In this document: piece after piece, positions 1 to 64,000 of the stretch | Layout: each line of letters begins with the position of its first letter | Numbering within the stretch: position 1 is the stretch's first letter | Assembly: GCF_013387455.1 (NCBI RefSeq) | Contig: NZ_VWNC01000001.1 | Span: 248,001 to 312,000 of the forward strand | DNA: 64,000 bases | Direction: 5' to 3' | DNA from: Mariprofundus sp. NF | GTDB taxonomy: Bacteria; Pseudomonadota; Zetaproteobacteria; Mariprofundales; Mariprofundaceae | Program-made: the position numbers and the translations under genes | Notes under the pieces: model-generated | The model's database searches: none | What the model was told of the DNA's origin: nothing | What the model saw: only the letters and a program-made list of their open reading frames with translations

Positions 1-395
1 ATGCTAATGCAACTGGAGTGCGGCTGAACGTTCTCCATGATCAAAGATTGCATGACATACTGCAGGCTATTGCAGAGAAACCGGCAGCCCGGCAACTTGG
101 ATTGAAGCTGCTCTCATGCAAGGAGATAACTTGTCTCCGATCCAGCTCGGTTCTGTTTATTGGAGAGCCGGATCGGGGACATTTTGACCAGCTATTGAAA
201 CTGGTTGAGGGATCTCCAGTACTTACGATTTCTGATATTCCCGGCTTTGCTGAGCAGGGCGGCATGATCGAAATCAAATATCACAACGAAAAACTCACCT
301 TTATCGTCAATTTGCAGGCAGTCAAACGCGCTGGCCTCTATATCAGTGCGCAACTTCTGCAGCTCGGTGAGATAGTTGGGAGGGATAATGAATAG
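1..395 (+). CDS. YfiR/DUF4154-family periplasmic protein (5' end outside window)
   Basis: The C-terminal part of a YfiR-like protein. The frame stays open to the left edge (codons from base 3 read A-N-A-T-G-V-R), so the true start lies outside; the GTG at 18 is internal. The conserved YfiR tail is visible: a loop with GGMIEI, then FIVNLQAVKRAGLYIS and a final helix. In Pseudomonas, YfiR is a periplasmic repressor of the membrane diguanylate cyclase YfiN; in other bacteria such genes sit beside sensor kinases and TonB receptors, as here. It overlaps the next gene by 8 bases, so the two are probably co-translated. It likely modulates the kinase's extracytoplasmic sensor domain, but that is inference from position. 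Confidence 0.8.
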   Translation, partial: ANATGVRLNVLHDQRLHDILQAIAEKPAARQLGLKLLSCKEITCLRSSSVLFIGEPDRGHFDQLLKLVEGSPVLTISDIPGFAEQGGMIEIKYHNEKLTFIVNLQAVKRAGLYISAQLLQLGEIVGRDNE

Positions 396-3096
396 AGAAT
401 CTTCTACTTCTATCCAGCGCCAGCTCCAGATCTTTTTCGTGTTAACACTTGGATTTACCGTGCTCGTGATGGGCGGCGTGTGGATCGGTCACAATCAGGT
501 GTTACTCGAGAGGGAGGCTGAGAGGGTGCTGATTGTTGAAGGTGACATCATAGGCGCGGCAGCAAGGCCGGCTATGATGTTCAACGATCAGCGCATGGCT
601 GCTGAGCTGTTGCAATCGATGCAGTTTGATCCCGACATCTCCATGGTGAAACTGTTCACCTATGACGGTCAGAGCCTGTTTACCTATGCTGCAGAAGACG
701 ATACTGCTGCCAGGGTGCAACCGGTTAACTTTCAACAGCTGCAGAGTATCGATTTTTCTGACGGAAGATTACGCCTCTACAGGGTTGTAAAACATAAAGG
801 TGAAGCGGTTGGTGTTATCTATCTGGAGTCCCGCCTTGACCACCTGAAAGAGAGTCAGCGTACCGGTTATATTACGGTGTTGATGGTCATGCTCGGCTCT
901 CTGTTTCTGGGCCTAATGCTGGCATCGCGGTTGCAGAAGAGGATCGCTTCGCCGATCAGCGCACTGGCTGAATTGATGCGCAAGATGGGCCATGATCGTG
1001 ACTATTCACTCAGAGCCGATAGCCCGACCTATAACAGGGAGACTGAAGAGCTTCTGGTTGGTTTTAATCAGATGGCGGATGAGATTGAAAATAGTTTTCA
1101 CACCATCAAAGAGAATCACAGAGACCTGAAGGAGGGTGAAGTTCGCTTCAGGAATGTTGTGGAACTTGCGCCTATGCCAGTAGTGATCAGCCGACCTGCT
1201 GATGGAGAGATCCTACTTTTTAATGGTGCAGCTGCTCAGATGTTCGGCTTCGAGGGCAAGCAGAGTGAAGATACCAAGACCCTGAAGTTCTACAGGCAAC
1301 CCGAAGACCGGCAGGAGCTGCTCGGCACGTTGAAGCAGGAGGGTAAGGTTGTCGGCAAGGAGATAGAGGCTGTTGATAGTAATGGCGATCCATTCTGGGT
1401 TTCGCTCTCTATGAGCCGGATAACATTTGAGTCTGAGCCGGCACTGTTCACTGCCTTTATGGATATTTCTGACCAGAAGAGCATCGAGAAGAGGCTGGAG
1501 GAGCAGGTATCTGAAAGGACATCTGAACTCAAAAACACCCGTGATGAGTTACAGTCGACACTGGATAATATGCTCGATACCTACTACCGCCTCTCTTCAG
1601 ACGGCGCGGTTGTCTGGGCATCGAGTGCTGTTCACTCGCTGCTCGGTTACTCGCTTGAAGAGGTGACCGGTATGCCAATGAAAGCGCTGTGGCTTGATAG
1701 CTGTGGCTTTGCTCAATCGGTGGCTGCTTTGAGAGAGAACAGTGGCGTTCTGATGAACTATAAAATTCAGCTCAAACACCGTGATGGCCAGCTGATCTGG
1801 TGCTCACTATCAGCGCATCTGATTATCGATCAGCAGGGTGAGGTGGTCGGTATTGAAGGGGTGGTTCGCGATATCTCACTGCAGGTAGAGGCTGAAACGC
1901 AGAAGCAGGAGATGGAGAAGAAGATGGCGCATGTGCAGCGGCTGGAGTCGCTGGGTGTACTGGCCGGTGGCATCGCGCATGACTTTAACAATATATTGGC
2001 TGGCATCATGGGTAATGCCGAACTGGCCGAGATGAACATGAAAGAGAGTCTGCCGGCAGATAGAGAGTTGGAGAATATTGTATCCAGCAGTGTTCGGGCT
2101 GCTGACCTCTGCAGGCAGATGCTTGCCTATTCGGGGCAGGGGTCACTGGTTAGAAAGGCGGTGAACCTTTCTGGTCTGGTTGAGGAGACTGTCCAGTTGA
2201 TTGATGTGTCGATCTCCAAAAATGTATCGCTAAAATTTGATCTTCAAGCTCACCTGCCGAGCATTCTTGCCGATAATACACAGATACAGCAGATCATTAT
2301 GAATCTGATTACCAACGCATCAGAGGCGATTGGCGAACAACATGGCGGGGAGATTCACGTTGTGACTGGATCAATATTTGCAGGTAGAGAGGCGCTGGAT
2401 AGCCCTTTCCTGGAAGAGAGACGACCGCCAGGTGACTATGTTTTTCTTGAGGTCACTGATAATGGCTGTGGCATGGATGAGGCCACGCTGAATAGAATAT
2501 TCGACCCATTCTTCACGACCAAATTTACCGGCCGTGGTCTGGGCATGAGTGCAATGCTGGGTATTGTCCGCTCTCATGATGGCGCACTTCAGGTTGAGAG
2601 CGCACCGGAGAAGGGGGCCCGTTTCAGGGTGCTATTCCCGGTCTCTTCTGCATCCGTCGATGATATGCAGGCGGGCGAAATAGCCACAGAAAAGCTTAAG
2701 CTAAGCGATCAAGAGCTTACTGTTCTGGTGATAGATGATGAGGTGATGGTCAGGGCGATCTTTGAAAAGATGCTCAAAAAAATGGGTTGTGAGGTGCTGC
2801 TTGCCTGTGATGGTGAGGAGGGGTTGCAGCGCTATAGCGAGCATCAGCAGAGAATTGATGCGGTGCTGCTGGATATGACCATGCCCAGAATGGGTGGCAA
2901 AGAGGCACTGATCAGACTCAGGGAGATGGGTATCAAGGCACCGGTTATCGTCTGTAGCGGTTACAGAAATGAGAATGTCATTCCGCAATTTGAGCAGGTG
3001 CAGCCCGAGGCCTTTTTGCAGAAACCATTTTCACTGCAGTCGCTGCATAGTGTCTTGCGTCAGTGTTTGGCAAATATCACAGGGAGTGAGCAATGA
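388..3096 (+). CDS. Hybrid sensor histidine kinase (CHASE8-like, HAMP, 2 PAS, HisKA, HATPase, receiver)
   Basis: A 902-residue inner-membrane hybrid kinase. I start it at ATG 388, preceded by a GGGAGG ribosome site, rather than the upstream TTG at 376. Order of parts: transmembrane helix near 12-33; a roughly 125-residue periplasmic region resembling CHASE8; second transmembrane helix near 162-182; HAMP; PAS near 250-370; coiled coil; PAS near 385-500; HisKA with H-box GGIAHDFNNI (His531); HATPase with N-box TNASEA, DNGCG and GRGLGMSA; receiver domain with phospho-acceptor Asp829 in LLDMTMP. The GGIAHDFNN-type H-box is typical of hybrid kinases acting on a response regulator elsewhere. It overlaps both the YfiR-like gene and the TonB receptor gene, suggesting one sensing unit. 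The signal is unknown. Confidence 0.92.
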   Translation: MNRESSTSIQRQLQIFFVLTLGFTVLVMGGVWIGHNQVLLEREAERVLIVEGDIIGAAARPAMMFNDQRMAAELLQSMQFDPDISMVKLFTYDGQSLFTYAAEDDTAARVQPVNFQQLQSIDFSDGRLRLYRVVKHKGEAVGVIYLESRLDHLKESQRTGYITVLMVMLGSLFLGLMLASRLQKRIASPISALAELMRKMGHDRDYSLRADSPTYNRETEELLVGFNQMADEIENSFHTIKENHRDLKEGEVRFRNVVELAPMPVVISRPADGEILLFNGAAAQMFGFEGKQSEDTKTLKFYRQPEDRQELLGTLKQEGKVVGKEIEAVDSNGDPFWVSLSMSRITFESEPALFTAFMDISDQKSIEKRLEEQVSERTSELKNTRDELQSTLDNMLDTYYRLSSDGAVVWASSAVHSLLGYSLEEVTGMPMKALWLDSCGFAQSVAALRENSGVLMNYKIQLKHRDGQLIWCSLSAHLIIDQQGEVVGIEGVVRDISLQVEAETQKQEMEKKMAHVQRLESLGVLAGGIAHDFNNILAGIMGNAELAEMNMKESLPADRELENIVSSSVRAADLCRQMLAYSGQGSLVRKAVNLSGLVEETVQLIDVSISKNVSLKFDLQAHLPSILADNTQIQQIIMNLITNASEAIGEQHGGEIHVVTGSIFAGREALDSPFLEERRPPGDYVFLEVTDNGCGMDEATLNRIFDPFFTTKFTGRGLGMSAMLGIVRSHDGALQVESAPEKGARFRVLFPVSSASVDDMQAGEIATEKLKLSDQELTVLVIDDEVMVRAIFEKMLKKMGCEVLLACDGEEGLQRYSEHQQRIDAVLLDMTMPRMGGKEALIRLREMGIKAPVIVCSGYRNENVIPQFEQVQPEAFLQKPFSLQSLHSVLRQCLANITGSEQ

Positions 3097-5135
3097 CAGG
3101 GTATCTGTTGTCGTACAGGAGTCTTCGTAAGGCCAGCTTGGTGGCGGGTTTCTCGCTATTGATTTGTTTGTTGACCACACCGCTGGCTGCTCAGGAGCAG
3201 GATCAGACCGATGCTCTGCTGGAGATGGATATGCAGCAGCTGATGAACCTGACTGTAACCTCTGCCGGCAAACGAAGTGAGAAGTACTATTCGACTGCTG
3301 CCGCAGTGTTTGTAATTACCAACGATGATATTCGCCGTTCAGGTGCGATGAGTATTCCCGAAGCATTGCGCCTGGCTCCCGGCGTTGAAGTGCAGCAGCC
3401 CAATGCCAATCAGTTTGCAGTGAGTATCCGCGGTCACAATGATCTCTTCTCCGACAAGCTGCTGGTGCTGATGGATGGGCGGGCACTCTATTCACCGACC
3501 TTTTCCGGTGTCTGGTGGCTGGTGCAGAACTATCCACTGGAAGATATCGAGCGCATTGAGGTGATCAGGGGGCCTGCTGGCGCAGTATGGGGCTCCAATG
3601 CAGTCAATGGCGTGATTAACATTATTACCAAAAATAGCAGGAAAACGCAGGGTTTGATGCTCTCCGGCGGTGCCGGAACTGAGGAGAAAGGATTTGGTAC
3701 TGTGCGCTATGGCTGGGATAGTAAGCAGGCACACTACCGTGCCTATGCCATGAGTGAGCAGAGAGATGGCGGCATCTACGATATAGCGGTGGCAAATCTA
3801 TGGGGTATGCCGCAAGGCAGTGATACCCCCGACTACAGGCGCTTTGGTCAGGCAGGCTTCAGGGTGGATTGGGATGCCACGCATCTGACGCAGCTCTCCC
3901 TGAGTGGCAATGCATACAGGGTGAAAGCCGGTGCGTTTGGTTATATGGCTGATGCAGGTGTAACCAACCTTCCTTATGTAAGTAATAATAACTATTCCGG
4001 CAGTAATATGATCATGCAGCTCAATCACGAGTTGATGACTGATACGCAGCTCACGGCACAGCTCTATGTTGATCGGGCTAAAATGGAACTTCCGCATTTT
4101 GATGAAACGCGCGACACCTTTGATGCGGAGCTACAACTGGATCTGCCGAAGTTCTTCCACCAATCGATCTCAGTCGGTGGTGGCTATCGCATTTCACGGG
4201 CCGATATCACCAATTCAGCTGTCATACAGATGCCGGACAGAACGAATTTACTCTATTCGCTGTTTATTCAGGATGATATCTATTTCATGGACAATCGCTT
4301 GAAGTTTACCGGTGGCCTGAAGGCAGAGCATAATCAATATAGCGGATGGGAGATGCAGCCGAGCTTGAGGGCTATCTACAGTGCTGATCAGTGGGGCGTG
4401 TGGGCTTCCGCTTCGCGTACGCTGCGCATGCCGAATATGATTGAGAATGGGATATCATATGATGTGAAAGCCGGGCCGGGCTATGTGGCGAGACTGATTG
4501 GTGATGGCCGTATGAGACCTGAGCAGGTTACCGCTTACGAAGCAGGGTTGCGTTTTCACCCTGATGACGACCTTCTGTTTCAGGCCACTGTGTTTAAGAT
4601 GTTCTACAAAGGTGTTGCCGACAGTTATCAGGATCCGGCATCGGCATTTATCGAAAACACCTATCTGGTTATTCCGATCTATCTGGCCAACATACTTGAT
4701 GGCAATGCACGAGGCGTTGAGGTCGATTTTACATGGCAGGCTCTGGAGTGGATGAAGCTGAAGGGCTCATTTACGCACCAGCGCTCCCACTATTTGCCTA
4801 CGCCGATAAACGATGCGGAGACACGCTACTCCGCTTATGTGCTCAGAGAGCAGACCCCGGAAAACAGGTACCATATCGGCACCAGTATTGATATGGGGGA
4901 TCATGTTGAACTGGACTTGAATTTCTCCCATTGGGATATCTTTAAGCGTGACAGGGTGGCTCGTTACAATCGTCTTGATGCAAGGCTTGGATGGAGGCCG
5001 ACCAAGAGTCTGGAGTTAAGCCTGGTTGGCAAGAATCTGTTGAAAGCGACGCATAAAGAGGATCTTGAATCGACGCTTGAAGCCTCTACGCTGCAACAGC
5101 AAAGTTATCTGGTGAAGGCCACCTTCCGCTATTGA
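3093..5135 (+). CDS. TonB-dependent outer-membrane receptor
   Basis: A 680-residue outer-membrane receptor. The N-terminus is a signal peptide (hydrophobic stretch SLVAGFSLLICLLTT, likely cleavage after LAAQ). A plug domain follows near 55-165 (VFVITNDDIRRSGAMSIPEA, SIRGHNDLFSDKLLVLMDGR, IEVIRGPAGAVWGSNAVNGV), then a 22-strand-type barrel ending in aromatic YLVKATFRY. Length fits small TonB receptors of the vitamin B12/colicin I type. It starts in an ATGA overlap with the kinase gene. No Fur box or riboswitch is visible because it shares the upstream promoter, which is outside the window. The substrate cannot be read from sequence; pairing with a YfiR-like protein and a kinase suggests signalling as much as transport. 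Confidence 0.92.
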   Translation: MTGYLLSYRSLRKASLVAGFSLLICLLTTPLAAQEQDQTDALLEMDMQQLMNLTVTSAGKRSEKYYSTAAAVFVITNDDIRRSGAMSIPEALRLAPGVEVQQPNANQFAVSIRGHNDLFSDKLLVLMDGRALYSPTFSGVWWLVQNYPLEDIERIEVIRGPAGAVWGSNAVNGVINIITKNSRKTQGLMLSGGAGTEEKGFGTVRYGWDSKQAHYRAYAMSEQRDGGIYDIAVANLWGMPQGSDTPDYRRFGQAGFRVDWDATHLTQLSLSGNAYRVKAGAFGYMADAGVTNLPYVSNNNYSGSNMIMQLNHELMTDTQLTAQLYVDRAKMELPHFDETRDTFDAELQLDLPKFFHQSISVGGGYRISRADITNSAVIQMPDRTNLLYSLFIQDDIYFMDNRLKFTGGLKAEHNQYSGWEMQPSLRAIYSADQWGVWASASRTLRMPNMIENGISYDVKAGPGYVARLIGDGRMRPEQVTAYEAGLRFHPDDDLLFQATVFKMFYKGVADSYQDPASAFIENTYLVIPIYLANILDGNARGVEVDFTWQALEWMKLKGSFTHQRSHYLPTPINDAETRYSAYVLREQTPENRYHIGTSIDMGDHVELDLNFSHWDIFKRDRVARYNRLDARLGWRPTKSLELSLVGKNLLKATHKEDLESTLEASTLQQQSYLVKATFRY

Positions 5136-5241
5136 AAGCCTGAAGGCGATAACCTGTGAGATGCTGACCTCCCGAGCTGGAAAAGAGGGCTTCACACTGT
5201 TGGTCGAAGCTTCTAAACTGGGGATAGTTCCGGAGGTGTAG

Positions 5242-6048
5242 ATGAGTGTTCGTCCCGCCGCAGTTGCAGGTATGTTCTATCCGGCACAAGCCGCAGAGCT
5301 TTCTAACCAGATTTCCCGGTCGCTGGCTGTGGCTGAAAGCGAGTTGGAGAAGGGGCTGCCTCTTCCCCGTGTTATCATTGTGCCCCATGCTGGTTATATC
5401 TATTCGGGGCTGACTGCAGCTTTTGCCTATCAATCCGTTCGCGGGGCTCCATTCAGAAGGGTTGTGCTGTTTGGCCCAGCCCATCGGGTTGGTTTTCAGG
5501 GTATGGCCGTGCCCGAGGTTAATAGATACCAGACTCCTCTGGGGGATATTCCCATTGATCGGGAGGCTGTTCGTAGTGCTCTGAGTCATGCTGAGGTTCA
5601 AACCTCCGATGTCGCCCATGCAGAGGAACATTCGCTGGAGGTGCAGCTGCCCTTTCTGCAGACGGTGCTGCCGCATTTTGAGCTGCTTCCGATCTGTGTC
5701 GGCATGGTTGAGCCTGAAGCTGTTGCCGAGGTGATGGAGATGTTTATCGATGATCGGGAGACACTGATTGTCATCAGCTCCGATCTCTCCCATTTCCACG
5801 ATTATCAGAGTGCTAATGCGATTGACCATGCAACACTAGAGAAAATCATGTCGATTAACGGGGCGATTAATCATGAACAGGCCTGTGGGGCTACTGCTAT
5901 TAATGCCCTGCTGATTCTCGCCGAAAAATATGGACTTAAGCCGCGCCTGCTCGATTGCCGCAATTCGGGTGATACGGCGGGAGATAAAAACCGTGTGGTG
6001 GGTTATGCTTCGATGGCATGGTTTGAGCAGGGGAGATTGAATGAATGA
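5242..6048 (+). CDS. amrB: MEMO1-family protein (AmmeMemoRadiSam system protein B)
   Basis: A 268-residue Memo-family protein, related to class III extradiol dioxygenases. Visible family motifs: N-terminal RPAAVAGMFYPA; PHAGYIYSGLTAAFAY with the conserved His; LFGPAHR; AEEHSLEVQLPFLQ; SSDLSHFHDY; CGATAINALL. Start ATG 5242 has a good CCGGAGG site seven bases upstream. It overlaps the AMMECR1 gene by 8 bases, and a radical-SAM gene follows. The three together are the widespread AmmeMemoRadiSam set, whose role is unproven in bacteria; human MEMO1 has been reported to bind metals. Function here is therefore not assigned beyond family. Confidence 0.93.
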   Translation: MSVRPAAVAGMFYPAQAAELSNQISRSLAVAESELEKGLPLPRVIIVPHAGYIYSGLTAAFAYQSVRGAPFRRVVLFGPAHRVGFQGMAVPEVNRYQTPLGDIPIDREAVRSALSHAEVQTSDVAHAEEHSLEVQLPFLQTVLPHFELLPICVGMVEPEAVAEVMEMFIDDRETLIVISSDLSHFHDYQSANAIDHATLEKIMSINGAINHEQACGATAINALLILAEKYGLKPRLLDCRNSGDTAGDKNRVVGYASMAWFEQGRLNE

Positions 6049-6613
6049 TTCGATAAATAGAGGCAGGGTTCTTATTAGTATCGCGCGCTCGGCCATTGCC
6101 AGGCAACTGCGTGTGGCCATCGATGAATTTCCTACCTCTGGTCTGAGCTGGCTGGAGAAGCCTGCGGCAACCTTTGTTACCCTGACTATCAATGGCAAAC
6201 TGCGCGGCTGTATCGGCACACTGGAAGCGCACCGTTCACTGATTGAGGATGTCGCTGCCAATGCCCGTGCTGCTGCATTTGAGGATTCCAGGTTTCTGCC
6301 TCTGACCGCCGATGAGTTTGCCGGTCTGTTGATTGAGGTCTCTGTGCTTACCGAGATTGAAGCGATGCATGCCCATACCGAGGATGTTGCCATATCCAGA
6401 CTGCGGCCCGGCATTGATGGCGTGGTCTTCAAGTTTGGCACGTACAAAGCGACCTTCCTGCCACAGGTGTGGGATCAGCTGCCCGATCCGGCCGATTTTC
6501 TTGGTCATCTGAAGGCTAAGGCGGGTCTCTCCGCTGAGTTCTGGCATCCTGAAGTGCTGCTCTATAAGTATCAGGTAAAGAAATATCGCGAGAAGGATCT
6601 ACATTCCGAATAG
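6041..6613 (+). CDS. amrA: AMMECR1-domain protein (AmmeMemoRadiSam system protein A)
   Basis: A 190-residue AMMECR1-domain protein. The family signature LRGCIGTLEAHRSL is intact near 57-70, followed by NARAAAFEDSRFLPL and the C-terminal FLPQVWDQLPDPADFLGHLK. The domain is universal in archaea and eukaryotes and common in bacteria, with no established biochemical activity. It overlaps the Memo gene and is followed three bases later by the radical-SAM gene, so all three are almost certainly one transcript and probably act in one pathway, perhaps a nucleic-acid or protein modification (inference). Confidence 0.93.
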   Translation: MNDSINRGRVLISIARSAIARQLRVAIDEFPTSGLSWLEKPAATFVTLTINGKLRGCIGTLEAHRSLIEDVAANARAAAFEDSRFLPLTADEFAGLLIEVSVLTEIEAMHAHTEDVAISRLRPGIDGVVFKFGTYKATFLPQVWDQLPDPADFLGHLKAKAGLSAEFWHPEVLLYKYQVKKYREKDLHSE

Positions 6614-6616
6614 CCT

Positions 6617-7699
6617 ATGATCGCGTCTCACTTTCCCGGCCGCTACTGGCATAAGCTTGAAGATGGGCGCATTCAGTGCGACATCTGTCCGCGTGACTGC
6701 AAGCTTCACGATGGCCAGCGGGGACTCTGCTTCGTACGCAAATGTGAAGATGATCAGATTGTTCTCACTACCTATGGCCGATCATCAGGTTTCTGTATCG
6801 ATCCGATTGAGAAGAAACCGCTCAATCACTTCTATCCGGGCAGCAGTGTGCTCTCCTTTGGCACCGCAGGCTGCAACCTGAACTGCAAATTTTGCCAGAA
6901 TTGGGACATCTCCAAATCACGCGAATTTGATCGCCTCTGCGATCAGGCTACACCTGAAGCGATCGCTGCAGCCGCTCTGGAGTGGAGATGTAAGAGTGTC
7001 GCATTCACCTACAACGATCCGGTCATTTTTCTTGAGTATGCCGTTGATGTTGCGAAGGCCTGCCATGCGTTAGATATTAAAACTGTGGCAGTGACGGCCG
7101 GTTATATACATCCCGAAGCACGGCAGGAGTTTTTCACCCATATCGATGCCGCCAATGTTGATCTGAAAGCCTTCACTGAAGATTTTTACCGTAAGCTCTG
7201 CGCAGGCCAGCTGGAGCCGGTGCTCGATACATTGCGATACCTCAAGCATGAGACAGACGTATGGTTTGAGATTACCACCCTGTTGATTCCCGGTTTTAAT
7301 GATGGTGATCAGGAACTTACTGCGCTCTCTGACTGGATTGTAGAGAATCTGGGGCCGGATGTGCCTTTGCACTTCACCGCATTTCATCCCGACTGGAAGA
7401 TGGGTGATGTGCAGGCAACACCGCAGGCCACCTTAAGCCGTGCCCGCAAGATCGGTATGGATGCCGGTCTGAACTATGTTTATACCGGCAATGCCCACGA
7501 CAAGAGGGGAGGCACAACAATCTGTCCCGGATGCGGAGAGCGTCTGATTGTGCGCGACTGGTACGAGATAGTGGAGCACAGGGTCTCTTCAGAAGGGCAC
7601 TGTATTATGTGCGATGCTCCGATTCCCGGTCATTTTGAGGATTTTCAGGAGTGCTTTGGTGCCCGCCGCATCCCGATTCAAATCCATTCGGATGAATGA
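6617..7699 (+). CDS. amrS: AmmeMemoRadiSam system radical SAM enzyme (PflA-like)
   Basis: A 360-residue radical-SAM enzyme of the AmrS type. The iron-sulfur cluster motif is CNLNCKFC (Cys86-x3-Cys90-x2-Cys93). N-terminal cysteines in CDICPRDCKL and GLCFVRKCE, and a C-terminal zinc-ribbon-like part (CPGCGE near 300; CIMCDAPIPG near 333), are features of this family, usually annotated as pyruvate-formate-lyase-activating-enzyme-like. The start follows the AMMECR1 stop by three bases. It presumably makes a 5'-deoxyadenosyl radical to modify an unknown substrate shared with its two partners. No pyruvate formate lyase gene is nearby, so a PFL-activase role is unlikely. Confidence 0.92.
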   Translation: MIASHFPGRYWHKLEDGRIQCDICPRDCKLHDGQRGLCFVRKCEDDQIVLTTYGRSSGFCIDPIEKKPLNHFYPGSSVLSFGTAGCNLNCKFCQNWDISKSREFDRLCDQATPEAIAAAALEWRCKSVAFTYNDPVIFLEYAVDVAKACHALDIKTVAVTAGYIHPEARQEFFTHIDAANVDLKAFTEDFYRKLCAGQLEPVLDTLRYLKHETDVWFEITTLLIPGFNDGDQELTALSDWIVENLGPDVPLHFTAFHPDWKMGDVQATPQATLSRARKIGMDAGLNYVYTGNAHDKRGGTTICPGCGERLIVRDWYEIVEHRVSSEGHCIMCDAPIPGHFEDFQECFGARRIPIQIHSDE

Positions 7700-7740
7700 A
7701 TGTTTCCAGCCACAAGTATAACTCAGCATATTTTAGGAGC

Positions 7741-7763
7741 TTGACTGAATGACCCTATTAAAA
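7741..7763. repeat. Left copy of imperfect direct repeat flanking the HD-GYP gene
   Basis: These 23 bases match 8850-8872 at 19 of 23 positions, in the same orientation. The shared core is CTGAATG, then CCC, then ATTAAA. The copies lie about 75 bases before and 25 bases after the HD-GYP gene. Confidence 0.5.
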
Positions 7764-7836
7764 AAGTAGAGACTCAAGATGTTGGGAGGCGATCCGATAG
7801 ATAAGGGAATTCCTGAGTCAAAAGGTTGGTTATTGA

Positions 7837-8826
7837 ATGAACGCTTCACTTTTCTTTGAAATATTAGATGGAATGGCTGATGCTGTGATTGTCGTTGGTG
7901 GAGATCATCGGGTTTCCCTGTTTAACAAAGGTGCTGAAAAAATATTTGGCTACACTTCTGATGAAATGATGGGGCAGCGGCTTGAAATGCTACTTCCTGA
8001 AGGCTTTCGCTCGAACCATCACAAGCATGTCGATACTTTCTCTCGGCAACCACAACAAGCATCTAAATTTATGTCTGATCGGGGTGAAATCAAAGGGCAA
8101 AGGAAAGATGGAGAAGTATTCCATGCTGAGGCAAGCATATCTAAGGTTGAAAGTGACGGGAAAGTTGTGTTCACAGCTGTTTTGCGAGATGTTACCGAGC
8201 GTAAAAAGGCAGAGGAAAAGCTGAAACATTCCTATATCGAAGGTATAACCTCTTTGGTGAATGCTGCTGAGAATCATGATGATGAAACGGGTGGGCATGT
8301 AAAACGAATCGGCCATTACACCAAAGAACTGGCTACGGCCATGGGTATGGATAAGGAATTCTGTAACATGATTTTCCATGCCAGCTCAATGCATGATATA
8401 GGTAAGATTGGCATTCCAGACAGAGTTTTACTTAAACCGGGAGCTTTAAACCAAGAAGAGTGGGAGATCATGAAAACGCATCCCAGCATCGGAGGAAATA
8501 TTCTTAAAGATGGGTTTTCACCCTATTTGCAAATGGGACGTGAAATTGCGATTGGGCATCATGAGCGATGGGATGGAAGTGGTTATCCAAATGGTATCAA
8601 AGGTGAAGAGACTCCCATATCTGCACGAATTATGCAGATTGCAGACGTCTATGATGCACTACGTAGTGAGCGTCCATATAAGCCAGCATTTGAACATGCA
8701 AAAGCTTTGTCGGTTATCTGCGATGGAGATGGGCGAACAGATCCCTCGCACTTTGACCCAAGAGTGCTAGCAGCTTTCAATGCATGTTCTGATAAATTAA
8801 ATGAAATCTACGAGAATCTTAAATAG
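7837..8826 (+). CDS. PAS domain / HD-GYP phosphodiesterase
   Basis: A 329-residue soluble protein. A PAS domain occupies about 5-125 (DAVIVVGGDHRVSLFNKGAE, then FTAVLRDVTERK). An HD-GYP domain occupies about 135-320, with HVKRIGHYT, the metal-binding SMHDIGKIGIPD, and HHERWDGSGYPNG carrying the GYP motif. HD-GYP proteins hydrolyse cyclic di-GMP, so this likely lowers c-di-GMP in response to a PAS-sensed cue. Its base composition is visibly more A/T-rich than the neighbours, its spelling of Leu and Lys codons differs, and it is bracketed by an imperfect direct repeat. These are hints of separate acquisition. It stands alone between the AmmeMemoRadiSam operon and the convergent CinA-like gene. 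Confidence 0.93.
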   Translation: MNASLFFEILDGMADAVIVVGGDHRVSLFNKGAEKIFGYTSDEMMGQRLEMLLPEGFRSNHHKHVDTFSRQPQQASKFMSDRGEIKGQRKDGEVFHAEASISKVESDGKVVFTAVLRDVTERKKAEEKLKHSYIEGITSLVNAAENHDDETGGHVKRIGHYTKELATAMGMDKEFCNMIFHASSMHDIGKIGIPDRVLLKPGALNQEEWEIMKTHPSIGGNILKDGFSPYLQMGREIAIGHHERWDGSGYPNGIKGEETPISARIMQIADVYDALRSERPYKPAFEHAKALSVICDGDGRTDPSHFDPRVLAAFNACSDKLNEIYENLK

Positions 8827-8849
8827 CTAGATCAGCAAATAATTGGCTG

Positions 8850-8872
8850 TTGGCTGAATGGCCCGATTAAAG
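8850..8872. repeat. Right copy of imperfect direct repeat flanking the HD-GYP gene
   Basis: Partner of the copy at 7741-7763; four mismatches over 23 bases. It lies between the HD-GYP stop codon and the end of the convergent CinA-like gene. No transposase or perfect target duplication accompanies it. Confidence 0.5.
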
Positions 8873-8913
8873 GAACAGGCGTTCATAGATAACGCTTCAA
8901 GGGAGTGACCTTG

Positions 8914-9642
8914 CTAGGAGGCGATGTTCTCCAGCATGGTGTTGACCGTTTTTACGGCTTCATTTAATCGCTCTGTATCCTGACTACTCAGACAGATCTT
9001 GCCGCAAGGGTCAGGGCCGCAGCGGCCGGGGTAGGAACCGATCTCAACATCATCAAAGTCAGCTTGAATCGCGGTTAGTGCTTTGGCAAAGAGGCTTTCC
9101 GGTAGTTCTACTTCGATCTCAATACGTTGGTATGGCCTGTCGCCAAACTGATCCAGAATCGAATCAAGCTGTGATTCAAATATATAGGGAACTCCGGCAA
9201 GGATGTAGACATTGCCGATGCGTGCGCCCGGCGCAATGGTCTTCTCACAGCGGATCAGTTTGGAACCCTGTGGGACGCGGGTCATGCGACGGCGGCCCTC
9301 ATTCAGTCCTTCAGCACCGAAGTGGTCAGTCATCGCCTGCACAATAAAGCTGTGCTCAATCAGCTCAACGTCGAAGGCTGCGGCGATTGATTCCATGGTG
9401 ATATCGTCATGGGTGGGGCCGATGCCACCGGAGGTGATCACTGCATCGTACTGCTCTCTTAGCCGATTAAGCGTTGAGATGATCGCCTCGCGTTCATCCG
9501 GGATAATGGCTACTTCACTGAGTTTGCAGCCGCGCTCAAAAAATTTTCCAGCCGCATAATATGCATTGGCCTCGCGAGTACGCCCGGAGAGAACTTCATT
9601 ACCAATGACCAGAATTGCTGCTGTTTGATGTGCCATGGTCAT
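8914..9642 (-). CDS. CinA N-terminal / molybdopterin-binding-domain protein
   Basis: A 242-residue protein with the MoCF/CinA-N domain: AAILVIGNEVLSGRTREAN at the start, then AVITSGGIGPTHDDITMESI, RVPQGSKLI and GVPYIFESQL. It lacks the C-terminal nicotinamide-nucleotide amidase domain of full CinA (over 400 residues), so it is the short single-domain form. This domain in CinA has ADP-ribose pyrophosphatase activity and in Mog/MoeA binds molybdopterin; which applies here is unclear. Two starts are possible, ATG 9642 and ATG 9636; neither has a clear ribosome site. It runs convergent to the HD-GYP gene. Confidence 0.88.
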   Translation of the reverse strand: MTMAHQTAAILVIGNEVLSGRTREANAYYAAGKFFERGCKLSEVAIIPDEREAIISTLNRLREQYDAVITSGGIGPTHDDITMESIAAAFDVELIEHSFIVQAMTDHFGAEGLNEGRRRMTRVPQGSKLIRCEKTIAPGARIGNVYILAGVPYIFESQLDSILDQFGDRPYQRIEIEVELPESLFAKALTAIQADFDDVEIGSYPGRCGPDPCGKICLSSQDTERLNEAVKTVNTMLENIAS

Positions 9643-9676
9643 ATCATAGATAGGTCATCAGGAGTTCGCCAGTGCA

Positions 9677-9708
9677 AGAAAAAAGGCGCACCGGATAGGC
9701 GCGCCTTT
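9677..9708 (-). terminator. Intrinsic terminator after htpX
   Basis: On the minus strand an 8-base-pair stem (bases 9682-9689 with 9701-9708) is followed by a run of six T plus CTT. It lies 24 bases beyond the htpX stop and upstream of the CinA-like gene, so it separates the two genes. Confidence 0.85.
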
Positions 9709-9731
9709 GATGCTGTATTAACAGTTGCTGA

Positions 9732-10634
9732 CTATTTGCGGTTTTTCAGTGCTGCGATACGCGCCTCTGTTGGCGGATGCGTGGAAAATAGATGAGCGAA
9801 ACCTGAAGACTGACCATGGATTTTCATGGTGGCCAAAGCATCTTCACTCATCCCCTCTTCGCGATGTTCTGTAGCCAGCGTGCGTTGAGAGAGTGCTTCG
9901 ATCTTCTGCAGGGCGGAAGCCATGGAAGCTGCACCCACCGCATCAGCGGCAAAGGCGTCGGCGCGGAATTCGCGACGGCGGGAGAACCAGCAGATCGGAA
10001 TCATGGCCAGAATCGAGAGCATAAACTGCAGCGCCATATAGACAGCAAAACCAAGCCAGTAGTTACGTTCCATCAACGGACGGGAGATCATACGGGCGAG
10101 GAAATAGACAAAGGTGTTCATCAAGCCCTGCAGCAGGGTGGTGGCCATCATATCGCCATTGCTGACGTGACCGACCTCATGCGCAACCACCGCTTTGAGC
10201 TCGTCATCGGTAAGGTTCATGGCAAGGCCGGAGGATACGGCGACCATGGCATTGTTGCGGGTAGGGCCGGTGGCAAAGGCGTTGGGAACATCATCCCAGT
10301 AGACCCACACTTCCGGCATCTTAATGCCTTCACGCTGCGCAAGTTCAGCAACGGTGTTGTACACCACCTTCTCTTTGGGTGTGGATGGGGTTGTAATCTG
10401 CTGCATGCGCATACCGCGCTTGGCGAGAAACTTGGACATAAACAGTGAAATGAACGCGCCGCCAAAGCCGAATACCATCGCCCATGCGAAGTCCTGTGCG
10501 GCAACTGCGCCACGCAGATCGATGCCGAAGTTCGGCAAAACCACCTCGATGAGAATGGTGCCGGTAATCGCCAGCGTGAAAAAGATCAGTACATTGGTGA
10601 TGATTAACAGGAAAATACCTTTAAAGCCGCGCAT
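9732..10634 (-). CDS. htpX: HtpX, heat-shock membrane zinc metalloprotease
   Basis: A 300-residue inner-membrane M48 protease that degrades damaged membrane proteins. Transmembrane helices near 5-25 and 34-54 precede the zinc site VVAHEVGHVSNGD; two further helices follow, with the third zinc ligand Glu in RREFRADAFAAD, and the C-terminus HLFSTHPPTEARIAALK is typical. I choose ATG 10634 because AAAAAAGGAG sits just upstream; the longer frame to 10706 would run through the heat-shock promoter. The gene has its own sigma-32-like promoter and terminator, and is divergent from lon, another heat-shock protease gene. Confidence 0.96.
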   Translation of the reverse strand: MRGFKGIFLLIITNVLIFFTLAITGTILIEVVLPNFGIDLRGAVAAQDFAWAMVFGFGGAFISLFMSKFLAKRGMRMQQITTPSTPKEKVVYNTVAELAQREGIKMPEVWVYWDDVPNAFATGPTRNNAMVAVSSGLAMNLTDDELKAVVAHEVGHVSNGDMMATTLLQGLMNTFVYFLARMISRPLMERNYWLGFAVYMALQFMLSILAMIPICWFSRRREFRADAFAADAVGAASMASALQKIEALSQRTLATEHREEGMSEDALATMKIHGQSSGFAHLFSTHPPTEARIAALKNRK

Positions 10635-10663
10635 GAAATCTCCTTTTTTGATTGTCAGGTTAA

Positions 10664-10692
10664 ATGTGGGGATGCTAGCGTATGAATTCAAG
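10664..10692 (-). promoter_or_regulatory. Heat-shock (sigma-32 type) promoter for htpX
   Basis: Minus strand: CTTGAA (10692-10687), 15-base spacer, CCCCACAT (10671-10664). This nearly matches the sigma-32 consensus CTTGAAA / CCCCATNT. The start of transcription would fall near 10657, leaving a short leader that contains the htpX ribosome site. It matches the known heat-shock control of htpX. Confidence 0.75.
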
Positions 10693-10729
10693 TCTTGAAA
10701 AATCATGAGGTTAACCTTAAAAAAACATT

Positions 10730-13189
10730 ATGAAACCAGACGATGTTCACGACCCGGAAATTATAGATGAAATAGATAGCCTCGATGTTGGCTCTGCTGA
10801 TGAGGGTGAAAGCATGGAGGCATCACTGGTGCAGGCCGATGAGGTGCTGCCCGATCAGCTGACACTGTTGCCGCTCTCCAATCGGCCACTGTTCCCCGGC
10901 CTGGTGGTGCCGCTGGTTTATGAAAATGAGGATATGAGCAAGGTGGTGCGTGATCTGGCATCCAGCCATCAGCAGCATATTGGCCTTGTTCTGGTGCGTG
11001 ATGAAAATGAGCCGTATGAGCCGGAAAACCTCTATGAGGTGGGTGTGGTTGCCCGCATTGCCAAGGCGGTAGAGATCGAAGGGCACGGCCTGCATCTGGT
11101 GGTCGAGTGTCTGCGCCGTTTCCGCATTGAGGGTTTCATCAGTGATGAGCATCCGATCCGGGTAAGGGCGGCCTATCGTGAGGAGACCTCCTACAAAGAT
11201 AATATTGAGTTGCGCGCTTATACAGTGGCCGTGATCAATACGATCAAAGAGCTGCTCAAACATAATCCGCTGCATGAGGAAGAACTGCGGCTGTTTGCCT
11301 CCCGTTTCGATGTCAATGAACCCAACCGGCTGGCCGATTTTGCAGCCAGTCTGACTACCGCCAGTCGCGAGGATCTGCAGGAGATTCTTGAGACTTATCC
11401 TATTTATGATCGCCTGAAGAAGGTGGTGACGCTGCTTAATCGTGAACTCAACGTTAGTAAGGTGCAGCGTAAAATCCGCGACAATATCGAGGAGCGAGTC
11501 TCTGATCAGCAGCGCCGCTTTTTCCTGCAGGAGCAGTTGCATGAGATTCAGCGCGAGCTGGGTATGAATGAAGATCCTCGTGAGAAGGAGATCGAGGAGT
11601 TCAGGAAAAAAGCCAAAAAACTCAAATTCAGCAAAGAGGCGGATGGTGCATTTGAAGAGGAGCTGAACAAGCTCTCAATGCTGGAAACCTCCTCACCGGA
11701 GTACAGCGTAACCCGTAACTATCTGGAGTGGCTGACCTGCCTGCCGTGGGGTAAGACCTGTCGTGACCGCTATAATCTGAAGGCGGCGAGTCGCGCGCTG
11801 AATAAGCATCACTCAGGCTTGGAGGATGTGAAGGATCGTATCCTTGAATTTATTGCCGTGGGTGCCCGCAAGAAAGCTGTGGGTGGCTCAATCATTCTCT
11901 TCGTTGGCCCGCCGGGCGTGGGTAAGACATCACTGGGTAAAGCCATTGCTGAAGCGGTGAGTCGTCCCTTCTACCGCTTTTCTGTCGGTGGTATGCGTGA
12001 TGAGGCTGAGATTAAAGGTCATCGCCGCACCTATATCGGTGCCATGCCGGGCAAAATTGTACAGGCACTGAAACGCGTTGAGGTGGCTAATCCGGTGATC
12101 ATGATCGATGAGGTGGATAAGATCGGCAACGATTTCCGTGGCGACCCATCTTCAGCACTGCTGGAGGTGCTTGATCCCGAACAGAATTCAGATTTCATGG
12201 ATCACTATCTCGATGTTCGTTTTGATCTCTCGCAGGTGCTGTTTTTGCTGACTGCTAACCAGCTTGATACGGTGCCAAGGCCACTGCTTGATCGTGCCGA
12301 GATCATTCGCCTGCCCGGTTATATGGCCAGTGAGAAGGTGGAGATTGCACGCAAACATCTGTGGCCCAACCAGTTGCATGAGCATGCGTTAAAGCGTGCC
12401 GACGTGACACTTACCAAGGGTGTGTTGAAGCATCTGGTTGAGGATTATGCCCGTGAACCGGGTGTGCGGCGCTTAGAGGGCTTGCTGAAGAAGATCCTGC
12501 GTAAACTGGCGCGCAAGGAAGCCGAAGGTCTGGTGAAGATTCCGTTGCGAATCGGTGTCTCTGATCTTGCTGAATATATCGGTAAACCCCGTTTCCGTGA
12601 GCAGGCGATCAAGCAGGGCATCGGCCTCTCTACCGGCCTGGCCTGGACCGCCATGGGCGGTACCACCCTGACCCTGGAAGCGACAATTTCCCATCGTGAT
12701 CGTCGTGGCATGAAGGTAACCGGACAGCTTGGTAAGGTGATGCAGGAGTCCGTCGATATTGCCTACTCTTATGTTACCGCCAATCTGGATCGTTTTGGTG
12801 TTGCCCCCGACTTTTTTGATAAAGCATTCATCCATCTGCATGTGCCTGAAGGGGCGGTTCCCAAGGATGGACCATCGGCAGGTGTTGCTATTGCCACTGC
12901 CCTGCTCTCACTGGCGCTGGAGCGCTCACCTGCGCGCATTGCAATGACAGGTGAGCTGACACTGGTCGGTGATGTGCTGCCTATTGGTGGTGAGCGCGAA
13001 AAACTTCTGGCGGCCAAACGACTGGGTATCTCTGAAGTGATTCTTCCTGCTGCCAATGCGGTGGATGTGGATGAGCTGCCGGAGAGCGTGCGAGAAGGGC
13101 TGGTGATTCATTATGCCCGCCACTTCAAAGATGTGGCACGGTTGATGTTTGGCATTCGCATGCGTTCAGAACGCAGGAAAAAGATCTGA
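10730..13189 (+). CDS. lon: Lon ATP-dependent protease
   Basis: An 819-residue cytoplasmic AAA+ serine protease. The LON substrate-binding domain begins near 38 (LTLLPLSNRPLFPGLVVPLV). Walker A is GPPGVGKTSLGK from residue 393, Walker B MIDEVDKIG. The protease domain has the catalytic dyad Ser716 in DGPSAGVAIA and Lys758 in GGEREKLLAAK. Length is slightly above E. coli Lon (784) because of an acidic N-terminal extension. ATG 10730 lies only 20 bases after a weak GAGG. A lone CTTGAAA at 10694 has no matching -10 box, so heat-shock control of lon is not shown. A lipoprotein gene follows after 8 bases. Confidence 0.96.
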   Translation: MKPDDVHDPEIIDEIDSLDVGSADEGESMEASLVQADEVLPDQLTLLPLSNRPLFPGLVVPLVYENEDMSKVVRDLASSHQQHIGLVLVRDENEPYEPENLYEVGVVARIAKAVEIEGHGLHLVVECLRRFRIEGFISDEHPIRVRAAYREETSYKDNIELRAYTVAVINTIKELLKHNPLHEEELRLFASRFDVNEPNRLADFAASLTTASREDLQEILETYPIYDRLKKVVTLLNRELNVSKVQRKIRDNIEERVSDQQRRFFLQEQLHEIQRELGMNEDPREKEIEEFRKKAKKLKFSKEADGAFEEELNKLSMLETSSPEYSVTRNYLEWLTCLPWGKTCRDRYNLKAASRALNKHHSGLEDVKDRILEFIAVGARKKAVGGSIILFVGPPGVGKTSLGKAIAEAVSRPFYRFSVGGMRDEAEIKGHRRTYIGAMPGKIVQALKRVEVANPVIMIDEVDKIGNDFRGDPSSALLEVLDPEQNSDFMDHYLDVRFDLSQVLFLLTANQLDTVPRPLLDRAEIIRLPGYMASEKVEIARKHLWPNQLHEHALKRADVTLTKGVLKHLVEDYAREPGVRRLEGLLKKILRKLARKEAEGLVKIPLRIGVSDLAEYIGKPRFREQAIKQGIGLSTGLAWTAMGGTTLTLEATISHRDRRGMKVTGQLGKVMQESVDIAYSYVTANLDRFGVAPDFFDKAFIHLHVPEGAVPKDGPSAGVAIATALLSLALERSPARIAMTGELTLVGDVLPIGGEREKLLAAKRLGISEVILPAANAVDVDELPESVREGLVIHYARHFKDVARLMFGIRMRSERRKKI

Positions 13190-13197
13190 AGAAGAGA

Positions 13198-13707
13198 GTG
13201 CAACGACTCGTTTTTCCGTGTCTGTTGATAGCAGGTTTGACCGCTTGTGTCCCTTATGTGGATCACCCTGTTGCCATCGCTAAAGCGAAACCGCCACTGC
13301 TTGGCGAACATGAGCGAATTTCAGATGTTCAGGTCATCGATGGACAGGTCACCATAGAAGGTTTTAAAGGCAAAGTGTTTGAGTTTGTCGGCAGCCGCCT
13401 CAAACAAGAGTCGGAGCGTCTGCTGCGTAAGAGTGGCCGCTGGAGTGAGGAAGATGCTCTTACCCTGCATCTGGAGGTCGAAAATATACGGCTGCGCAGA
13501 ACTGCTGCGGTACTGTTTCTCTGGCAGGTGGCTGGCGTTGATGAGATGGGTATCAAGGTGTGGGTTACCCGGGATGGTTCAGTGATCGCCTCTGAATCGG
13601 TCGCGACCATCTATGATGCAGGAGGCACCTATGGCACCAATAGCAACCAGCGGCGTCTGGCCATCCTGACAAATCAGGTGGTGCATAAAATGGTTAAACG
13701 TTTTTAA
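13198..13707 (+). CDS. Lipoprotein of unknown function
   Basis: A 169-residue protein with a short lipoprotein signal: hydrophobic FPCLLIAGLTAC with lipobox LTAC (lipid-modified Cys near 17). The remainder, with VFEFVGSRLKQESERLL and a C-terminal amphipathic ILTNQVVHKMVKRF, resembles DUF4410-like lipoproteins, but I cannot assign it firmly. The start is GTG 13198, 8 bases after lon, so it is probably in the lon transcript. It may act in envelope stress, which is a guess from position only. Confidence 0.75.
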   Translation: MQRLVFPCLLIAGLTACVPYVDHPVAIAKAKPPLLGEHERISDVQVIDGQVTIEGFKGKVFEFVGSRLKQESERLLRKSGRWSEEDALTLHLEVENIRLRRTAAVLFLWQVAGVDEMGIKVWVTRDGSVIASESVATIYDAGGTYGTNSNQRRLAILTNQVVHKMVKRF

Positions 13708-13728
13708 ACAGGGATATCTGTTAAGAGT

Positions 13729-15747
13729 TTAGTCAGTACCAAGCACGGTTTTGTTTCGGCCTGTCTCTTTGGCCTGATAAAGGGCCCGATCAGCAATTCT
13801 CAGGTAGTGGTCAGGGGAGTCGGCTTCGGAGCCGGGAATGCATGCAAGCCCTAGTGAAATCGTCACGGAGATCATCTCCTTGTCCGCTGAAACAGCGATC
13901 TCTGCAACCGCTTTTCTCAGGCGTTCGGCCAGGATTAGTGCACTTTGGCCATCGGTTTGCGGCAGGATTAAGACAAACTCTTCACCACCGTAGCGGGCTA
14001 CGACATCGGTATCCCGTGCCAGTTTGTGTAACTCAGTAGCCACTGCGATGAGCAGGGCATCACCTGCAGGATGTCCGTAGGTATCATTAACAGCCTTGAA
14101 GTGATCGATATCGAGAATGATCAGCGAGAGCGGCACGTCATAGCGTTTACTGCGATTAAACTCAGTGACCAGATGCCGATTGAAATAACCACGATTGTAG
14201 ATACCGGTCAGTGCATCGGTGACTGCCATTTTCTCAAGCTCGCCTTCCATCTTTTTACGCTCGGTGATGTCACGCACAATGCCAGTAAACATCCAGTGGT
14301 CACTGTACTGCTTGGCGCCGATACAGAGGCTCAATGGAAATGCAGTGCCATCCTTTCTAACTGCTTCAACCTCGCGTGGTTTATCAATGATGTGGGCTTC
14401 ACGGGTCTCTATATAGCGGCGGAGATAATCATTGTGCATCTCTCTATGCGGGGAGGGGACGAGTAAATTAATATTTTTGCCGATGACCTCATCTGCCGCA
14501 TAACCGAAGATGGTGCTGGCGGCAGGGTTGAATGAGCTGATGATGCCATTTTCATTGATGGTAATGATGCCATCAAATGCAGAGTCGATGATCTCCCTGA
14601 TGCGCTGGTCTTTCTCTTTGAGGATCTGACGAGCTATTTTTTTATGAGCCCTGGCGTTGGAGGAGAGCAGAGAGTACATGCCCCAGACAATGGTAAGGAT
14701 AATACCGAGAACAAGCAGCGGCAGACGTAGTCGACTGCTCTCTGCCTGTATCCGTTCAGAAGGGACAAATGAGACGATTTTCCAGCTGTAGTTGGCAAGG
14801 TCGGGATCGCCTGGTTCAGGTTGGTATGCCCGGTAATTACCCGAGGCAGAAGCCCAGCCACTGGTAAGTGGTTTAACTGTGGCGTAGGTGAAGAGTCCGT
14901 GCTTCGTGGTCAACGTGCCTTTGTCTGTTGTAGCGATGGTTGACCATGCATCGGGAAAGCGGGAGCCGAAGGTTTTGTTTGACCGTTCAGGGAACATGAA
15001 ACCCCACTCATCCTCAGAGACCAGTCCCTTTAACCAGTAGCCATCGGTATTCAATACCAGTGTTTCACCCGGCGCATTGGTGCTTATCTCTCCCAGCACG
15101 TTGAGAAGATGTTTTCCCAGAAAGTTAAGGATGATGATGCCGTGTCGTACATCATGCTTATCAATTACAGGGATGGCTACGCGCAGCATCGGTTTCAGCG
15201 GCTGTTCAATTTTCCCGTTTTCAACATTCAGATCGAAAGGGGAGATATAGATTTGGCCTTTCTCAAGGGATGCTGTTTTTTTAAAGTAGTAACGATCTGC
15301 CTTATTTTGCCTCTTCTCCTTTGGGATGATTTTTGGCTGGCCGCTGTTGAGATCGATGCGGACGATTTCAAGCCCTTCCATATTCAGGAAGCGGAGTTGA
15401 TCATATGTGCCTTTGTGATCAATGAAGGAGAGGAACTCGTGTGAGATATTGAAGAGATGTTTATAGGGGTCGTCATCCAGATCGTTGAGCATCTCTTTGA
15501 AGTCGGCATGGCCAGTCAGTACAAGCAGATCCGAGACAATCGTGTTGAACGTGCGGGTAAAGTGCTGTTCCTGCTGATGAACAACCACCTCCTCTTCATG
15601 CATCAGACTCTCAATGGCGCTGTCTCTGTCCAGGGCGTAGACAGCATAGAGGGAGATAAGAAACAGGGCGGCAACAGGGAAAAAGAGAAGTGCAGCTCGA
15701 CGAGCGACCTCCATGTTCGATATGGGATGTTCTGAATCTGCACGCAT
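13729..15747 (-). CDS. Membrane diguanylate cyclase: dCache-like sensor, PAS, GGDEF
   Basis: A 672-residue inner-membrane protein. Transmembrane helix near 16-37, then a large periplasmic domain of about 300 residues resembling dCache, second helix near 340-360, PAS domain near 385-500 (IITINENGIISSFNPAAST, TGIVRDITERKKME), then GGDEF. The active site is RYGGEEF and the inhibitory I-site RDTD lies exactly five residues before it, so an active, product-inhibited cyclase is likely. It would make cyclic di-GMP in response to a small periplasmic ligand. It is transcribed alone, convergent to lon-lipoprotein. Confidence 0.92.
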   Translation of the reverse strand: MRADSEHPISNMEVARRAALLFFPVAALFLISLYAVYALDRDSAIESLMHEEEVVVHQQEQHFTRTFNTIVSDLLVLTGHADFKEMLNDLDDDPYKHLFNISHEFLSFIDHKGTYDQLRFLNMEGLEIVRIDLNSGQPKIIPKEKRQNKADRYYFKKTASLEKGQIYISPFDLNVENGKIEQPLKPMLRVAIPVIDKHDVRHGIIILNFLGKHLLNVLGEISTNAPGETLVLNTDGYWLKGLVSEDEWGFMFPERSNKTFGSRFPDAWSTIATTDKGTLTTKHGLFTYATVKPLTSGWASASGNYRAYQPEPGDPDLANYSWKIVSFVPSERIQAESSRLRLPLLVLGIILTIVWGMYSLLSSNARAHKKIARQILKEKDQRIREIIDSAFDGIITINENGIISSFNPAASTIFGYAADEVIGKNINLLVPSPHREMHNDYLRRYIETREAHIIDKPREVEAVRKDGTAFPLSLCIGAKQYSDHWMFTGIVRDITERKKMEGELEKMAVTDALTGIYNRGYFNRHLVTEFNRSKRYDVPLSLIILDIDHFKAVNDTYGHPAGDALLIAVATELHKLARDTDVVARYGGEEFVLILPQTDGQSALILAERLRKAVAEIAVSADKEMISVTISLGLACIPGSEADSPDHYLRIADRALYQAKETGRNKTVLGTD

Positions 15748-15855
15748 ATAAATTCCCTTCCTAATTAAACATCGGAGAGATAGGAAAAAACTTTAGAAAT
15801 CAGATGGAACAGACCTTCTGATTAAAAGAGCCTGGGCTAAACTGAATGTGTGAAT

Positions 15856-16332
15856 TTAACGCTGTTTGAAACTGGTGATCAGAAGCATCACCACTGCAAT
15901 CGAGATGCAGGCATCGGCGACATTAAAGGCAGGCCAGTGGTATTCAGTAGCGCCAGAGCGGACATACCAGTCAATGAAATCGACCACATAACCCAGCTGC
16001 ATACGATCCCAGATATTGCCGACAGCACCAGCCAGAATCAGCACCAGTAGCCATGAGGTGATACCGGCACTCTGGCGCTCCTGCCACCACCAGAAGGCAA
16101 CGACTACAGCGATAGCAACGGTGACACCGAGCAGTAGCCAGATGCGCACAGCATCGGGAAGATCGGAAAACATCGAGAAGGCAACGCCCGGATTGTAGGC
16201 ACGGATGATGTTGAAATAACCATCGACAACGACAAAGGCTTTAAAATCGGGCAGCTGAATCCACCACTTGCTGATCTGATCAGCAGCTACAAGCAGAATA
16301 AACAGCAGGATTTGATTTCTGGTTCTATTCAT
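15856..16332 (-). CDS. lspA: Lipoprotein signal peptidase (signal peptidase II)
   Basis: A 158-residue integral membrane aspartic protease that cleaves prolipoproteins ahead of the lipid-modified cysteine. Four transmembrane helices are visible. Family boxes: LLVAADQISKWW, NPGVAFSMF, LILAGAVGNIWDRM and VVDFIDWY, and the catalytic Asp in WPAFNVADACIS. ATG 16332 has AAAGGAA upstream. The usual neighbour ileS is absent. The multi-hairpin element at 16347-16496 begins only 15 bases upstream of the start codon and probably lies in its leader. Confidence 0.96.
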   Translation of the reverse strand: MNRTRNQILLFILLVAADQISKWWIQLPDFKAFVVVDGYFNIIRAYNPGVAFSMFSDLPDAVRIWLLLGVTVAIAVVVAFWWWQERQSAGITSWLLVLILAGAVGNIWDRMQLGYVVDFIDWYVRSGATEYHWPAFNVADACISIAVVMLLITSFKQR

Positions 16333-16346
16333 TTTCCATTCCTTTA

Positions 16347-16496
16347 GAGAAGCGCTGATTTATTCAGCGTTTCCGTGCAGGCCACGGACGGCCTGCCAAA
16401 TCAGGCTCGCAAGCCCTTGATTTGTAAGCAATCGCAAAACCGCGCTTTTGCGATTGCGCGTTGATTACAGGCAGGAGGCCTATTAATCAGCATCTC
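16347..16496. repeat. 150-bp multi-hairpin element with imperfect terminal inverted repeats
   Basis: The ends (16347-16360 and 16485-16496) are inverted repeats sharing GAGA and GCTGATT. Inside are four successive hairpins: 16353-16358/16364-16369 (6 pairs), 16377-16383/16390-16396 (7 pairs, perfect), 16398-16403 with TGATTT near 16421 plus an inner GGCT/AGCC, and 16428-16439/16446-16457 (12 pairs, perfect, loop CCGCGC). No ORF fits. It could be a miniature repeat element or a structured leader of lspA. The rest of the 567-base lspA-mutS gap holds the terminator hairpin and a possible small ORF listed separately. Confidence 0.6.
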
Positions 16497-16704
16497 AATT
16501 AGAGACGGGAACGCTCCGATGCTGAGATAGTGAAGTCAACGGCGGGCATGATGATCGGGTGATGTCTGAAAAGATGATCTGCATCACATTTCTCTGTCAA
16601 TTGGATGCATAAACTAAGCCCTGTTGCGGCATCTCTTTCGCGGTAAAATGGTTAAAGGATGCATGTTATCTGCCGATATAAGATATCAGAAGCGATAGTG
16701 CTTT

Positions 16705-16773
16705 AAAAAATAGCCCGGGCAAATGTGCACCCTTCCCCTTCCCCCCCCCTTCCCCCGCACATTTCCCGGGCTT
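16705..16773 (-). terminator. Long hairpin with G-quadruplex-type loop, followed by T-run (minus strand)
   Basis: Arms 16712-16728 and 16757-16773 pair as 8 + 8 base pairs with one bulged C. The 28-base loop is all C and T apart from its first base; on the minus strand it reads as four G-tracts of 5, 9, 4 and 3 separated by AA. On the minus strand the stem is followed by ATTTTTT, as in an intrinsic terminator. No annotated minus-strand gene ends here; the only candidate is the small ORF at 16810-16872. Confidence 0.6.
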
Positions 16774-16809
16774 AAGCATGCCCGGAAAAGATATCAAACG
16801 GCCCTGTTT

Positions 16810-16872
16810 TCACAGTGATTCAAGCAGACTATTCATCTCTTTTAAGCGCCTGCGCAGTTCCTTCTTAAACAT
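16810..16872 (-). CDS. Possible 20-residue small basic peptide
   Basis: Minus-strand ORF of 20 residues, [20 protein letters not shown], a likely amphipathic, basic helix. It lies antisense to the mutS leader and is followed within 100 bases by the strong hairpin/T-run at 16705-16773. There is no convincing ribosome site, so it may be chance. An alternative is that the terminator closes a small antisense RNA and the ORF is meaningless. Confidence 0.25.
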
Positions 16873-16899
16873 CGCCAAACTGCGTGTTACATTGCGGCC

Positions 16900-19494
16900 A
16901 TGGCGAAAACAACGGGTCAAACGACTCACACCCCTATGATGCAGCAGTATCTGAAGATTAAATCCGAGAATTCGGACTGCCTGCTCTTTTATCGCATGGG
17001 CGATTTCTATGAGATGTTTTTTGAAGATGCCTTAGAGGCATCGAAGATTCTCGACATCACACTGACCAAACGGGGTAAGGCCAATGGCGATGATATCCCG
17101 ATGGCCGGTGTGCCCTGGCATCAGGCTGAAGGTTATCTGGCTCGCTTGGTAGCTGCAGGCAAGCGGGTCGCCGTGTGTGAGCAGATGGAAGCCCCCGATG
17201 GCAGCAAAGGGCCGGTTCGGCGTGAGGTGGTGCGCGTTGTCACCTCCGGCACGATTACCGAGGCAGAGCTACTGGATCAAAGCCGTTCAGCACCGCTTGT
17301 CGCCTGCTATCGCAAGGGTGAGGCCTGGGGATTGGCCGCGGTTGATCTCTCATGTGGCCACTGGCGTCTTCTCGAAGGATCAGGTGATCTTCTTCTCGAA
17401 GAGCAGCTGGCTGTAATGGCACCGGCTGAACTGCTACTGAGCACATCTGATGAATCCCAACATGTTATGCCTGTGAATCGGCCGGGAGACTGGAGTTTTA
17501 GTGCTGATGTGGCACGCGAACAGCTGCAGCAGCACTTTGGAGTCAGTGACTGGGACGCCCTGAATCTTGAAAAACATGAACATGCAGCAGCAGCAATCGG
17601 GGCGGTGCTGGTCTATCTCGGGCAGACCCAGAAGTGTGCACTTGAGCACCTCTCTCTGCCGGTATTTGTTGAGCAGGGCAGTGGCATGCGCATCGATATG
17701 CGCTCGAGAAGAAACCTTGAGCTCTACTGCTCACTGGCAGGCGACCCCAAGGGTGGTCTGATCCATGTGCTGGATGAGAGCAGAACCCCGATGGGGGCGC
17801 GGCTGCTACGGGAGTGGATCGACAGGCCTTTGAGTGATCTGGTGCGACTCAATGATCGCCAGAATGCAGTGCAGGGCCTGCTCGATGACCAGGATACGTT
17901 GCAGTCATTGCGCCAGCGCCTTGGCGGCGTGCGCGATATGGAGCGAATGCTGACGCGAATCGTTCTCAACCGCGCCTCTCCGCGCGATTTTCGGGGTTTG
18001 ACCGAGGCGATCACTGCTTTGCCTGAATTGTACAGGCTGATCGAGGATCGCAGTGGTCTGTTTGCCGGTATGAGCAGTGCCATGCAGGGATTGGAGTCGC
18101 TGGCTGCTGAGCTGGATAGCGGCATTGTTGAGGCACCGCCACAGGTGTTCCGCGATGGTGGCGTGATTCGTGAAGGTTTTGATAGTGAGCTGGATCGCCT
18201 GCGCGGCCTGGCCCGCGATGCCAACGATTGGCTGCGCGATTATGAGGCACGGGAGCGGGAGAGAACCGGGCTTGCCAACCTGCGTGTGAAATACAACAAG
18301 GTGTTCGGTTATTTCATTGAGATATCAAAGGTGCAGGCTAAAGATGCACCGCCTGATTTCGTACGCAAGCAGACACTGGTCAATGCTGAGCGTTTTATTA
18401 CCGATGAACTGCACAGCTTTGAGTCGGAAATTCTTGGTGCCCGTGATGCAGCGTTAAATCGTGAAGATGTGCTGGTTGAGACTTTACGCAGAAAAGTATG
18501 CAGTGCGGCATCAACGATTCAGCAGGCAGCCCAGGCCGTGGCCAGGCTTGATGTGCTCTGCTGCTTTGCCTGGCTGGCCCGCAGTTATAACTATGTACGC
18601 CCCGAGGTGCACAACGGACGTAGTATGAAACTGGTGGGTGGGCGCCATCCGGTGGTTGAGCGTTTTCTCGATAGCAATGAACCGTTTGTTGCCAACGATA
18701 CCCATATGGACCTGAAAAACCGCCGTTTTATGTTGCTGACGGGTCCTAATATGGGTGGTAAATCTACCTATATGCGGCAGGTGGCGTGGATTGTATGGCT
18801 GGCACATACCGGCTGTTTTGTGCCTGCGGATGAGGCGCGCATCCCGTTGACCCGGCGCATTTTTACCCGTGTCGGGGCAGGTGATGAGCTGACCAGTGGC
18901 AGATCAACATTCATGGTTGAGATGATGGAGACGGCAACCATTCTCAATCAGCTGGAGCCGCGTTCGCTGGTGATTGTTGATGAGATTGGCCGTGGCACCA
19001 GCACTTGGGATGGCTTGGCGATTGCATGGTCAGTTGCCGAGCGTTTGATTGCATCTTCTGATGTGCTGACGCTGTTTGCTACCCACTACCATGAGTTGAC
19101 GGAGCTGCCGGACGAATTTGAAGCGGCATTTAATGCCTCTGTCACGGTGCGTGAGTGGAATGGTTCGGTAATCTTTATGCATCAGGTAATAGAGGATGCC
19201 GCCGATCAGTCCTACGGCATTGCTGTGGCGCAGCTGGCAGGGTTGCCGCGTGAGGTGGTCAAACGTGCGCGTGAACACCTTTTCCGTCTTGAACATGGTT
19301 CAGAGTTGGCGGCAGAGAGCGGCAAACCGCAGTTGGGCCTGTTTGCTGTAGCGGAGAAAAAACAGCAGGAGCGAGATCTGGAGCGCCTGCGTGAGTTGGA
19401 AAAAACGTTGCTGGCCCTTGATGTTGAATCGATGCGGCCGGTTGATGCGTTGATGTTATTGGATCAATTAAAAAACGAGGTAAGTGAATCATGA
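16900..19494 (+). CDS. mutS: DNA mismatch repair protein MutS
   Basis: An 864-residue MutS, the mismatch sensor of methyl-directed repair. The mismatch-binding domain carries the Phe-x-Glu motif (RMGDFYEMF near 36-44). The ATPase domain has Walker [11 protein letters not shown] near 614-622, Walker [13 protein letters not shown] and the ATHYHEL motif. The length is close to E. coli MutS (853). The start at ATG 16900 lies at the end of a long structured gap. It overlaps the following lipoprotein gene by ATGA. Confidence 0.97.
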
Positions 19495-19808
19495 AAAAAT
19501 CAGTATGGATGATCCTCTCTGTAGCGTTGCTTGCCGGTGGCTGCACCTGGGTGGAAACTACCGATAGCGGTGCAACGGTCTCAGTTGCCACTTTTGAGCA
19601 GGTTAAAACATGCAAAAATCTTGCGAAGGTGACCGTGGCTGTGCTGGATAAAGTTGTCTTTATTCCGCGCTCTGAAGAGAAGGTGGCTGGTGAGTTACAG
19701 ACTATGGCAAAAAACAGTGCTGCCGAGATGGATGGCGACACCATTGTGGCTGTCAGCAGGGTGATTGATGGTGAGCAGGCATTTAATATCTACCGTTGCG
19801 GTAAATAG
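19491..19808 (+). CDS. DUF4156-type lipoprotein
   Basis: A 105-residue lipoprotein with signal [18 protein letters not shown] (lipobox LAGGC). The mature part contains [14 protein letters not shown] and ends NIYRCGK, giving two further cysteines, a layout seen in DUF4156 proteins of unknown function. It overlaps mutS by four bases and is followed two bases later by glnD, so it sits inside a mutS-glnD transcript although its product is envelope-located. Confidence 0.8.
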
Positions 19809-19810
19809 CC

Positions 19811-22393
19811 TTGTCTGAAAGAGAGCAGTTGCGCGAGCTCAATGAAGCTGTAGATGCCGCGTTTAAAGCCGGGGCGAGTGGAACGGAGTTGACCGGTTTG
19901 ATGTGTCGCGGTGTTGATGCACTGTTGATCCGTCTCTGGCAGCAGAAAGCGCCAACAGCCTCCACCTCTGTTGATCTGGTGCTGGTCGGTGGCAATGGTC
20001 GTGGCGAACTGGCTCCTAAATCTGATTGGGATATGTGGTTTCTGGTCTCTGGCGAGTGTTCTCAGGTTGTTGAAGAGGAGATGCAGGCATTTCTTCTGGC
20101 ACTGTGGGATATGGGGGCCAAGATCGGCCATGCCGTGCGCAGTGTCAAAGAGTGTCTGGAGCATGTGAAAGAGGATTGGAACAGCGCCACTGCGGCATCA
20201 GAATCACGCCTTTTGACTGGTCCCGGCGAGCGCTATGAAGAGCTGCAACGAGGGCTGGATAAGTTTTTTAAGAAAAAGCGCAAGGCATTTGTGGAGGCGA
20301 AACTCTCCGAGGTCAAAGCGCGTCATGCCCGCACCGGTGGTACAGCCTTCTGGATGGAGCCCGATATCAAAGAGGGCAAAGGCGGTCTGCGTGATGTGCA
20401 GTCGGTATTCTGGATGGCCAAGGTCTGGTACGGCTGTGACAATATTGCTGAACTGGTGGAGAAGGGGGCGATCTCGACACGTGAACGTGACGGCCTGTTA
20501 AGTGCCCAGGATTTTCTCTGGCGCTGCCGGACTGGTCTGCATCTTGAGATGCGCCGCCCATCTGATCGCCTTGGTTTTGAACAGCAGGCTCTGCTGGCAG
20601 AGCTGATGGGTTATAAGCCGATCCCGCCCAGGCCTGCCGTTGATGCCTTTATGAAAGAGTACTTTCGACATGTCGGTCGCATATCGCGCGTCTCCAGTCT
20701 TCTTTACATGCACTTCAGAGAGCAGTTAAATCCCCGGCTTTTTGCTTTTAAAAAGTCGGTTAATCACGGATTTATTCTTGAAGGTAAACGCCTGAGTATT
20801 GCCGATGATCGTGTGTTCAAAGATGAGCCATTGCGCCTGCTGCGCATTTTCAGGGAAGCGCAGAAGGGTAAACGTCGACTCTCCAGTCGGGCGCTCAGGC
20901 AGATCCGGGCCGATGTCTTGCTGATTGATGATGCCATGCGCGATGATCCGGTGGCACAGCGTATATTTATGAAAATTCTGCGCAGTAAACGCAATGTGCA
21001 GTGGGCGCTCAGGCAGATGCACGATACCGGTGTGCTGGGCCGCTTTATCCCTGAGTTCCGAGAAGTGGTGGGGCTGGGGCAGTTTAATCAGTATCACGCT
21101 TTTACTGTTGATGAACACACCATTCGAGCCGTCGGTGAAGCACGCAATTTCTTTCATCGTGATCGCTATGTGCGGCTGCCGCTGGCACATGAAGTGTGCC
21201 ACAAGATCAACCGCCCCGAACTGCTCTATATTACCATTCTTTTCCATGATATCGCCAAAGGACTACCGGGTGATCACTCTGAGGTAGGGGCCGTGATGGC
21301 GCGCAGGTTCTGTGAACGCATGAACCTTGATCTTGATGCAGTGGAGCTGGTGGAGTGGCTGGTCAGAGAACATCTGTTGATGGCAGTAAAAAGTCAGCGT
21401 TTTGATCTCTCTGATCCGGAAGTGATTCGAGCCTTTGCTGAGCGGGTTGGCAATCAGAGCAGATTGAACTATCTGTTGCTGTTGAGCATCGCTGATATCT
21501 CTGCCGTGGGGCCCAATGTCTGGAATGACTGGAAGGGATCACTGTTGGCTGAACTCTACCGTTTAACCGAAAGTTATTTCCTAAGCGATGAAACACTGAA
21601 TGAAACCGCAGAACGCCTCTATCAGACACGTGTGCGATCAGTGCTGGATAGTGTGAAAGATGCTGATGAGGAGGCTATCAAGGCCGCTCTTGGCCAGATG
21701 TCACGGCAGTGTGTGATGCATTTTCCACCGCGCCAGTTGACCGATATCGTACCATTGATTGCCGATTCAGATGGCAATGCGGTGAAGTTCTGGGTTGATA
21801 ATGATCGCAGTGAGACGCTTTTCTATATCGTGGGCCATCCGCGTCCGGGGATGTTTGCCGCTTTTGCCGCGGCGCTAACCTCAGGCCATGCCAGTATCCT
21901 GGCAGCGCAAGCCTATATGCTGAATGATGGCCGTGTGCTGGATGTATTTCATCTGCAGGGCAGACATGGTGCTCCGTTTAATGTGTTGAGTGATCTGGAG
22001 AGGTTGCAGGAGCGTGTTGAGAAGCTGCTTGATAGTGAGGTGTTGCCGCAGCTTGTCATCAATAAAAAGTTCAAGGTGAGTCTGTTAATGCGCAATGTGC
22101 CGGTGCGTGTGCGTGAATTGCCTCAGGCCTCATTCCGTGAAACTGCCATTGAAGTCTCTACTGCGGATCAGCCACGTCTATTGGCACGACTGGCTGATGC
22201 GATTGCTAAGCAGGGTTATTCACTACATGGCGCTTCGGTCTCCACCTTTGGTGAACGGGCTGTCGATGTCTTCTTTATTACATGCAATGATTCCGGCCCG
22301 CTTGCGACTGATCAGATAAGGGTTTTATGTGATAAACTCTGTGAGGTTGCTGCACTGCCAGCAAGCGAATCAGATCAACGGGTGTTGATCTGA
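19811..22393 (+). CDS. glnD: Bifunctional uridylyltransferase/uridylyl-removing enzyme GlnD
   Basis: An 860-residue nitrogen sensor that uridylylates PII proteins when glutamine is low and reverses this when it is high. The nucleotidyltransferase motif GGNGRGELAPKSDWD is near 58-72; the HD hydrolase site ILFHDIAKGLPGDHSE is near 476-491; two ACT domains lie in the last 190 residues (RLLARLADAIAKQGYSLHGA). The start is TTG 19811, the only reasonable one, directly after the lipoprotein gene. Neither glnK nor glnA is in the window. Confidence 0.95.
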   Translation: MSEREQLRELNEAVDAAFKAGASGTELTGLMCRGVDALLIRLWQQKAPTASTSVDLVLVGGNGRGELAPKSDWDMWFLVSGECSQVVEEEMQAFLLALWDMGAKIGHAVRSVKECLEHVKEDWNSATAASESRLLTGPGERYEELQRGLDKFFKKKRKAFVEAKLSEVKARHARTGGTAFWMEPDIKEGKGGLRDVQSVFWMAKVWYGCDNIAELVEKGAISTRERDGLLSAQDFLWRCRTGLHLEMRRPSDRLGFEQQALLAELMGYKPIPPRPAVDAFMKEYFRHVGRISRVSSLLYMHFREQLNPRLFAFKKSVNHGFILEGKRLSIADDRVFKDEPLRLLRIFREAQKGKRRLSSRALRQIRADVLLIDDAMRDDPVAQRIFMKILRSKRNVQWALRQMHDTGVLGRFIPEFREVVGLGQFNQYHAFTVDEHTIRAVGEARNFFHRDRYVRLPLAHEVCHKINRPELLYITILFHDIAKGLPGDHSEVGAVMARRFCERMNLDLDAVELVEWLVREHLLMAVKSQRFDLSDPEVIRAFAERVGNQSRLNYLLLLSIADISAVGPNVWNDWKGSLLAELYRLTESYFLSDETLNETAERLYQTRVRSVLDSVKDADEEAIKAALGQMSRQCVMHFPPRQLTDIVPLIADSDGNAVKFWVDNDRSETLFYIVGHPRPGMFAAFAAALTSGHASILAAQAYMLNDGRVLDVFHLQGRHGAPFNVLSDLERLQERVEKLLDSEVLPQLVINKKFKVSLLMRNVPVRVRELPQASFRETAIEVSTADQPRLLARLADAIAKQGYSLHGASVSTFGERAVDVFFITCNDSGPLATDQIRVLCDKLCEVAALPASESDQRVLI

Positions 22394-22477
22394 TTCGCGC
22401 GATAGTTGAAAAAAAGAGTCGTTCAACGGGTGCAGTTGTCACAACGCCCTCAGTGGTTTTAAGGAGTTGAAATAGAG

Positions 22478-23398
22478 ATGAACCTGCTTGATCGCATCTT
22501 TGCTGCTCGCCAGGAGAAAAAACACGGGTTTGTACTGGCTCTTGGTGGTGGCGGTGGTCGTGGCCTGGCCCATCTTGGGGTGCTTGAGGTGCTTGAAGAG
22601 CACAAACTCAGACCGGATGCGATCATTGGCTGCAGTATCGGAGCACTGTTCGGGGCGATGTATGCGATTGAGCCGGATGCCAGAAAAGTGATGGCTCGAA
22701 CCATGGATATTATCTCGCATGAATCCTTTTCCAGACTCTCCCTGCCAGAACTTGATGGGGAGGGACCTGAGGATCAGAGCTGGCTCTCCAGGCTTACCGC
22801 TGCGGCCAAGCAGTCAATCATGTTAACGCGGGCAGCGACGGATCGATCCATTGCCGATACCGATGCCCTGATCGATATCGCATTTGCTTTCTGTGGCGGT
22901 GAATCGTTCAGTGATGCCAAAATTCCCCTCTATATCACGGCCGTTGAGTTTCCCAGCGGCGAGTGCCAGATATTTTCAGTCGACTCGCATGTCAAACTGC
23001 CTTGTGCGATTGCCGCAAGCATGGCGATCCCGGGTGTGTTTGATCCGGTACATGTTGGTGGCAAAAAGTATGTTGATGGCGGTGTGGCTTCTGACCTTCC
23101 CGTGATCGAAGCGCAGATGGTGGCCCGCCCTCATCAGCTGGTGGTTGCGGTAAATGTCGGGTCAAGACCGCGCAACGATATTGAGCCGAGTAATGTCTAC
23201 GGCATGCTCGACTGGTCCACACAGGTTAAATCCTTTCACCTGCGCAAGGCCAATCGGGATCATGCCGATGTGGTGATTGAGCCGCTGGTCGGCTTTACCC
23301 AGTGGAATGATTTCAGTAATCCTGAGCAGGAGATTGATCGTGGACGGCAAGCGGCATATGAGAAGATGCCTGAATTGATCAAAAAGCTGCAACAGTGA
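22478..23398 (+). CDS. Patatin-like phospholipase (RssA-like)
   Basis: A 306-residue cytoplasmic patatin-family esterase. The oxyanion hole GGGGGRGLAHLG is near 23-34, the nucleophile elbow GCSIG near 53-57 and the catalytic Asp in YVDGGVASDLP near 200. This Ser-Asp dyad arrangement is complete, so it is probably an active lipid acyl hydrolase. It resembles RssA/YchK of E. coli. A good AAGGAG site precedes ATG 22478 by some distance. It overlaps the following nucleotidyltransferase gene by one base. Confidence 0.9.
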   Translation: MNLLDRIFAARQEKKHGFVLALGGGGGRGLAHLGVLEVLEEHKLRPDAIIGCSIGALFGAMYAIEPDARKVMARTMDIISHESFSRLSLPELDGEGPEDQSWLSRLTAAAKQSIMLTRAATDRSIADTDALIDIAFAFCGGESFSDAKIPLYITAVEFPSGECQIFSVDSHVKLPCAIAASMAIPGVFDPVHVGGKKYVDGGVASDLPVIEAQMVARPHQLVVAVNVGSRPRNDIEPSNVYGMLDWSTQVKSFHLRKANRDHADVVIEPLVGFTQWNDFSNPEQEIDRGRQAAYEKMPELIKKLQQ

Positions 23399-24078
23399 TG
23401 GATCAGCGAGTAGAGAGAGCTGTCGTGTTGGCAGCAGGGCTTGGAACACGCCTGAAGTGGCTGACCAACAGTCGCCCCAAAGCACTGATGCAGGTGGGCG
23501 GGGAACCGGCCATCATCCATGTGATTCGCTCACTGGTTTCGCAGGGTATCCACGATATTGCGGTGAATGCGCATCATCATGCAGACATTCTGAAGTCCTA
23601 CCTTGGTGATGGTAGCCGGTTTGGCTGTCGCATTCGCATCAGTTATGAGCCGTTGCTGCTCGATTCCGGTGGTGGCGTAAAGCAGGCACTAGAGTTTCTG
23701 CCCGGCAGTGGCCCTGTCGCAGTCTGCAATGCTGATGTATTGAGCAGTCTTGACCTGAAACGGTTAAGTGCCGTTCTTCCCGAGGGCGGAGCAGCCATTG
23801 GGCTTGTGACCAATCCTACTCACCATCCTGGGGGAGATTTTGCCCTGAATGGAGTCAAGGTAATGAGCGAAGGCGAAACACGTTTCACATTCTCCGGCAT
23901 TTCGGTTTGGGATGAAAAGGTGTTTGATGGTTTTGAAACGGGCTCTGTTTTTTCTCTGGTGCAACCCATGCGTGAACTGATAGCGAAAGGATTATGTGCC
24001 GGAGCGAAACATGATGGCTACTGGTACGATATCGGTCGTCCAGCCGATCTGATGCGTGCTAACAGGCGATACCGCTGA
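23398..24078 (+). CDS. Sugar-phosphate nucleotidyltransferase (MurU-like)
   Basis: A 226-residue nucleotidyltransferase with the pyrophosphorylase signature [20 protein letters not shown] and the metal-binding Asp in [12 protein letters not shown], ending [15 protein letters not shown]. Size and motifs fit the MurU group (N-acetylmuramate-1-phosphate uridylyltransferase of cell-wall recycling), but no amgK kinase gene is adjacent, so ADP-heptose-type or other sugar substrates are possible. I start at ATG 23398 in a TGATG junction; GTG 23395 is an alternative. It overlaps the next gene by one base. Confidence 0.82.
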
Positions 24079-24536
24079 TGCGTATCTGGATTGATGCCGA
24101 TGCCTGCCCCAAAGTGATCAAAGAGATTCTCTATCGCGCTGCAGAGCGTGTGCAGATTCCCTTAACGCTGGTGGCAAATATGAAGTTGCAGTATCCGAAA
24201 TCAGAGTATATCGATTCGGTTCATGTGGCTGCCGGAGCCGATGTGGCTGATGCCTATATCGTTGATCATTGCGAACCGGGCGATCTTGCCATTACCGCCG
24301 ATATTCCACTGGCTGCAGGCATGATCGAGAAGGGTGGCTTCGCACTCAATCCAAGAGGCGAGCTCTATACTCCTGATAATGTGCGCAGGGCGTTAAGTGT
24401 TCGCAATATGATGGATGAGATGCGCGGCAATGGCGTGATCACAGGTGGCCCGCCGCCTTTCAATCAGGCAGACCGCATGGCCTTTGCTAATCAGTTTGAC
24501 CGTTTTATTACCAAGCACCTAAAGGGGCAATTATGA
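24078..24536 (+). CDS. UPF0178 (YaiI/DUF188) family protein
   Basis: A 152-residue protein of the YaiI family, recognised by its [18 protein letters not shown] start, [21 protein letters not shown], and the C-terminal [11 protein letters not shown]. The acidic residues in DADACP and the second Asp cluster resemble PIN-like nucleases, but no activity is established. It overlaps both neighbours by one to four bases within a translationally coupled string. Confidence 0.9.
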
Positions 24537-24949
24537 TTCTGCATCCGCAACTGGAAAAAGACTGTTTTGTCATCGGCCGCTTGCCGCTTTGTCTCCTATT
24601 GTTGATTAACGATGCCAACTATCCATGGTTTATTCTCGTGCCACAGCGCGAAGGCATCACCGAAATCCACCAGCTCTCGGATGAAGATCAGCAACAGCTG
24701 ATGCGCGAATCTTCGCAACTGGCTGCAGTCATCGAAAAAGAGTTCAACGCGGATAAAATCAATATTGCAGCACTCGGTAACATGGTGCCGCAACTGCACA
24801 TTCACCACATTGTCCGCTACAAGTCCGACCCCGCCTGGCCTGCGCCTGTATGGGGCAAAGTAGAAGCCATTCCTTATCTGGATGAAGAGGTTAAAATATT
24901 AAGCTCACACTTGGCTCAGTCACTGACCGGAGCTGGTCTAAAAATCTAA
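24533..24949 (+). CDS. HIT-domain protein
   Basis: A 138-residue histidine-triad protein. The core motif is [18 protein letters not shown] near 85-102, the form found in the proteobacterial HIT subfamily that lacks one canonical spacing residue. HIT enzymes hydrolyse or transfer nucleotidyl groups; the substrate is not known here. It overlaps the UPF0178 gene by ATGA and ends the operon running from patatin. Confidence 0.88.
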
Positions 24950-24985
24950 ATTTAATCACAGGCCGTTGTGCCTGTTTTAGAACTA

Positions 24986-25558
24986 CTATTTGCGTTGAAT
25001 TAAATGCGCCATTTCATGACGGCCAGATGGGTGTGCGACTGCATCGCCTTCTGATTCAGGCCACTGCCAGCGTGAAGCATCAAATAGCGGTTTCATCTCA
25101 GATAGATCGCAGTGGAAGGGTGGGCCGCCTTCGGCACCGGTTTGCATAAACAGAGCCAGTAGTTGGCCGCCGGGTTTGAGGTGGTTGTGCAACCATTGTT
25201 CGTACTCTTTCCACTGGCTGGGTTGAATCGCACAGAGGCATGTCTGCTCGTAGATAGCATCAAAGGGGGGGAGCTCAATCTCGAAGAGGTCACCGTGAAT
25301 CAGGGTGGCGGTAAGCTTCTCTTTTTCCAGCATGGCCTGCATGTGATCAATGGCAGGTGTCGCAATATCGACAGCGGTTACGTCAAAACCACGACGGGCC
25401 AGTTCAATCACCTCATGGCCACGGCCACAACCGGGCACAAGGATGCGGCAGGGCTGCAGCTCTTTAAGCCAATCCAGAAGGGCAGGGCTGGCACTGCCAC
25501 GATCCCAGCCGGTCTCATTGTTGTGGTATTTTCCTTCCCAGAATGCCCTGACTGTCAT
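24986..25558 (-). CDS. TPMT-family SAM-dependent methyltransferase
   Basis: A 190-residue thiol/selenol-type methyltransferase of the thiopurine S-methyltransferase fold. Visible: FWEGKYHNNETGWDRGSASP, SAM-binding ILVPGCGRGHEVIELA near 38-53, and FDAIYEQTCLCAI. It begins immediately after the tusA-like stop codon, so the two are likely coupled. With TusA and DsrE2 upstream, methylation of sulfide, thiols or a toxic chalcogen compound is plausible (inference). Confidence 0.87.
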   Translation of the reverse strand: MTVRAFWEGKYHNNETGWDRGSASPALLDWLKELQPCRILVPGCGRGHEVIELARRGFDVTAVDIATPAIDHMQAMLEKEKLTATLIHGDLFEIELPPFDAIYEQTCLCAIQPSQWKEYEQWLHNHLKPGGQLLALFMQTGAEGGPPFHCDLSEMKPLFDASRWQWPESEGDAVAHPSGRHEMAHLIQRK

Positions 25559-25783
25559 TTACTTTTCGATGACCAGCATATGTTTGCCGGCCTCATCGGT
25601 GGGTTCATTGGAGAGTACCTTGAAACCCTGTTCTTCACATGAACGAGGAACATTCTGCAGCGGTTCGCCCTCGTTAAGCAGAACTTCCAGCTGCTCACCT
25701 GTATTGATCTGGGCCAGTTTCAGCTTCACCTTCACAAAGGTCATCGGGCAGGTCTCGCGGGTAATATCGAGGAAATGTTTCAT
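25559..25783 (-). CDS. TusA-family sulfur carrier
   Basis: A 74-residue TusA-like protein with the active-site cysteine in RETCPMTFVKVKLKL near residue 12. It carries sulfur as a persulfide between partner proteins. The fused TusA domain in the sulfite reductase at 33383-35725 has a very similar CPMNFVKTKIKL motif, so the two may be paralogues. It lies between dsrE2 and a TPMT-type methyltransferase. No rhodanese gene accompanies it, unlike many sulfur-oxidiser clusters. Confidence 0.9.
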   Translation of the reverse strand: MKHFLDITRETCPMTFVKVKLKLAQINTGEQLEVLLNEGEPLQNVPRSCEEQGFKVLSNEPTDEAGKHMLVIEK

Positions 25784-25804
25784 GGTTGTTAAGTCCTATA
25801 GTCC

Positions 25805-26293
25805 CTAAATAAAGATAATGTGGGCGTTTTCGGATTCGTTGAGGAAGGTGGCTACACCAGCGACATCCTGCACCTCTTCGATCATGTCGCTTTTACCAAC
25901 CTCAAGAATGTGCATGGCCATTTCACAGGCAACGATACGAATGCCGAGGGCATGGGCAGCTTCAACCAGTTCAGGAAGGGTGGCGACATTATGTTTTTTC
26001 ATCATGCCGGTCATCAGTTTGGGGCTGGCACCGAAGAAGTTGAGGCGTGAAAGCGGCAGGTTATTCAAGCCTCCCATCAGGAAGTTGAAGGCCTTGGCCA
26101 TGATGCTCTTACCTGTAGCAGCACGTCCCTTATTCTTCTTCAGAGCGTTAAGACCCCAGAAGGTGAAGAACATGGTTACTTCACGGTTGGTGGCAGCTGC
26201 ACCGGTGGCAATGGTGAAGGCAGCAACGATCTTGTCGAAATCGCCGGAGAAGCAGACGATGGATACTTTTTTCTTATCAGTGGGCAGGGTCAA
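25805..26293 (-). CDS. DsrE2-like (DsrE/DsrF/DrsH family) protein
   Basis: A 162-residue DsrE2-type protein: KKVSIVCFSGDFDKIVAAF at the start, a hydrophobic GLNALKKNK region, and the conserved Cys in IRIVACEMAMHILE near 120. DsrE2 proteins work with TusA in cytoplasmic sulfur trafficking, with the conserved cysteine as a persulfide site. First gene of the three-gene minus-strand operon; divergent from the UPF0114 genes across 222 bases in which I see only ordinary A/T-rich promoter-like sequence. Confidence 0.88.
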   Translation of the reverse strand: MTLPTDKKKVSIVCFSGDFDKIVAAFTIATGAAATNREVTMFFTFWGLNALKKNKGRAATGKSIMAKAFNFLMGGLNNLPLSRLNFFGASPKLMTGMMKKHNVATLPELVEAAHALGIRIVACEMAMHILEVGKSDMIEEVQDVAGVATFLNESENAHIIFI

Positions 26294-26515
26294 TGTTTCA
26301 CCTCCGTTATTAGTAGGGCGGCGAAACCTAGTCGTTGATGGAAAAAGGGCAAACAGGATTAAAATTAAAGTCCGCGTAGAAATTGACGATATATGCCTGA
26401 CGCAATTGATTATCTATTATCAAAACCAGAAATGAACTTAGTTTGTAAATGGCTATTTCACGGCGTGGTTGGCTCATGTTTTGCTTAGGGCTGTTTGTCT
26501 GGGGGAAATGAATTT

Positions 26516-27070
26516 ATGTTAAAAAAATTAGAAGATCGATCGGCGCTTGAAGCTGCGTTTGAAAGCAGTCTGTGGAACTCCCGCTGGGCAGTTCTTGTTG
26601 CCGTAATCAGTAGTGTTATCGCTGCGCTGCTGATGTTTTACATCGCCGGTGTTGATACCTTTTATACGATAGAGCATCTGGCCAGCTATGCCGCGAATGA
26701 TGATTATGGTGAACGTGGTGAGATCAGAGCTGAAGCTGTTGCCCAGGTGGTAGAGATTATTGATATCTTTCTGCTAGCGATTGTGTTGCTGATCTTCGGG
26801 TTGGGTCTTTACGAGCTCTACATCAGTAAAATCCATCATGCCTATGAAGATGGCAATGACGCTTCAGACCATCTCCTCTCTATTGACAGTCTGGATGATC
26901 TGAAGTCACGCCTGGGTAAGGTGATTATGATGATCCTGATCGTGAAGTTCTTCGAGCTGGCGATCGGTATGGAGGTTGATGATACCACGGCCCTGTTGAT
27001 GTTTGCTGGTGGCGTGTTGATGAGTGCTGCAGCGCTGGTGCTGACAGAGATGGCAACCCGCAGTAAGTAG
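26516..27070 (+). CDS. UPF0114 (YqhA-like) membrane protein, copy 1
   Basis: A 184-residue inner-membrane protein with three or four transmembrane helices and the family segments ESSLWNSRWAVLVAV, IIDIFLLAIVLLIFGLGLYE and DLKSRLGKVIMMILIVKFFE. I start at ATG 26516 with a GGGGG site upstream, not TTG 26495. Function is unknown. A close paralogue follows 98 bases later, so this is a tandem duplication. Confidence 0.88.
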   Translation: MLKKLEDRSALEAAFESSLWNSRWAVLVAVISSVIAALLMFYIAGVDTFYTIEHLASYAANDDYGERGEIRAEAVAQVVEIIDIFLLAIVLLIFGLGLYELYISKIHHAYEDGNDASDHLLSIDSLDDLKSRLGKVIMMILIVKFFELAIGMEVDDTTALLMFAGGVLMSAAALVLTEMATRSK

Positions 27071-27168
27071 CAGGTTTGTGCAGTAGTCAGAGTGTTGAGT
27101 TGGGTAAAGTGAAATGAAAAAACCAGGGCTCAGCTTTATGAGTCAGGCGATTTATCTTGTGAGGAATC

Positions 27169-27813
27169 ATGGAAACACCTAAAAAATCAGCATTCTCAAA
27201 CGGCTTTGAACAGGTCTTATGGACATCCCGATGGGCGGTACTTCTCGCTGTGGTATGTAGTATTGGCGCTGCAATGATTATGTTTTATATCTCGGCAGTT
27301 GATACCTTTTATGCGGTAGATATGCTGAAAGAGTATTATCTGCTGGACTCTCCTGAGGCTCGAGGGGTGATGCGAGCAGAGGCAGTTGGTATGGTGGTCA
27401 AGGTGATCGATATCTTCCTACTGGCGATTGTATTGATGATTTTTGGCTTGGGCATGTATGAGCTCTACATTAGTAAGATTGACCATGCTTATGGAGAACA
27501 TGATACATCAGCTGAGCATATGCTTTCGGTGAATAATCTGGATGATCTGAAATCGCGCCTTGGTAAAGTGATTATGATGGTGCTGATTGTGAAGTTTTTC
27601 GAGATGGCGATTGGTATGGAGATTGATGGCATCAAGGATCTGATGATCTTCTCTGCAGGTATCCTGCTTATTGGTACAACGCTGTATGTGACTGAACGTG
27701 CTTCACGTAAAAAAGGTGAGTGGAAAACCCGCGCATCTGATCGCAGCGGTGTGCCTGACAAGCGTCGCGTAGAAGGCGGCGGTGGCGGCAGCAGGGAAGA
27801 TCGCCGCTCTTAG
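27169..27813 (+). CDS. UPF0114 (YqhA-like) membrane protein, copy 2, with Arg/Gly-rich tail
   Basis: A 214-residue paralogue of the preceding protein. It shares the SRWAVLLAV, DIFLLAIVLMIFGLGMYE and DLKSRLGKVIMMVLIVKFFE blocks almost exactly. It differs by a roughly 35-residue hydrophilic C-terminal extension rich in Arg, Gly and Ser (RRVEGGGGGSREDRRS) that copy 1 lacks. The tail is probably disordered and cytoplasmic. A strong terminator follows. Confidence 0.88.
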   Translation: METPKKSAFSNGFEQVLWTSRWAVLLAVVCSIGAAMIMFYISAVDTFYAVDMLKEYYLLDSPEARGVMRAEAVGMVVKVIDIFLLAIVLMIFGLGMYELYISKIDHAYGEHDTSAEHMLSVNNLDDLKSRLGKVIMMVLIVKFFEMAIGMEIDGIKDLMIFSAGILLIGTTLYVTERASRKKGEWKTRASDRSGVPDKRRVEGGGGGSREDRRS

Positions 27814-27846
27814 GATGTTTTAAGGCGATCCGAACTCATTTGAATC

Positions 27847-27877
27847 AAAGGCGTGCAGTTTACTGCACGCCTTTTTT
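27847..27877. terminator. Bidirectional intrinsic terminator
   Basis: A perfect 12-base-pair stem (27847-27858 with 27863-27874), loop TTTA, and a T-run on the plus strand; A residues on the left arm also give a T-run on the minus strand. It separates the convergent UPF0114 copy 2 and mrp. Confidence 0.9.
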
Positions 27878-27890
27878 ATTATTGGCGTAA

Positions 27891-28964
27891 TTAACCCTGA
27901 AAGGTGACTGGGATATCGATCTTGCGACTGTTTTGAATGCTGACCTTACGGGCAACATCTCCGGCCAGTTTTTGATAAATCGCGGCCTGTTCCGACTCCG
28001 GGAACGCGGCAACGATAGGGGTTCCTTCATCTGCTTTCTCACGGATTTTAATGTCCAGCGGGATATGGGCCAGCAGTTCGGTGTTGTACTCCTGACTCAG
28101 GCGCTCTGCGCCCCCTTCAGCAAAAATAGCACTGGATTCGCCGCAATGCGGGCAGATGAATTGACTCATGTTTTCAACAATGCCGAGTGCAGGCACACGC
28201 GCCTTGCGGAACATCTCAATGCCTTTACGGCAGTCGAGCAGGGCGATGTCCTGCGGTGTGGTCACCAACACTGCGCCTGTGACAGGCACCTTCTGGGTCA
28301 GGGTGAGTTGTGCATCGCCGGTTCCCGGCGGCATATCGACAAACAGGTAATCGAGTTCACCCCATGCCACATCGGTGAGTAGCTGGTTCAGGGCGCTGGC
28401 TACCATCGGGCCGCGCCAGATCATCGCTTGATTATCTTCAACCAGATAACCGATGGATATGGTTTTCACACCATAGTTCTCCAGCGGCTGGATGGTTTTG
28501 GTCTCATAATTGATCTCCGGCTTGTAACCGGCAAGCCCCATCATGCGAGGGATGGAGGGTCCATAGATATCGGCATCCAGCAGGCCAACTCGGGCACCAG
28601 TCTGGGCCATGGCAACGGCAAGGTTTACCGCTGTAGTTGATTTACCCACACCACCTTTGCCCGATGCGATGGCAACAATGTTGGCCACACCCGGGATATG
28701 ATCCTTGCTCTGAGCGGCTGTAGTCTTCGAACTCATGGTGATATCCACCTTCTCAATGCCCGGCAGTGCAGTTACTGCCGCATCAGCCTGAGAGCGGAAC
28801 TCCTCTTTAACAGGGCAGGCCGGGGTGGTCAGTTCAATCGTGAATGCAACGTGGCCACCGTCGATGGTGATGTTTTTTACAAAGCCAAGCGAGACAATGT
28901 CTTTCTTGAAATCAGGATCGATGATCACGGAGAGTGCTTTGAGGATGTCGGTTTCTGTGATCAT
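27891..28964 (-). CDS. Mrp/ApbC-family iron-sulfur cluster carrier ATPase
   Basis: A 357-residue Mrp protein. An N-terminal MIP18/DUF59 domain (about 1-90) is followed by a P-loop NTPase with deviant Walker A ASGKGGVGKSTTAVNLA near 105 and the CxxC pair in MSQFICPHCGESS that holds the bridging 4Fe-4S cluster in the dimer. It delivers Fe-S clusters to client proteins. CAGGAG precedes ATG 28964. It lies next to a region rich in Fe-S enzymes (sulfite reductase, APS reductase, radical SAM), a sensible client set. Confidence 0.93.
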   Translation of the reverse strand: MITETDILKALSVIIDPDFKKDIVSLGFVKNITIDGGHVAFTIELTTPACPVKEEFRSQADAAVTALPGIEKVDITMSSKTTAAQSKDHIPGVANIVAIASGKGGVGKSTTAVNLAVAMAQTGARVGLLDADIYGPSIPRMMGLAGYKPEINYETKTIQPLENYGVKTISIGYLVEDNQAMIWRGPMVASALNQLLTDVAWGELDYLFVDMPPGTGDAQLTLTQKVPVTGAVLVTTPQDIALLDCRKGIEMFRKARVPALGIVENMSQFICPHCGESSAIFAEGGAERLSQEYNTELLAHIPLDIKIREKADEGTPIVAAFPESEQAAIYQKLAGDVARKVSIQNSRKIDIPVTFQG

Positions 28965-28999
28965 GAGGGCTCCTGATGGTTAAAGGCAATGCAGGCGGC

Positions 29000-29028
29000 A
29001 TCGTGTGAATCCCCGTTAGATGTGTCAA
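29000..29028 (-). promoter_or_regulatory. Candidate promoter for mrp
   Basis: Minus strand: a perfect -35 TTGACA (29028-29023), 17-base spacer and a weak -10 CACGAT (29005-29000). The transcript would start near 28993, giving a short leader with the mrp ribosome site. Confidence 0.4.
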
Positions 29029-29068
29029 GAACTGGGCTTTTACGGGTAAACAGGGAGTAGAAGCAGAA

Positions 29069-29134
29069 CGCCCCGCCCGGATGAACCGAACGGGGCGCTG
29101 CCGCGTCTTAAGTATAGGGAGGGGAAAGACGCGG
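29069..29134. other. Two adjacent GC-rich hairpins of unknown role
   Basis: Stems 29069-29075/29091-29097 (7 pairs) and 29101-29108/29127-29134 (8 pairs, perfect) stand back to back in the 536-base gap between mrp and the threonine-synthase-like gene. Neither is followed by a convincing T-run. They lie upstream of both neighbouring promoters, so they may mark a small RNA or the end of an unseen transcript. I see no ORF. Confidence 0.4.
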
Positions 29135-29208
29135 CTCGAGAGGACAAATCTCAGGCAAACACCTAACGATAATGTGGGTATATGTCAAACAGTGGTGAAC
29201 AACAACGC

Positions 29209-29236
29209 TTGCCTTTTGTGAAAGTGACATGATAAT
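29209..29236 (+). promoter_or_regulatory. Promoter of the SAM-riboswitch operon
   Basis: TTGCCT (29209-29214), 16-base spacer, GATAAT (29231-29236). Transcription would begin near 29243, about 16 bases before the riboswitch aptamer. Confidence 0.6.
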
Positions 29237-29258
29237 TCGCCGCTACATATTTTGATCC

Positions 29259-29395
29259 GGCTTTATCCAGAGCGGTGGAGGGTTACAGGCCCTGTGAAAC
29301 TGCGGCAACCGGCCAAGAGATATCTTTGATAACTTTTGGAGAATGGTGCCAATGCCTGCCCGATGTGAGTAATCACGGAGGGAGCGATGATGGCG
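29259..29395 (+). promoter_or_regulatory. SAM-I (S-box) riboswitch aptamer
   Basis: The sequence follows the S-box consensus in order: TTATCCAGAGCGGTGGAGGG, a short P2 loop, GGCCCTGTGAAACTGCGGCAAC, then GGTGCCAATGCCTGCC, and GGAGGGAGCGATGATGG closing helix P1. S-box RNAs bind S-adenosylmethionine and usually end transcription when SAM is abundant. A hairpin (29408-29414/29419-29425) and a terminator stem follow, completing an expression platform. It sits 106 bases before the threonine-synthase-family start codon, so the genes downstream should be switched on by methionine/SAM shortage. I could not run a covariance search. Confidence 0.88.
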
Positions 29396-29434
29396 GGTTG
29401 TTCGTAAAGGGCATTCCTATGCCCTATGCATGAC

Positions 29435-29464
29435 AACCTTCGCATCTATCGCGGAGGTTTTTTT
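29435..29464 (+). terminator. Riboswitch-controlled intrinsic terminator
   Basis: Stem 29435-29443 with 29451-29459 (nine pairs including one G-U), loop ATCTATC, followed by seven T. It lies between the SAM aptamer and the ribosome site ACGGAGT near 29488. Confidence 0.8.
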
Positions 29465-29500
29465 ATTTCTGGATGCGCCTGAAAAAACGGAGTATCTATA

Positions 29501-30751
29501 ATGAGTGAAAGTATCGTTCGAGCGTTGAAATGTCGTGAATGCGGGCAGGAGTATCCGATTGAGCCTACGCATGTATGCGAGTTCTGCTTTGGCCCGCTTG
29601 AAGTGGCCTACGATTATCACAAGCTGGAGGGTAAATTTACCCGTGAGCTGATCGAGTCTCGTCCGCAGACCATGTGGCGCTATAAAGAGCTGCTGCCGAT
29701 TGATGGTGAGCCAACTGTCGGTGCACAAAATGGTTTTACACCGCTTGTTCGTGCAAAGCGTCTTGAAAAAGTGCTTGGTGTTAAAGAGCTCTATATCAAG
29801 AACGATTCAGTCTGCTATCCAACCCTCTCCTTTAAAGATCGCGTGGTTTCCGTGGCCCTCTCCAAAGCTGTTGAGTTTGGTTTTACCACAGTGGCCTGTG
29901 CCTCTACCGGCAACTTGGCCGGTTCGGTTGCCGCTAATGCGGCCGCAGCAGGGTTGGAGTCCTACGTATTTATTCCACATGATCTGGAGCAGGGCAAGGT
30001 GCTCGGTGCGGGTATCTTCGGCACCAATATCATTGGCATCAAAGGTAAATATGACGATGTGAATCGTCTCTGTTCTGAAGTGGCCGGCAAATATGGCTGG
30101 GCCTTTGTGAATGTGAATGTGCGTCCGTTTTATGCTGAAGGCTCCAAGTCGCTGGCTTATGAGGTGATGGAGCAGCTGGGCTGGAAAGCACCGAAACATG
30201 TGGTTGTGCCGATGGCATCCGGTTCGCTCTGCACCAAGGTGGATAAGGCGATCAAGGAGTTCATCAAGCTTGGTCTGATCGAAGACAATGGCACCGCGGT
30301 CTATGGTGCGCAGGCGACAGGCTGCTCACCGATCTCCAAATCTGTGAAAGATGGAACCGATATGATCCATCCTGTGCATGCCGATACGATCGCCAAATCA
30401 CTGGCTATCGGTAACCCTGCTGACGGCTTCTACGCTAATCGCGTTATTAATGAGTCTGGCGGCTGGGCTGAAGATATCTCTGATGAAGAGGTGGTGGCTG
30501 CCATGAAGCTGCTGGCTGAGACTGAAGGCATCTTTGCCGAAACTGCAGGCGGTGTAACGCTGGGCTGTGCAATGAAGATGATTGAGTCCGGAAAATTGCC
30601 TCGCGATGAGTCCATTGTACTCTGCATTACAGGCAACGGCCTGAAGACTCAGGAAGCGATAGTGGATGCGATCACCAAACCGCGTATTATCAACGCCAGT
30701 TTAAAAGAGTTTGATCTGTTGGCGGAAGCTGACGGCGTGGCTGACGCATAA
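29501..30751 (+). CDS. thrC: Threonine synthase family PLP enzyme under SAM riboswitch
   Basis: A 416-residue fold-type II PLP enzyme. An N-terminal zinc ribbon CRECGQEYP...HVCEFCFGPLE (9-32) precedes the catalytic domain; the PLP lysine is in YPTLSFKDRVVSVAL near 109, and phosphate-binding ASTGNLAGSVAA near 138. These match threonine synthases, which turn O-phosphohomoserine into threonine. However, it is the first gene after a SAM-I riboswitch and directly precedes a sulfur-carrier gene and a NIL-domain gene, a context of methionine rather than threonine synthesis. It may be a true ThrC whose expression affects the homoserine branch point, or a paralogue that adds sulfur to phosphohomoserine to make homocysteine. 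Sequence alone does not separate these. Confidence 0.85.
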   Translation: MSESIVRALKCRECGQEYPIEPTHVCEFCFGPLEVAYDYHKLEGKFTRELIESRPQTMWRYKELLPIDGEPTVGAQNGFTPLVRAKRLEKVLGVKELYIKNDSVCYPTLSFKDRVVSVALSKAVEFGFTTVACASTGNLAGSVAANAAAAGLESYVFIPHDLEQGKVLGAGIFGTNIIGIKGKYDDVNRLCSEVAGKYGWAFVNVNVRPFYAEGSKSLAYEVMEQLGWKAPKHVVVPMASGSLCTKVDKAIKEFIKLGLIEDNGTAVYGAQATGCSPISKSVKDGTDMIHPVHADTIAKSLAIGNPADGFYANRVINESGGWAEDISDEEVVAAMKLLAETEGIFAETAGGVTLGCAMKMIESGKLPRDESIVLCITGNGLKTQEAIVDAITKPRIINASLKEFDLLAEADGVADA

Positions 30752-30786
30752 ATTTATTAAGATTTTATTTGTAACAGGAGAGAGAA

Positions 30787-31065
30787 ATGAGTGTATCTGT
30801 ACGTATTCCAACCCCGCTGCGTAAGCTGACTGCTGGCGCTGATGAAGTGACCGTCGATGGCGCAACTGTCGGTGATGTGATTGAAAGCCTCGAGGCTGCA
30901 CATCCCGGCCTGAAAGAGCGCCTGTGTGATGATGCCGGTGAAATCCGCCGCTTTGTAAATGTTTATGTGAACGACGAAGATGTTCGTTTTCTTGAAGGTC
31001 GCGCTACTGCTCTGAAAGATGGTGATGAGCTCTCCATCGTTCCGGCCATTGCAGGCGGCTGCTAA
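30787..31065 (+). CDS. ThiS/MoaD/CysO-type sulfur carrier protein ending Gly-Gly-Cys
   Basis: A 92-residue ubiquitin-like sulfur carrier: [20 protein letters not shown] start, [33 protein letters not shown] and the tail [15 protein letters not shown]. Carriers of this group are adenylated and thiocarboxylated on a terminal Gly-Gly. Here one extra residue, Cys, follows Gly-Gly, so either it is trimmed by a protease (as HcyS-Ala is by HcyD in Wolinella) or the Cys has a role of its own. AGGAGAG precedes ATG 30787. The adenylyltransferase is encoded at 32458-33279 and the sulfide source at 33383-35725 in the same island. The next gene starts directly after the stop. Confidence 0.9.
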
Positions 31066-31305
31066 ATGAAATTCCGTGTTTATCTGACCTTTGACGAGGC
31101 GACCGTTCGTGCTCCGATTATCTGGCAGCTGGGCAAAGAGTTTGATCTGATTACCAATATCCGCACGGCTGAGGTGAGGGATCATATGGGTCTTGTCGGC
31201 CTTGAGCTTGAAGGCAACAACGATGTGATCGATGCCGCGGTGAAGTGGCTGGGTGAGCAGGGTGTTCAGGTTGACCCGATTGAACAGAGCATCATAGAGG
31301 GCTAG
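31066..31305 (+). CDS. NIL-domain protein
   Basis: A 79-residue stand-alone NIL domain (KFRVYLTFDEATVRAPIIWQ, then the DHMGLVGLELEG motif near 45). NIL domains occur at the C-terminus of the methionine transporter ATPase MetN, where they sense methionine, and in ferredoxin fusions linked to homocysteine synthesis. The stop of the sulfur-carrier gene directly abuts its ATG, so the pair is coupled. A small ligand-sensing or partner role in sulfur transfer is likely. Confidence 0.88.
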   Translation: MKFRVYLTFDEATVRAPIIWQLGKEFDLITNIRTAEVRDHMGLVGLELEGNNDVIDAAVKWLGEQGVQVDPIEQSIIEG

Positions 31306-31306
31306 G

Positions 31307-31409
31307 AACCACTAAGACACAGAGGCACAAAGAAAACCAATCTTGATATTTACTTTGTGTCTTCGTGCCTTTGTGGCGAAAAAATCTCTGGTGAGAAGTT
31401 TGTGGTGAA
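31307..31409. repeat. Palindromic degenerate-heptamer repeat (copy 1)
   Basis: Left arm near 31308-31331 (CCACTAAGACACAGAGGCAC and on) and right arm near 31350-31382 are inverted copies, about 19 of 24 matching. It belongs with copies at 33289, 40048 and 59629. It fills the gap between the NIL and cysK genes and would fold into a long hairpin in the mRNA. Confidence 0.75.
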
Positions 31410-31423
31410 GATAGGAGTTTGAA

Positions 31424-32356
31424 ATGGCAATTTTTAATAATGCTGCAGAAGCAATTGGTAATACCCCGCTGGTTCGTCTGAACCGGATCGGTGCTGATAG
31501 TGGTGCTGAAATTGTGGCCAAGCTGGAGTTTTTTAATCCGCTGAATTCGGTGAAAGATCGTATTGGTAAAGCGATGATCGAAGCGGCCGAGGCTGATGGA
31601 CGCCTTAAAGCCGGTGGTCTGATTGTTGAGCCGACCAGTGGCAATACCGGTATTGCTCTGGCCTTTGTGGCTCGTGCCAAGGGTTACCGCTGTATCCTGA
31701 CGATGCCTGAGTCGATGAGTCTGGAGCGCCGTAAGCTTCTTAAGCTACTGGGTGCCGAGCTTGTGCTTACGCCTGCAGAGAAGGGCATGAAGGGTGCAAT
31801 TGCCAAGGCTGAAGAGATTGCCTCGACTACTGAAGGCGCATTCCTGCCTCAGCAGTTTGAAAACCCTGCCAACCCTGAGATTCACCGCAAAACCACGGCT
31901 CAGGAGATCTGGTCTGACTGTGATGGCAACGTTGATGCGATTGTTGCAGGCGTCGGCACCGGCGGCACGATCACCGGAGTTGCAGAGGTGCTCAAGCAGC
32001 GCAATCCGAATTTTAAGGCAATTGCCGTTGAGCCTGCTGATTCACCCGTGATTTCAGGTGAAGCGCCCGGCCCTCATAAAATTCAGGGTATCGGCGCAGG
32101 TTTTATTCCGAAGAACCTGAACGTCGATATTATTGATGGTATTGAGAAGGTCACCAATGATGAGGCCTTCGAGATGGCTCGCCGTCTTGCTGCTGAAGAG
32201 GGTATTCCCGGTGGCATCTCATCCGGTGCAGCCGTAATGGCTGCAGTACGTGTAGCCAGCAAGCCTGAGATGAAGGGTAAGCGTATCGTGGTAATTCTGC
32301 CATCCATGGCTGAGCGTTATATGTCCACCGACCTGTTCAAAGGCATCGAAGTTTGA
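31424..32356 (+). CDS. cysK: Cysteine synthase (O-acetylserine sulfhydrylase)
   Basis: A 310-residue PLP enzyme with PLP-lysine motif [16 protein letters not shown] (Lys near 44), [12 protein letters not shown] near 69, and [15 protein letters not shown] near 178. It makes cysteine from O-acetylserine and sulfide. Because a ThiS-like carrier and its adenylyltransferase flank it, a thiocarboxylate-using CysM role, as in Mycobacterium, is possible; length and motifs fit CysK or CysM. It is bounded on both sides by palindromic repeats within one co-directional gene series. Confidence 0.93.
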
Positions 32357-32363
32357 TTTTTTT

Positions 32364-32447
32364 GTGAGGTGTCAGGGGTAAGGCGCCAGGTGTAGCTGTT
32401 GGTTGCGCTTACGCCCTACCCTTTACTCCTCACTCCTTACTCCTCAC
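32364..32447. repeat. Palindromic repeat of a second type (GGAGTAAG-like units)
   Basis: Left arm 32364-32390 (GTGAGGTGTCAGGGGTAAGG and on) and right arm 32412-32447 (ending CTCCTTACTCCTCAC) are degenerate inverted copies built of short units. It lies between cysK and the MoeB-type gene. A related half-unit run (CCCCTGACCCCTGACCC) occurs at 43127-43143. Confidence 0.65.
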
Positions 32448-32457
32448 GAGGTTATTC

Positions 32458-33279
32458 ATGATTGATTTTACAGAAGCACAGATCGAGCGCTATTCGCGCC
32501 ATATTATTTTGCCGGAAGTCGGTGCCGAGGGGCAGAGCAAGCTGCTTGAGTCCAAGGTGTTCATGATCGGTGCAGGTGGGCTGGGTTCGCCCGTCGCCTA
32601 TTATCTGGCTGCCGCCGGTGTCGGCACCATTGGTATCGCCGATGCTGACGTGGTGGATTCGTCCAACCTGCAGCGCCAGATTATTCATAATCAGGACCGC
32701 ATTGGCATGCCCAAGGTGGAGAGTGCGCGTGAGACAATGCAGGCGCTGAACCCGGATGTGAAGGTCAATACCTACAACTATTTTGTTACCGAAGATAATA
32801 TTCGCGACATTATTCGCGACTATGATCTGGTGATTGATGGCTGTGATAATTTCCCGACCCGTTTCCTGGTCAATGATGCCTGTTACATGGAGAAGATTCC
32901 GCTGATTTCCGGTGCAATGTTCCGCTTTGAAGGGCAGGTGGCGACATTCAAACCACATCAGGTGAAAGGCGCACCTTGCTATCGCTGCCTCTATCCTGAG
33001 CCACCACCGGCAGGTCTGGTTCCATCATGCTCCGAAGCGGGAATCTTAGGTGCCCTGGCCGGTGCTGTGGGCACCATTCAGGCCGTTGAAGCGGTGAAAG
33101 AGTTGCTTGGTATCGGCGATTCTCTGGCCGGTAAGCTGATGGTTTTCGATGCACTGCGTATGGAGTGGAAGAAGCTGAAGCTGCGTAAGGATCCGGGTTG
33201 CCCGCTATGCGGTGATAATCCAACCATTACAGAGCTGGCTACCTATGAGCAGGCTTGTGAATTGAAGTTTGGTGAGTAG
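32458..33279 (+). CDS. MoeB/ThiF/HesA-type adenylyltransferase for the sulfur carrier
   Basis: A 273-residue E1-like enzyme. Visible: the N-terminal IERYSRHIILPEVG, ATP-binding VFMIGAGGLGSPVAYYLAAA near 37-56, DGCDNFPTRFLVND, the Cys in APCYRCLYPEPPPAG, and the zinc-binding CYRC...CPLCG pair. It activates a carrier's C-terminal glycine as acyl-adenylate for sulfide transfer. The ThiS-like carrier two genes upstream is the obvious substrate; no moaA, moaC, moaE or thiazole genes are nearby, so molybdopterin or thiamine synthesis is a less likely sole role. There is no fused rhodanese domain. Confidence 0.92.
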   Translation: MIDFTEAQIERYSRHIILPEVGAEGQSKLLESKVFMIGAGGLGSPVAYYLAAAGVGTIGIADADVVDSSNLQRQIIHNQDRIGMPKVESARETMQALNPDVKVNTYNYFVTEDNIRDIIRDYDLVIDGCDNFPTRFLVNDACYMEKIPLISGAMFRFEGQVATFKPHQVKGAPCYRCLYPEPPPAGLVPSCSEAGILGALAGAVGTIQAVEAVKELLGIGDSLAGKLMVFDALRMEWKKLKLRKDPGCPLCGDNPTITELATYEQACELKFGE

Positions 33280-33288
33280 ATATTTTAT

Positions 33289-33368
33289 TACCGCAGAGGA
33301 CGCAGAGGACGCAGAGGAAACCAGAAACAGGTTTATTTCTTCGTGTACTCTGTGTTCTTCGTGGTGAG
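33289..33368. repeat. Palindromic degenerate-heptamer repeat (copy 2)
   Basis: Left arm 33289-33318 is three tandem units of GCAGAGGAC type; right arm 33337-33368 (CTTCGTG..CTCTGTG..CTTCGTGGTGAG) is its inverted degenerate copy. It fills the gap between the MoeB-type and sulfite reductase genes. Confidence 0.75.
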
Positions 33369-33382
33369 TCTGAGGTTATAAA

Positions 33383-35725
33383 ATGACAGAATTTGATTTC
33401 GCACACACATCCGATGTCGATGAATTTGAGGCTGGTTACAAGGCGTTCAAAGAGGGGCGTATGTCCGAAGAGCGGTTTACACCGTTTCGTCTGCAGATGG
33501 GTGTTTACGGTCAGCGTCAGGAGGGTGTGCAGATGGTGCGGGCCAAACTGCCCGGTGGCTGCATTACAGCAGATCAGATGGATGTTATTGCCGAGTGCGT
33601 TGAGCTCTATGCCGGGCGTATGCCAACAGATGGCACGCTGACTGAGGCGCCTGAGAAGGTGGCGCATGTGACGACGCGTCAGGATATTCAGGCCAACTTC
33701 GTTGCGCTTGATGATGTGCCGGAATTTCTGCGCAAGCTTGATGCTGCAGGGATGACCACACGTGAGGCGTGCGGTAATACCGTACGCAATGTCACCACCT
33801 GTTTTCTGGCAGGTCGCTGCCCGGCTGAACATGCCGATGTGACCATTCATGCCCGTAAATTCGCAGAGTTCTATCTGCGTCATCCGCTGGGCCAGCAGTT
33901 TCCACGCAAATTCAAGGTGACCTTCTCCGGTTGCGCCAGCGATTGCGGTCTTTCAGGCATGCACGATGCCGGTTTTATTGCCACGCACAAAGATGGTAAA
34001 GCCGGTTTTCAGGTGTGGGCGGCCGGTGGTCTCTCATCCCAGCCTATGGGCGCACTGCTACTGGAAGAGTTTATCGAAGAGTCGGAGCTGTTTGTGGTCG
34101 GTGAAGCGTTGATGCGCATGCACTTTAAATACTCCGATCGCAAACGCCGTGCCCGTGCACGTTTGAAATATGTGGCCCAAAAACTTGGTGCAGAAGGTTT
34201 TGTCGAGGAGTACAGAAAACAGCGTGCAGTGATCGAGAAGACCCATGCTGATGATTCAGGTTATGCAGAGGCAAACTGGCGCACACCTACTGCAGCGATG
34301 CCATTTGCTGACTCAGGTGTGGTGGATCAGCACAATGGTAAATCCGCCATCCTGCTCAATCTGTTCCGTGGTGATCTGACACCGGATCAGTGCCGTGCCG
34401 TGGCCAATGCCGCACGCGCTGCCGCAACCGATGAGCTGCGTGTGACTACTGAGCAGGGCATGGTGCTCTGCGATGTTGATGCTGAAAATGTTGCTGCCGC
34501 AGTGGCTATTCTTAATACTGCAGGGTTGCAGACTGAGTATGCACGTGGCATCTCCGATGTTGTGGCGTGCCCCGGCACTGAGACCTGCCGTCTTGGTATC
34601 ACCTCAAGCCGCGGTCTTGCTGCAGCGCTGCAGCCGTTGATGGCCGATCTGAAGAAGGACACTGCGTTGGCCGGTATCACAGTTAAGGCATCCGGCTGCC
34701 AGCACTCCTGTGGTCGTCACCATATTGCTGATCTCGGTTTCCACGGCATGGCCAAGAAGGTGGCCGGTCAGGCTGTACCTCACTACCAGCTGCATGTGGG
34801 TGGTTCAGGCGTTGCCGGTTCTCCGTTGGCCTTTGCGACCGATCCTGTGCCGGCTAAATATGCACCGGAAGCGGGTATTGCTGTGCTGAATGCCTATAAA
34901 GCGGGCCGCAGTGGTGATGAAAGCATGCACGACTGGGCCACGCGCTTGGGCAAAGAGGGTATCTCAGAGATTCTGACGCCATTTAAGGCTGATGCCGGTG
35001 AAGTTGAAGGATTGATCTACGACTGGAGCGAGAACGAAGCATTTAATACCAAGGGCAACAAGAAGGGTGAGTGTGCCGGAGCGGTACTATCGATGTCTGA
35101 CGCGCTGATCTCTGAAGCCGAGTACGAGCTGTTGATTGCGCGTGCCCATCTTGACGCGATGTTCTGGGCGGAAGCGCTGACCGCGCTGCGTCGCTCCTCT
35201 ATCTCTGCAGCACGTGCTTATCTGGTGCCTTATGGTGAAGCACCTGAAGAGGATAGCGCTGTCTTTGGTCTGCTGGCGGCGAATGCTGCTGCGGATGCTG
35301 ATGTGATTGCCGGCCTCAATGCTGTGCAGTCGGCTCTGATGAATATCGATCTGGCTGATCCGGGTGCCGGGGTGACCAAGCTGAAAGAGGTGCAGAGCGC
35401 ATGGGTAGCACTGGCTGCTAAACGTTTTGCGGCCGTACCTGAAGCAGTAGAAGCGACTGCACAAGCTGAAACTTCAACCGAAACCTCTGCCGATGTTGTG
35501 CTGCTCGATCTCTCCGGTGTGGCATGTCCGATGAACTTTGTGAAAACCAAGATCAAGCTGACCATGATGCCTGTCGGCTCGCTGCTGGACGTGATTCTTG
35601 ATGATGGCGCACCGATTGAGAATGTTCCGCTCTCCCTTATTGAGCAGGGGCAGAAGATTCTCGCTAAAGAGCAGATCTCTGATACTCAGTGGAAAATCCG
35701 GGTAGAGAAGATCGGCAGCATCTAA
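33383..35725 (+). CDS. Sirohaem sulfite reductase fused to a C-terminal TusA domain
   Basis: A 780-residue fusion. Residues 1-560 form a nitrite/sulfite reductase: two ferredoxin-like half-domains and the sirohaem/4Fe-4S ligands Cys396-x5-Cys402 and Cys439-x3-Cys443. An approximately 100-residue helical segment of unknown type spans 580-690 and an Ala/Thr/Glu linker follows. The last 75 residues are a full TusA domain with active Cys715 in GVACPMNFVKTKIK. The reductase makes sulfide from sulfite with six electrons; the TusA domain could accept the product sulfur or link it to the thiocarboxylate system. Position before APS reductase and ATP sulfurylase genes supports assimilatory sulfite rather than nitrite reduction. 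The fusion is in one frame, without sign of a frameshift. Confidence 0.93.
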   Translation: MTEFDFAHTSDVDEFEAGYKAFKEGRMSEERFTPFRLQMGVYGQRQEGVQMVRAKLPGGCITADQMDVIAECVELYAGRMPTDGTLTEAPEKVAHVTTRQDIQANFVALDDVPEFLRKLDAAGMTTREACGNTVRNVTTCFLAGRCPAEHADVTIHARKFAEFYLRHPLGQQFPRKFKVTFSGCASDCGLSGMHDAGFIATHKDGKAGFQVWAAGGLSSQPMGALLLEEFIEESELFVVGEALMRMHFKYSDRKRRARARLKYVAQKLGAEGFVEEYRKQRAVIEKTHADDSGYAEANWRTPTAAMPFADSGVVDQHNGKSAILLNLFRGDLTPDQCRAVANAARAAATDELRVTTEQGMVLCDVDAENVAAAVAILNTAGLQTEYARGISDVVACPGTETCRLGITSSRGLAAALQPLMADLKKDTALAGITVKASGCQHSCGRHHIADLGFHGMAKKVAGQAVPHYQLHVGGSGVAGSPLAFATDPVPAKYAPEAGIAVLNAYKAGRSGDESMHDWATRLGKEGISEILTPFKADAGEVEGLIYDWSENEAFNTKGNKKGECAGAVLSMSDALISEAEYELLIARAHLDAMFWAEALTALRRSSISAARAYLVPYGEAPEEDSAVFGLLAANAAADADVIAGLNAVQSALMNIDLADPGAGVTKLKEVQSAWVALAAKRFAAVPEAVEATAQAETSTETSADVVLLDLSGVACPMNFVKTKIKLTMMPVGSLLDVILDDGAPIENVPLSLIEQGQKILAKEQISDTQWKIRVEKIGSI

Positions 35726-35745
35726 AAGTCGCGATAACTGATACG

Positions 35746-38379
35746 ATGACAACACTGAATCCATTTGCCAATCCGGGCCGCTGTAAGCTGGCGCTGGTAA
35801 GTCAGGGTGTCTCCCTGCCGGATGGTCTGCAGGGTGCCTCGCACTGGGTTGCGCAGGCCAATGCCACCGAATCAGTGATCGATATCAGGTTACCATCCGG
35901 CCATTTTGCTACGGTGCCTGTGGCCCAACCCTATACGAAGAGTAGTTCGATTCAGCTCAGGCAGCAGGATAGTGATGGCAATGCTTGTCTGCATTGGGGT
36001 GATGAAACGCTGGATGTGCAGCTTCTGCCTGCACCACGTTTTTACCGTAACAAAACACGCTCCGGTGCCCGCATGGGTAGCTTTGCCTCACTGCATGAGA
36101 ACCTGCTGATGCTGCACCCGATTATGGGCTGTGGTTTTTTTGCCGGGCAGAATCTGGCCTGTCACTACTGCCAGTATGATTCGATGCTTAATGAAGATGA
36201 GCCGCCGATGCGCGATCCGCTTGAGTTGGTGGAGGTGGTGCGTGCCGCGCTCTCAGAGCGTGAAATTGATACGGTCTATCTCTACAACGGTTTTGCACCG
36301 GGTGATGATGTAGGTCTGTCCAGATTGGTACCGGTCATTGCTCTGCTCAGGCGTCATCTTGGCCATCGACAGATTGCCCTGGAGACCGTTGCGCCGAAAG
36401 ACACCTCGGTAATTGATGCGCTCTATGCTGCTGGTCTGGATATTTTTGTCTGCAATCTGGAAGTGCACGATGCCGAGCGCTTTGCAGAGGTGTGTCCCGG
36501 CAAAGAGCAGGTGGGTGGTCAGGTAGCAATCTGGAAGGCACTGGACCATGCCCGTCAGGTATTTCGTGGCGGCGCAGTAGTGAGTCATCTGATTGTTGGT
36601 CTGGATGATGTGGAATCAACCAAGAAGGGCATCGATGCGCTGATCTCGCATGGCGTTGTGCCGCTGCTACAGCCGTTCAGGCCGCTGCCGGGAACTCCGC
36701 TGGAGGGGCAAGTTGGACCTTCACTGGAAGAGATGGAGGAGCTATTCCTGCACCTCTATGGTGCCATCAGTGCTGCAGGATTCTCGACACATCGGCTGCG
36801 CCATATGGGGCGTGTGTTAACGCCAATGGAGAGTCGTGTTCTTGATGGCCGAGAGGCGATGCTTAGTGAACGCTGGGTCTCCTCATCCATAGGGCGTCAC
36901 TGGGACGGCTGGATGGATGGCCTGCGCCGCCATCTGCGTGCCGGTCACGGCGAAGGTGATGAAACCCTTCTGGATCGCAGACCGATGCATGTGTTGCTGG
37001 CTGGCGAGGCGCTGCCTTTTGCCGCTCTGGTTGTGGTAGCACTGCTGGCCTTTGCTGCAGGAAACATGGATGCACCCCAAGGACTGAGTCAGCACGGCTG
37101 GAGCTCGTTGATTGTCTTTGCGCTGTGTCTGCTGCTATGGGTGACACAGCTGCTGCCGCTGGCGGTGACGTCACTGTTGGGGCTGGCGCTATTGCCTCTG
37201 CTGGGTGTGTTGCCGGCAACCAATGTCTTTGCTCTGTTTGGCAATCCGGCTGTGTTTTTCATTCTGGGCGCTTTTATGCTGGCGGCAGGAGCGATGCAGA
37301 GCGGCCTCTCTGAGCGCATGGCACTGCTGACCATCGATCGCTTTGGCACCAGTCCGCGCCGCTTGCTGCTGACGATGTTGCTGTTGCCTGCCTTTATGGC
37401 CTGTTTCATGCCTGAACATGCTGTGGCAGCGCTGTTTTTGCCGATAGCCTGGGAGATTGTGCGCAGCCTTGGACTTAAGGCGGGCAATGGTTATGCCCAG
37501 TCGATCTTTTTTGCACTGGCCTGGGGCGCGATCATTGGTGGTGTGATCACCCTGCTTGGTGGTGCCCGTGGGCCGCTGGCATTGGCGCTGACCGAAGAGC
37601 TGACCGGAGAAACCTTTTCGTTTGCAGACTGGACGCTGGCAGCAGCACCCATTGCACTTTCCGTGTTGTTTGTTTCAGCACTGGTTTTGATGCGCATTAC
37701 ACCTCTGGTTGGTATCGACATCTCATCTGCGCGCCAGCGCATCTCGTTGCGCAGGCTTGAGCTGGGTGATTTCGACATCAAATCGAAAGCGATGGCGGTT
37801 CTGCTTGTGGTTACCATGCTGGCCTGGATCTTAGCCGGGCACTCCAGTTCACTGGCTGGCATTGCTCTGATCAGCGTTGTATTCATGTTTGCCCTGCGTC
37901 TGGTGAGCTGGCGAGCGGTTGAGAAGCATGTCAACTGGGGCGTGGTATTGATGTACGGCGGTGCGATCGCCATTGGTAAAGCATTGACCGTGACCGGGGC
38001 AGGTATCTGGCTGGCGGCATCAATTTTCCCTGAAAGCGTAGCAGGACTGGCCCTGCTGGCCCTGCTGGCGCTGATCACGCTCTTTTTCACTGAAGGGGTC
38101 AGTAACGCGGCAGCTGTGGCCATTGTTCTGCCGGTAGCCATCCCCATTGCGGCCGCAGCTCAGATCGATCCTGTCACGGCGGCACTGGCTGTGGGCATTG
38201 TCTCCGGCTTTGCCTTTATGCTGCCGATGGGCACGCCGCCAAATGCGATGATTTTCGGTACAGGTTATGTGCGCGCTTCACATATGCTGCGTTACGGGGC
38301 ACTACTCTCCCTGGCAGCATTTGTACTATTTATGATCACAGTGTCGGTCTGGTGGCCTATGCTGGAAAGGATTGGGTAA
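35746..38379 (+). CDS. Radical SAM domain fused to DASS/SLC13-type anion transporter
   Basis: An 877-residue fusion. I start at ATG 35746, 20 bases after the reductase stop. Residues 1-400 contain a radical-SAM-like domain with Cys129-x9-Cys139-x2-Cys142 (in GCGFFAGQNLACHYC), a spacing unlike the canonical Cx3Cx2C, followed by ALETVAPKD, NLEVHDAERF and SHLIVGLDDVESTKKG, segments typical of radical-SAM barrels. Residues 425-877 are about 11-12 transmembrane helices of the divalent anion:sodium symporter family, with FGNPAVFFILGAFMLA and the C-terminal substrate motif GFAFMLPMGTPPNAMIF. Placed between sulfite reductase and APS reductase genes, the transporter half is most likely a sulfate permease. 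The job of a membrane-tethered radical-SAM domain is unknown. Confidence 0.88.
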   Translation: MTTLNPFANPGRCKLALVSQGVSLPDGLQGASHWVAQANATESVIDIRLPSGHFATVPVAQPYTKSSSIQLRQQDSDGNACLHWGDETLDVQLLPAPRFYRNKTRSGARMGSFASLHENLLMLHPIMGCGFFAGQNLACHYCQYDSMLNEDEPPMRDPLELVEVVRAALSEREIDTVYLYNGFAPGDDVGLSRLVPVIALLRRHLGHRQIALETVAPKDTSVIDALYAAGLDIFVCNLEVHDAERFAEVCPGKEQVGGQVAIWKALDHARQVFRGGAVVSHLIVGLDDVESTKKGIDALISHGVVPLLQPFRPLPGTPLEGQVGPSLEEMEELFLHLYGAISAAGFSTHRLRHMGRVLTPMESRVLDGREAMLSERWVSSSIGRHWDGWMDGLRRHLRAGHGEGDETLLDRRPMHVLLAGEALPFAALVVVALLAFAAGNMDAPQGLSQHGWSSLIVFALCLLLWVTQLLPLAVTSLLGLALLPLLGVLPATNVFALFGNPAVFFILGAFMLAAGAMQSGLSERMALLTIDRFGTSPRRLLLTMLLLPAFMACFMPEHAVAALFLPIAWEIVRSLGLKAGNGYAQSIFFALAWGAIIGGVITLLGGARGPLALALTEELTGETFSFADWTLAAAPIALSVLFVSALVLMRITPLVGIDISSARQRISLRRLELGDFDIKSKAMAVLLVVTMLAWILAGHSSSLAGIALISVVFMFALRLVSWRAVEKHVNWGVVLMYGGAIAIGKALTVTGAGIWLAASIFPESVAGLALLALLALITLFFTEGVSNAAAVAIVLPVAIPIAAAAQIDPVTAALAVGIVSGFAFMLPMGTPPNAMIFGTGYVRASHMLRYGALLSLAAFVLFMITVSVWWPMLERIG

Positions 38380-38383
38380 CAAC

Positions 38384-39106
38384 ATGAGTGTTTTAGTTGA
38401 ACAGGCGGTAAGCCTGTTGAAACAGGCCAAAGAGGCCCATGGTGATGGTCTTGTCTACCCGTGTAGCATGGGTCTTGAAGGCTCAGTCATGGTGGATCTG
38501 ATCAGTAAATATGGGCTTGATATCCCTATCATGACACTTGATACCGGACGACTGCCGCAGGCGACCTATGATGTGATCAGTGCCTTTGAGGATCGTTACG
38601 GCATCCGTGTCAGGGTTCTGTTCCCCGATTGCCATGAAGTGGAAGCGATGGTTCGTGAAGATGGGGTAAATCTGTTTAGAAGGTCGCCGGAGCTTCGCAA
38701 GAAGTGCTGCGATATTCGTAAACTACGGCCATTGATGCGGGCACTGGAAGGCAAACAGGCGTGGATCACCGGCAGGCGTCGCCAGCAGTCAAAGGGGCGC
38801 TCTGATCTGCAGTCGATAGAGATTGATGTGGTGTATGGCTTGAAAAAATATAATCCGCTGCTGGAGTGGAGCCTTGATGATGTGGAGGCGTATGTGCGTG
38901 AGAATGATCTGCCGTACAACAAACTTCACGATGCCCACTATCAATCCATTGGCTGTGAATGCTGCACCCGTGCGATTACGGTAGGTGAAGATGAACGGGC
39001 CGGTCGCTGGTGGTGGGAAAATAGTGATGTGGCGGCAGAGTGCGGCCTGCATGTTATGAGCATTAAACAGGTAACCGGCGACATTGAAGGCGGCGAAGGA
39101 ATTTAG
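38384..39106 (+). CDS. cysH: Assimilatory APS reductase (CysH family, 4Fe-4S type)
   Basis: A 240-residue thiol-dependent reductase turning adenylyl sulfate into sulfite. The 4Fe-4S ligands are present as Cys108-Cys109 (RKKCCDIRK) and Cys191-x2-Cys194 (GCECCTRA), which marks the APS-using type rather than the PAPS type. PP-loop-like CSMGLEGSVMVDLI is near 27-40, and TLDTGRLPQATYD follows. The C-terminal catalytic cysteine motif (ECGLH) is present near 226. Start ATG 38384 is chosen over TTG 38372. No APS kinase (cysC) gene is present, which fits. Confidence 0.94.
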   Translation: MSVLVEQAVSLLKQAKEAHGDGLVYPCSMGLEGSVMVDLISKYGLDIPIMTLDTGRLPQATYDVISAFEDRYGIRVRVLFPDCHEVEAMVREDGVNLFRRSPELRKKCCDIRKLRPLMRALEGKQAWITGRRRQQSKGRSDLQSIEIDVVYGLKKYNPLLEWSLDDVEAYVRENDLPYNKLHDAHYQSIGCECCTRAITVGEDERAGRWWWENSDVAAECGLHVMSIKQVTGDIEGGEGI

Positions 39107-39115
39107 GAGAAAGAG

Positions 39116-40039
39116 ATGTCTGAAAGCAATATATCAGAACATAAACTGACACAGCTCAAGGCGCTGGAGGCGGAGTCGATTCATATCATCCGCGAAGTGG
39201 TGGCGGAGTTCCGTAATCCCGTGATGCTCTATTCGGTGGGTAAGGATTCCAGTGTGATGTTGCATCTGGCGCGTAAGGCTTTTTACCCTGCGCCGTTGCC
39301 TTTTTCGCTGCTGCATGTGGATACCGGTTATAAGTTCAAAGAGATGTACGAGTTTCGTGACAGCTACTGTAAAGAGGTTGGTGCGGATCTGATTGTGCGT
39401 CGTAACGAGGATGCCATTGCCAGGGGTATGAATCCGAAAGAACATGGTGTGGCTCGTTGCTGTGGTGCGTTGAAGACCAAGGGTCTGTTGGATGCGCTGG
39501 AAGAGGGCGAATATGATGCGGCCTTCGGTGGTGCGCGTCGTGATGAAGAGCGAAGCCGAGCCAAGGAACGTGTTTTCTCCATGCGTGATGAGTTCGGTCA
39601 GTGGGATCCTAAGAATCAGCGGCCTGAGTTGTGGAGTCTCTATAATGGCAAGATCCATGATGGTGAATCGGTGCGTGTATTTCCGATCTCCAACTGGACT
39701 GAGATGGATGTATGGCTCTATATCCGCGAAGAGAAGATTCCGATTGTGCCACTCTACTTCGCCAAAGAGCGGTTGATGGTGGAACGCAAAGATTTTCTCA
39801 TTCCCTATTATGAAGAGACCAAAGACCAGCTACTTGAAGGCGAAGAGCCTACTATGGTGATGAGTCGTTTCCGTACCCTGGGTTGCGGGCCTTGTACGGG
39901 AGCTGTGCGCTCGGATGCTACCAATATGGATGAGATTGTGATTGAAGCTGCTGCGGCACGTCGTTCGGAACGTGAAACGCGCATCATCGATCACGGTTCG
40001 AATTCGATGGAAGACAAAAAGAAAGAAGGCTATTTCTAG
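39116..40039 (+). CDS. cysD: Sulfate adenylyltransferase small subunit
   Basis: A 307-residue CysD, which with the GTPase CysN makes adenylyl sulfate from ATP and sulfate. The PP-loop is [20 protein letters not shown] near 34-53; [16 protein letters not shown] and [12 protein letters not shown] are family hallmarks, and the C-terminus with [12 protein letters not shown] is typical. AGGAGAAAGAG precedes ATG 39116. It is separated from cysN by a palindromic repeat rather than the usual direct abutment. Confidence 0.97.
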
Positions 40040-40047
40040 GGATTTAT

Positions 40048-40125
40048 TTACCACGAAGGACACGAAGAGCACGAAGGTTAAATACCTTATGTTTTCTTCG
40101 CGAACTTCGTGTTCTCTGTGGTGAG
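40048..40125. repeat. Palindromic degenerate-heptamer repeat (copy 3)
   Basis: Left arm 40048-40077 (TTACCACGAAGGACACGAAG and on) and right arm 40093-40125 (CTTCG..CTTCGTG..CTCTGTGGTGAG) are inverted degenerate copies. It separates cysD from cysN. Confidence 0.75.
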
Positions 40126-40140
40126 AATGGGGTTTAAAAA

Positions 40141-41424
40141 ATGACTAAATTGAATATTAAGATGACTAAGGAGATCGAGCTGCTGCGACTGGTGACAGTG
40201 GGCAGTGTGGACGATGGTAAATCGACATTGATCGGTCGTCTTCTCGTTGATACCAAGGGTGCATTCGAGGATCAGCTTCTGGCCGTACGCAAGAAGAAAG
40301 GCACGGTGCATATCGCTTCGGCTGCCGAGATTGATCTGGCCATGCTGACCGATGGCCTCTCCGCTGAGCGTGAGCAGGGCATCACCATTGATGTGGCTTA
40401 CCGCTATTTTGCTACGCCAAAACGCAAGTTCATCATGGCTGATTGTCCCGGGCATGAGCAGTACACCCGCAATATGGTGACCGGTGCCTCCACCGCCAGT
40501 GCGGCGATTATTCTGATTGATGCACGTAACGGTGTGATGCCGCAGACCAAACGTCATACCCATATTCTGGGACTGCTTAACATCCCTCACCTGATTGTAG
40601 CGATAAACAAGATGGATCTGGTTGGCCACGATCAGGCAACCTATGAGAAGATTCGTGAAGATATGCAGGCCTACTGCGCCAAGCAGGGTGTGAAAGATCT
40701 GATCTGCCTGCCGATGTCGGCACTTGATGGTGATATGGTTGCCGTTCGCGGTAAGAATCTGGACTGGTATAAAGGCAAAACACTGCTGGAGACACTGGAG
40801 ACACTGCCTGCGCTGGGTGATATCGATAACAAGCCGTTCCGTATGCCTGTGCAGTTGGTGAATCGTCCACAGACCGCAGATCTTCCTGATTACCGTGGCT
40901 TTATGGGCACGATTGCTTCAGGTACGGTTAAAGTCGGTGACCAGATCGTATCTGTACCGAGCGGTAACACTTCAACAGTCAAAGAGATTGTCACTTTCGA
41001 TGGTAATCTGGATGAAGCATTCGCACCGCAGAGTGTGACGTTGACGCTCAATGATGAGATCGATATCTCACGTGGAGATATGATCACCCATGTCGATGAC
41101 AAGGCGATGGATGCCAAAGAGCTGACTGCCAATATCTGCTGGATTGGCGATGAGCCGTTGACCGAACGTCAGAAGTACATCGTTAAACATACCACCAATA
41201 GTGTCAAAGCGATGGTGGCCAGTATCGATTTCAAGACCGACATTCATACGCTGGATCATCAAGAGGATGCAACAGAGCTGGCCATGAACGAGATAGGCCA
41301 GATCACTCTGAAGCTGATGAAACCACTACACTATGATACCTATGCTGAGAATCGCACGACCGGCAGCTTTATCCTGATTGATACCTTTACCAACAATACC
41401 GTTGGTGCAGGTATGATTATTTGA
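40141..41424 (+). CDS. cysN: Sulfate adenylyltransferase large subunit (GTPase)
   Basis: A 427-residue elongation-factor-like GTPase driving sulfate activation. G1 is GSVDDGKSTLIG near 21-32, G3 DCPGHEQY near 101 and G4 NKMD near 156. It ends after domain III (IDTFTNNTVGAGMII) and lacks the fused APS kinase found in CysNC, matching the APS reductase type here. Last gene of the sulfur island, followed by a clear terminator. Confidence 0.96.
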   Translation: MTKLNIKMTKEIELLRLVTVGSVDDGKSTLIGRLLVDTKGAFEDQLLAVRKKKGTVHIASAAEIDLAMLTDGLSAEREQGITIDVAYRYFATPKRKFIMADCPGHEQYTRNMVTGASTASAAIILIDARNGVMPQTKRHTHILGLLNIPHLIVAINKMDLVGHDQATYEKIREDMQAYCAKQGVKDLICLPMSALDGDMVAVRGKNLDWYKGKTLLETLETLPALGDIDNKPFRMPVQLVNRPQTADLPDYRGFMGTIASGTVKVGDQIVSVPSGNTSTVKEIVTFDGNLDEAFAPQSVTLTLNDEIDISRGDMITHVDDKAMDAKELTANICWIGDEPLTERQKYIVKHTTNSVKAMVASIDFKTDIHTLDHQEDATELAMNEIGQITLKLMKPLHYDTYAENRTTGSFILIDTFTNNTVGAGMII

Positions 41425-41446
41425 TCGCTGTTGTGAACTGATCATG

Positions 41447-41475
41447 AAAGAGGAGGCCCTAGCCTCCTCTTTTTG
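41447..41475 (+). terminator. Intrinsic terminator after cysN
   Basis: Perfect 11-base-pair stem (41447-41457 with 41462-41472), loop CCTA, T-run of five. It closes the sulfur-assimilation island. The 190 bases from here to ffh hold no gene. Confidence 0.9.
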
Positions 41476-41666
41476 TTGCTAGAGAGTGCCACTCCCTGCG
41501 ATGTGTTTACTTATTGGGGCCTAAAGTATTTGGTTCTTGTATTGTATCGGCAGACTGCTAGCGGGGGATCAATAGGATTTTAAAACCAGGCATTGACCCG
41601 CCAGCCTCTGCTCACAGAATGGCCAGCCCGTTTGATCGTATCATTGCGGGTTAGCAGGAGAGAGAG

Positions 41667-43031
41667 ATGTTCAACAGTTTAAGTGAGAAGCTCGGTAATA
41701 TTGCCAACAAGCTGCGCGGTGCCGCGCGTGTTTCCGAGGCGGATCTGGATGCAACGCTGCGCGAGATGCGTTTGGCACTGCTTGAGGCGGATGTGGCGCT
41801 GCCTGTTACCCGTCACCTGATGAGTGAAGTGCGTGAACGTGCTCTGGGTGCAGAGGTGGCCAAGAGCCTGCAACCGGGTCAGGTGATCATCAAGATTTTG
41901 AACGATGCCCTTGCCGATCTGCTCGGTGGTCAGCGTCGTGATCTTGACCTCTCCAAAATTCCTTCAGTTATTCTGCTCTGCGGTCTGCAGGGTGCAGGTA
42001 AAACAACCACGGCAGGTAAACTTGCTCGTCTGCTGGTAAGTCAGGGTAAAAAAGTAGCGCTTACCTCAGTCGATGCAACCCGTCCTGCTGCCCGTGAACA
42101 GCTGCAGATACTGGCTGGTCAGGTTGATGTGCAGTACATCGCTGGTGAGGGACACAATGCTGCTGCTATGGCCAGGTCGGCTGTTAAGCAGGCCGGTCGT
42201 GACGGCCACCATGTTCTGATTCTCGATACTGCAGGTCGTCAGGTTGTTGATGACGAACTGATGAATGAGATCAGGGATGTTGCCACGGCTGTTGATGCGA
42301 CCGAGCGCCTGCTGGTGCTTGATGCCATGACCGGTCAAACCGCACTGCAGATTGCCGAACAGTTCCACTCAGCCGTGAATATGTCCGGTTGCATTCTGAC
42401 CAAGACCGATGCGGATGTGCGCGGTGGTGCGGCCCTCTCTGTGGCACATAGCACAGGTGTTCCGATTCGTTATGTCGGTACAGGTGAGAAGATAGATGCC
42501 TTCGAGCTGTTTGATCCACAGCGTATGGCAGGCCGCATTCTCGGTCAGGGTGATGTGGTTGGTCTGGTAGAGAAGATTCAATCCTCGGTTGATCATGAGC
42601 AGGCAGAGAAAGCTGCTGTCAGGATGAACAAGGGGCAATTCGATCTCAATGATTTTGCCGAGCAGCTGGGCCAGATGCAGAATATGGGTGGTATGGCGGG
42701 CATGCTGAAGATGATGCCGGGCATGAATCTTCCACAGGAAGCGATGGATCAGATCGATGATAAACCGGTCAAACGTATGCAGGCGATGGTCTACTCGATG
42801 ACCGCGAAAGAGCGCAAGTATCCCAAGCTGATGAACGGCAGTCGCAAACGCCGTATCGCCATGGGTTCCGGCACCTCAGTGCCAGAGTTGAATCGTATGC
42901 TTAAGCAGTTCATGCAGATGCAGCGCATGATGAAAAAGATGAAGGGTGGCAAAGGCAAACGCATGCTGGCCCAGATGATGGGCAAGTTCGGTGGCGGCGG
43001 TGGTATGCCTCCCGGCATGCCGAGAATGTAA
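41667..43031 (+). CDS. ffh: Signal recognition particle protein Ffh
   Basis: A 454-residue SRP54 GTPase that targets inner-membrane proteins co-translationally. NG domain: G1 GLQGAGKTTTAGKLA near 107-121, DTAGRQ near 190, TKTD near 248. The Met-rich M domain follows (MQNMGGMAGMLKMMPGMN, GSGTSVPELNRMLKQF) and a Gly/Met tail. AGGAGAGAGAG precedes ATG 41667. It lies just ahead of the rpsP operon, a common proteobacterial order. Confidence 0.97.
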   Translation: MFNSLSEKLGNIANKLRGAARVSEADLDATLREMRLALLEADVALPVTRHLMSEVRERALGAEVAKSLQPGQVIIKILNDALADLLGGQRRDLDLSKIPSVILLCGLQGAGKTTTAGKLARLLVSQGKKVALTSVDATRPAAREQLQILAGQVDVQYIAGEGHNAAAMARSAVKQAGRDGHHVLILDTAGRQVVDDELMNEIRDVATAVDATERLLVLDAMTGQTALQIAEQFHSAVNMSGCILTKTDADVRGGAALSVAHSTGVPIRYVGTGEKIDAFELFDPQRMAGRILGQGDVVGLVEKIQSSVDHEQAEKAAVRMNKGQFDLNDFAEQLGQMQNMGGMAGMLKMMPGMNLPQEAMDQIDDKPVKRMQAMVYSMTAKERKYPKLMNGSRKRRIAMGSGTSVPELNRMLKQFMQMQRMMKKMKGGKGKRMLAQMMGKFGGGGGMPPGMPRM

Positions 43032-43123
43032 GGGCTTCAACGTTTTTTTCTATATAGGAGATAGATATTAACAGGCTACATTTTATCCGTGGCTATGATT
43101 AGAATTTATTTTCATCTGACTCC

Positions 43124-43152
43124 TTGCCCCTGACCCCTGACCCGACTATAGT
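43124..43152 (+). promoter_or_regulatory. Promoter for rpsP-rimM-trmD-speA
   Basis: TTGCCC (43124-43129), 17-base spacer, TATAGT (43147-43152); 31 bases separate it from ATG 43184. The spacer is made of tandem CCCCTGA units, resembling the repeat type at 32364-32447. Confidence 0.65.
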
Positions 43153-43183
43153 GCGCCGCCTGTTTTTTGGAGGTTTTACATAG

Positions 43184-43423
43184 ATGGCAACTGTTATTCG
43201 TTTGAGCCGCGGTGGACGCAAGAAGCGCCCGTTTTATTCTGTAGTAGTCATGGACGAGCGTAAGCGTCGCGATGGTGCATTCATCGAGAAGCTTGGCTAT
43301 TTTGATCCATGTACTGATCCTGAAGTGATCAAGCTCGACCTGGACCGTGTGAAAGCATGGACCGATCAGGGTGCACAGGTTTCTGACCGTGTCGCCAGCC
43401 TGATCGCCAAAGCGTCAGCTTAA
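43184..43423 (+). CDS. rpsP: 30S ribosomal protein S16
   Basis: A 79-residue S16: [20 protein letters not shown] start, [15 protein letters not shown], and [18 protein letters not shown]. First gene of the rpsP-rimM-trmD operon, with TTGGAGG at a good distance from ATG 43184 and its own promoter. Confidence 0.98.
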
Positions 43424-43462
43424 TTGATCCGATCAACGAAGCCTGACTAAAGGCTTTAGTTG

Positions 43463-44014
43463 ATGCCGCTCGATTCATCATATCTGCACGTTGGCGATAT
43501 TCTTGGGACACATGGTCTCAAGGGTACGCTGATCGTGTTCTCGCATACCCGGCCCGCTAACGCGGTCGCCGGGTATTCTTGTTGGTGGCTGGGGAAAACG
43601 GCCGAGTCGGCCAAATCTTATGAGATTAAACGTTGCTGGCAGCACGGTAAACGTATGCTGGCTGAAGTTGATGGCATCAGTGACTGCAATAGTGCCGAGT
43701 CTTTTAAAGGGTTGAAAGTCTGGGTTCCGGCCTCTGAAGTTGAAGTCGATGACGATGAGTTCCTCTGGGAAGATCTGATCGGTTGTGAAGTGCTGCGCGA
43801 GGGTAGTGAAGAGCTGCTCGGCACTGTCGAAGCACTTGAGGAGTATGGTGCGCAGGATAACCTGCTGATTCGCACCCCCGAAGATGCCGAAGTGCAGGGT
43901 GAATGGCTGATTCCATTTATTGAAGAGACTATTGTCGAAGTTGATCTCGAAGAGGGCATTATAGTTGTCGATCTTCCCGATGGGATGGACGTATGTTTCA
44001 CGCCCAGATCCTGA
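43463..44014 (+). CDS. rimM: Ribosome maturation factor RimM
   Basis: A 183-residue 16S-processing factor binding S19. RimM domain GDILGTHGLKGTLIVFSHT at the start and PRC-barrel near 95-180 (EFLWEDLIGCEVLRE, WLIPFIEETIVEVD, GIIVVDLPDGM). Start ATG 43463; its AAAGG site at 43451-43455 lies within a small hairpin (AAGCCT/AGGCTT) in the 39-base gap after rpsP, which may tune translation relative to S16. It overlaps trmD by 22 bases. Confidence 0.95.
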   Translation: MPLDSSYLHVGDILGTHGLKGTLIVFSHTRPANAVAGYSCWWLGKTAESAKSYEIKRCWQHGKRMLAEVDGISDCNSAESFKGLKVWVPASEVEVDDDEFLWEDLIGCEVLREGSEELLGTVEALEEYGAQDNLLIRTPEDAEVQGEWLIPFIEETIVEVDLEEGIIVVDLPDGMDVCFTPRS

Positions 44015-44679
44015 CCCTCTTTCCTGAGTTTTTTGATTCACCTCTGGCCTGCTCGATTCCGAAGCGGGCGATAGCATCGGGTATCGTGGAAGTCGATACC
44101 ATCCAGATTCGTGATTTTGCCACTGACAGACACAACCGGGTTGATGACACCCCCTATGGTGGTGGTCCGGGTATGCTGATGAAGCCGGAACCGGTGGTGG
44201 CATCGATTCGCGAAGCACGCTTGCGTCACTCCGATACCCATGTGGTGATGCTCACCCCCTCAGGTTCCCGTTTCACTCAGGCCAAGGCGCTGGAGTTCAC
44301 TGAAAAACCCGGCATTACGCTGCTCTGTGGTCGTTACGAAGGTTTTGATGAGCGCATCTGTGATTATGTCGATGAAGAGATCTCTCTCGGTGATTATGTG
44401 CTCTCCGGTGGTGAACCGGCTGCAATGTGTGTTTTAGATTCAGTGATTCGTCTGTTGCCTGAGGTGCTGGGCAGCCCTGAATCAGCGGTGCTCGACTCCT
44501 TTAGTGAGGAGGGCATACTCGACTGGCCGCACTATACCCGTCCGGAAACGTTCGAGGGAAAGCGGGTTCCCGATGTGCTGCTCTCCGGTAACCATGCGAA
44601 CATTGAAAAGTGGCGTCATGAGCAGGCGCAGCTGCGCAGCAGAAAACGTAGTGATGAGGAATCTGACCGTGGCCAATAG
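43993..44679 (+). CDS. trmD: tRNA (guanine37-N1)-methyltransferase
   Basis: A 228-residue SPOUT-knot methyltransferase that makes m1G37 in tRNA and prevents frameshifting. Family motifs: ILTLFPEFFDSPLACSI, DDTPYGGGPGMLMKPEP, LLCGRYEGFDERI and EISLGDYVLSGGEPAA (trefoil knot). It overlaps rimM by 22 bases and speA by about 11. The usual next gene rplS is absent here. Confidence 0.97.
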   Translation: MFHAQILTLFPEFFDSPLACSIPKRAIASGIVEVDTIQIRDFATDRHNRVDDTPYGGGPGMLMKPEPVVASIREARLRHSDTHVVMLTPSGSRFTQAKALEFTEKPGITLLCGRYEGFDERICDYVDEEISLGDYVLSGGEPAAMCVLDSVIRLLPEVLGSPESAVLDSFSEEGILDWPHYTRPETFEGKRVPDVLLSGNHANIEKWRHEQAQLRSRKRSDEESDRGQ

Positions 44680-46588
44680 TGAGTGGAGTAGTGAGCGTGC
44701 TTCTGAGCTCTATCAGGTAGAGGGCTGGGGCAATGGTTTCTTCGGCGTTAATGATGCCGGCCATATGGTGGCGATTCCCGATGGTGAGCATCAGGTTGAT
44801 CTGAAACAGCTCTGTGATGAGCTGGCCAAGCGCGACCTCTATCCGCCGCTGCTGCTGCGTTTTTCCGATATTCTCAGACAGCGTATGTCCCAGATTCATC
44901 AGCGTTTTACAATCGCACGCGAAGAGTCCGGTTATGAGGGACGCTACTACGGTGTCTATCCGATCAAGGTCAACCAGCAACGCCAGGTGGTAGAAGAGAT
45001 TATTGAGTTCGGTGCCGAGTTTAACTGGGGACTTGAGGCCGGCTCAAAGCCTGAACTGCACGCCACACTGGCCATGCTTGAAGATGTTGAAGGGTTGATT
45101 GTCTGCAACGGTTACAAGGATCGCGAGTTTATCGAGCTGGCCATGATAGGTCGCAAGATGGGTAAGCAGGTGTTTATCGTGGTCGAGAAGTCCAACGAGC
45201 TGGATATGATTCTCGAAGCATCCAAACGCCTTAATGTTGAGCCGCTGATCGGTCTGCGCTGCCGACTTGCTGCAACCAGTCAGGGTAAGTGGGAAGATTC
45301 CGGTGGTGACCGCTCCAAGTTCGGCTTGGCTGCATCAGAGCTTGTTGAGGTGGTGCGTAAGCTTAAAGATGCCGGCAAACTTGATGCTCTGCGTCTGTTG
45401 CACTTCCATATCGGTTCGCAGGTGCCACGTATTCGTCGCATCAAGCAGGCGATGCAGGAGGCGGCGCGTTTCTATGTGGAGCTGCGCAAGCTGGGAGCGC
45501 CGATTGAGTATATGGATGTCGGTGGTGGTCTGGGTGTGAACTATGATGGCTCGATCTCCGGTACCCACACCTCGGTGGATTACTCACTGCAGGAGTATGC
45601 CAACGATATTGTCTGGTCGCTGAAGGCGGTCTGTGATGATGAGGATCTACCGCATCCACATATTATCTCTGAATCGGGGCGGGCACTGGTGGCCCACCAT
45701 GCGGTGATGGTGATCGATGTGCTGGGTGTAACCAAACGCAGTAGTCATCCGCCTGTGCATGAGCCGGATGATGAAGCTCCCATGCAGCTGCGCCAGCTCT
45801 GGAATACCTATGCCGACTTTGACAAGATCGAAGCGCGCGAGGCGCTGCATGATGTGGTATCCCTGCGTGAGGATGTGAACAGACTATTCGTGCTGGGTCA
45901 CTGTACACTGGCCGAAAGGGCACAGGCAGATGAGCTCTACTGGCACATGCTTACCGTGCTGATTGATAAGCTTGATGAGGATGAGGTTGCCGAGCTGATT
46001 CCGGGTATCCACACACAGATGGCTGACCGCTACTTCTGCAACTTCTCACTCTTCCAGTCACTGCCTGACTCCTGGGCTATTGATCAGCTCTTCCCGGTGG
46101 TGCCGATCCACCGCCTCAACGAAGAGCCTGAACGGCAGGGTGTTCTGGTGGATATCACCTGCGACTCCGATGGCAAGATCCAGAACTTCGCGTTGGAGGA
46201 CGGTCATTCCGAGACACTGCCACTGCACGCTCTCAACGATGGCGATGATTACCTTATCGGCGTATTTCTGACCGGTGCCTATCAGGAGATTCTCGGCGAT
46301 CTGCATAATCTCTTTGGTGATACACATGCCGTGCATGTGCGCATGGATGGCGATCACTATGAGCTGGAGCAGATTGTTGAGGGCGAAAGCGTGGCTGAAG
46401 TGCTCGATTATGTGCAGTTCAACGAGAAGGTGCTGCTTGATCGCATGCGCCGTCAGTTAAGCCATGCCAAAGCTGAAGGGCGTCTGAGTGCTGCAGAGTC
46501 GAGTCAATTCCTGCGCTTCTATAAAGAGGGGCTGGCTGGTTACACCTATCTGGAGGAGCAACTTCCCCCTTCTGTCAGCGGTTATTAA
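44669..46588 (+). CDS. speA: Biosynthetic arginine decarboxylase
   Basis: A 639-residue alanine-racemase-fold PLP decarboxylase that turns arginine into agmatine. PLP lysine motif YYGVYPIKVNQQRQVV, GLEAGSKPEL, LHFHIGSQVP and the C-terminal DITCDSDGKI and GAYQEILGDLHNLFGD mark SpeA. I prefer GTG 44669, with GAGGA eight bases upstream, over ATG 44654, which lacks a site; both lie inside trmD. Length is near E. coli SpeA (658). It feeds the agmatinase and carboxyspermidine genes at 58483-62015, about 12 kb away. Coupling to trmD instead of rplS is unusual. Confidence 0.96.
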   Translation: MANSEWSSERASELYQVEGWGNGFFGVNDAGHMVAIPDGEHQVDLKQLCDELAKRDLYPPLLLRFSDILRQRMSQIHQRFTIAREESGYEGRYYGVYPIKVNQQRQVVEEIIEFGAEFNWGLEAGSKPELHATLAMLEDVEGLIVCNGYKDREFIELAMIGRKMGKQVFIVVEKSNELDMILEASKRLNVEPLIGLRCRLAATSQGKWEDSGGDRSKFGLAASELVEVVRKLKDAGKLDALRLLHFHIGSQVPRIRRIKQAMQEAARFYVELRKLGAPIEYMDVGGGLGVNYDGSISGTHTSVDYSLQEYANDIVWSLKAVCDDEDLPHPHIISESGRALVAHHAVMVIDVLGVTKRSSHPPVHEPDDEAPMQLRQLWNTYADFDKIEAREALHDVVSLREDVNRLFVLGHCTLAERAQADELYWHMLTVLIDKLDEDEVAELIPGIHTQMADRYFCNFSLFQSLPDSWAIDQLFPVVPIHRLNEEPERQGVLVDITCDSDGKIQNFALEDGHSETLPLHALNDGDDYLIGVFLTGAYQEILGDLHNLFGDTHAVHVRMDGDHYELEQIVEGESVAEVLDYVQFNEKVLLDRMRRQLSHAKAEGRLSAAESSQFLRFYKEGLAGYTYLEEQLPPSVSGY

Positions 46589-46773
46589 GAGATTGTAATA
46601 AAAATAAGATTGTGCTTTATTGGATAATGCGCAGGGTGCGGCGCTCCTGAAGCGGGGATACTCTCTGCTTCATCTGCCCGACCAATCACTGATGGTCGGC
46701 GATTCGGAAAATAAAACAGGTGCCCAACACTTTCAGTGAGTTACAACTTCGGGCGCCACGGAATTAGAAATAG

Positions 46774-48054
46774 ATGACATTTGACGACCTCGGCCTTTCA
46801 GCCGAACTGCTTCGCGCTGTGCGTGAAGAGGGTTATACCACGCCAACACCGGTACAGGAAAAATCGATCCCGATTGTGCTTGAAGGGCACGATATTCTTG
46901 CAGGTGCACAGACTGGCACCGGCAAAACCGCAGGTTTTACCCTGCCTATGCTGCAGTTGATGCAGAAAGCACATCCAGAGCGCCAGAACAGACGTCCGAT
47001 CCGCGCCCTGGTGCTTACCCCTACTCGTGAGCTTGCTGCTCAGGTGAGCGAAAGCATCGCTACCTACGGCAGACATCTCAGCCTGCGCTCTACCGTTGTA
47101 TTCGGTGGTGTTGGCATCAACCCCCAGATTCAGAAACTTAATCGCGGCGTCGATATCCTCGTTGCTACACCCGGTCGCCTGCTCGATCTGATTAGCCAGC
47201 GCAAATGCGACCTCAGCCAGGTTGAGTTTTTTGTGCTTGATGAAGCTGATCGCATGCTTGATATGGGATTCATCCACGATATTCGCAAGGTGCTCAAGCT
47301 GCTGCCGAAAAAGCGTCAGAACCTGCTCTTCTCAGCCACCTTCTCCAGCGAGATCAAACAGCTGGCAAGCGGCTTTTTACATGACCCTGTGTTTGTTGAA
47401 GTGGCTCGTAATGAGACAGCTCATCAGGTCACTCAGGTTGTGCATCCGGTAAGCAAAGCCAAGAAGCGTTTCCTGCTGGCACACCTGATTAAAGAGGGTG
47501 ACTGGCAGCAGGTATTGGTATTTACCAAAACCAAACATGGTGCCAACAAACTGACCACACAGCTGGAGAGCGAGGGCATTCAGGCCTCTGCGATTCACGG
47601 TAATAAGAGTCAGACAGCCCGTACCAAAGCACTGGCCGCCTTTAAGGCTGGCAGCATTCGCGTGCTGGTGGCTACAGATATTGCTGCCCGTGGTCTTGAT
47701 ATTGATCAGCTGCCGCATGTGGTGAACTTTGAGCTGCCTAACGTCCCTGAAGATTATGTGCACCGCATCGGTCGTACCGGCCGTGCCGGTAACACAGGTG
47801 AGTCACTGTCACTGGTTTCAGCCGATGAGAAAAAACTACTGGCTGATATCGAGAAGCTGATTAAAAAGTCGATCCCGAAAGTTGTGATTCCGGGTTTTGA
47901 ACCGGGTGAGAACGAGCCGACTGAGCTGCCGAAACAGCAGCAACGCAGAAGGCCTGATCACCGCAGGCATGATCCGAGTTCACCACGCAAGCCGCACAGC
48001 ACGCGTGGCCGTCGTCCCGGCAGAAATGAGCGGGCGGCAGCCAAGAAGGTCTGA
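46774..48054 (+). CDS. rhlE: DEAD-box RNA helicase (RhlE-like)
   Basis: A 426-residue ATP-dependent RNA helicase. Q-motif [14 protein letters not shown], motif [12 protein letters not shown] near 46, [26 protein letters not shown], and [26 protein letters not shown]. The last 50 residues are a basic Arg/Pro/Gln-rich tail ([17 protein letters not shown]), as in RhlE. The 185-base leader contains a perfect 7-base-pair hairpin (CCGACCA/TGGTCGG near 46680-46700) and a second weaker one, a typical cold-shock-like leader, but regulation is not shown. Confidence 0.92.
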
Positions 48055-48059
48055 GTCTG

Positions 48060-48266
48060 ATGAGCTGTAAGTCTACTATCGGAGTCTGTTATGGGCCCCG
48101 CTGCAGTGATTTCGGTGGCAGGGATATGGCTGAAGAGCTGAGAAAGATGGGTCATGAGGTGGAGGATCTGGATTGCCAGAGCCTCTGTCCGCATGCGCCT
48201 GCTATCCGTGTCCATGATCGTTTTGTACACAAGGCAACCATGGAGAAGGTGATCGAGAAGCTGTAA
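48060..48266 (+). CDS. Small thioredoxin-like [2Fe-2S] ferredoxin
   Basis: A 68-residue protein resembling the C-terminal half of NuoE-type ferredoxins. The four cysteines are arranged as VCYGPRC (C-x4-C) and LDCQSLC (C-x3-C), the thioredoxin-like 2Fe-2S spacing. The rest, MAEELRKMGHEVEDLDC, fits the half-domain fold. It begins five bases after rhlE. Electron-transfer partner unknown. Confidence 0.75.
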   Translation: MSCKSTIGVCYGPRCSDFGGRDMAEELRKMGHEVEDLDCQSLCPHAPAIRVHDRFVHKATMEKVIEKL

Positions 48267-48296
48267 GGCTTTTTATTTTCCTCCCAGTCAAAATAT

Positions 48297-48332
48297 AAAA
48301 GGCTCGCAGTTTATCGCTGCGGGCCTTTTTTT
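48297..48332 (+). terminator. Intrinsic terminator after the small ferredoxin gene
   Basis: Stem 48301-48309 with 48317-48325 (nine pairs, one G-U), extended by A/T pairs, loop TTTATCG and a T-run of seven. Confidence 0.88.
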
Positions 48333-48354
48333 GTCCGGAAAAATCCGAATGATC

Positions 48355-48363
48355 TGCTATACT
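48355..48363 (+). promoter_or_regulatory. Extended -10 promoter for the lipoprotein gene at 48390
   Basis: TGCTATACT fits an extended -10 element (TG, one base, TATACT). No good -35 is present. It is 26 bases before ATG 48390 and followed by a GGAGG ribosome site. Confidence 0.45.
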
Positions 48364-48389
48364 GGGAAAAAGGCTGGAGGGGGAAACCC

Positions 48390-49004
48390 ATGAAATATTT
48401 GCGACTCTTTGTACTTATTCTGATCAGTGCGGTATTGGCTGGTTGTGCCTCAAATCGGCCAAATCTTCTGCCGGTAGATAGTCCACCCAAAATCATCGTT
48501 CAGAATGGATTCTCATTTATGCCTTTAAATGAATCGGAGTGGTATATCATTGAGCGGCAACCTTATGAGGTTTCTCTGGCAAAAAGAGGTGCGGCCACAG
48601 ATGAGACTTTTGCAATTCAGGGAAAGGTTTTTCAATTTCCGACTTTCGCTTCAAATGAATCGTTTATGCAAGCGGTTAAGCAAGGGCAGGCCAATGACAC
48701 GGACCCTGCTAATCCAGGACGATATGTAACGCTCACCCATGATATCGAGCTGTATGAACATCGTGGTGAAACCTGCGCCTATTCTCATATTGTTACCGAA
48801 GATCATGCGGCAAGGAAACGAACGTCGACACCTGGCTTTATGATCCTTGATGTCTACGCCCTGATTTGCAGGCACCCCCAGAATCAAAATGCCGCTATCA
48901 GTTTTAATTACTCACAACGCAATTACGCTCAGAATCTGGATAAAACTTTAGAGAGCAAGGCAAGGCGCTTGATTGAAAGCCTTGAATTTACAGCACTGCA
49001 GTAA
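48390..49004 (+). CDS. Lipoprotein of unknown function
   Basis: A 204-residue lipoprotein: signal MKYLRLFVLILISAVLAGC with lipobox LAGC. The mature part has GFSFMPLNESEWYIIERQPYE and two cysteines (GETCAYSHIV, ALICRHPQN) that may pair. I do not recognise the family. It has its own terminator upstream, promoter and ribosome site, so it is a single-gene unit, convergent to the GlpD-like gene. A 7-base-pair hairpin (49052-49058/49063-49069) lies in the gap that follows, without a T-run. Confidence 0.8.
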   Translation: MKYLRLFVLILISAVLAGCASNRPNLLPVDSPPKIIVQNGFSFMPLNESEWYIIERQPYEVSLAKRGAATDETFAIQGKVFQFPTFASNESFMQAVKQGQANDTDPANPGRYVTLTHDIELYEHRGETCAYSHIVTEDHAARKRTSTPGFMILDVYALICRHPQNQNAAISFNYSQRNYAQNLDKTLESKARRLIESLEFTALQ

Positions 49005-49077
49005 AGTGGCATAGACGAGGTCTCAGGGTTTCAGCTTAGATTACAATACATCTACAGTAATAACTGTAGGCAAATAG

Positions 49078-50235
49078 TTATTCAGCCCTGATTAATGGGA
49101 TTTTTCTGGTATCGGCCAGATGTGGTGGTGGAATAGTTTTTCCGATCAGTTTGACTACCCTCGCCGATTCGCGCCGGTAGGTGGTTAGCTTGCCGCCGTA
49201 GATGGCGATATAGGTCGGCTGTTTCTCATTGTCACAAAGCAGCACTGTCTCGCGGCTGGCTGCAAAGGCTCCGCCCTTACTCTCGGGCAGAACTCGCAGA
49301 CCACAGTAGGTGCCGATGATGTCGCTTTTTTTGCACTGCATCTGCGGGAAGTAGTGGTTGTAGCTGGCAAGAATAGAGGCGGTCTCCTCACCTGTAGGTT
49401 TGATTCTGGCGGGGTCACCGGCATAGGGGGTTTCGGTAGTGCCAGCCAGAGTTTTCCCCTGCCATGGGCGGAAGAAGATCACCCTGCCATCCACGGATTC
49501 GCTGTAGATAAAACCGGGACAGTGCCGATTAAGCATCAGATGGCTGCCCTGTACCAGATGCATCGTCTGCTGAGGCGGGGCCGGTTTAATCCTGTTGCCG
49601 AGCCGGTTGATCCAGGCGCCAGTAGCATTGATGAGAATCCGCGCAGTGATCTGCTCGCCACTGCTTAGTTTCACGTGCCAGCAGGAACCATCATAACTTG
49701 CCCGCTGCAGAGAGGTCGATTCGGAGATTTCACAGCCGAACTGCTTTGCCGATTCGGCCACAGCGACGGTGAGGGAAGCATCATCTGTGGCTGCATCTTC
49801 ATAGGCCAGCACTGCTTTTAGTCCCTTCTGATTGAGTCCGGGCAGCAGCTCGCTCCACTTCCGGCGCGGGATCTGTTTGAAACGGGAGCGGCCAGCCGAG
49901 AGCAGCCAGTAGAGCAGTAGTCCGGCGCGGATCATCCAGACAGGGCGCCTGCTATCCTCATAGACCGGAATATGGAACCACTCGCGACTGACCAGCTCAG
50001 GAGCCAGTCTGAGCAGATGTTCACGCTCGGCCAGTGCCTCATAGACCAGCTTCAGGTTGGCCTGTTCCAGGTAGCGCAGACCTCCATGAATCAGCTTGGT
50101 CGACTGGCTGCTGGTGCCCGAGGCAATACGGTTCTTCTCAATGATGCGGGTTGTGTAGCCGCTGGCGGCAGCCGCCTGAGCCGCACCGCAGCCGTAGATG
50201 CCTGCACCGATAATCAGTACATCGTAATCAGTCAT
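49078..50235 (-). CDS. Short GlpD-like glycerol-3-phosphate dehydrogenase (FAD)
   Basis: A 385-residue FAD oxidoreductase of the DAO fold. FAD-binding YDVLIIGAGIYGCGAAQAA at the N-terminus; GlpD signatures ASGTSSQSTKLIHGGLRYLE near 47-66 and GTTETPYAGDP near 268; ending near LTTYRRESARVVKLIG. It lacks the roughly 120-residue C-terminal domain of full GlpD (501 in E. coli), so it is a short form. It overlaps the upstream GDPD gene by 8 bases. Together they would turn glycerophosphodiesters into glycerol 3-phosphate and then dihydroxyacetone phosphate. Start ATG 50235 rather than 50271. Confidence 0.85.
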   Translation of the reverse strand: MTDYDVLIIGAGIYGCGAAQAAAASGYTTRIIEKNRIASGTSSQSTKLIHGGLRYLEQANLKLVYEALAEREHLLRLAPELVSREWFHIPVYEDSRRPVWMIRAGLLLYWLLSAGRSRFKQIPRRKWSELLPGLNQKGLKAVLAYEDAATDDASLTVAVAESAKQFGCEISESTSLQRASYDGSCWHVKLSSGEQITARILINATGAWINRLGNRIKPAPPQQTMHLVQGSHLMLNRHCPGFIYSESVDGRVIFFRPWQGKTLAGTTETPYAGDPARIKPTGEETASILASYNHYFPQMQCKKSDIIGTYCGLRVLPESKGGAFAASRETVLLCDNEKQPTYIAIYGGKLTTYRRESARVVKLIGKTIPPPHLADTRKIPLIRAE

Positions 50236-50932
50236 GGGCTTCTGCCAAACGGCTGAAATAGTCGGTTTCAATCAGATCGGCACCGGCTTCCAGCAGTGTG
50301 TGGGCACCGCTGATATCGTTGACGGTGTAAAGCCCCACTTTGATACCGCGCGCCTGCCAGCTTGAGATCGTGCTGCTCCGCTGGCTGGGCATGAAGATGT
50401 AATCGAATGCAGTGGTCGGCTGGCGGTGGCTTTCGGCAACCCAGCCGGTGCGGCAGCCAATATGATTCTTGCAGGCATCGATAATGTCGGAGTTCTGACT
50501 GATCAGCACAACCTGTTGCAACAGTGGGGCGGGAATCTGGTCGACCAGTCGTCTGGCGATGGCTCTGGCGGTGAGTCTGCGCCGGATGGGAGGTTTGATC
50601 TCGATAAACAGGGTTAGATGCGGCACCTGCAGCAGCCAACTGAGCAGTTCGCTCAGTTCACAGAGCTTGAACTGAGCGCTGCAGATCTGTTGCAGATCTG
50701 CCAGCTCCGTCTGCATCACCTTCACATCAGGGCGGTTGCAGAGCCGTTGAAGCCGGTTGTCATGGATGACCACGGCAACCAGATCGCGGGTGAACTGGAT
50801 ATCACACTCGGCATAGCGAGCCCCATGGGCTGCAGCATATTCAAACGCGGCCAGCGTATTCTCAATGCCACCGGCGCGGTCACCACGGTGGGCGACCAGC
50901 TTTGAAGTCGGGATGCGCGTCTGCCTCTGCAT
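50228..50932 (-). CDS. Glycerophosphodiester phosphodiesterase
   Basis: A 234-residue GDPD (UgpQ-like), cytoplasmic with no signal peptide. Catalytic motifs: KLVAHRGDRAGGIENTLAAF near 12-31, ECDIQFTRDLVAVVIHD near 43-59, and LFIEIKP. It releases glycerol 3-phosphate from lipid-derived phosphodiesters. Start is uncertain: ATG 50932 is favoured, ATG 50971 would add 13 residues. The 345-base gap upstream contains the 6S RNA gene and its terminator. Confidence 0.9.
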   Translation of the reverse strand: MQRQTRIPTSKLVAHRGDRAGGIENTLAAFEYAAAHGARYAECDIQFTRDLVAVVIHDNRLQRLCNRPDVKVMQTELADLQQICSAQFKLCELSELLSWLLQVPHLTLFIEIKPPIRRRLTARAIARRLVDQIPAPLLQQVVLISQNSDIIDACKNHIGCRTGWVAESHRQPTTAFDYIFMPSQRSSTISSWQARGIKVGLYTVNDISGAHTLLEAGADLIETDYFSRLAEAHD

Positions 50933-50992
50933 ACCACTATTAAAGCACAGATAGTGCCATCTCACCGGCATGCTGTTTTGTAACAGTGTTGT

Positions 50993-51037
50993 GGAAAAGA
51001 GAAGGCCTGCCGGGGAGGGGGGGGACGGCAGGCCTTC
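50993..51037 (-). terminator. Terminator of the 6S-like RNA gene
   Basis: Perfect 11-base-pair stem (51001-51011 with 51027-51037) around a 15-base loop of almost pure G (plus strand; C on the transcribed strand). On the minus strand it is followed by TCTTTTCC. No protein gene ends here on that strand. Confidence 0.75.
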
Positions 51038-51056
51038 GGAGGATTCTTTGTCGTTG

Positions 51057-51216
51057 CCCGGCTTGATGGCCTGTAATACTGAACCCTCGCAAAAGGTGGG
51101 TGCCGCAATCCGATATCAGGTATCCCGGTTCGGGGATTCACACAACCTGGATCTATAAGCTCCCGTTCAGTAGGCATCGGCCCAGAGTTAAAAACCACCA
51201 TGCCGGTACAACGAAC
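51057..51216 (-). ncRNA. ssrS: Probable 6S RNA (SsrS)
   Basis: A roughly 160-nucleotide minus-strand RNA in a protein-free gap. The ends form a closing stem (51195-51206 with 51057-51069; 11-12 pairs with one A-A mismatch and one G-U). Inside, ACTGAAC pairs with GTTCAGT, and a terminal hairpin forms from CAGGT/ACCTG and ATCCC/GGGAT. Short segments match known 6S RNAs: GGGCCGAT on the 5' side, and GGCACCCACCTT, GGGTTCA, TTACAG in order on the 3' side. A promoter (TTGGCA at 51248-51243, GATAAT at 51227-51222, spacer 15) and a terminator frame it. 6S RNA sequesters sigma-70 RNA polymerase in stationary phase. No ygfA gene is adjacent. Confidence 0.6.
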
Positions 51217-51277
51217 TAGTAATTATCTATGAGCATAAACAGTGCCAAAACAGGCCGTGCAGCCGGTAACGTTGCAG

Positions 51278-51985
51278 TCACTCGCTTTTTCGCTGCTTCT
51301 GCAAAACAGCGTTGTCGCACAGGTCGGCAATAGCTGCCTCATCAAGGAACCATGTTGCTGCACCAATCGTGGCGGCAGGCAGCTTTTCACCGGCAAGGAT
51401 ACGAGTCAGAGCTTCGCGCTTATCCTCACCAGCCGCGATGACAATACGTTCACCGGCATCTCTGATGCTGTTCATGCTCAGTGAAACCCGCTGCGATGGT
51501 GGTTTGGGGGCATGGTGAACGGGTACTGCCCGGCTCTGCATGGCCAAAGCCGGATTGTCAGGAAAGAGGCTGGCGGTATGACCATCCTCACCGAGACCCA
51601 GCAGCACAATATCCAGGCGCTCGATGCGACTCAGCGCTTGAGTGTACTGTTGGGCAGCGACTTCAGGACCGAGCTCTGCAGATATGCCGTGCAGTTGTGC
51701 CGGTGGAGGCGGTGAACCTGCCAGCAGCGCTTCTTTGACCATCGTGTCGTTACGTTGCGCATCACCTGCCGGCAGACAGCGTTCATCGCCAAACCAGAAG
51801 TGTAGCCGAGACCACGGCAGATCCATCTCACGCAGCAGTGCATAGGTGGCTCTGGGGGTATTGCCGCCAGCCAGTGCCAGATGGCAGGACTCACGCTGAG
51901 TTAATACCGTCGCGATACGCTCGGCAATATAGGCAGCCGCCTGCCGGGCAAGCGCCTGTGGATCAGGCGCTTTTCGAATATCCAT
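51278..51985 (-). CDS. pgl: 6-phosphogluconolactonase
   Basis: A 235-residue DevB-type lactonase of the pentose phosphate or Entner-Doudoroff route. Motifs: LALAGGNTPRATYALL, LHFWFGDERCLPAGD, LLGLGEDGHTASLFPDNPAL. Start ATG 51985 lies within the end of zwf (23-base overlap), so it is translated from the zwf message; the longer frame to 52024 is not needed. Last gene of gnd-zwf-pgl. Confidence 0.94.
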   Translation of the reverse strand: MDIRKAPDPQALARQAAAYIAERIATVLTQRESCHLALAGGNTPRATYALLREMDLPWSRLHFWFGDERCLPAGDAQRNDTMVKEALLAGSPPPPAQLHGISAELGPEVAAQQYTQALSRIERLDIVLLGLGEDGHTASLFPDNPALAMQSRAVPVHHAPKPPSQRVSLSMNSIRDAGERIVIAAGEDKREALTRILAGEKLPAATIGAATWFLDEAAIADLCDNAVLQKQRKSE

Positions 51986-53483
51986 GCTGGTGCAGCTCCG
52001 AGAGATCACGCCAGCAGCCCACACACCCCTGCATCATGGTTTCGATTTCAGGGATATCCCAGCTGCCCGCCTCATAGAAGCGGATGCTCTGTTTCTGCTT
52101 CCAGACATCCATCACCGGGGTGACGATGCGCCAGGACTCCTCAACCTCATCGGCGCGGGAGAAGAGCGCATTCTGGCCGAGCAGGGCATCGTGCAGCAGT
52201 GTCTCATAGGCTTCGGGCGAGTCGGCACCGGCCACGGCGTAGGGGGCATCCAGCGCCAGTTCACGCAGCTGGTCATTCAGCCCGGGCAGCTTGGCATTGA
52301 GTAGATAGACCATCCCCTCATCGGGATGCAGGCGGAAGATCAGCTCATTCTGCGGCAGCTGTCTGCTACTCTGTGAGAAGAGATTCATCGGTGGCCGTTT
52401 AAAACGGATGGCGATCTCAGAGACGCGGTTGGGCAGCCGCTTGCCGGTGCGCAGCAAAAACGGCACATCCTGCCAGCGCCAGTTATCGATATAGAGCTTG
52501 ATGGCGGCAAAGGTCTCAATCGTGGAGTCGGGATCGACACCGGGTTCATCGCGGTAGGCCGGGATACGTTTACCTTCAACGGTACCGCCAGCGTACTGGG
52601 CGCGAACGGCAAATTCACTGACCCGCTCAGCCGGAATCGGGCGCACCGCCTTGAGCACCTTCACCTTCTCATCACGCACAGCATCACCATCGAGCGAGAC
52701 CGGCGACTCCATAGCCACCAGTGTCATCACCTGAATCAGGTGGCTCTGAATCATATCAATCAGCGCACCAGCCTTTTCATAATATCCAGCCCGATACTCC
52801 ACCCCCAGACTCTCGGATACGGAGATCTGCACATGATCGATATAGTTGCGGTTCCAGAGCGGTTCAAAGACGGTGTTGGCAAAGCGGAACACCATCAGAT
52901 TTTGTACCCCCTCTTTGCCGAGGTAGTGGTCGATACGGTAGATCTGCCGCTCTTTCATATGTTCGCGCAGGGTGCGGTTTAGCTCCTGAGCCGAGGCAAG
53001 ATCGCTGCCGAAAGGTTTCTCGATGACGATGCGGCGGAAGCCGTTGCTCTCATCCAGCAGCCCTGCGGCATTGAGGTTGGAGGCAACGCGCTCATACCAT
53101 TCAGGAGGAATGGCGAGGTAGAAGAGGACATTGGTTTTGCCATCGGCACTAATCAAAGTTTCGCGCAGCCGTTCATAGGTCGCCGCATCGGAGAGATCAC
53201 CGACAGTCAGTGCCAGCATATCGCTGATCGATTGCCATGCAGATGCATCACTCAGGCAGTCGGGTCTGAACTGTTGCAGTGCGTCATGCACATAGCTGCG
53301 CCAGTGATCAATACTCCACTCATGATTGCGTACAATGCCTGTGATGCGTGAGTTCGGGGCGATCAGATTCCAGTGGTGCATGCGTGCCAGTGCAGGCAGC
53401 AGTTTGCGTTTGGTCAGATCCCCGGAGGCACCGAAGATGACAATGTTGCAGGGTTCAGGTTGTGGAACTGAAGCGCTGTTCAT
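51963..53483 (-). CDS. zwf: Glucose-6-phosphate 1-dehydrogenase
   Basis: A 506-residue enzyme oxidising glucose 6-phosphate to the lactone with NAD(P)+. Dinucleotide site IVIFGASGDLTKRKLLPAL near 13-31; catalytic signature RIDHYLGKEGVQNL near 181; EKPFGSD near 157; NYIDHVQISVSESLGVE. It overlaps gnd by ATGA and pgl by 23 bases, so the three are tightly coupled. Confidence 0.97.
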   Translation of the reverse strand: MNSASVPQPEPCNIVIFGASGDLTKRKLLPALARMHHWNLIAPNSRITGIVRNHEWSIDHWRSYVHDALQQFRPDCLSDASAWQSISDMLALTVGDLSDAATYERLRETLISADGKTNVLFYLAIPPEWYERVASNLNAAGLLDESNGFRRIVIEKPFGSDLASAQELNRTLREHMKERQIYRIDHYLGKEGVQNLMVFRFANTVFEPLWNRNYIDHVQISVSESLGVEYRAGYYEKAGALIDMIQSHLIQVMTLVAMESPVSLDGDAVRDEKVKVLKAVRPIPAERVSEFAVRAQYAGGTVEGKRIPAYRDEPGVDPDSTIETFAAIKLYIDNWRWQDVPFLLRTGKRLPNRVSEIAIRFKRPPMNLFSQSSRQLPQNELIFRLHPDEGMVYLLNAKLPGLNDQLRELALDAPYAVAGADSPEAYETLLHDALLGQNALFSRADEVEESWRIVTPVMDVWKQKQSIRFYEAGSWDIPEIETMMQGCVGCWRDLSELHQHGYSKSA

Positions 53484-54400
53484 GGTTTCTCTACCGGTTT
53501 GATAGGGTGGCCACCGAAACCGGCGCGCATGGCATTTACAACTTTTCCTGCAAAAGCGTTCTCCTGCCGGCTGCGAAAGCGCATCTGCAGCGCCAGTGTC
53601 AGCACCGGTGTCGGAATGCCGAGATCGATCGACTCATTAACCGTCCAGCGCCCTTCGCCGGAGTCATCCATCCAGTCGGAGAGGCTGCTGAGATCACCAT
53701 CCTGCTGCAGCGCATCGGCAGTTAGATCAAGCAGCCATGAACTCACCACCGAGCCCTTCTGCCAGACCTGGGCGATCTGCTGCATATCAAGATCAAACTC
53801 TTCTTTTGCCTGCATCAGCTCGAAACCCTCAGCGAAGGCCTGCATCATGCCGTACTCGATACCGTTGTGGACCATCTTGACGAAGTGACCGGCTCCGGCA
53901 GGGCCGACATGCGCCCAGCCTTTACCACTGTTGGCGGCCAGTGCAGTCAATGCCGGTGTTATGCGTGTGATGGCCGCATCACTGCCGCCGATCATCAGGC
54001 TATAACCGTTCTTCAGCCCCCAGATGCCACCGGAGGTGCCGCAGTCGGCAAAGCTGATGCCGCGCTCCTCAAGCATGGCTGCCCGCTGTTGCCCCTCTTT
54101 GTAGTTAGAGTTGCCGCCATCGATAATCAGGTCGCCTGACTCAAGTCCGGCATCGAGAAGCGCTGTGATCGTTGTATCAACAACCTGATGCGGCACCATC
54201 AGCCAAATACTGCGCGGCGCAGGCAGGGTAGAGATCAGTGTTGCAAAGTCGGCTACCGGCGTGATCTCATGGTGGCCTGCTGCCACGGCCTCTGCTGTGT
54301 TAAAATCAATATCGAATGCAGTCACACGATGACCGGCCAGTGCCAGTCGTGTTGCCATATTGCCGCCCATGCGGCCCATTCCCACCATTGCCAGTTGCAT
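53480..54400 (-). CDS. gnd: 6-phosphogluconate dehydrogenase, decarboxylating (short GndA-like type)
   Basis: A 306-residue dehydrogenase: dinucleotide site MQLAMVGMGRMGGNMATRL, LIDGGNSNYKEG-type motif, FADCGTSGGIWGLKNGYSLM, GHFVKMVHNGIEYGMMQAFAEG. It is the short form common outside enterics (about 300 against 468 residues). GGAG lies before ATG 54400. First gene of the oxidative pentose phosphate operon. Confidence 0.95.
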   Translation of the reverse strand: MQLAMVGMGRMGGNMATRLALAGHRVTAFDIDFNTAEAVAAGHHEITPVADFATLISTLPAPRSIWLMVPHQVVDTTITALLDAGLESGDLIIDGGNSNYKEGQQRAAMLEERGISFADCGTSGGIWGLKNGYSLMIGGSDAAITRITPALTALAANSGKGWAHVGPAGAGHFVKMVHNGIEYGMMQAFAEGFELMQAKEEFDLDMQQIAQVWQKGSVVSSWLLDLTADALQQDGDLSSLSDWMDDSGEGRWTVNESIDLGIPTPVLTLALQMRFRSRQENAFAGKVVNAMRAGFGGHPIKPVEKP

Positions 54401-54481
54401 GTGTCGCTCCTTTTGCCTGTTCATTACGGCGATATCATCTGCCTTTTTTGCAGTCGATGCCAGAGGCTATGCAGTGAACGA

Positions 54482-55519
54482 TTACGCGTGATTTTTTACT
54501 GTGGGTGGAACGGTGTTGCCCGATGCCTGCATCTCGATCGCTTCAGGATGGGCGCGATAGTGGTTGCGTACCACAGCAGCGAGCCTGCGTTTAACTTCGG
54601 TATCCACCAGTGCCGGAGTGCTATCGGGCAGAGCTGCAACCAGCGCATTAAGCAGTTGATGCTGAGGTGGTTGCATGCGATCAATCCATGATCTGAGCAG
54701 GTCACGATCCACATAAGCAGGGATCGATCCCATGATGCCGACATCATTCTGGTCGTGTACCAGCAGTCCGGTGGTGGTGCCGCGATCGAGCGTCAGTACC
54801 TGGAAGAGGTAGAGGGTGTGGTAGGCGAGCTGTGCCGCTTGCTCGGCATCTGTTGCTACAGTTCCGCTCTTTAATGTGTTGCCGAGAATATCGAGATAGG
54901 TGTCGATGGCCGCTTCACCCACGCCTTTGGCCAGCTGGTAATCAGCTTCGGCATTGTCGGTAGCGTAGTTCTCCAGATAGAAGTGGGCGATGCCGCGATG
55001 ACGGTTCAGGGCCGGGATATAGAAGTAGCGATCCCCCTGCTGCTCTGCCTCTTCAAACTGTGCCGGAGCCGCCTGTTGCAGGGCGCTCAGGAAGGTGGCC
55101 TTGTCTGCCTCATTGTTATTGGATGGATTCAGATCGGCCATCATGCGCCAGTAGCCGCTGCCATCCTTCATCTCGGTCCAGCTGATATGGATATGCACCG
55201 ATGGCGCCAGCGGATGAACCGGATGGATGATGGTGGAGATCGCAGAGGCCGAACCCAGCTTCTTCTCCGGGTTGTCATCGTAGTGCACCTGCGACACATT
55301 CACCGATCCGCGACCGAAAAGATCACCATCGGCCGTCTCATAGCGGATACCACCGCCATGCACGCCCTCATCACGGAACCACTCCACAGGTGAGAAGCGC
55401 TGCGCACTGCCAAGTTTGCCTGCCAGTTTCTCAAGCCCGGCCACAAATCGGCTCTGCAGTGATGAAACTAGTTCATGCCCTTTTGTCGCACTTGTCGATT
55501 TTGCTGGAATTCGTTTCAT
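54482..55519 (-). CDS. Divergent HemF-family coproporphyrinogen III oxidase
   Basis: A 345-residue protein alignable to oxygen-dependent coproporphyrinogen oxidase. Corresponding segments: GRGSVNVSQVHY, STIIHPVHPLAPSVHIHISW, GDRYFYIPALNRHRGIAHFY, and LTLDRGTTTGLLVHDQNDVG. The highly conserved WWFGGGxDLTPYY block of standard HemF is replaced by YWRMMADLNPSN, so it is either a diverged enzyme or has a new substrate. Start ATG 55519 has GAGG upstream; TTG 55522 is unnecessary. Next upstream on the same strand is a HemC-domain-like ORF, so tetrapyrrole chemistry is a shared theme. Confidence 0.78.
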   Translation of the reverse strand: MKRIPAKSTSATKGHELVSSLQSRFVAGLEKLAGKLGSAQRFSPVEWFRDEGVHGGGIRYETADGDLFGRGSVNVSQVHYDDNPEKKLGSASAISTIIHPVHPLAPSVHIHISWTEMKDGSGYWRMMADLNPSNNNEADKATFLSALQQAAPAQFEEAEQQGDRYFYIPALNRHRGIAHFYLENYATDNAEADYQLAKGVGEAAIDTYLDILGNTLKSGTVATDAEQAAQLAYHTLYLFQVLTLDRGTTTGLLVHDQNDVGIMGSIPAYVDRDLLRSWIDRMQPPQHQLLNALVAALPDSTPALVDTEVKRRLAAVVRNHYRAHPEAIEMQASGNTVPPTVKNHA

Positions 55520-55599
55520 CAAATTACCTCGGATCGGAATGGTGCTGAACTATGGCTGTCTGAGGTGTTTGCTTCAACAATGGGGATGCCTGACTTGAA

Positions 55600-55980
55600 T
55601 CAGATATTGCTTTTCCAGAACCTTTCGGGGATCTGTTTTGGCCCGGCGAAGACGTGAATGGTTTCACCTTCATCTTCTTTACATTTGACGCTGAGCCAGC
55701 CTCTGGGCCAGTCGGGTTTGCTGCGAGGGGTCTCCTCAATGACATGCGAGGCGATATCAGCGTGGCCATCGTGAACCGCTTGAATAACTTCGCTTAGATA
55801 GAGGCATTTGCCGCCGATCTCTGCTGGTGATTCATAGTAGTAGGAGTCCGCCTTGGTTGAGACTCTGACCATCTCTACCTGAATATGCGGATTGAGCGCT
55901 TTGATGTTCGTAGCAACCTTATTGGCATATTTTAGTGCCAAGGGGGAGCTGTGAGTAGCCAATCGTATGTATTGTTTCAT
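55600..55980 (-). CDS. HemC-like N-terminal domain protein (truncated porphobilinogen deaminase homologue)
   Basis: A 126-residue ORF that matches only domain 1 of hydroxymethylbilane synthase: IRLATHSSPLALKYANKVAT, VSTKADSYYYESPAEIGGKC, and ADIASHVIEETP, aligned to the RxATRxSPLA, TRGD, GGKGLF and DIAVHSMKD motifs. The KD of the last motif is replaced by EE. The C-terminal domain carrying the dipyrromethane cofactor cysteine is absent, so it cannot be a working deaminase. The frame is intact and there is no downstream remnant of the missing domains. It may be a stable, repurposed binding domain or an old truncation. It is encoded upstream of the divergent HemF. Confidence 0.7.
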   Translation of the reverse strand: MKQYIRLATHSSPLALKYANKVATNIKALNPHIQVEMVRVSTKADSYYYESPAEIGGKCLYLSEVIQAVHDGHADIASHVIEETPRSKPDWPRGWLSVKCKEDEGETIHVFAGPKQIPERFWKSNI

Positions 55981-56066
55981 GGCCGCATGATCTGCATTTT
56001 AACGAGAGATGTGAAGTAAAATGAAGCGGCTACCTTCCTCCCATAACGCAGCATAGAGTGGTGGCC

Positions 56067-56726
56067 ATGAGACGGATATTTGTGCCCTATGGGGAGAGTG
56101 AAGCAGAGCAGGGCATGGATGGGGTGCAGCGCAAGCGGCTGATTCAGCGGCATGAGCATAGTTTCTCTGAGTTTGGTTACTCCCCTGAAGCACTTCACTG
56201 GGGTTCGCGCGGGACGCAGAAAGTCCGCTTTAAGGTGCTGGCTGAGATTGGAGTCTCTGGCGGGGATTCATTGCTCGATGTCGGTTGTGGATTCGGTGAT
56301 CTCTACAGCTGGCTAAAAGGGCGTGATATCGCCGTGGCGTATACCGGCATTGATCTCTCTCCCGATATTCTGGGCAGAGCCATTGAACTGAATCCGGAAC
56401 TGATTCTGCTGCAGGGTGAAATCTTTGATTTTGACTGGCCGCCGCAATCCTTTGACTGGGTCTTTCTCTCAGGGACATTGAACTGGGATCTGGGTGATAA
56501 CGGTGATTATGCAAGGCGCGTGATAACGCGCATGTTCAAGCTATGTCGTAGAGGTGTGGCGTTTAATATGCTCGATAGTCTGGGGCTTGATGCCTCGCTG
56601 GTTGGTCAACTGATTGCTTTTGAACCGGACGAAATCATGGAGTTCTGCAGAGCTATTACACCTGACTGTCAGCTACGCAGTGATTACCTGACCGATGATT
56701 TCACCATCTACATGCGCCGCGTCTAA
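56067..56726 (+). CDS. Class I SAM-dependent methyltransferase
   Basis: A 219-residue methyltransferase with SAM-binding motif I LLDVGCGFGDLYSWL near 68-82 and acidic VAYTGIDLSPDILGRA near 90-105. The substrate is unknown. Start ATG 56067 is chosen over GTG 56058. A decayed copy of its last 183 bases lies at 57712-57894, on the other side of the diguanylate cyclase gene, at about 88 percent identity by my count. Confidence 0.85.
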   Translation: MRRIFVPYGESEAEQGMDGVQRKRLIQRHEHSFSEFGYSPEALHWGSRGTQKVRFKVLAEIGVSGGDSLLDVGCGFGDLYSWLKGRDIAVAYTGIDLSPDILGRAIELNPELILLQGEIFDFDWPPQSFDWVFLSGTLNWDLGDNGDYARRVITRMFKLCRRGVAFNMLDSLGLDASLVGQLIAFEPDEIMEFCRAITPDCQLRSDYLTDDFTIYMRRV

Positions 56727-56734
56727 AATTTCAA

Positions 56735-57640
56735 TTAATCCGGTTGTGTAGCTATTTCGGCATGACGAACACAGTTGCGGCCGGACTCCTTAGCCTTATA
56801 CACACACTCATCAGCAATGATAATCATCCTCTCCATATCCATGCCTTTAGCGCTGCATACGCCAATACTGCTGGTGATGGGAATTGAGGTGTGCTGTTCA
56901 TGGGAGATTTTAAGGGAGGCAATATCTTGGCGTATGCGCTCAGCGGCCTGTAGTGACTGTGCATGGTCACAGTTCACCAGCACCAGTGTGAACTCTTCAC
57001 CGCCGAAGCGGATAAGGATGTCATAGGTGCGGCAATGTTTTAAAAGGGTCGCAGCAACCTCGATCAGTACGGTGTCACCTGCAGCATGGCCGTAGCTGTC
57101 GTTTACCTGCTTAAAATGATCCAGATCAATCATCATCACCGAGATGGCATAGTTTAAGCGGTGAGCCATGGAGAACTGTTTTGGGCCTTCCAGATAGAGG
57201 TGGCGACGGTTGTGAAGTTTGGTGAGCGGGTCATGCCTGCGCTCTTTATCCATTCTGTTGGCCAGCGCAAGGAGCTCCTGACGCTGTCGCTCACTCTCTT
57301 TTTCAGTGGCCAGAAGGGTGGTGCCAATGCTGCCAATCTCATCGCGACGTGGAGAGAACTCCACCTCACTGCGGTCTTCATCACTGCCAATTTTGCGTGC
57401 CAGTTTTTGTAAACGAAGGATAGGGCTGATCACCAGCCGATGCAGAGAGAGCCAGACGCAGAGCATCATAAGCAGAAGAATGAAGAGTATGGTGAGCGTT
57501 TGATCCCGGCCATCAATAAGGAGAATCAGAGCTGCTGCTCCGATTGAGAATGCGGTAAGCAGAATGAGCGCGATGCGCACCCTCAGAGAGCGCTGAATCA
57601 AGGTCGGTATTTGTAGGTTTTTACCCGGATTTAAAATCAC
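56735..57640 (-). CDS. Membrane-bound diguanylate cyclase (GGDEF)
   Basis: A 301-residue protein: two closely spaced transmembrane helices near 22-45 and 48-70, a HAMP-like linker, then GGDEF near 135-295. The active site is RFGGEEF and the I-site RTYD is five residues before it, so it is probably active and feedback-inhibited. Very little lies outside the membrane, so it may sense membrane state or a partner. It sits between the intact methyltransferase gene and its duplicated fragment, in opposite orientation. Confidence 0.92.
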   Translation of the reverse strand: MILNPGKNLQIPTLIQRSLRVRIALILLTAFSIGAAALILLIDGRDQTLTILFILLLMMLCVWLSLHRLVISPILRLQKLARKIGSDEDRSEVEFSPRRDEIGSIGTTLLATEKESERQRQELLALANRMDKERRHDPLTKLHNRRHLYLEGPKQFSMAHRLNYAISVMMIDLDHFKQVNDSYGHAAGDTVLIEVAATLLKHCRTYDILIRFGGEEFTLVLVNCDHAQSLQAAERIRQDIASLKISHEQHTSIPITSSIGVCSAKGMDMERMIIIADECVYKAKESGRNCVRHAEIATQPD

Positions 57641-57711
57641 CCAAGCATTATAGCAAGGTGGATGCCGATAAACATAAGCGCTAATCCTATGGGTGGTTAT
57701 GGCGGTCTCCT

Positions 57712-57903
57712 AAGCTATGCCGCAGCGGAGTGGCGTTTAATATGCTCGATAGCCAAGGGTTTGATGCCTCACTGGTTGGTTAACTGATTGCTTTTGAGCC
57801 GGACGAGATCATGGAGTTCTGCACAACGATTACACCTGATTGTCAGCTGCGCAGTGATTACCTGACTGATGATTTCACCATCTATATGCGGCGGCCTGCT
57901 TAA
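57712..57903 (+). pseudogene. Decayed 3' fragment of the methyltransferase gene
   Basis: Aligns without gaps to 56538-56720 with 21 mismatches in 183 bases. The reading frame is interrupted: a CAA codon in the intact copy is TAA here (near 57780), and there is no 5' part or start codon. Most other changes are at third positions, so the copy was probably under selection for some time before decay. The rest of the 336-base gap (57641-57711 and 57904-57976) holds only the toxin-antitoxin promoter. Confidence 0.85.
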
Positions 57904-57924
57904 CCGTTTCAAAATCAGTAACTG

Positions 57925-57954
57925 TTGTTTATCTCATCCCTATCAGCCTATACT
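57925..57954 (+). promoter_or_regulatory. Promoter for the toxin-antitoxin pair
   Basis: TTGTTT (57925-57930), 18-base spacer, TATACT (57949-57954). TCAGTAAC occurs on both sides (57915 and 57958 regions), a possible direct-repeat operator for autoregulation. Confidence 0.5.
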
Positions 57955-57976
57955 GCTTCAGTAACGAGGTGTGTTT

Positions 57977-58204
57977 ATGCGGGCTGAAGAGATTCGAGAC
58001 GAGATTAGTGCTTTGGCGTTGTCGGATAAGTTGCTCCTTGTGGAAGATATCTGGGACTCGATTGCCAAGGGTAATGATGAACTTCCGATGCCGGAGTGGC
58101 AGAAGCAGGAACTAGACAAACGTTATCAGTCATTCAAGGACGGTGAGCAGGAGCTGCACGATTGGCAATCAGTTCATGAGGAACTAAGAGCCAGCTACAA
58201 GTGA
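57977..58204 (+). CDS. Antitoxin, addiction-module component family
   Basis: A 75-residue acidic helical protein: EEIRDEISALALSDKLLLVE and the conserved IWDSIAKG, then PEWQKQELDKR. It matches the addiction-module component family that pairs with RelE/ParE toxins. Start ATG 57977 has GAGG seven bases upstream. It overlaps the toxin gene by four bases (GTGA). It probably neutralises the toxin and represses the promoter at 57925. Confidence 0.87.
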   Translation: MRAEEIRDEISALALSDKLLLVEDIWDSIAKGNDELPMPEWQKQELDKRYQSFKDGEQELHDWQSVHEELRASYK

Positions 58205-58482
58205 AACTGCGCTATACCAGTAGAGCCAGACGAGATCTGGAACTGGCGTTTATCTGGTACGAAAGACAAAGGCGTGGACTTGGATTTGAGTTCTTGGATT
58301 GCGTTGAAAACAGCATCCATTCCATATTAGAGAACCCGGCGAAATTTCGCATTCTCTATGGCGATATTCGCGGACGCGTGATCAGACGATTCCCTTTTTC
58401 AATATTTTATAGCATCGAGCAGCAAGCGCTTGTCGTGCATGCTGTGTTTGATAACCGACGAGACCCCGACAGAAGGCCCTGA
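58201..58482 (+). CDS. RelE/ParE-family toxin
   Basis: A 93-residue toxin fold: MKLRYTSRARRDLELAFIWY, LGFEFLDCVENSIHSI, GDIRGRVIRRFPFSIFYSIE and HAVFDNRRDPDRRP, typical of the ParE/RelE superfamily. The basic C-terminus suits either mRNA cleavage (RelE) or gyrase poisoning (ParE); I cannot separate them. Start is GTG 58201 in a GTGA overlap with the antitoxin. It abuts nspC convergently. Confidence 0.88.
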   Translation: MKLRYTSRARRDLELAFIWYERQRRGLGFEFLDCVENSIHSILENPAKFRILYGDIRGRVIRRFPFSIFYSIEQQALVVHAVFDNRRDPDRRP

Positions 58483-59616
58483 TCAGGAGAGGCGGTCGCG
58501 GAAATCTTCATAGGTAAAACGGCGTACCAGCTCGAAGGTGTCATCACTGTGCCAGATGCCGATATCGGGATGGCGGACACCGTTAAACATGGTCGTTTTC
58601 ACCATCGTGTAGTGGATCATATCCTCAAAGATCAGACGGCTGCCAATCTCAAGTGGCTCATCAAATGCGTAGTCACCAATCACATCACCGGCAAGGCAGG
58701 AGGTGCCGCCCAGACGATAGGTGTGGGGTTTCTCTCCTGCTGCTCCGGCATCGGTGATGGTGGGGCGATAGGGCATCTCCAGCACATCGGGCATGTGTGC
58801 TGTGGCGGAGATATCGAGAATCACCACATCCAGACCATCGGTGGGCACAATATCGAGTACTGATGTGATCAGCGGGCCGGTGCGCCAGGCGATGGCACCT
58901 CCGGGTTCGAGATAGACCTGCTTGTTCCATTTGGCTTTGAAGGTTTTGATGCGCTCAATCAGCTTATCCACATCGTAGTCGGCGTGGGTCATCAGATGAC
59001 CGCCGCCGAAATTGACCCATTTCAGCCACGGGATGTAATCGGCAAACTTCTCTTCAAAGGCATCGATCAGGGCAATCGAGGAGTCGGCCATGTTTTCGCA
59101 CAACGCATGCGCATGCATTCCCTCAATGCCGGAGAGTGATGCCCCCTTCAGATGCTCAGGGCGCACGCCAAGGCGGGAGCCTGAAAAGCAGGGGTTATAG
59201 AGATCAGTCTCTACCTCGGCGATACCCGGATTCACACGGATGCCACATGATACACCGGATTCAATGGCCTGCTTGCTGAACCGGTTCCACTGATTAACCG
59301 AATTGAAGACGATATGACCGGCAAGCTGGCAGATCTCGGCAAACTCATCTTCGCGATAGGCAGCAGAGTAGATATGGTTTTCACGCCCGAACTTCTCATC
59401 GGCCAGCTTCAACTCATAGAGGGAGCTGGCCGTGCAGCCGGGCAGATACTGTTTTACCAGATCAAAGGTCGACCACATGGAGAAACCTTTCAGCGCCAGA
59501 ATTACCCTGGCACCGGACTCCGCCTGTACCCGCTTAATGATCTCGAGGTTGGCGATCAGCTTCTCCTCCTCCAGCACGTAACAGGGGGAGGGGATTTGTG
59601 CGATATCAAAACTCAT
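58483..59616 (-). CDS. nspC: Carboxynorspermidine/carboxyspermidine decarboxylase
   Basis: A 377-residue alanine-racemase-fold PLP decarboxylase: PSPCYVLEEEKLIANLEIIK, PLP lysine in ILALKGFSMWS near 42, the GGG loop in WVNFGGGHLMTHADYDVD, EPGGAIAWRTG, and GGTSCLAGDVIGDYAFDEPL with the catalytic Cys. It converts carboxyspermidine to spermidine (or the nor form). It lies with the matching dehydrogenase upstream, separated by a palindromic repeat. Confidence 0.95.
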   Translation of the reverse strand: MSFDIAQIPSPCYVLEEEKLIANLEIIKRVQAESGARVILALKGFSMWSTFDLVKQYLPGCTASSLYELKLADEKFGRENHIYSAAYREDEFAEICQLAGHIVFNSVNQWNRFSKQAIESGVSCGIRVNPGIAEVETDLYNPCFSGSRLGVRPEHLKGASLSGIEGMHAHALCENMADSSIALIDAFEEKFADYIPWLKWVNFGGGHLMTHADYDVDKLIERIKTFKAKWNKQVYLEPGGAIAWRTGPLITSVLDIVPTDGLDVVILDISATAHMPDVLEMPYRPTITDAGAAGEKPHTYRLGGTSCLAGDVIGDYAFDEPLEIGSRLIFEDMIHYTMVKTTMFNGVRHPDIGIWHSDDTFELVRRFTYEDFRDRLS

Positions 59617-59628
59617 GGTTACAACCTT

Positions 59629-59818
59629 TTACCACAGAGGACACGAAGAGCACGAAGGGGAGATTTCCAATGTTGTCCTGGCTCATTCTCTGATTCATAG
59701 CGAAAACGCAGGAGCGCAGATGAGAGCCGAAAATAGCCATTTATCTTCGTGTCCTTCGTCCCCCAGGGGGTATTCTCTTTCGCAGGCGAAATTCACCTGA
59801 TGCTCTCTGTGGTGATTC
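59629..59818. repeat. Palindromic degenerate-heptamer repeat (copy 4, interrupted)
   Basis: Left arm 59629-59658 (TTACCACAGAGGACACGAAG and on) is nearly identical to copy 3. The right arm is split: CTTCGTGTCCTTCGT at 59745-59759, then about 40 bases with two small palindromes (CCCCCAGGGGG; TTTCGCAGGCGAAA), then CTCTCTGTGGTGATT. It fills the gap between nspC and its dehydrogenase gene. Confidence 0.7.
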
Positions 59819-59819
59819 A

Positions 59820-61034
59820 TTATTCAGGTAAAGCGTCGACATCGATGTCGGTTTCGATATCGGTCCACGGCAGGCCATGCTCGTTGAGAGCAGCCATGAA
59901 TGGATCGGGATCAAACTCCTCCATGTTGTAGACACCGGCCTTCATCCAGTTGCCCTGAATCATCATCATCGCACCGATCATGGCAGGTACACCGGTTGTG
60001 TAGGAGACACCCTGAGCGTTGGTCTCTTTATAACACGTCTGATGATCACAGATGTTGTAGATGTAACGCGATACAGGTTTGCCATCTTTAAATCCTTTCA
60101 CGATGACACCGATATTGGTTTTACCAACCGTGCGCGGGCCTAAGGATGCCGGATCAGGCAGCAGCGCTTTGAGGAACTGGATCGGCACAATCTCGCGTCC
60201 TTCAAACATAATCGGTTCAATCGAATCCAGACCGATGTTGCGGAACACCTCCAGATGCTTGAGATAAGCATCACCGAAGGTCATCCAGAAACGCATGCGT
60301 TTGACACCCTTAAGATTGACCGCCAGAGACTCCATCTCCTCATGGTAGAGCAGATACATGTTCTTCGGGCCCACCTGATCAAAATCAAACTGCTTCCTGT
60401 ACTGCATCGGTGTGGTCTCAATCCACTCGCCATTCTCAAAATAGCGGCCGTTGCTGGTCACTTCGCGGATATTGATCTCAGGATTGAAGTTGGTGGCAAA
60501 GGCGTAACCGTGATCGCCACCGTTACAGTCGAGGATATCGACATAATCCATTGTATCGAAATGGTGCTTCTGCATATAGGCGGAGAAGACATTGGTGACA
60601 CCCGGATCAAAGCCGGAGCCGAGCAGCGCCATCAGTCCCGCTTTTTCAAAACGCTCGCGGTAGGCCCACTGCCAGCTGTACTCGAACTTCGCCTCATCCA
60701 GCGGCTCATAGTTGGCGGTATCGAGATAGTGAACGCCGGTCTCCAGACAGGCATCCATAATGGTCAGATCCTGATAGGGCAGTGCCACATTGATAATCAT
60801 AAACGGGCGAACCTGTTTGATCAGCGCAACCAGCTCAGGCACGTTATCGGCATCTACTGCTGCGGTCTGAATGCTACGGCCGGTCTTCTCGCGAATCTCC
60901 AGGGCGATCTGATCGCACTTGGATTGGGTGCGGCTGGCCAGCCAGATGTCGGAGAAGACATCCTCATTCTGAGCGCATTTGTGTGCTACTACACGTCCGA
61001 CGCCACCTGCGCCGATAATCAGGACTTTTTTCAT
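59820..61034 (-). CDS. Carboxynorspermidine/carboxyspermidine dehydrogenase (synthase)
   Basis: A 404-residue saccharopine-dehydrogenase-family enzyme: KKVLIIGAGGVGRVVAHKCA at the start, then GVHYLDTANYEPLDEAKFEY, LLGSGFDPGVTNVFSAYMQK and CNGGDHGYAFATNFNPEINI. It joins aspartate semialdehyde to putrescine (or diaminopropane) with NADPH. The gene pair with nspC defines the alternative, SAM-independent spermidine pathway. I start at ATG 61034; 61049 is possible. Confidence 0.93.
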   Translation of the reverse strand: MKKVLIIGAGGVGRVVAHKCAQNEDVFSDIWLASRTQSKCDQIALEIREKTGRSIQTAAVDADNVPELVALIKQVRPFMIINVALPYQDLTIMDACLETGVHYLDTANYEPLDEAKFEYSWQWAYRERFEKAGLMALLGSGFDPGVTNVFSAYMQKHHFDTMDYVDILDCNGGDHGYAFATNFNPEINIREVTSNGRYFENGEWIETTPMQYRKQFDFDQVGPKNMYLLYHEEMESLAVNLKGVKRMRFWMTFGDAYLKHLEVFRNIGLDSIEPIMFEGREIVPIQFLKALLPDPASLGPRTVGKTNIGVIVKGFKDGKPVSRYIYNICDHQTCYKETNAQGVSYTTGVPAMIGAMMMIQGNWMKAGVYNMEEFDPDPFMAALNEHGLPWTDIETDIDVDALPE

Positions 61035-61172
61035 GATAGAGACCTTCATCAAAAATTTTCGCCTTTACGGCGGCTTTGCCGCCTTACTGGCGGCAGAGCA
61101 GGCTAATCCCGGAATCGAGCTTCGACTAGTCTGCATCTATGCGAGAGCGATTTATACGATTATCATCGCGCC

Positions 61173-62015
61173 ATGTTTGATTTTACTGATCGGGATCTGA
61201 AAGAGCCCCACGACATCCGCATTATCGGTGCACCGTTTGACGGTACCGTCTCATTTCGCCCCGGCGCAAGGTTTGGCCCGGCTGCCATTCGCGATGCCTC
61301 TGATGGAGTGGAGACCTACTCCCCCTATCTCGATGGTGATCTGGAATCGATTCACTACGCTGATGGCGGCGATCTTGAACTGCCGATGGGTGACACCAAA
61401 GCGGTGCTGGCCATTATCCGCGAAACGGTTGATGAGTGTCTGAATGATGATGTCATTCCCTTTCTACTGGGTGGTGAACATCTGGTGACACTGCCTGCGG
61501 TCGAGATGGTTTATGAGAAGTATCCTGATCTGGTGGTCGTACAACTGGATGCCCATGCTGATCAGCGTGAAGATTATCTCGGTATTGAGCTCTCCCACGC
61601 CTGTGTGATGCGTCGTGTTTCCGAATTGATCGGTGATGAAAATATTCGCCAGCTTGGAATCCGCTCGGGAACAAAATGTGAATATGAGTTGATGAAGAGT
61701 TTTGGCACCCTCACCACATTCCTGGCTGATGATCTCGATGAGCTGATTGAGTGGATCGGTGAGAGGCCTGTTTACCTGACCGTTGATCTGGATGTTTTTG
61801 ATCCGGCCTGTTTCTCCGGCACCGGTACCCCGGAACCCGGTGGTATCGACTGGTGGACCTTCAACCGCTTTATCAAAGTGATGCATGCGGTTGATATTGT
61901 TGGACTCGATGCTGTTGAACTTGCACCACAGCTGGATTCCTCCGGCTGCTCATCGGTGCTGGCGGCCAAAGCGGTGCGTGAGATGCTGCTGCTGGCAGGA
62001 AGCGATATCGCTTGA
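61173..62015 (+). CDS. speB: Agmatinase
   Basis: A 280-residue ureohydrolase with the manganese ligands in [23 protein letters not shown] and [11 protein letters not shown], all intact, and [13 protein letters not shown]. It converts agmatine, made by SpeA (44669-46588), to putrescine and urea. It is divergent from the dehydrogenase gene across 138 bases, so the polyamine genes probably share a control region. PpnP follows after 28 bases. Confidence 0.94.
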
Positions 62016-62043
62016 TTACTCATTACATTTAAAAGGAAATCTT

Positions 62044-62325
62044 ATGTTTAGAACCAATGAATACTTCGATGGTAATGTGAAGTCCATCGCATTTGAAACA
62101 GCAGAAGGGCCTGCAACGATCGGTGTAATGGCTGAGGGTGAATACGAATTCGGCACCTCATCCAAAGAGATTATGTCGGTCACCTCCGGTCAGCTTGATG
62201 TTAAACTTCCGGGTACCGAAGTCTGGGTATCCTACTGTGCGGGAGATCAGTTCACTGTTGAGAAGGGTGTAAGCTTCGGCGTTCGTTCTATCGGCCAAAC
62301 CGCTTACCTCTGTCTCTATCGGTAA
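62044..62325 (+). CDS. ppnP: Pyrimidine/purine nucleoside phosphorylase
   Basis: A 93-residue cupin of the DUF1255/PpnP family: [58 protein letters not shown]. PpnP of E. coli phosphorolyses many nucleosides. ATG 62044 is preceded by AAAAGGAAAT. It is probably in the speB transcript. Confidence 0.92.
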
Positions 62326-62329
62326 ACGC

Positions 62330-62995
62330 TTAACTGCGGATTCGGAACCAGCCGGTCAGACTCAGGCGGTCGCGTCTGGCAGGTAATACCTCGTGCGGAA
62401 ACAGTTCGCTGATAAAGCAGACCAGTCGTCCGCCATGCGGTAGTACCTGTAGAGGCAGCGGCAGTGTCGATGGTTCGTTGCCCTCATATACCTTCAGTTC
62501 ACCACCGTCTTCATTCTGCCAGCTATTATTGAGATAAAGGATGCACGTCACCACCCGCTCCATTGAACCGATGAAACGGTCCAGATGTATGGCGTAGGAA
62601 GCGCCGGGTGGATAGAGGGCAAGGTGGCCTTCGAGCTCGAACAGGCCGAGGTAGAGGTTGCGATTGATCTCTTTGCGCAGGGTTTCCAGATCGAGGAAAT
62701 AGGGGCGCTGGACGGCGGTAGGGTTTTCCGGGTCCAGCCAGAGGACGCGGTCATTGCGAATCTCGGGCCGAAGCTGCATCGATGCCCCTTTACCGACACG
62801 CGCATGGCGGAATGCACCTCTCTTGTGGAGCGTTCTTGCTTCAAGGGCCATGTTGCTGACCAGCAGCGGGGAGATGAAATTGTCGCAGATTGAAAACCCG
62901 GTATCTGTGAGGTCGGCTATGATGCGGTCGAATTTGCTGAATGAGCCGTTACCGGCGGGAAGCGTCTGAACCATCGTCTGGCGACCTGTCCCCAT
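62330..62995 (-). CDS. 2-oxoglutarate/Fe(II)-dependent oxygenase (prolyl 4-hydroxylase type)
   Basis: A 221-residue double-stranded beta-helix oxygenase. The iron triad is HxD in YAIHLDRF near 137-140 and His in ISELFPHEVLPARRD near 200; the 2OG-binding Arg follows in DRLSLTGWF. Full motif set, so likely active. The target, protein or small molecule, is unknown. Convergent with ppnP. Confidence 0.9.
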   Translation of the reverse strand: MGTGRQTMVQTLPAGNGSFSKFDRIIADLTDTGFSICDNFISPLLVSNMALEARTLHKRGAFRHARVGKGASMQLRPEIRNDRVLWLDPENPTAVQRPYFLDLETLRKEINRNLYLGLFELEGHLALYPPGASYAIHLDRFIGSMERVVTCILYLNNSWQNEDGGELKVYEGNEPSTLPLPLQVLPHGGRLVCFISELFPHEVLPARRDRLSLTGWFRIRS

Positions 62996-63100
62996 AAATT
63001 AGGGCATTGGATTATCGTTTACAGAACTGTTCCCGGCAACAGATATAATATTTCACTGTAGAGGTCGCAGCGTGTCACCTGATTCTTCGATAGTTGTCTA

Positions 63101-63946
63101 TTATTCCGGGACGAGCCAGCCGAAATATTTTTTGCCTTTGCCATCGGTCAGGTGATCACAGACCCAGTTAAGTGAGTCCTTCATCGCCTGCTCGGCATGC
63201 CAGGGCGGATTAACAATCAGCATGCCTGAACCACTCATCTGCATCTCAGGGAAACAGTCGCCGCAATCAAGCTCCACGCGCAGGATTTTTCTGATACCTG
63301 AAGCTTTCAGCTCTCTGAACAGATCGAGGTGTCTCTCGGCTGGCAGTAGCGGATACCAGATCACATAAACGCCGGTAGCAAATCGGCGGTGCGCCTGAGT
63401 AACGGCTTTGGCAATAGCCCGATACTCCTCTTTGATCTCATAGGAGGGGTCGAGAAAGATCAGGCCGCGTTTCTCTTTCGGCGGCAGTAGTGCTTTCAGT
63501 GCTTCAAAGGCATCACGTTTAAGCAGGCTGAACCTTCGGTTGGCCTGAAAAGACTCACGCAGTTTATCAAACTCCTGTGGATGCAGATCGCAGGCGGTTA
63601 ATCTATCCAGTTCGCGAGCCATGTTATGCAGCAGCGCGGTGGAGCCGGGGAAGCGGTTAAAGCCACCTTCAGGGTTTTCTGTGGCGATCAGCTTGAACCA
63701 GCGCGCTACACCCTGCGGATTACCGTAGTTGCGTAGCTCCCAGAGTTTGCCAATGCCACTGTCGAACTCTCGATTCTTCAGCGCCTGTTCTGAATCCAGT
63801 GCATAGATGCCACGACTGGCAAAAGCATCGAGCATAAACAGTGGTTTCTCTTTATTGAACATGCCGGCAAGAACATCGCCAAGAATGATATGTTTCAATA
63901 CATCGGCGTGATTGCCGGCGTGGTAACTATGTTGGTAGCTGAGCAT
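63101..63946 (-). CDS. rlmJ: 23S rRNA (adenine2030-N6)-methyltransferase
   Basis: A 281-residue RlmJ: the family start MLSYQHSYHAGNHADVLKH fixes ATG 63946, while the upstream extension to 64000 is not needed. FLDPSYEIKEEY holds the catalytic DPxY-type motif near 160, and MSGSGMLIVNPPW is near 247. Length equals E. coli RlmJ (280). The last 54 bases of the window beyond its start hold nothing I can name. Confidence 0.96.
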   Translation of the reverse strand: MLSYQHSYHAGNHADVLKHIILGDVLAGMFNKEKPLFMLDAFASRGIYALDSEQALKNREFDSGIGKLWELRNYGNPQGVARWFKLIATENPEGGFNRFPGSTALLHNMARELDRLTACDLHPQEFDKLRESFQANRRFSLLKRDAFEALKALLPPKEKRGLIFLDPSYEIKEEYRAIAKAVTQAHRRFATGVYVIWYPLLPAERHLDLFRELKASGIRKILRVELDCGDCFPEMQMSGSGMLIVNPPWHAEQAMKDSLNWVCDHLTDGKGKKYFGWLVPE

Positions 63947-64000
63947 GGCGCCACTCTGAATGGATCGCTTAACGATGCATAGCGATAGCGCAATCAACAA

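Follow-up and report, generated by a model that had tools for sequence, protein, structure and literature searches.

When the entire window (the whole 64,000-nucleotide stretch of DNA analysed here) was scanned with cmscan, the sole Rfam match above the gathering threshold was to the SAM-I (S-box) family, RF00162, which matched over its full model at 29260-29393 on the plus strand (59.6 bits versus a gathering cut-off of 44.4; E 2.7e-11). A SAM-I riboswitch had been claimed for 29259-29464 in the earlier note, and the significant covariance-model match, the check proposed there, upholds that claim. No other SAM-I was found in a genome-wide search of this Mariprofundus-like genome. The leader comprised the following features:

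29254..29259, + strand: 5' strand (GATCCG) of an extended P1, paired with 29394-29399 in the fold
29260..29393, + strand: SAM-I aptamer (RF00162)
29394..29401, + strand: putative switching strand, which would belong to the extended P1 when SAM is bound and form the antiterminator with 29433-29438 when SAM is absent
about 29408..29425, + strand: hairpin separating both antiterminator arms in the fold
29435..29464, + strand: intrinsic terminator and T-run (stem 29435-29459, 9 bp)

The hairpin and terminator that had been read after the aptamer were thus both recovered. Folding of 29394-29470 gave a z of -3.7, and when 50 zetaproteobacterial leaders were aligned, the terminator was 97.6% paired, with covariation at 5 of its 9 pairs, a level reached by 0 of 500 shuffles. 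The antiterminator, GGUUG(U):(A)CAACC, which competes with the terminator, was 91% paired in the same 50 leaders and showed both-sided changes at 3 of 6 pairs. For the extended P1 (GAUCCG:CGGGUU), 89.5% of cells were paired and covariation support was absent among these 50 leaders; the overlap of antiterminator and P1 is a structural prediction. Antiterminator and terminator are mutually exclusive, as in a SAM-I expression platform, and the combination of aptamer, hairpin, terminator and competing antiterminator suggests a leader laid out as a SAM-off transcriptional switch, in which SAM would be bound by the aptamer. With SAM plentiful, the aptamer would hold P1, the antiterminator would be blocked and transcription would end before thrC2. 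Aberrant platforms were noted in two leaders, one lacking the usual GGGTTG arm (L050:2650-2854) and one with antiterminator and terminator arms changed together (L054:5801-5984). The riboswitch is genuine and ordinary in kind, resembling other RF00162 members in its aptamer and terminator/antiterminator platform. The novelty is the controlled gene, since, unlike described SAM-I elements, this one precedes no described methionine gene but a threonine synthase paralogue, ThrC2, together with a MoaD-like protein. The genes downstream of the leader were:

29501..30751, + strand: ThrC2, 416 aa, fold-type-II PLP enzyme with a zinc-ribbon N-terminus; probable homocysteine synthase
30787..31065, + strand: MoaD/ThiS-like sulfur carrier, 92 aa, ending AIAGG-C (PF02597, 66.5 bits; SAMP1 model NF041918, 73.6 bits)
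31066..31305, + strand: NIL domain on its own, 79 aa, of the kind that MetN carries at its C-terminus (PF09383, 44.2 bits; partial match to a MetN model)
31424..32356, + strand: CysK, cysteine synthase A (TIGR01139, 459.7 bits)
32458..33279, + strand: MoeB/ThiF-type E1-like activating enzyme (PF00899, 278.5 bits)
33383..35725, + strand: sulfite-reductase-type protein with a fused C-terminal TusA domain (PF01077, PF03460, PF01206)
35746..38379, + strand: radical-SAM domain fused to a DASS anion transporter (NF045502, TIGR00785; search begun at 35743)
38372..39106, + strand: CysH-like PAPS/APS reductase (ORF named by eye; start codon uncertain)
39116..40039, + strand: CysD-like sulfate adenylyltransferase subunit (ORF named by eye)
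40141..41424, + strand: CysN-like sulfate adenylyltransferase subunit (ORF named by eye)

Shared strand and spacing suggest that a single transcript runs from ThrC2 through the CysN-like ORF. The anion transporter of the radical-SAM fusion is of the sulfate type. NCBIfam labels the carrier 'ubiquitin-like small modifier protein 1' (NF041918, 73.6 versus 60 bits), which is probably misleading in the context of this operon.

A ThrC-family gene had been seen behind the aptamer, and the product of the ORF at 29501-30751 did pass the NCBIfam thrC model TIGR00260 (262 versus 167 bits); it missed the closer model PRK08197 (274 versus 303 bits) and scored 65.9 bits with the cysteate synthase model TIGR03844 (cut-off 324.9). 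Threonine synthase models were matched by 22 of 22 ThrC2 proteins tested. A search for a second thrC beside hom, also proposed in the earlier note, located the canonical copy (ThrC1) directly behind hom on a different contig; ThrC1 is 33% identical to ThrC2 and its score with the thrC model (309 bits) is higher. A second ThrC homologue was present in 54 of 57 genomes (52 long matches and two cut or partial) and was not found in G003, G040 and G070. The earlier note had left two readings open, namely that SAM tunes the use of phosphohomoserine by a threonine synthase or that the enzyme functions as something other than a threonine synthase; the evidence, including the canonical thrC behind hom, favours the second.

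Differences between ThrC2 and canonical ThrC were evident from phylogeny and from active-site residues, both compared with one noise row (L165) left out. Thus, all ThrC2 rows, including that of Nonomuraea, formed a single clade with support of 100/100 in a tree for which the tool warned of long branches. Both canonical ThrC types kept the motifs N-S-x-N-x-x-R and G-N-x-G-N in the alignment, the ThrC2 counterparts being N-x-N-x-R-P-[FY]-Y (R-A-F-Y in L081) and A-[SG]-G-S, and [ST]TGNL in ThrC2 compared with canonical STGNT/STGDT. The canonical S, R and GNxGN positions were replaced in 23 of 23 ThrC2 rows (our own and those of 22 loci) and kept in both canonical subfamilies (12 other rows and our own ThrC1). 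The corresponding residues of Thermus ThrC (N154, S155, R160 and N188) are those that hold the substrate phosphate. Replacement of these canonical residues speaks against ordinary threonine synthesis by ThrC2, and for the same reason its substrate may differ from O-phosphohomoserine. R208 and Y211, invariant in ThrC2 and new relative to canonical ThrC, could form a substitute phosphate site. An AlphaFold model built with a 22-row alignment (pLDDT 86.7; used in place of a single-sequence model with pLDDT 36) was closest to solved threonine synthases (2c2b_A; VIA Z 43.0, rmsd 2.2, 377 aligned). ThrC2 thus has the profile and predicted fold of a threonine synthase, and the fold search speaks for this fold only, without placing the substrate. 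ThrC2 probably has a function other than threonine synthesis. Haloarchaeal and Chloroflexota plasmid ThrCs (L168, L169), which were considered as ThrC2, were rejected since ThrC2 motifs and a MoaD match were both absent. Residues 10-34 of ThrC2 (29528-29602), in the zinc-ribbon end, matched Pfam NinF (PF05810; 42 versus 27.5 bits), a family named after a phage protein.

Conservation of the locus was followed in a genome collection through the best 80 of 212 loci (66-99% identity), 51 of them in zetaproteobacteria and the other 29 in MAGs with the labels Deltaproteobacteria, Thermodesulfobacteriota, Planctomycetota, Brocadiaceae, Verrucomicrobiaceae and Dadabacteria, among others. A MoaD-like gene followed ThrC2 in 77 of these best 80 loci (50/51 zetaproteobacterial and 27/29 other), and in the three MoaD-less loci the sequence ended 0, 237 and 1307 nt past ThrC2. 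Among the same best 80, SAM-I preceded ThrC2 in all 50 readable zetaproteobacterial loci (49 by motif and L040 by Rfam; upstream DNA is missing from the 51st, L066), and an Rfam SAM-I lay upstream in 21 of the 29 other loci, including L058 and L074, where it precedes a CysK-like gene followed by ThrC2. One SAM-I each was present in 38 of 41 zetaproteobacterial genomes, and none was found in the remaining three (G032, G034 and G037). The same succession of SAM-I (68.7 bits), ThrC2 (55% identical) and carrier (56% identical) occurred in the actinomycete Nonomuraea gerenzanensis. In L068, L072 and L073 the recognised parts were limited to SAM-I, ThrC2 and MoaD. A MetH-sized gene adjoined ThrC2-MoaD in L062 and L082, and a MetH activation domain adjoined ThrC2 in L057, L062 and L082 by genome coordinates, the L062 gene having been recognised by Pfam. 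Nearly all carriers among the best 80 of 212 loci ended in AIAGG followed by zero to a few unconserved residues (AIACGN in one zetaproteobacterium), as expected if trimming of the carrier precedes activation of its glycine. A candidate for the trimming enzyme, a JAMM protease, exceeded the cut-off in 54 of 57 genomes; its gene lay inside the ThrC2 cluster in 13 of 29 non-zetaproteobacterial and 0 of 51 zetaproteobacterial loci of the best 80, and our own copy (PF14464) is at G000:C1:387480-387830, outside the operon. The NIL domain between carrier and cysK could be a methionine-sensing subunit; among the best 80 loci it occurred in 50 of the 51 from zetaproteobacteria and in 16 of the remaining 29. 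Radical-SAM/DASS-like matches were noted in most zetaproteobacterial loci long enough to reach that position, the two parts matching as separate pieces in L067.

Routes to homocysteine were searched for in 56 genomes (27 zetaproteobacteria and 29 others). Because 53 of the 56 passed the Pfam cut-off for PF01053 (MetY/MetB), mostly through short matches of 47 bits or less, cut-off counts were misleading and only long matches were counted (at least 360 bits in this search); similarly, the NCBIfam cut-off for MetX, 500 bits, was reached by no genome, controls included, so near-full-length matches of at least 463 bits were taken. By these measures, full-length PF01053 was present in 14 genomes (10 zetaproteobacteria and 4 others), MetA in 10 (the same 10 zetaproteobacteria), MetX in 3 (three of the four others) and DUF39 (PF01837) in none of the 56, a set that excludes our own genome. 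Since every MetA and MetX fell within the 14 genomes with PF01053, 42 of 56 (17 zetaproteobacteria and 25 others) were left without any route searched for, with the limitation that most are MAGs, in which absences may be assembly gaps, and that the 29 others come without completeness figures. ThrC2 was found in 41 of these 42 genomes and is partial in G034. A MetH activation domain was found in 16 of the 17 route-less zetaproteobacteria, including the isolate M. erugo P3, and in 6 of the 25 route-less others, 19 of which had no match to this domain, the one methionine-synthase feature that the search covered.

A different picture emerged from proteobacteria belonging to other classes (kinship stated as 'same phylum'), 19 of 20 of which had full-length PF01053 (at least 209 bits). 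The exception was G041, which is 98% complete. By the same threshold, full-length PF01053 was present in 3 and absent in 10 of 13 further zetaproteobacteria, giving 13 of 40 zetaproteobacteria besides our own. It was absent from G001, whose DNA matched that of M. erugo P3 exactly in the stretches that were compared, and MetY was present in G002 (M. ferrooxydans PV-1), G010 and G020. Our own genome carries metA-metY, unlinked to the ThrC2 operon, so that a ThrC2 route would be redundant there; no Rfam riboswitch was found at metA-metY or at hom-thrC1. All four non-zetaproteobacterial loci with MetY/MetB in the genome fell among the eight of 29 without SAM-I (Fisher p 0.003, with shared ancestry ignored). 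The usual S-box target was seen in two proteobacteria of other classes, namely G056, in which a single ORF separates SAM-I from a full-length PF01053 gene downstream, and G057, in which the gene after SAM-I resembles metX by eye. In the zetaproteobacterium G032 (95% complete), none of SAM-I, ThrC2, MetY, MetA or a MetH activation domain was found, and this organism is perhaps a methionine auxotroph.

Threonine synthase, by loss of phosphate at C-gamma, forms a beta,gamma-unsaturated intermediate, and addition of a sulfur nucleophile to C-gamma of such an intermediate would give homocysteine. Taken with the gene content of the operon and its genomic distribution, this suggests that ThrC2 makes homocysteine with sulfur from the small carrier protein. 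We consider it likely that the SAM-I element exerts feedback control over an operon for sulfur assimilation and homocysteine synthesis, and that ThrC2, a threonine synthase paralogue turned homocysteine synthase, uses the carrier thiocarboxylate, probably on O-phosphohomoserine. The carrier would be adenylylated by MoeB, and its C-terminal glycine would take up sulfur as thiocarboxylate, the source probably being the sulfite reductase/TusA protein; MoeB and TusA could thus supply activation and sulfur, and the CysK of the zetaproteobacterial operon could also be a carrier partner. The leaving group of an activated homoserine on the PLP of ThrC2 would then depart, and sulfur from the thiocarboxylate would add at C-gamma of the bound intermediate. 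With neither MetA nor MetX in 42 genomes and a second ThrC in nearly all, O-phosphohomoserine from the threonine branch would be the likeliest activated homoserine; the absence of MetA and MetX constrains the identity of the substrate and does not prove it. The JAMM protease encoded outside the operon would cut back the tail of the carrier and may thereby free homocysteine for use by MetH. The expectation in the earlier note that S-box RNAs precede methionine genes is kept on this account, because the gene behind the aptamer is most likely a methionine (homocysteine) gene itself and the riboswitch is not misplaced.

Three other explanations were weighed. It is unlikely that a homocysteine-forming ThrC2 takes its sulfur from free sulfide or persulfide, or that another substrate (homoserine or aspartate semialdehyde) stands in for O-phosphohomoserine, with the MoaD-like protein serving other thiolations. 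Replacement of the canonical phosphate ligands and the lack of both MetA and MetX in the 42 genomes would suit this explanation, but the carrier accompanies ThrC2 almost throughout the best 80 of 212 loci, across several phyla, and in some loci is its sole recognised partner. Distinctly improbable is the synthesis by ThrC2 of cysteine or another sulfur amino acid, either from O-phosphoserine, as by CysM with CysO, or as cysteate, with homocysteine supplied by an unrecognised enzyme. Cysteine-synthase and sulfate assimilation genes are indeed co-encoded, and cysteate synthases with the ThrC fold exist (TIGR03844 and NF053679; structure neighbour 9k3c); however, CysK/CysM-like genes are usually in the cluster already, the score with the cysteate model is far below cut-off, MetH adjoins ThrC2-MoaD in three loci and, without a PF01053 enzyme, ordinary transsulfuration from cysteine to homocysteine would be impossible. 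That the cell has in ThrC2 another genuine threonine synthase, with SAM setting how much phosphohomoserine goes to threonine and how much to methionine, is very improbable despite the model matches and predicted structure, given the other ThrC in 54 of 57 genomes, loss of canonical active-site residues in ThrC2 only, tight linkage to a sulfur carrier, the 41 genomes left without a recognised homocysteine route and the wrong sign of the feedback, since repression of a threonine enzyme by SAM would drive phosphohomoserine to methionine.

The preferred reading, of ThrC2 as a carrier-dependent homocysteine synthase, resembles known protein-thiocarboxylate pathways. In Wolinella succinogenes, a methionine pathway of this kind with HcyS, HcyF and HcyD was reportedly described by Krishnamoorthy and Begley in 2011. 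As in that pathway, a di-glycine, ThiS/MoaD-like carrier (PF02597), an E1-like enzyme (PF00899), TusA/SirA and sulfite reductase are encoded in one sulfur operon, a JAMM protease (PF14464) is present and the product would be homocysteine. Unlike the HcyS pathway, the sulfur acceptor in the operon is a ThrC-family protein rather than the O-acetylhomoserine sulfhydrylase MetY, which is unlinked here or was not found elsewhere; MetA, MetX and MetY are absent from most genomes searched and control is by SAM-I. Mycobacterium tuberculosis synthesises cysteine with CysO, CysM and Mec, that is, with a di-glycine carrier, a fold-type-II PLP enzyme and a JAMM protease. The ThrC2 system has these same three components, the likeness extending in L058, L064, L074 and L081 to clusters that hold CysK/CysM-like genes and JAMM, but an enzyme of the ThrC family and control by SAM both suggest homocysteine rather than cysteine as the product. 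From its gene content, the ThrC2 system would be a new variant among HcyS/CysO-type pathways. ThrC2 is also like the cysteate synthases of TIGR03844 and CapA (NF053679), relatives of ThrC in which a sulfur nucleophile is presumably joined to an amino acid, but differs in its low score with the TIGR03844 model.

The HcyS/HcyF/HcyD-type pathway is named in Price et al. 2018 (PMC5764234), according to which at least one homocysteine pathway is undiscovered, in autotrophs without the traditional, DUF39 or thiocarboxylate routes. With the DUF39/NIL-ferredoxin/COG2122 pathway of that account the present system shares a NIL protein and an occurrence where classical enzymes are missing, but DUF39 itself was absent from the 56 genomes and NIL is present here as a bare domain of 79 aa. 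In Iyer 2006 (PMC1779556), carrier/E1/SirA/sulfite-reductase operons contain O-acetylhomoserine sulfhydrylase, operon class 4e is of the HcyS type and the words 'threonine synthase' do not appear. A ThrC-family homocysteine synthase was not mentioned in the open-access papers (PMC) covered by the search.

There is about an even chance that an undescribed homocysteine pathway is at hand, in which a ThrC-family enzyme would perform gamma-replacement on O-phosphohomoserine by a protein thiocarboxylate. Methionine and threonine would then part at phosphohomoserine as in plants, but with carrier-bound sulfur, and this would be the sole homocysteine route in many zetaproteobacteria and in deltaproteobacterial and anammox-type lineages, everywhere annotated as threonine synthase, and would explain part of the autotrophs without a known pathway. 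Because ThrC2-MoaD stands under a SAM sensor in genomes from which every known enzyme searched for is missing, that of the isolate M. erugo P3 among them, ThrC2 could explain methionine synthesis in bacteria that lack the usual genes, and the question of the missing homocysteine pathway is now testable with two or three genes. If the reading is true, a widespread thrC annotation would be corrected and a case added in which a riboswitch reveals the function of an enzyme.

A possible counterpart appears in a Streptomyces microarray study (PMC2267785), in which SCO4293, a 'putative threonine synthase', and SCO4294 are placed among sulfate assimilation genes, with table values of 0.15 and 0.20, respectively; this pair may correspond to ThrC2 and carrier. 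Elsewhere in the window, tandem similar ORFs of 191 and 214 aa at 26495-27070 and 27169-27813, apparently membrane proteins by eye, look like a duplication.

Follow-up and report, generated by a model that had tools for sequence, protein, structure and literature searches.

The window, by which we mean the whole 64,000-nucleotide (64-kb) stretch of Mariprofundus sp. NF DNA analyzed, contains a block of genes conserved throughout the Zetaproteobacteria in the order thrC, SAMP, NIL, cysK, moeB, sulfite reductase-TusA, rSAM-DASS, and usually cysH, cysD, and cysN (Table 1). The rSAM-DASS gene encodes a radical SAM (rSAM) domain and a DASS/SLC13 transporter in a single frame, which runs from the ATG at 35746 to the TAA at 38377-38379 without a stop over 877 codons. 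A GTG at 35689 would lengthen this frame into the upstream gene; we place the start at ATG 35746 given that the conserved N-terminus of the orthologs fits it. The initial annotation had located the gene between those for sulfite reductase and APS reductase, and it does lie between the sulfite reductase-TusA gene and the (P)APS reductase gene cysH. The sulfite reductase hemoprotein with its C-terminal TusA domain is itself conserved class-wide and also occurs in G078, a single genome from another class. From what is known of the families, the operon as a whole resembles a sulfate-reduction pathway that supplies a route to cysteine based on a sulfur-carrier protein, and the SAMP-NIL-cysK-E1 block (30787-33279) resembles that cysteine route.

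Table 1. Genes and protein features at the rSAM-DASS locus, with positions counted along the window.
Feature	Positions	Strand	Basis
thrC, threonine synthase, start of conserved block	29501..30751	+	TIGR00260 over cut-off; synteny
SAMP1/ThiS-type small sulfur-carrier protein ending GGC	30787..31065	+	NF041918, 73.6 bits vs cut-off 60; PF02597
NIL-domain protein	31066..31305	+	PF09383
cysK-type PLP enzyme	31424..32356	+	PF00291; operon position
MoeB/UbaA-like E1 adenylyltransferase	32458..33279	+	PF00899; NF004281 over cut-off
Sulfite/nitrite-reductase-family hemoprotein-TusA fusion	33383..35725	+	PF01077, PF03460, PF01206
rSAM-DASS fusion gene, 877 aa	35746..38379	+	Open frame; NF045502 and TIGR00785 over cut-off; class-wide orthologs
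Radical SAM barrel (predicted), residues 117-362	36094..36831	+	AF2 model; lipoyl synthase and other rSAM fold matches
Cluster motif Cys129-x9-Cys139-x2-Cys142	36130..36171	+	Invariant in 67/67 orthologs; identical spacing in NitD
C236 and C250, extra invariant cysteines (CNxE ... CxGK)	36451..36495	+	67/67; NitD lacks both
Linker, residues 363-425; stop/start junction of the split clade falls here	36832..37020	+	Junction sequences; dN/dS 0.02-0.08
DASS/SLC13 transporter domain, residues 426-873	37021..38364	+	Full TIGR00785; Foldseek to NaDC3, NaS1, VcINDY
Pro556-Glu557-His558 replacing first Ser-Asn-Thr motif	37411..37419	+	68/68; ungapped VcINDY alignment
Gly605-Gly606-Ala607-Arg608 replacing first GTPPN loop	37558..37569	+	68/68; common to EH/GGAR DASS subgroup
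Second motif Ser786-Asn787-Ala788, largely canonical	38101..38109	+	S and N 68/68
cysH, (P)APS reductase, likely start codon 38384	38384..39106	+	PF01507; NF002537 and TIGR02055 over cut-off
cysD, ATP sulfurylase small subunit	39116..40039	+	PF01507; synteny
cysN, ATP sulfurylase GTPase subunit	40141..41424	+	PF00009; synteny

The proposed in-frame union of an rSAM domain with a complete DASS transporter was confirmed by domain matches scored against curated cut-offs. The N-terminal half matched the NCBIfam model NF045502 (variant_rSAM) over residues 42-338 (8.2e-49; 166.5 bits against a cut-off of 125), and the C-terminal half matched TIGR00785 (DASS) over profile positions 2-444 of 444 (9.6e-73; 245 bits against 198.6). 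The Pfam Radical_SAM model scored 28.7 bits, marginally below its cut-off of 29.5, and Na_sulph_symp scored well above its own. Folded alone with seven homologs, residues 1-405 gave an AF2 model (pTM 0.75, pLDDT 69) in which strands and helices alternate in a barrel, in agreement with the TIM-like SAM barrel initially suggested; confidence in this model is low at residues 128-152, the region of the cluster motif, and beyond residue 355. The best solved match of the rSAM part was lipoyl synthase (Z 17.2 over 244 residues at 3.4 A), followed by NifB, HydE, and BioB at Z 14-16 (Foldseek, VIA-align). As matches of a predicted model to solved structures, these establish an rSAM fold rather than a function. 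Lipoyl synthase, biotin synthase, HydE, and ThiH share the rSAM barrel with the fusion protein (Z about 14-17) but are only 11-16% identical to it and space their cluster cysteines differently, and the fusion lacks the auxiliary CX4CX5C motif that lipoyl synthase has at its N-terminus. Matches to PPR and designed-repeat structures were set aside as repeat artefacts, and a BFVD structure search gave no useful match. The full-length AF2 model was weak (pLDDT 59), so the relative placement of the domains was not read from it; its C-terminal part still matched NaDC3, NaS1, and VcINDY (Foldseek). The architecture had been put forward as one not previously described, and we likewise found no paper on it in the open-access literature. 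As far as we searched, the two halves belong to known families and their union is undescribed.

The gene is strictly conserved and almost universal among the iron-oxidizing Zetaproteobacteria, and it lies within the sulfate-assimilation operon of the class. A match was present in 75 of the 78 Zetaproteobacteria genomes and in 39 of the 39 high-quality ones, and the protein of Mariprofundus sp. KV is 95% identical. Homologs with the identical fusion do exist: of the 70 ortholog loci read, 62 have a single frame and 7 a pair of neighboring genes, and the remaining one is truncated at the end of its contig. Chance, an assembly artefact, and merged genes are ruled out by the recurrence of the fusion in many species, including the single-contig genomes G046 and G048. 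As to whether the halves are really two separate genes, there is one gene in this genome and there are two in one sister clade. The stop and start codons of the split genes touch or overlap in most cases (TGATG, ATGA, or short gaps), and the split halves remain side by side. In G044 (L066, about 1194-1462), the two split genes are ~270 bp apart, and this interval, bounded by inverted GTGTCCCATCC / GGATGGGACAC ends, resembles a small mobile insert. In L078 (G032), the DASS part shifts frame near residue 649/650, by a frameshift or an assembly error. In a 65-protein tree, one change accounts for the split state, which is confined to a single clade (SH-aLRT 86). Given that all three families of Zetaproteobacteria have the fused state, the split is more simply read as one later fission, with the root of the tree not fixed. 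No fusion was found outside the class in 397-genome samples of Pseudomonadota, in which NF045502 members are stand-alone frames of 360-436 aa. The genome-contig scan, with sampling essentially within Pseudomonadota, gave close relatives only; viral contigs yielded no match, and plasmids yielded NitD-like or weak matches only, among the matches listed.

The canonical rSAM cluster motif is CX3CX2C. The CX9CX2C motif claimed for the fusion protein is present and was kept in 67 of 67 orthologs covering the site, as were C236, C250, R105, R109, R312, R352, and R356; further invariant polar residues in the 67 orthologs are H117, E163, Y178, Y180, E239, K253, and E362. Between close species, dN/dS was 0.05-0.10 for the rSAM domain, 0.02-0.08 for the linker, and 0.03-0.06 for DASS, and selection on both halves is purifying. 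A degenerate or decorative rSAM domain is ruled out by the invariant motifs and the low dN/dS. The motif spacing, described as unusual in the initial annotation, is not unique, given that NitD/MSMEG_0568 proteins have the same one. These proteins belong to the NF045502 family and are 24-28% identical to the fusion protein over most of the domain, and Gly107, His117, Glu163, Glu239, and Lys253 are common to both. To our knowledge, no reaction has been assigned to NitD. NitD differs in having a C-terminal CxxCxxC that the fusion protein lacks, in lacking C236 and C250, and in standing alone beside a nitrilase, whereas the zetaproteobacterial rSAM domain is fused to DASS. The nearest rSAM relatives within the sampled phylum are 25-28% identical and have the CX9CX2C motif, and a nitrilase adjoins them in 13 of 15 loci read; the exceptions are L093, a relative with CX3CX2C spacing, and L096, which matched by chance and is unrelated. 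No nitrilase match was found within the window. Against TIGR04043 (MSMEG_0568/NitD), the fusion protein scored 106.3 bits, below the cut-off of 303.7. Orthology to NitD is ruled out by this cut-off, the motifs, and the neighborhood, and we assign the fusion's rSAM domain to a separate subfamily given the absence of the C-terminal CxxCxxC, its own invariant set, and the failed TIGR04043 cut-off. NitD/MSMEG_0568 of the Nit1C cluster has been linked to cyanide assimilation in Pseudomonas (PMC11049912).

The transporter half resembles VcINDY, NaS1, and NaDC3 in its full-length TIGR00785 match, its fold, its second SN motif, and its TPPN loop, but it differs in carrying PEH for the first SNT, GGAR for the first GTPPN, and an N-terminal rSAM domain. 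The transporter aligns with VcINDY without gaps across the first hairpin, and both replacements were found in 68 of 68 proteins. In NaS1, the equivalent residues are Ser139 and Thr141, which bind sulfate, and Asn140, which binds Na1 (PMC10980263). With this Ser-Asn-Thr missing, the description of the transporter as "sulfate-type" is not supported by its binding-site residues and rests on operon context only. The ligand could differ from sulfate given that Pro-Glu-His replaces the sulfate-binding first motif and Gly-Ala the loop at NaS1 259-260. Prokaryotic DASS sulfate permeases are known and vary at these loop positions (PMC5840216), so the ligand is not readable from the loop residues. Stand-alone DASS proteins in several other genomes (G078, L100-L104, and L107) carry [PG]EH...GGAR in place of SNT...GTPPN, so the pattern marks an EH/GGAR subgroup rather than decay; all of these members stand alone, in contrast to the fused zetaproteobacterial DASS. 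The GEH...GGAR proteins of L100-L104 and L107 form a little-described subgroup with a neighboring gene that we take, by translation, to be like that of the universal stress protein UspA, and no cys operon genes were found at these loci.

G078 carries a related operon (thrC-SAMP-NIL-cysK-moeB-cysH-sirTusA-sat-DASS), in which what we take by translation to be sat (ATP sulfurylase) stands in place of cysDN. Its DASS is stand-alone, 41% identical, has the same PEH and GGAR motifs, and directly follows sat; no rSAM match of the fusion's family was found in G078. Given this arrangement, the transporter belongs with sulfate activation and a sulfur-oxyanion substrate is favored, and the rSAM part was either gained in Zetaproteobacteria or lost in G078. 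Within the class, the DASS gene of L113, L114, L116, L125, L127, L138, and L062 is followed by cysD with no cysH in between, and the DASS-cysD gap is 47-113 bp in the four loci measured. In L074, the interval between cysH and cysD holds, presumably (by translation), an inserted DsrE-like gene and a stand-alone TusA. No CysT/CysW permease scored over cut-off in any of the 78 class genomes. SulP transporters, a group that includes sulfate carriers, were found in 70 of the 78, Mariprofundus sp. NF included, so the fusion need not be the sulfate importer and redundancy is possible. A role as the sole sulfate route of the cell is, with SulP this widespread, unsupported.

We tentatively propose, as a reading that may well be correct though we hold it short of probable, that the protein is a membrane permease for an oxyanion whose N-terminus carries a cytoplasmic, catalytically active rSAM enzyme, which would belong to a new subfamily and act in the sulfur pathway. 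The predicted rSAM domain very probably binds a cluster, a role of the fusion in sulfur assimilation is nearly as probable, a sulfur oxyanion is the likely ligand, and the rSAM half is probably a true enzyme rather than a sensor. Building on the fold, motif, conservation, fusion, and operon, which come from sequence or prediction, we infer a scheme for what the cluster does, which ligand and ion are carried, and what the radical acts on, in which the transporter would import sulfate or a closely related sulfur oxyanion via the DASS elevator mechanism. Given that Glu557/His558 stand in place of the usual Na1 half-site, coupling may be to protons rather than Na+. A 4Fe-4S cluster would be held by Cys129/139/142 of the rSAM domain, which would cleave SAM to a 5'-deoxyadenosyl radical acting on an anionic small molecule or a protein partner of the same sulfur pathway. 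The substrate is probably not that of NitD, given that many invariant residues, among them several Arg and two Cys, are subfamily-specific. The fusion would hold enzyme and permease at 1:1 stoichiometry and at the membrane. Counting against this proposal, sulfate itself lacks the C-H bond that a radical enzyme would attack. The tethered-enzyme proposal is supported by the domain models, the fold matches, the invariant residues, the class-wide operon, the adjacency of the split halves, and the operon of G078 with its stand-alone DASS after sat, and also by the lack of CysT/CysW in the class and the precedent of prokaryotic DASS sulfate permeases (PMC5840216).

The initial annotation had raised the ideas that a sulfur compound might be modified along with anion uptake, or that SAM or the cluster state might gate the permease. 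A closer coupling, in which transporter and rSAM domain work as one machine, with the anion handed to the radical site or the permease gated by SAM/4Fe-4S occupancy, is possible but rather doubtful. We also considered that the rSAM fold could serve regulation, binding SAM and a 4Fe-4S cluster to gate the permease in response to SAM, iron, or oxygen, with no net radical catalysis taking place. The specific fusion of rSAM to a transporter fits such feedback, as does SAM being an end product of sulfur assimilation, and DASS N-termini are cytoplasmic, as established for VcINDY. However, the many invariant residues, including two extra Cys and several Arg, go beyond the needs of SAM and cluster binding, the rSAM domain is a separate polypeptide in one clade, which is less natural for a gate, and the G078 transporter occurs without it; we regard a purely sensory role as unlikely. 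We consider it equally improbable that the DASS domain imports an organic sulfur anion, such as a sulfonate, whose C-S bond the rSAM domain breaks to give sulfite for the adjacent sulfite reductase. This would account for the altered substrate motif, the Arg-rich invariant set, and the position of the gene between sulfite-making and sulfite-using enzymes, and an organic ligand would offer a radical enzyme a target, yet genes for sulfate activation, and in most genomes for (P)APS reduction, lie in the same operon, and the closest related transporter outside the class adjoins ATP sulfurylase without an rSAM domain; moreover, we know of no rSAM enzyme that itself frees sulfite from a sulfonate. 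Modification of a neighboring protein or cofactor (sulfite reductase-TusA, SAMP, or siroheme) by an rSAM domain that the permease merely tethers or co-regulates is very unlikely, given that the fusion partner is a transporter rather than Sir, that the related sirTusA of G078 has no detectable rSAM of the fusion's family, and that, although the position directly after sirTusA is constant and the nearest solved structures are cofactor-chemistry enzymes (lipoyl synthase, BioB, HydE, ThiH, and NifB), such matches are typical of rSAM barrels and no functional indication.

We know of no earlier case of a mechanical link between membrane transport and radical SAM chemistry or binding, and the doubtful one-machine arrangement would, if true, be the first. 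If the halves are functionally coupled, the fusion would link radical SAM chemistry to membrane transport, give a handle on DASS transporters without a classical SNT site, and place the CX9CX2C rSAM family, which is little understood, in a physiological setting other than Nit1C. The relative at L093 (6539-7621) is stand-alone, has the CX3CX2C spacing (GCGFSCQYC), and lies in an unfamiliar gene cluster; its motif may represent the ancestral form that gave rise to CX9CX2C.
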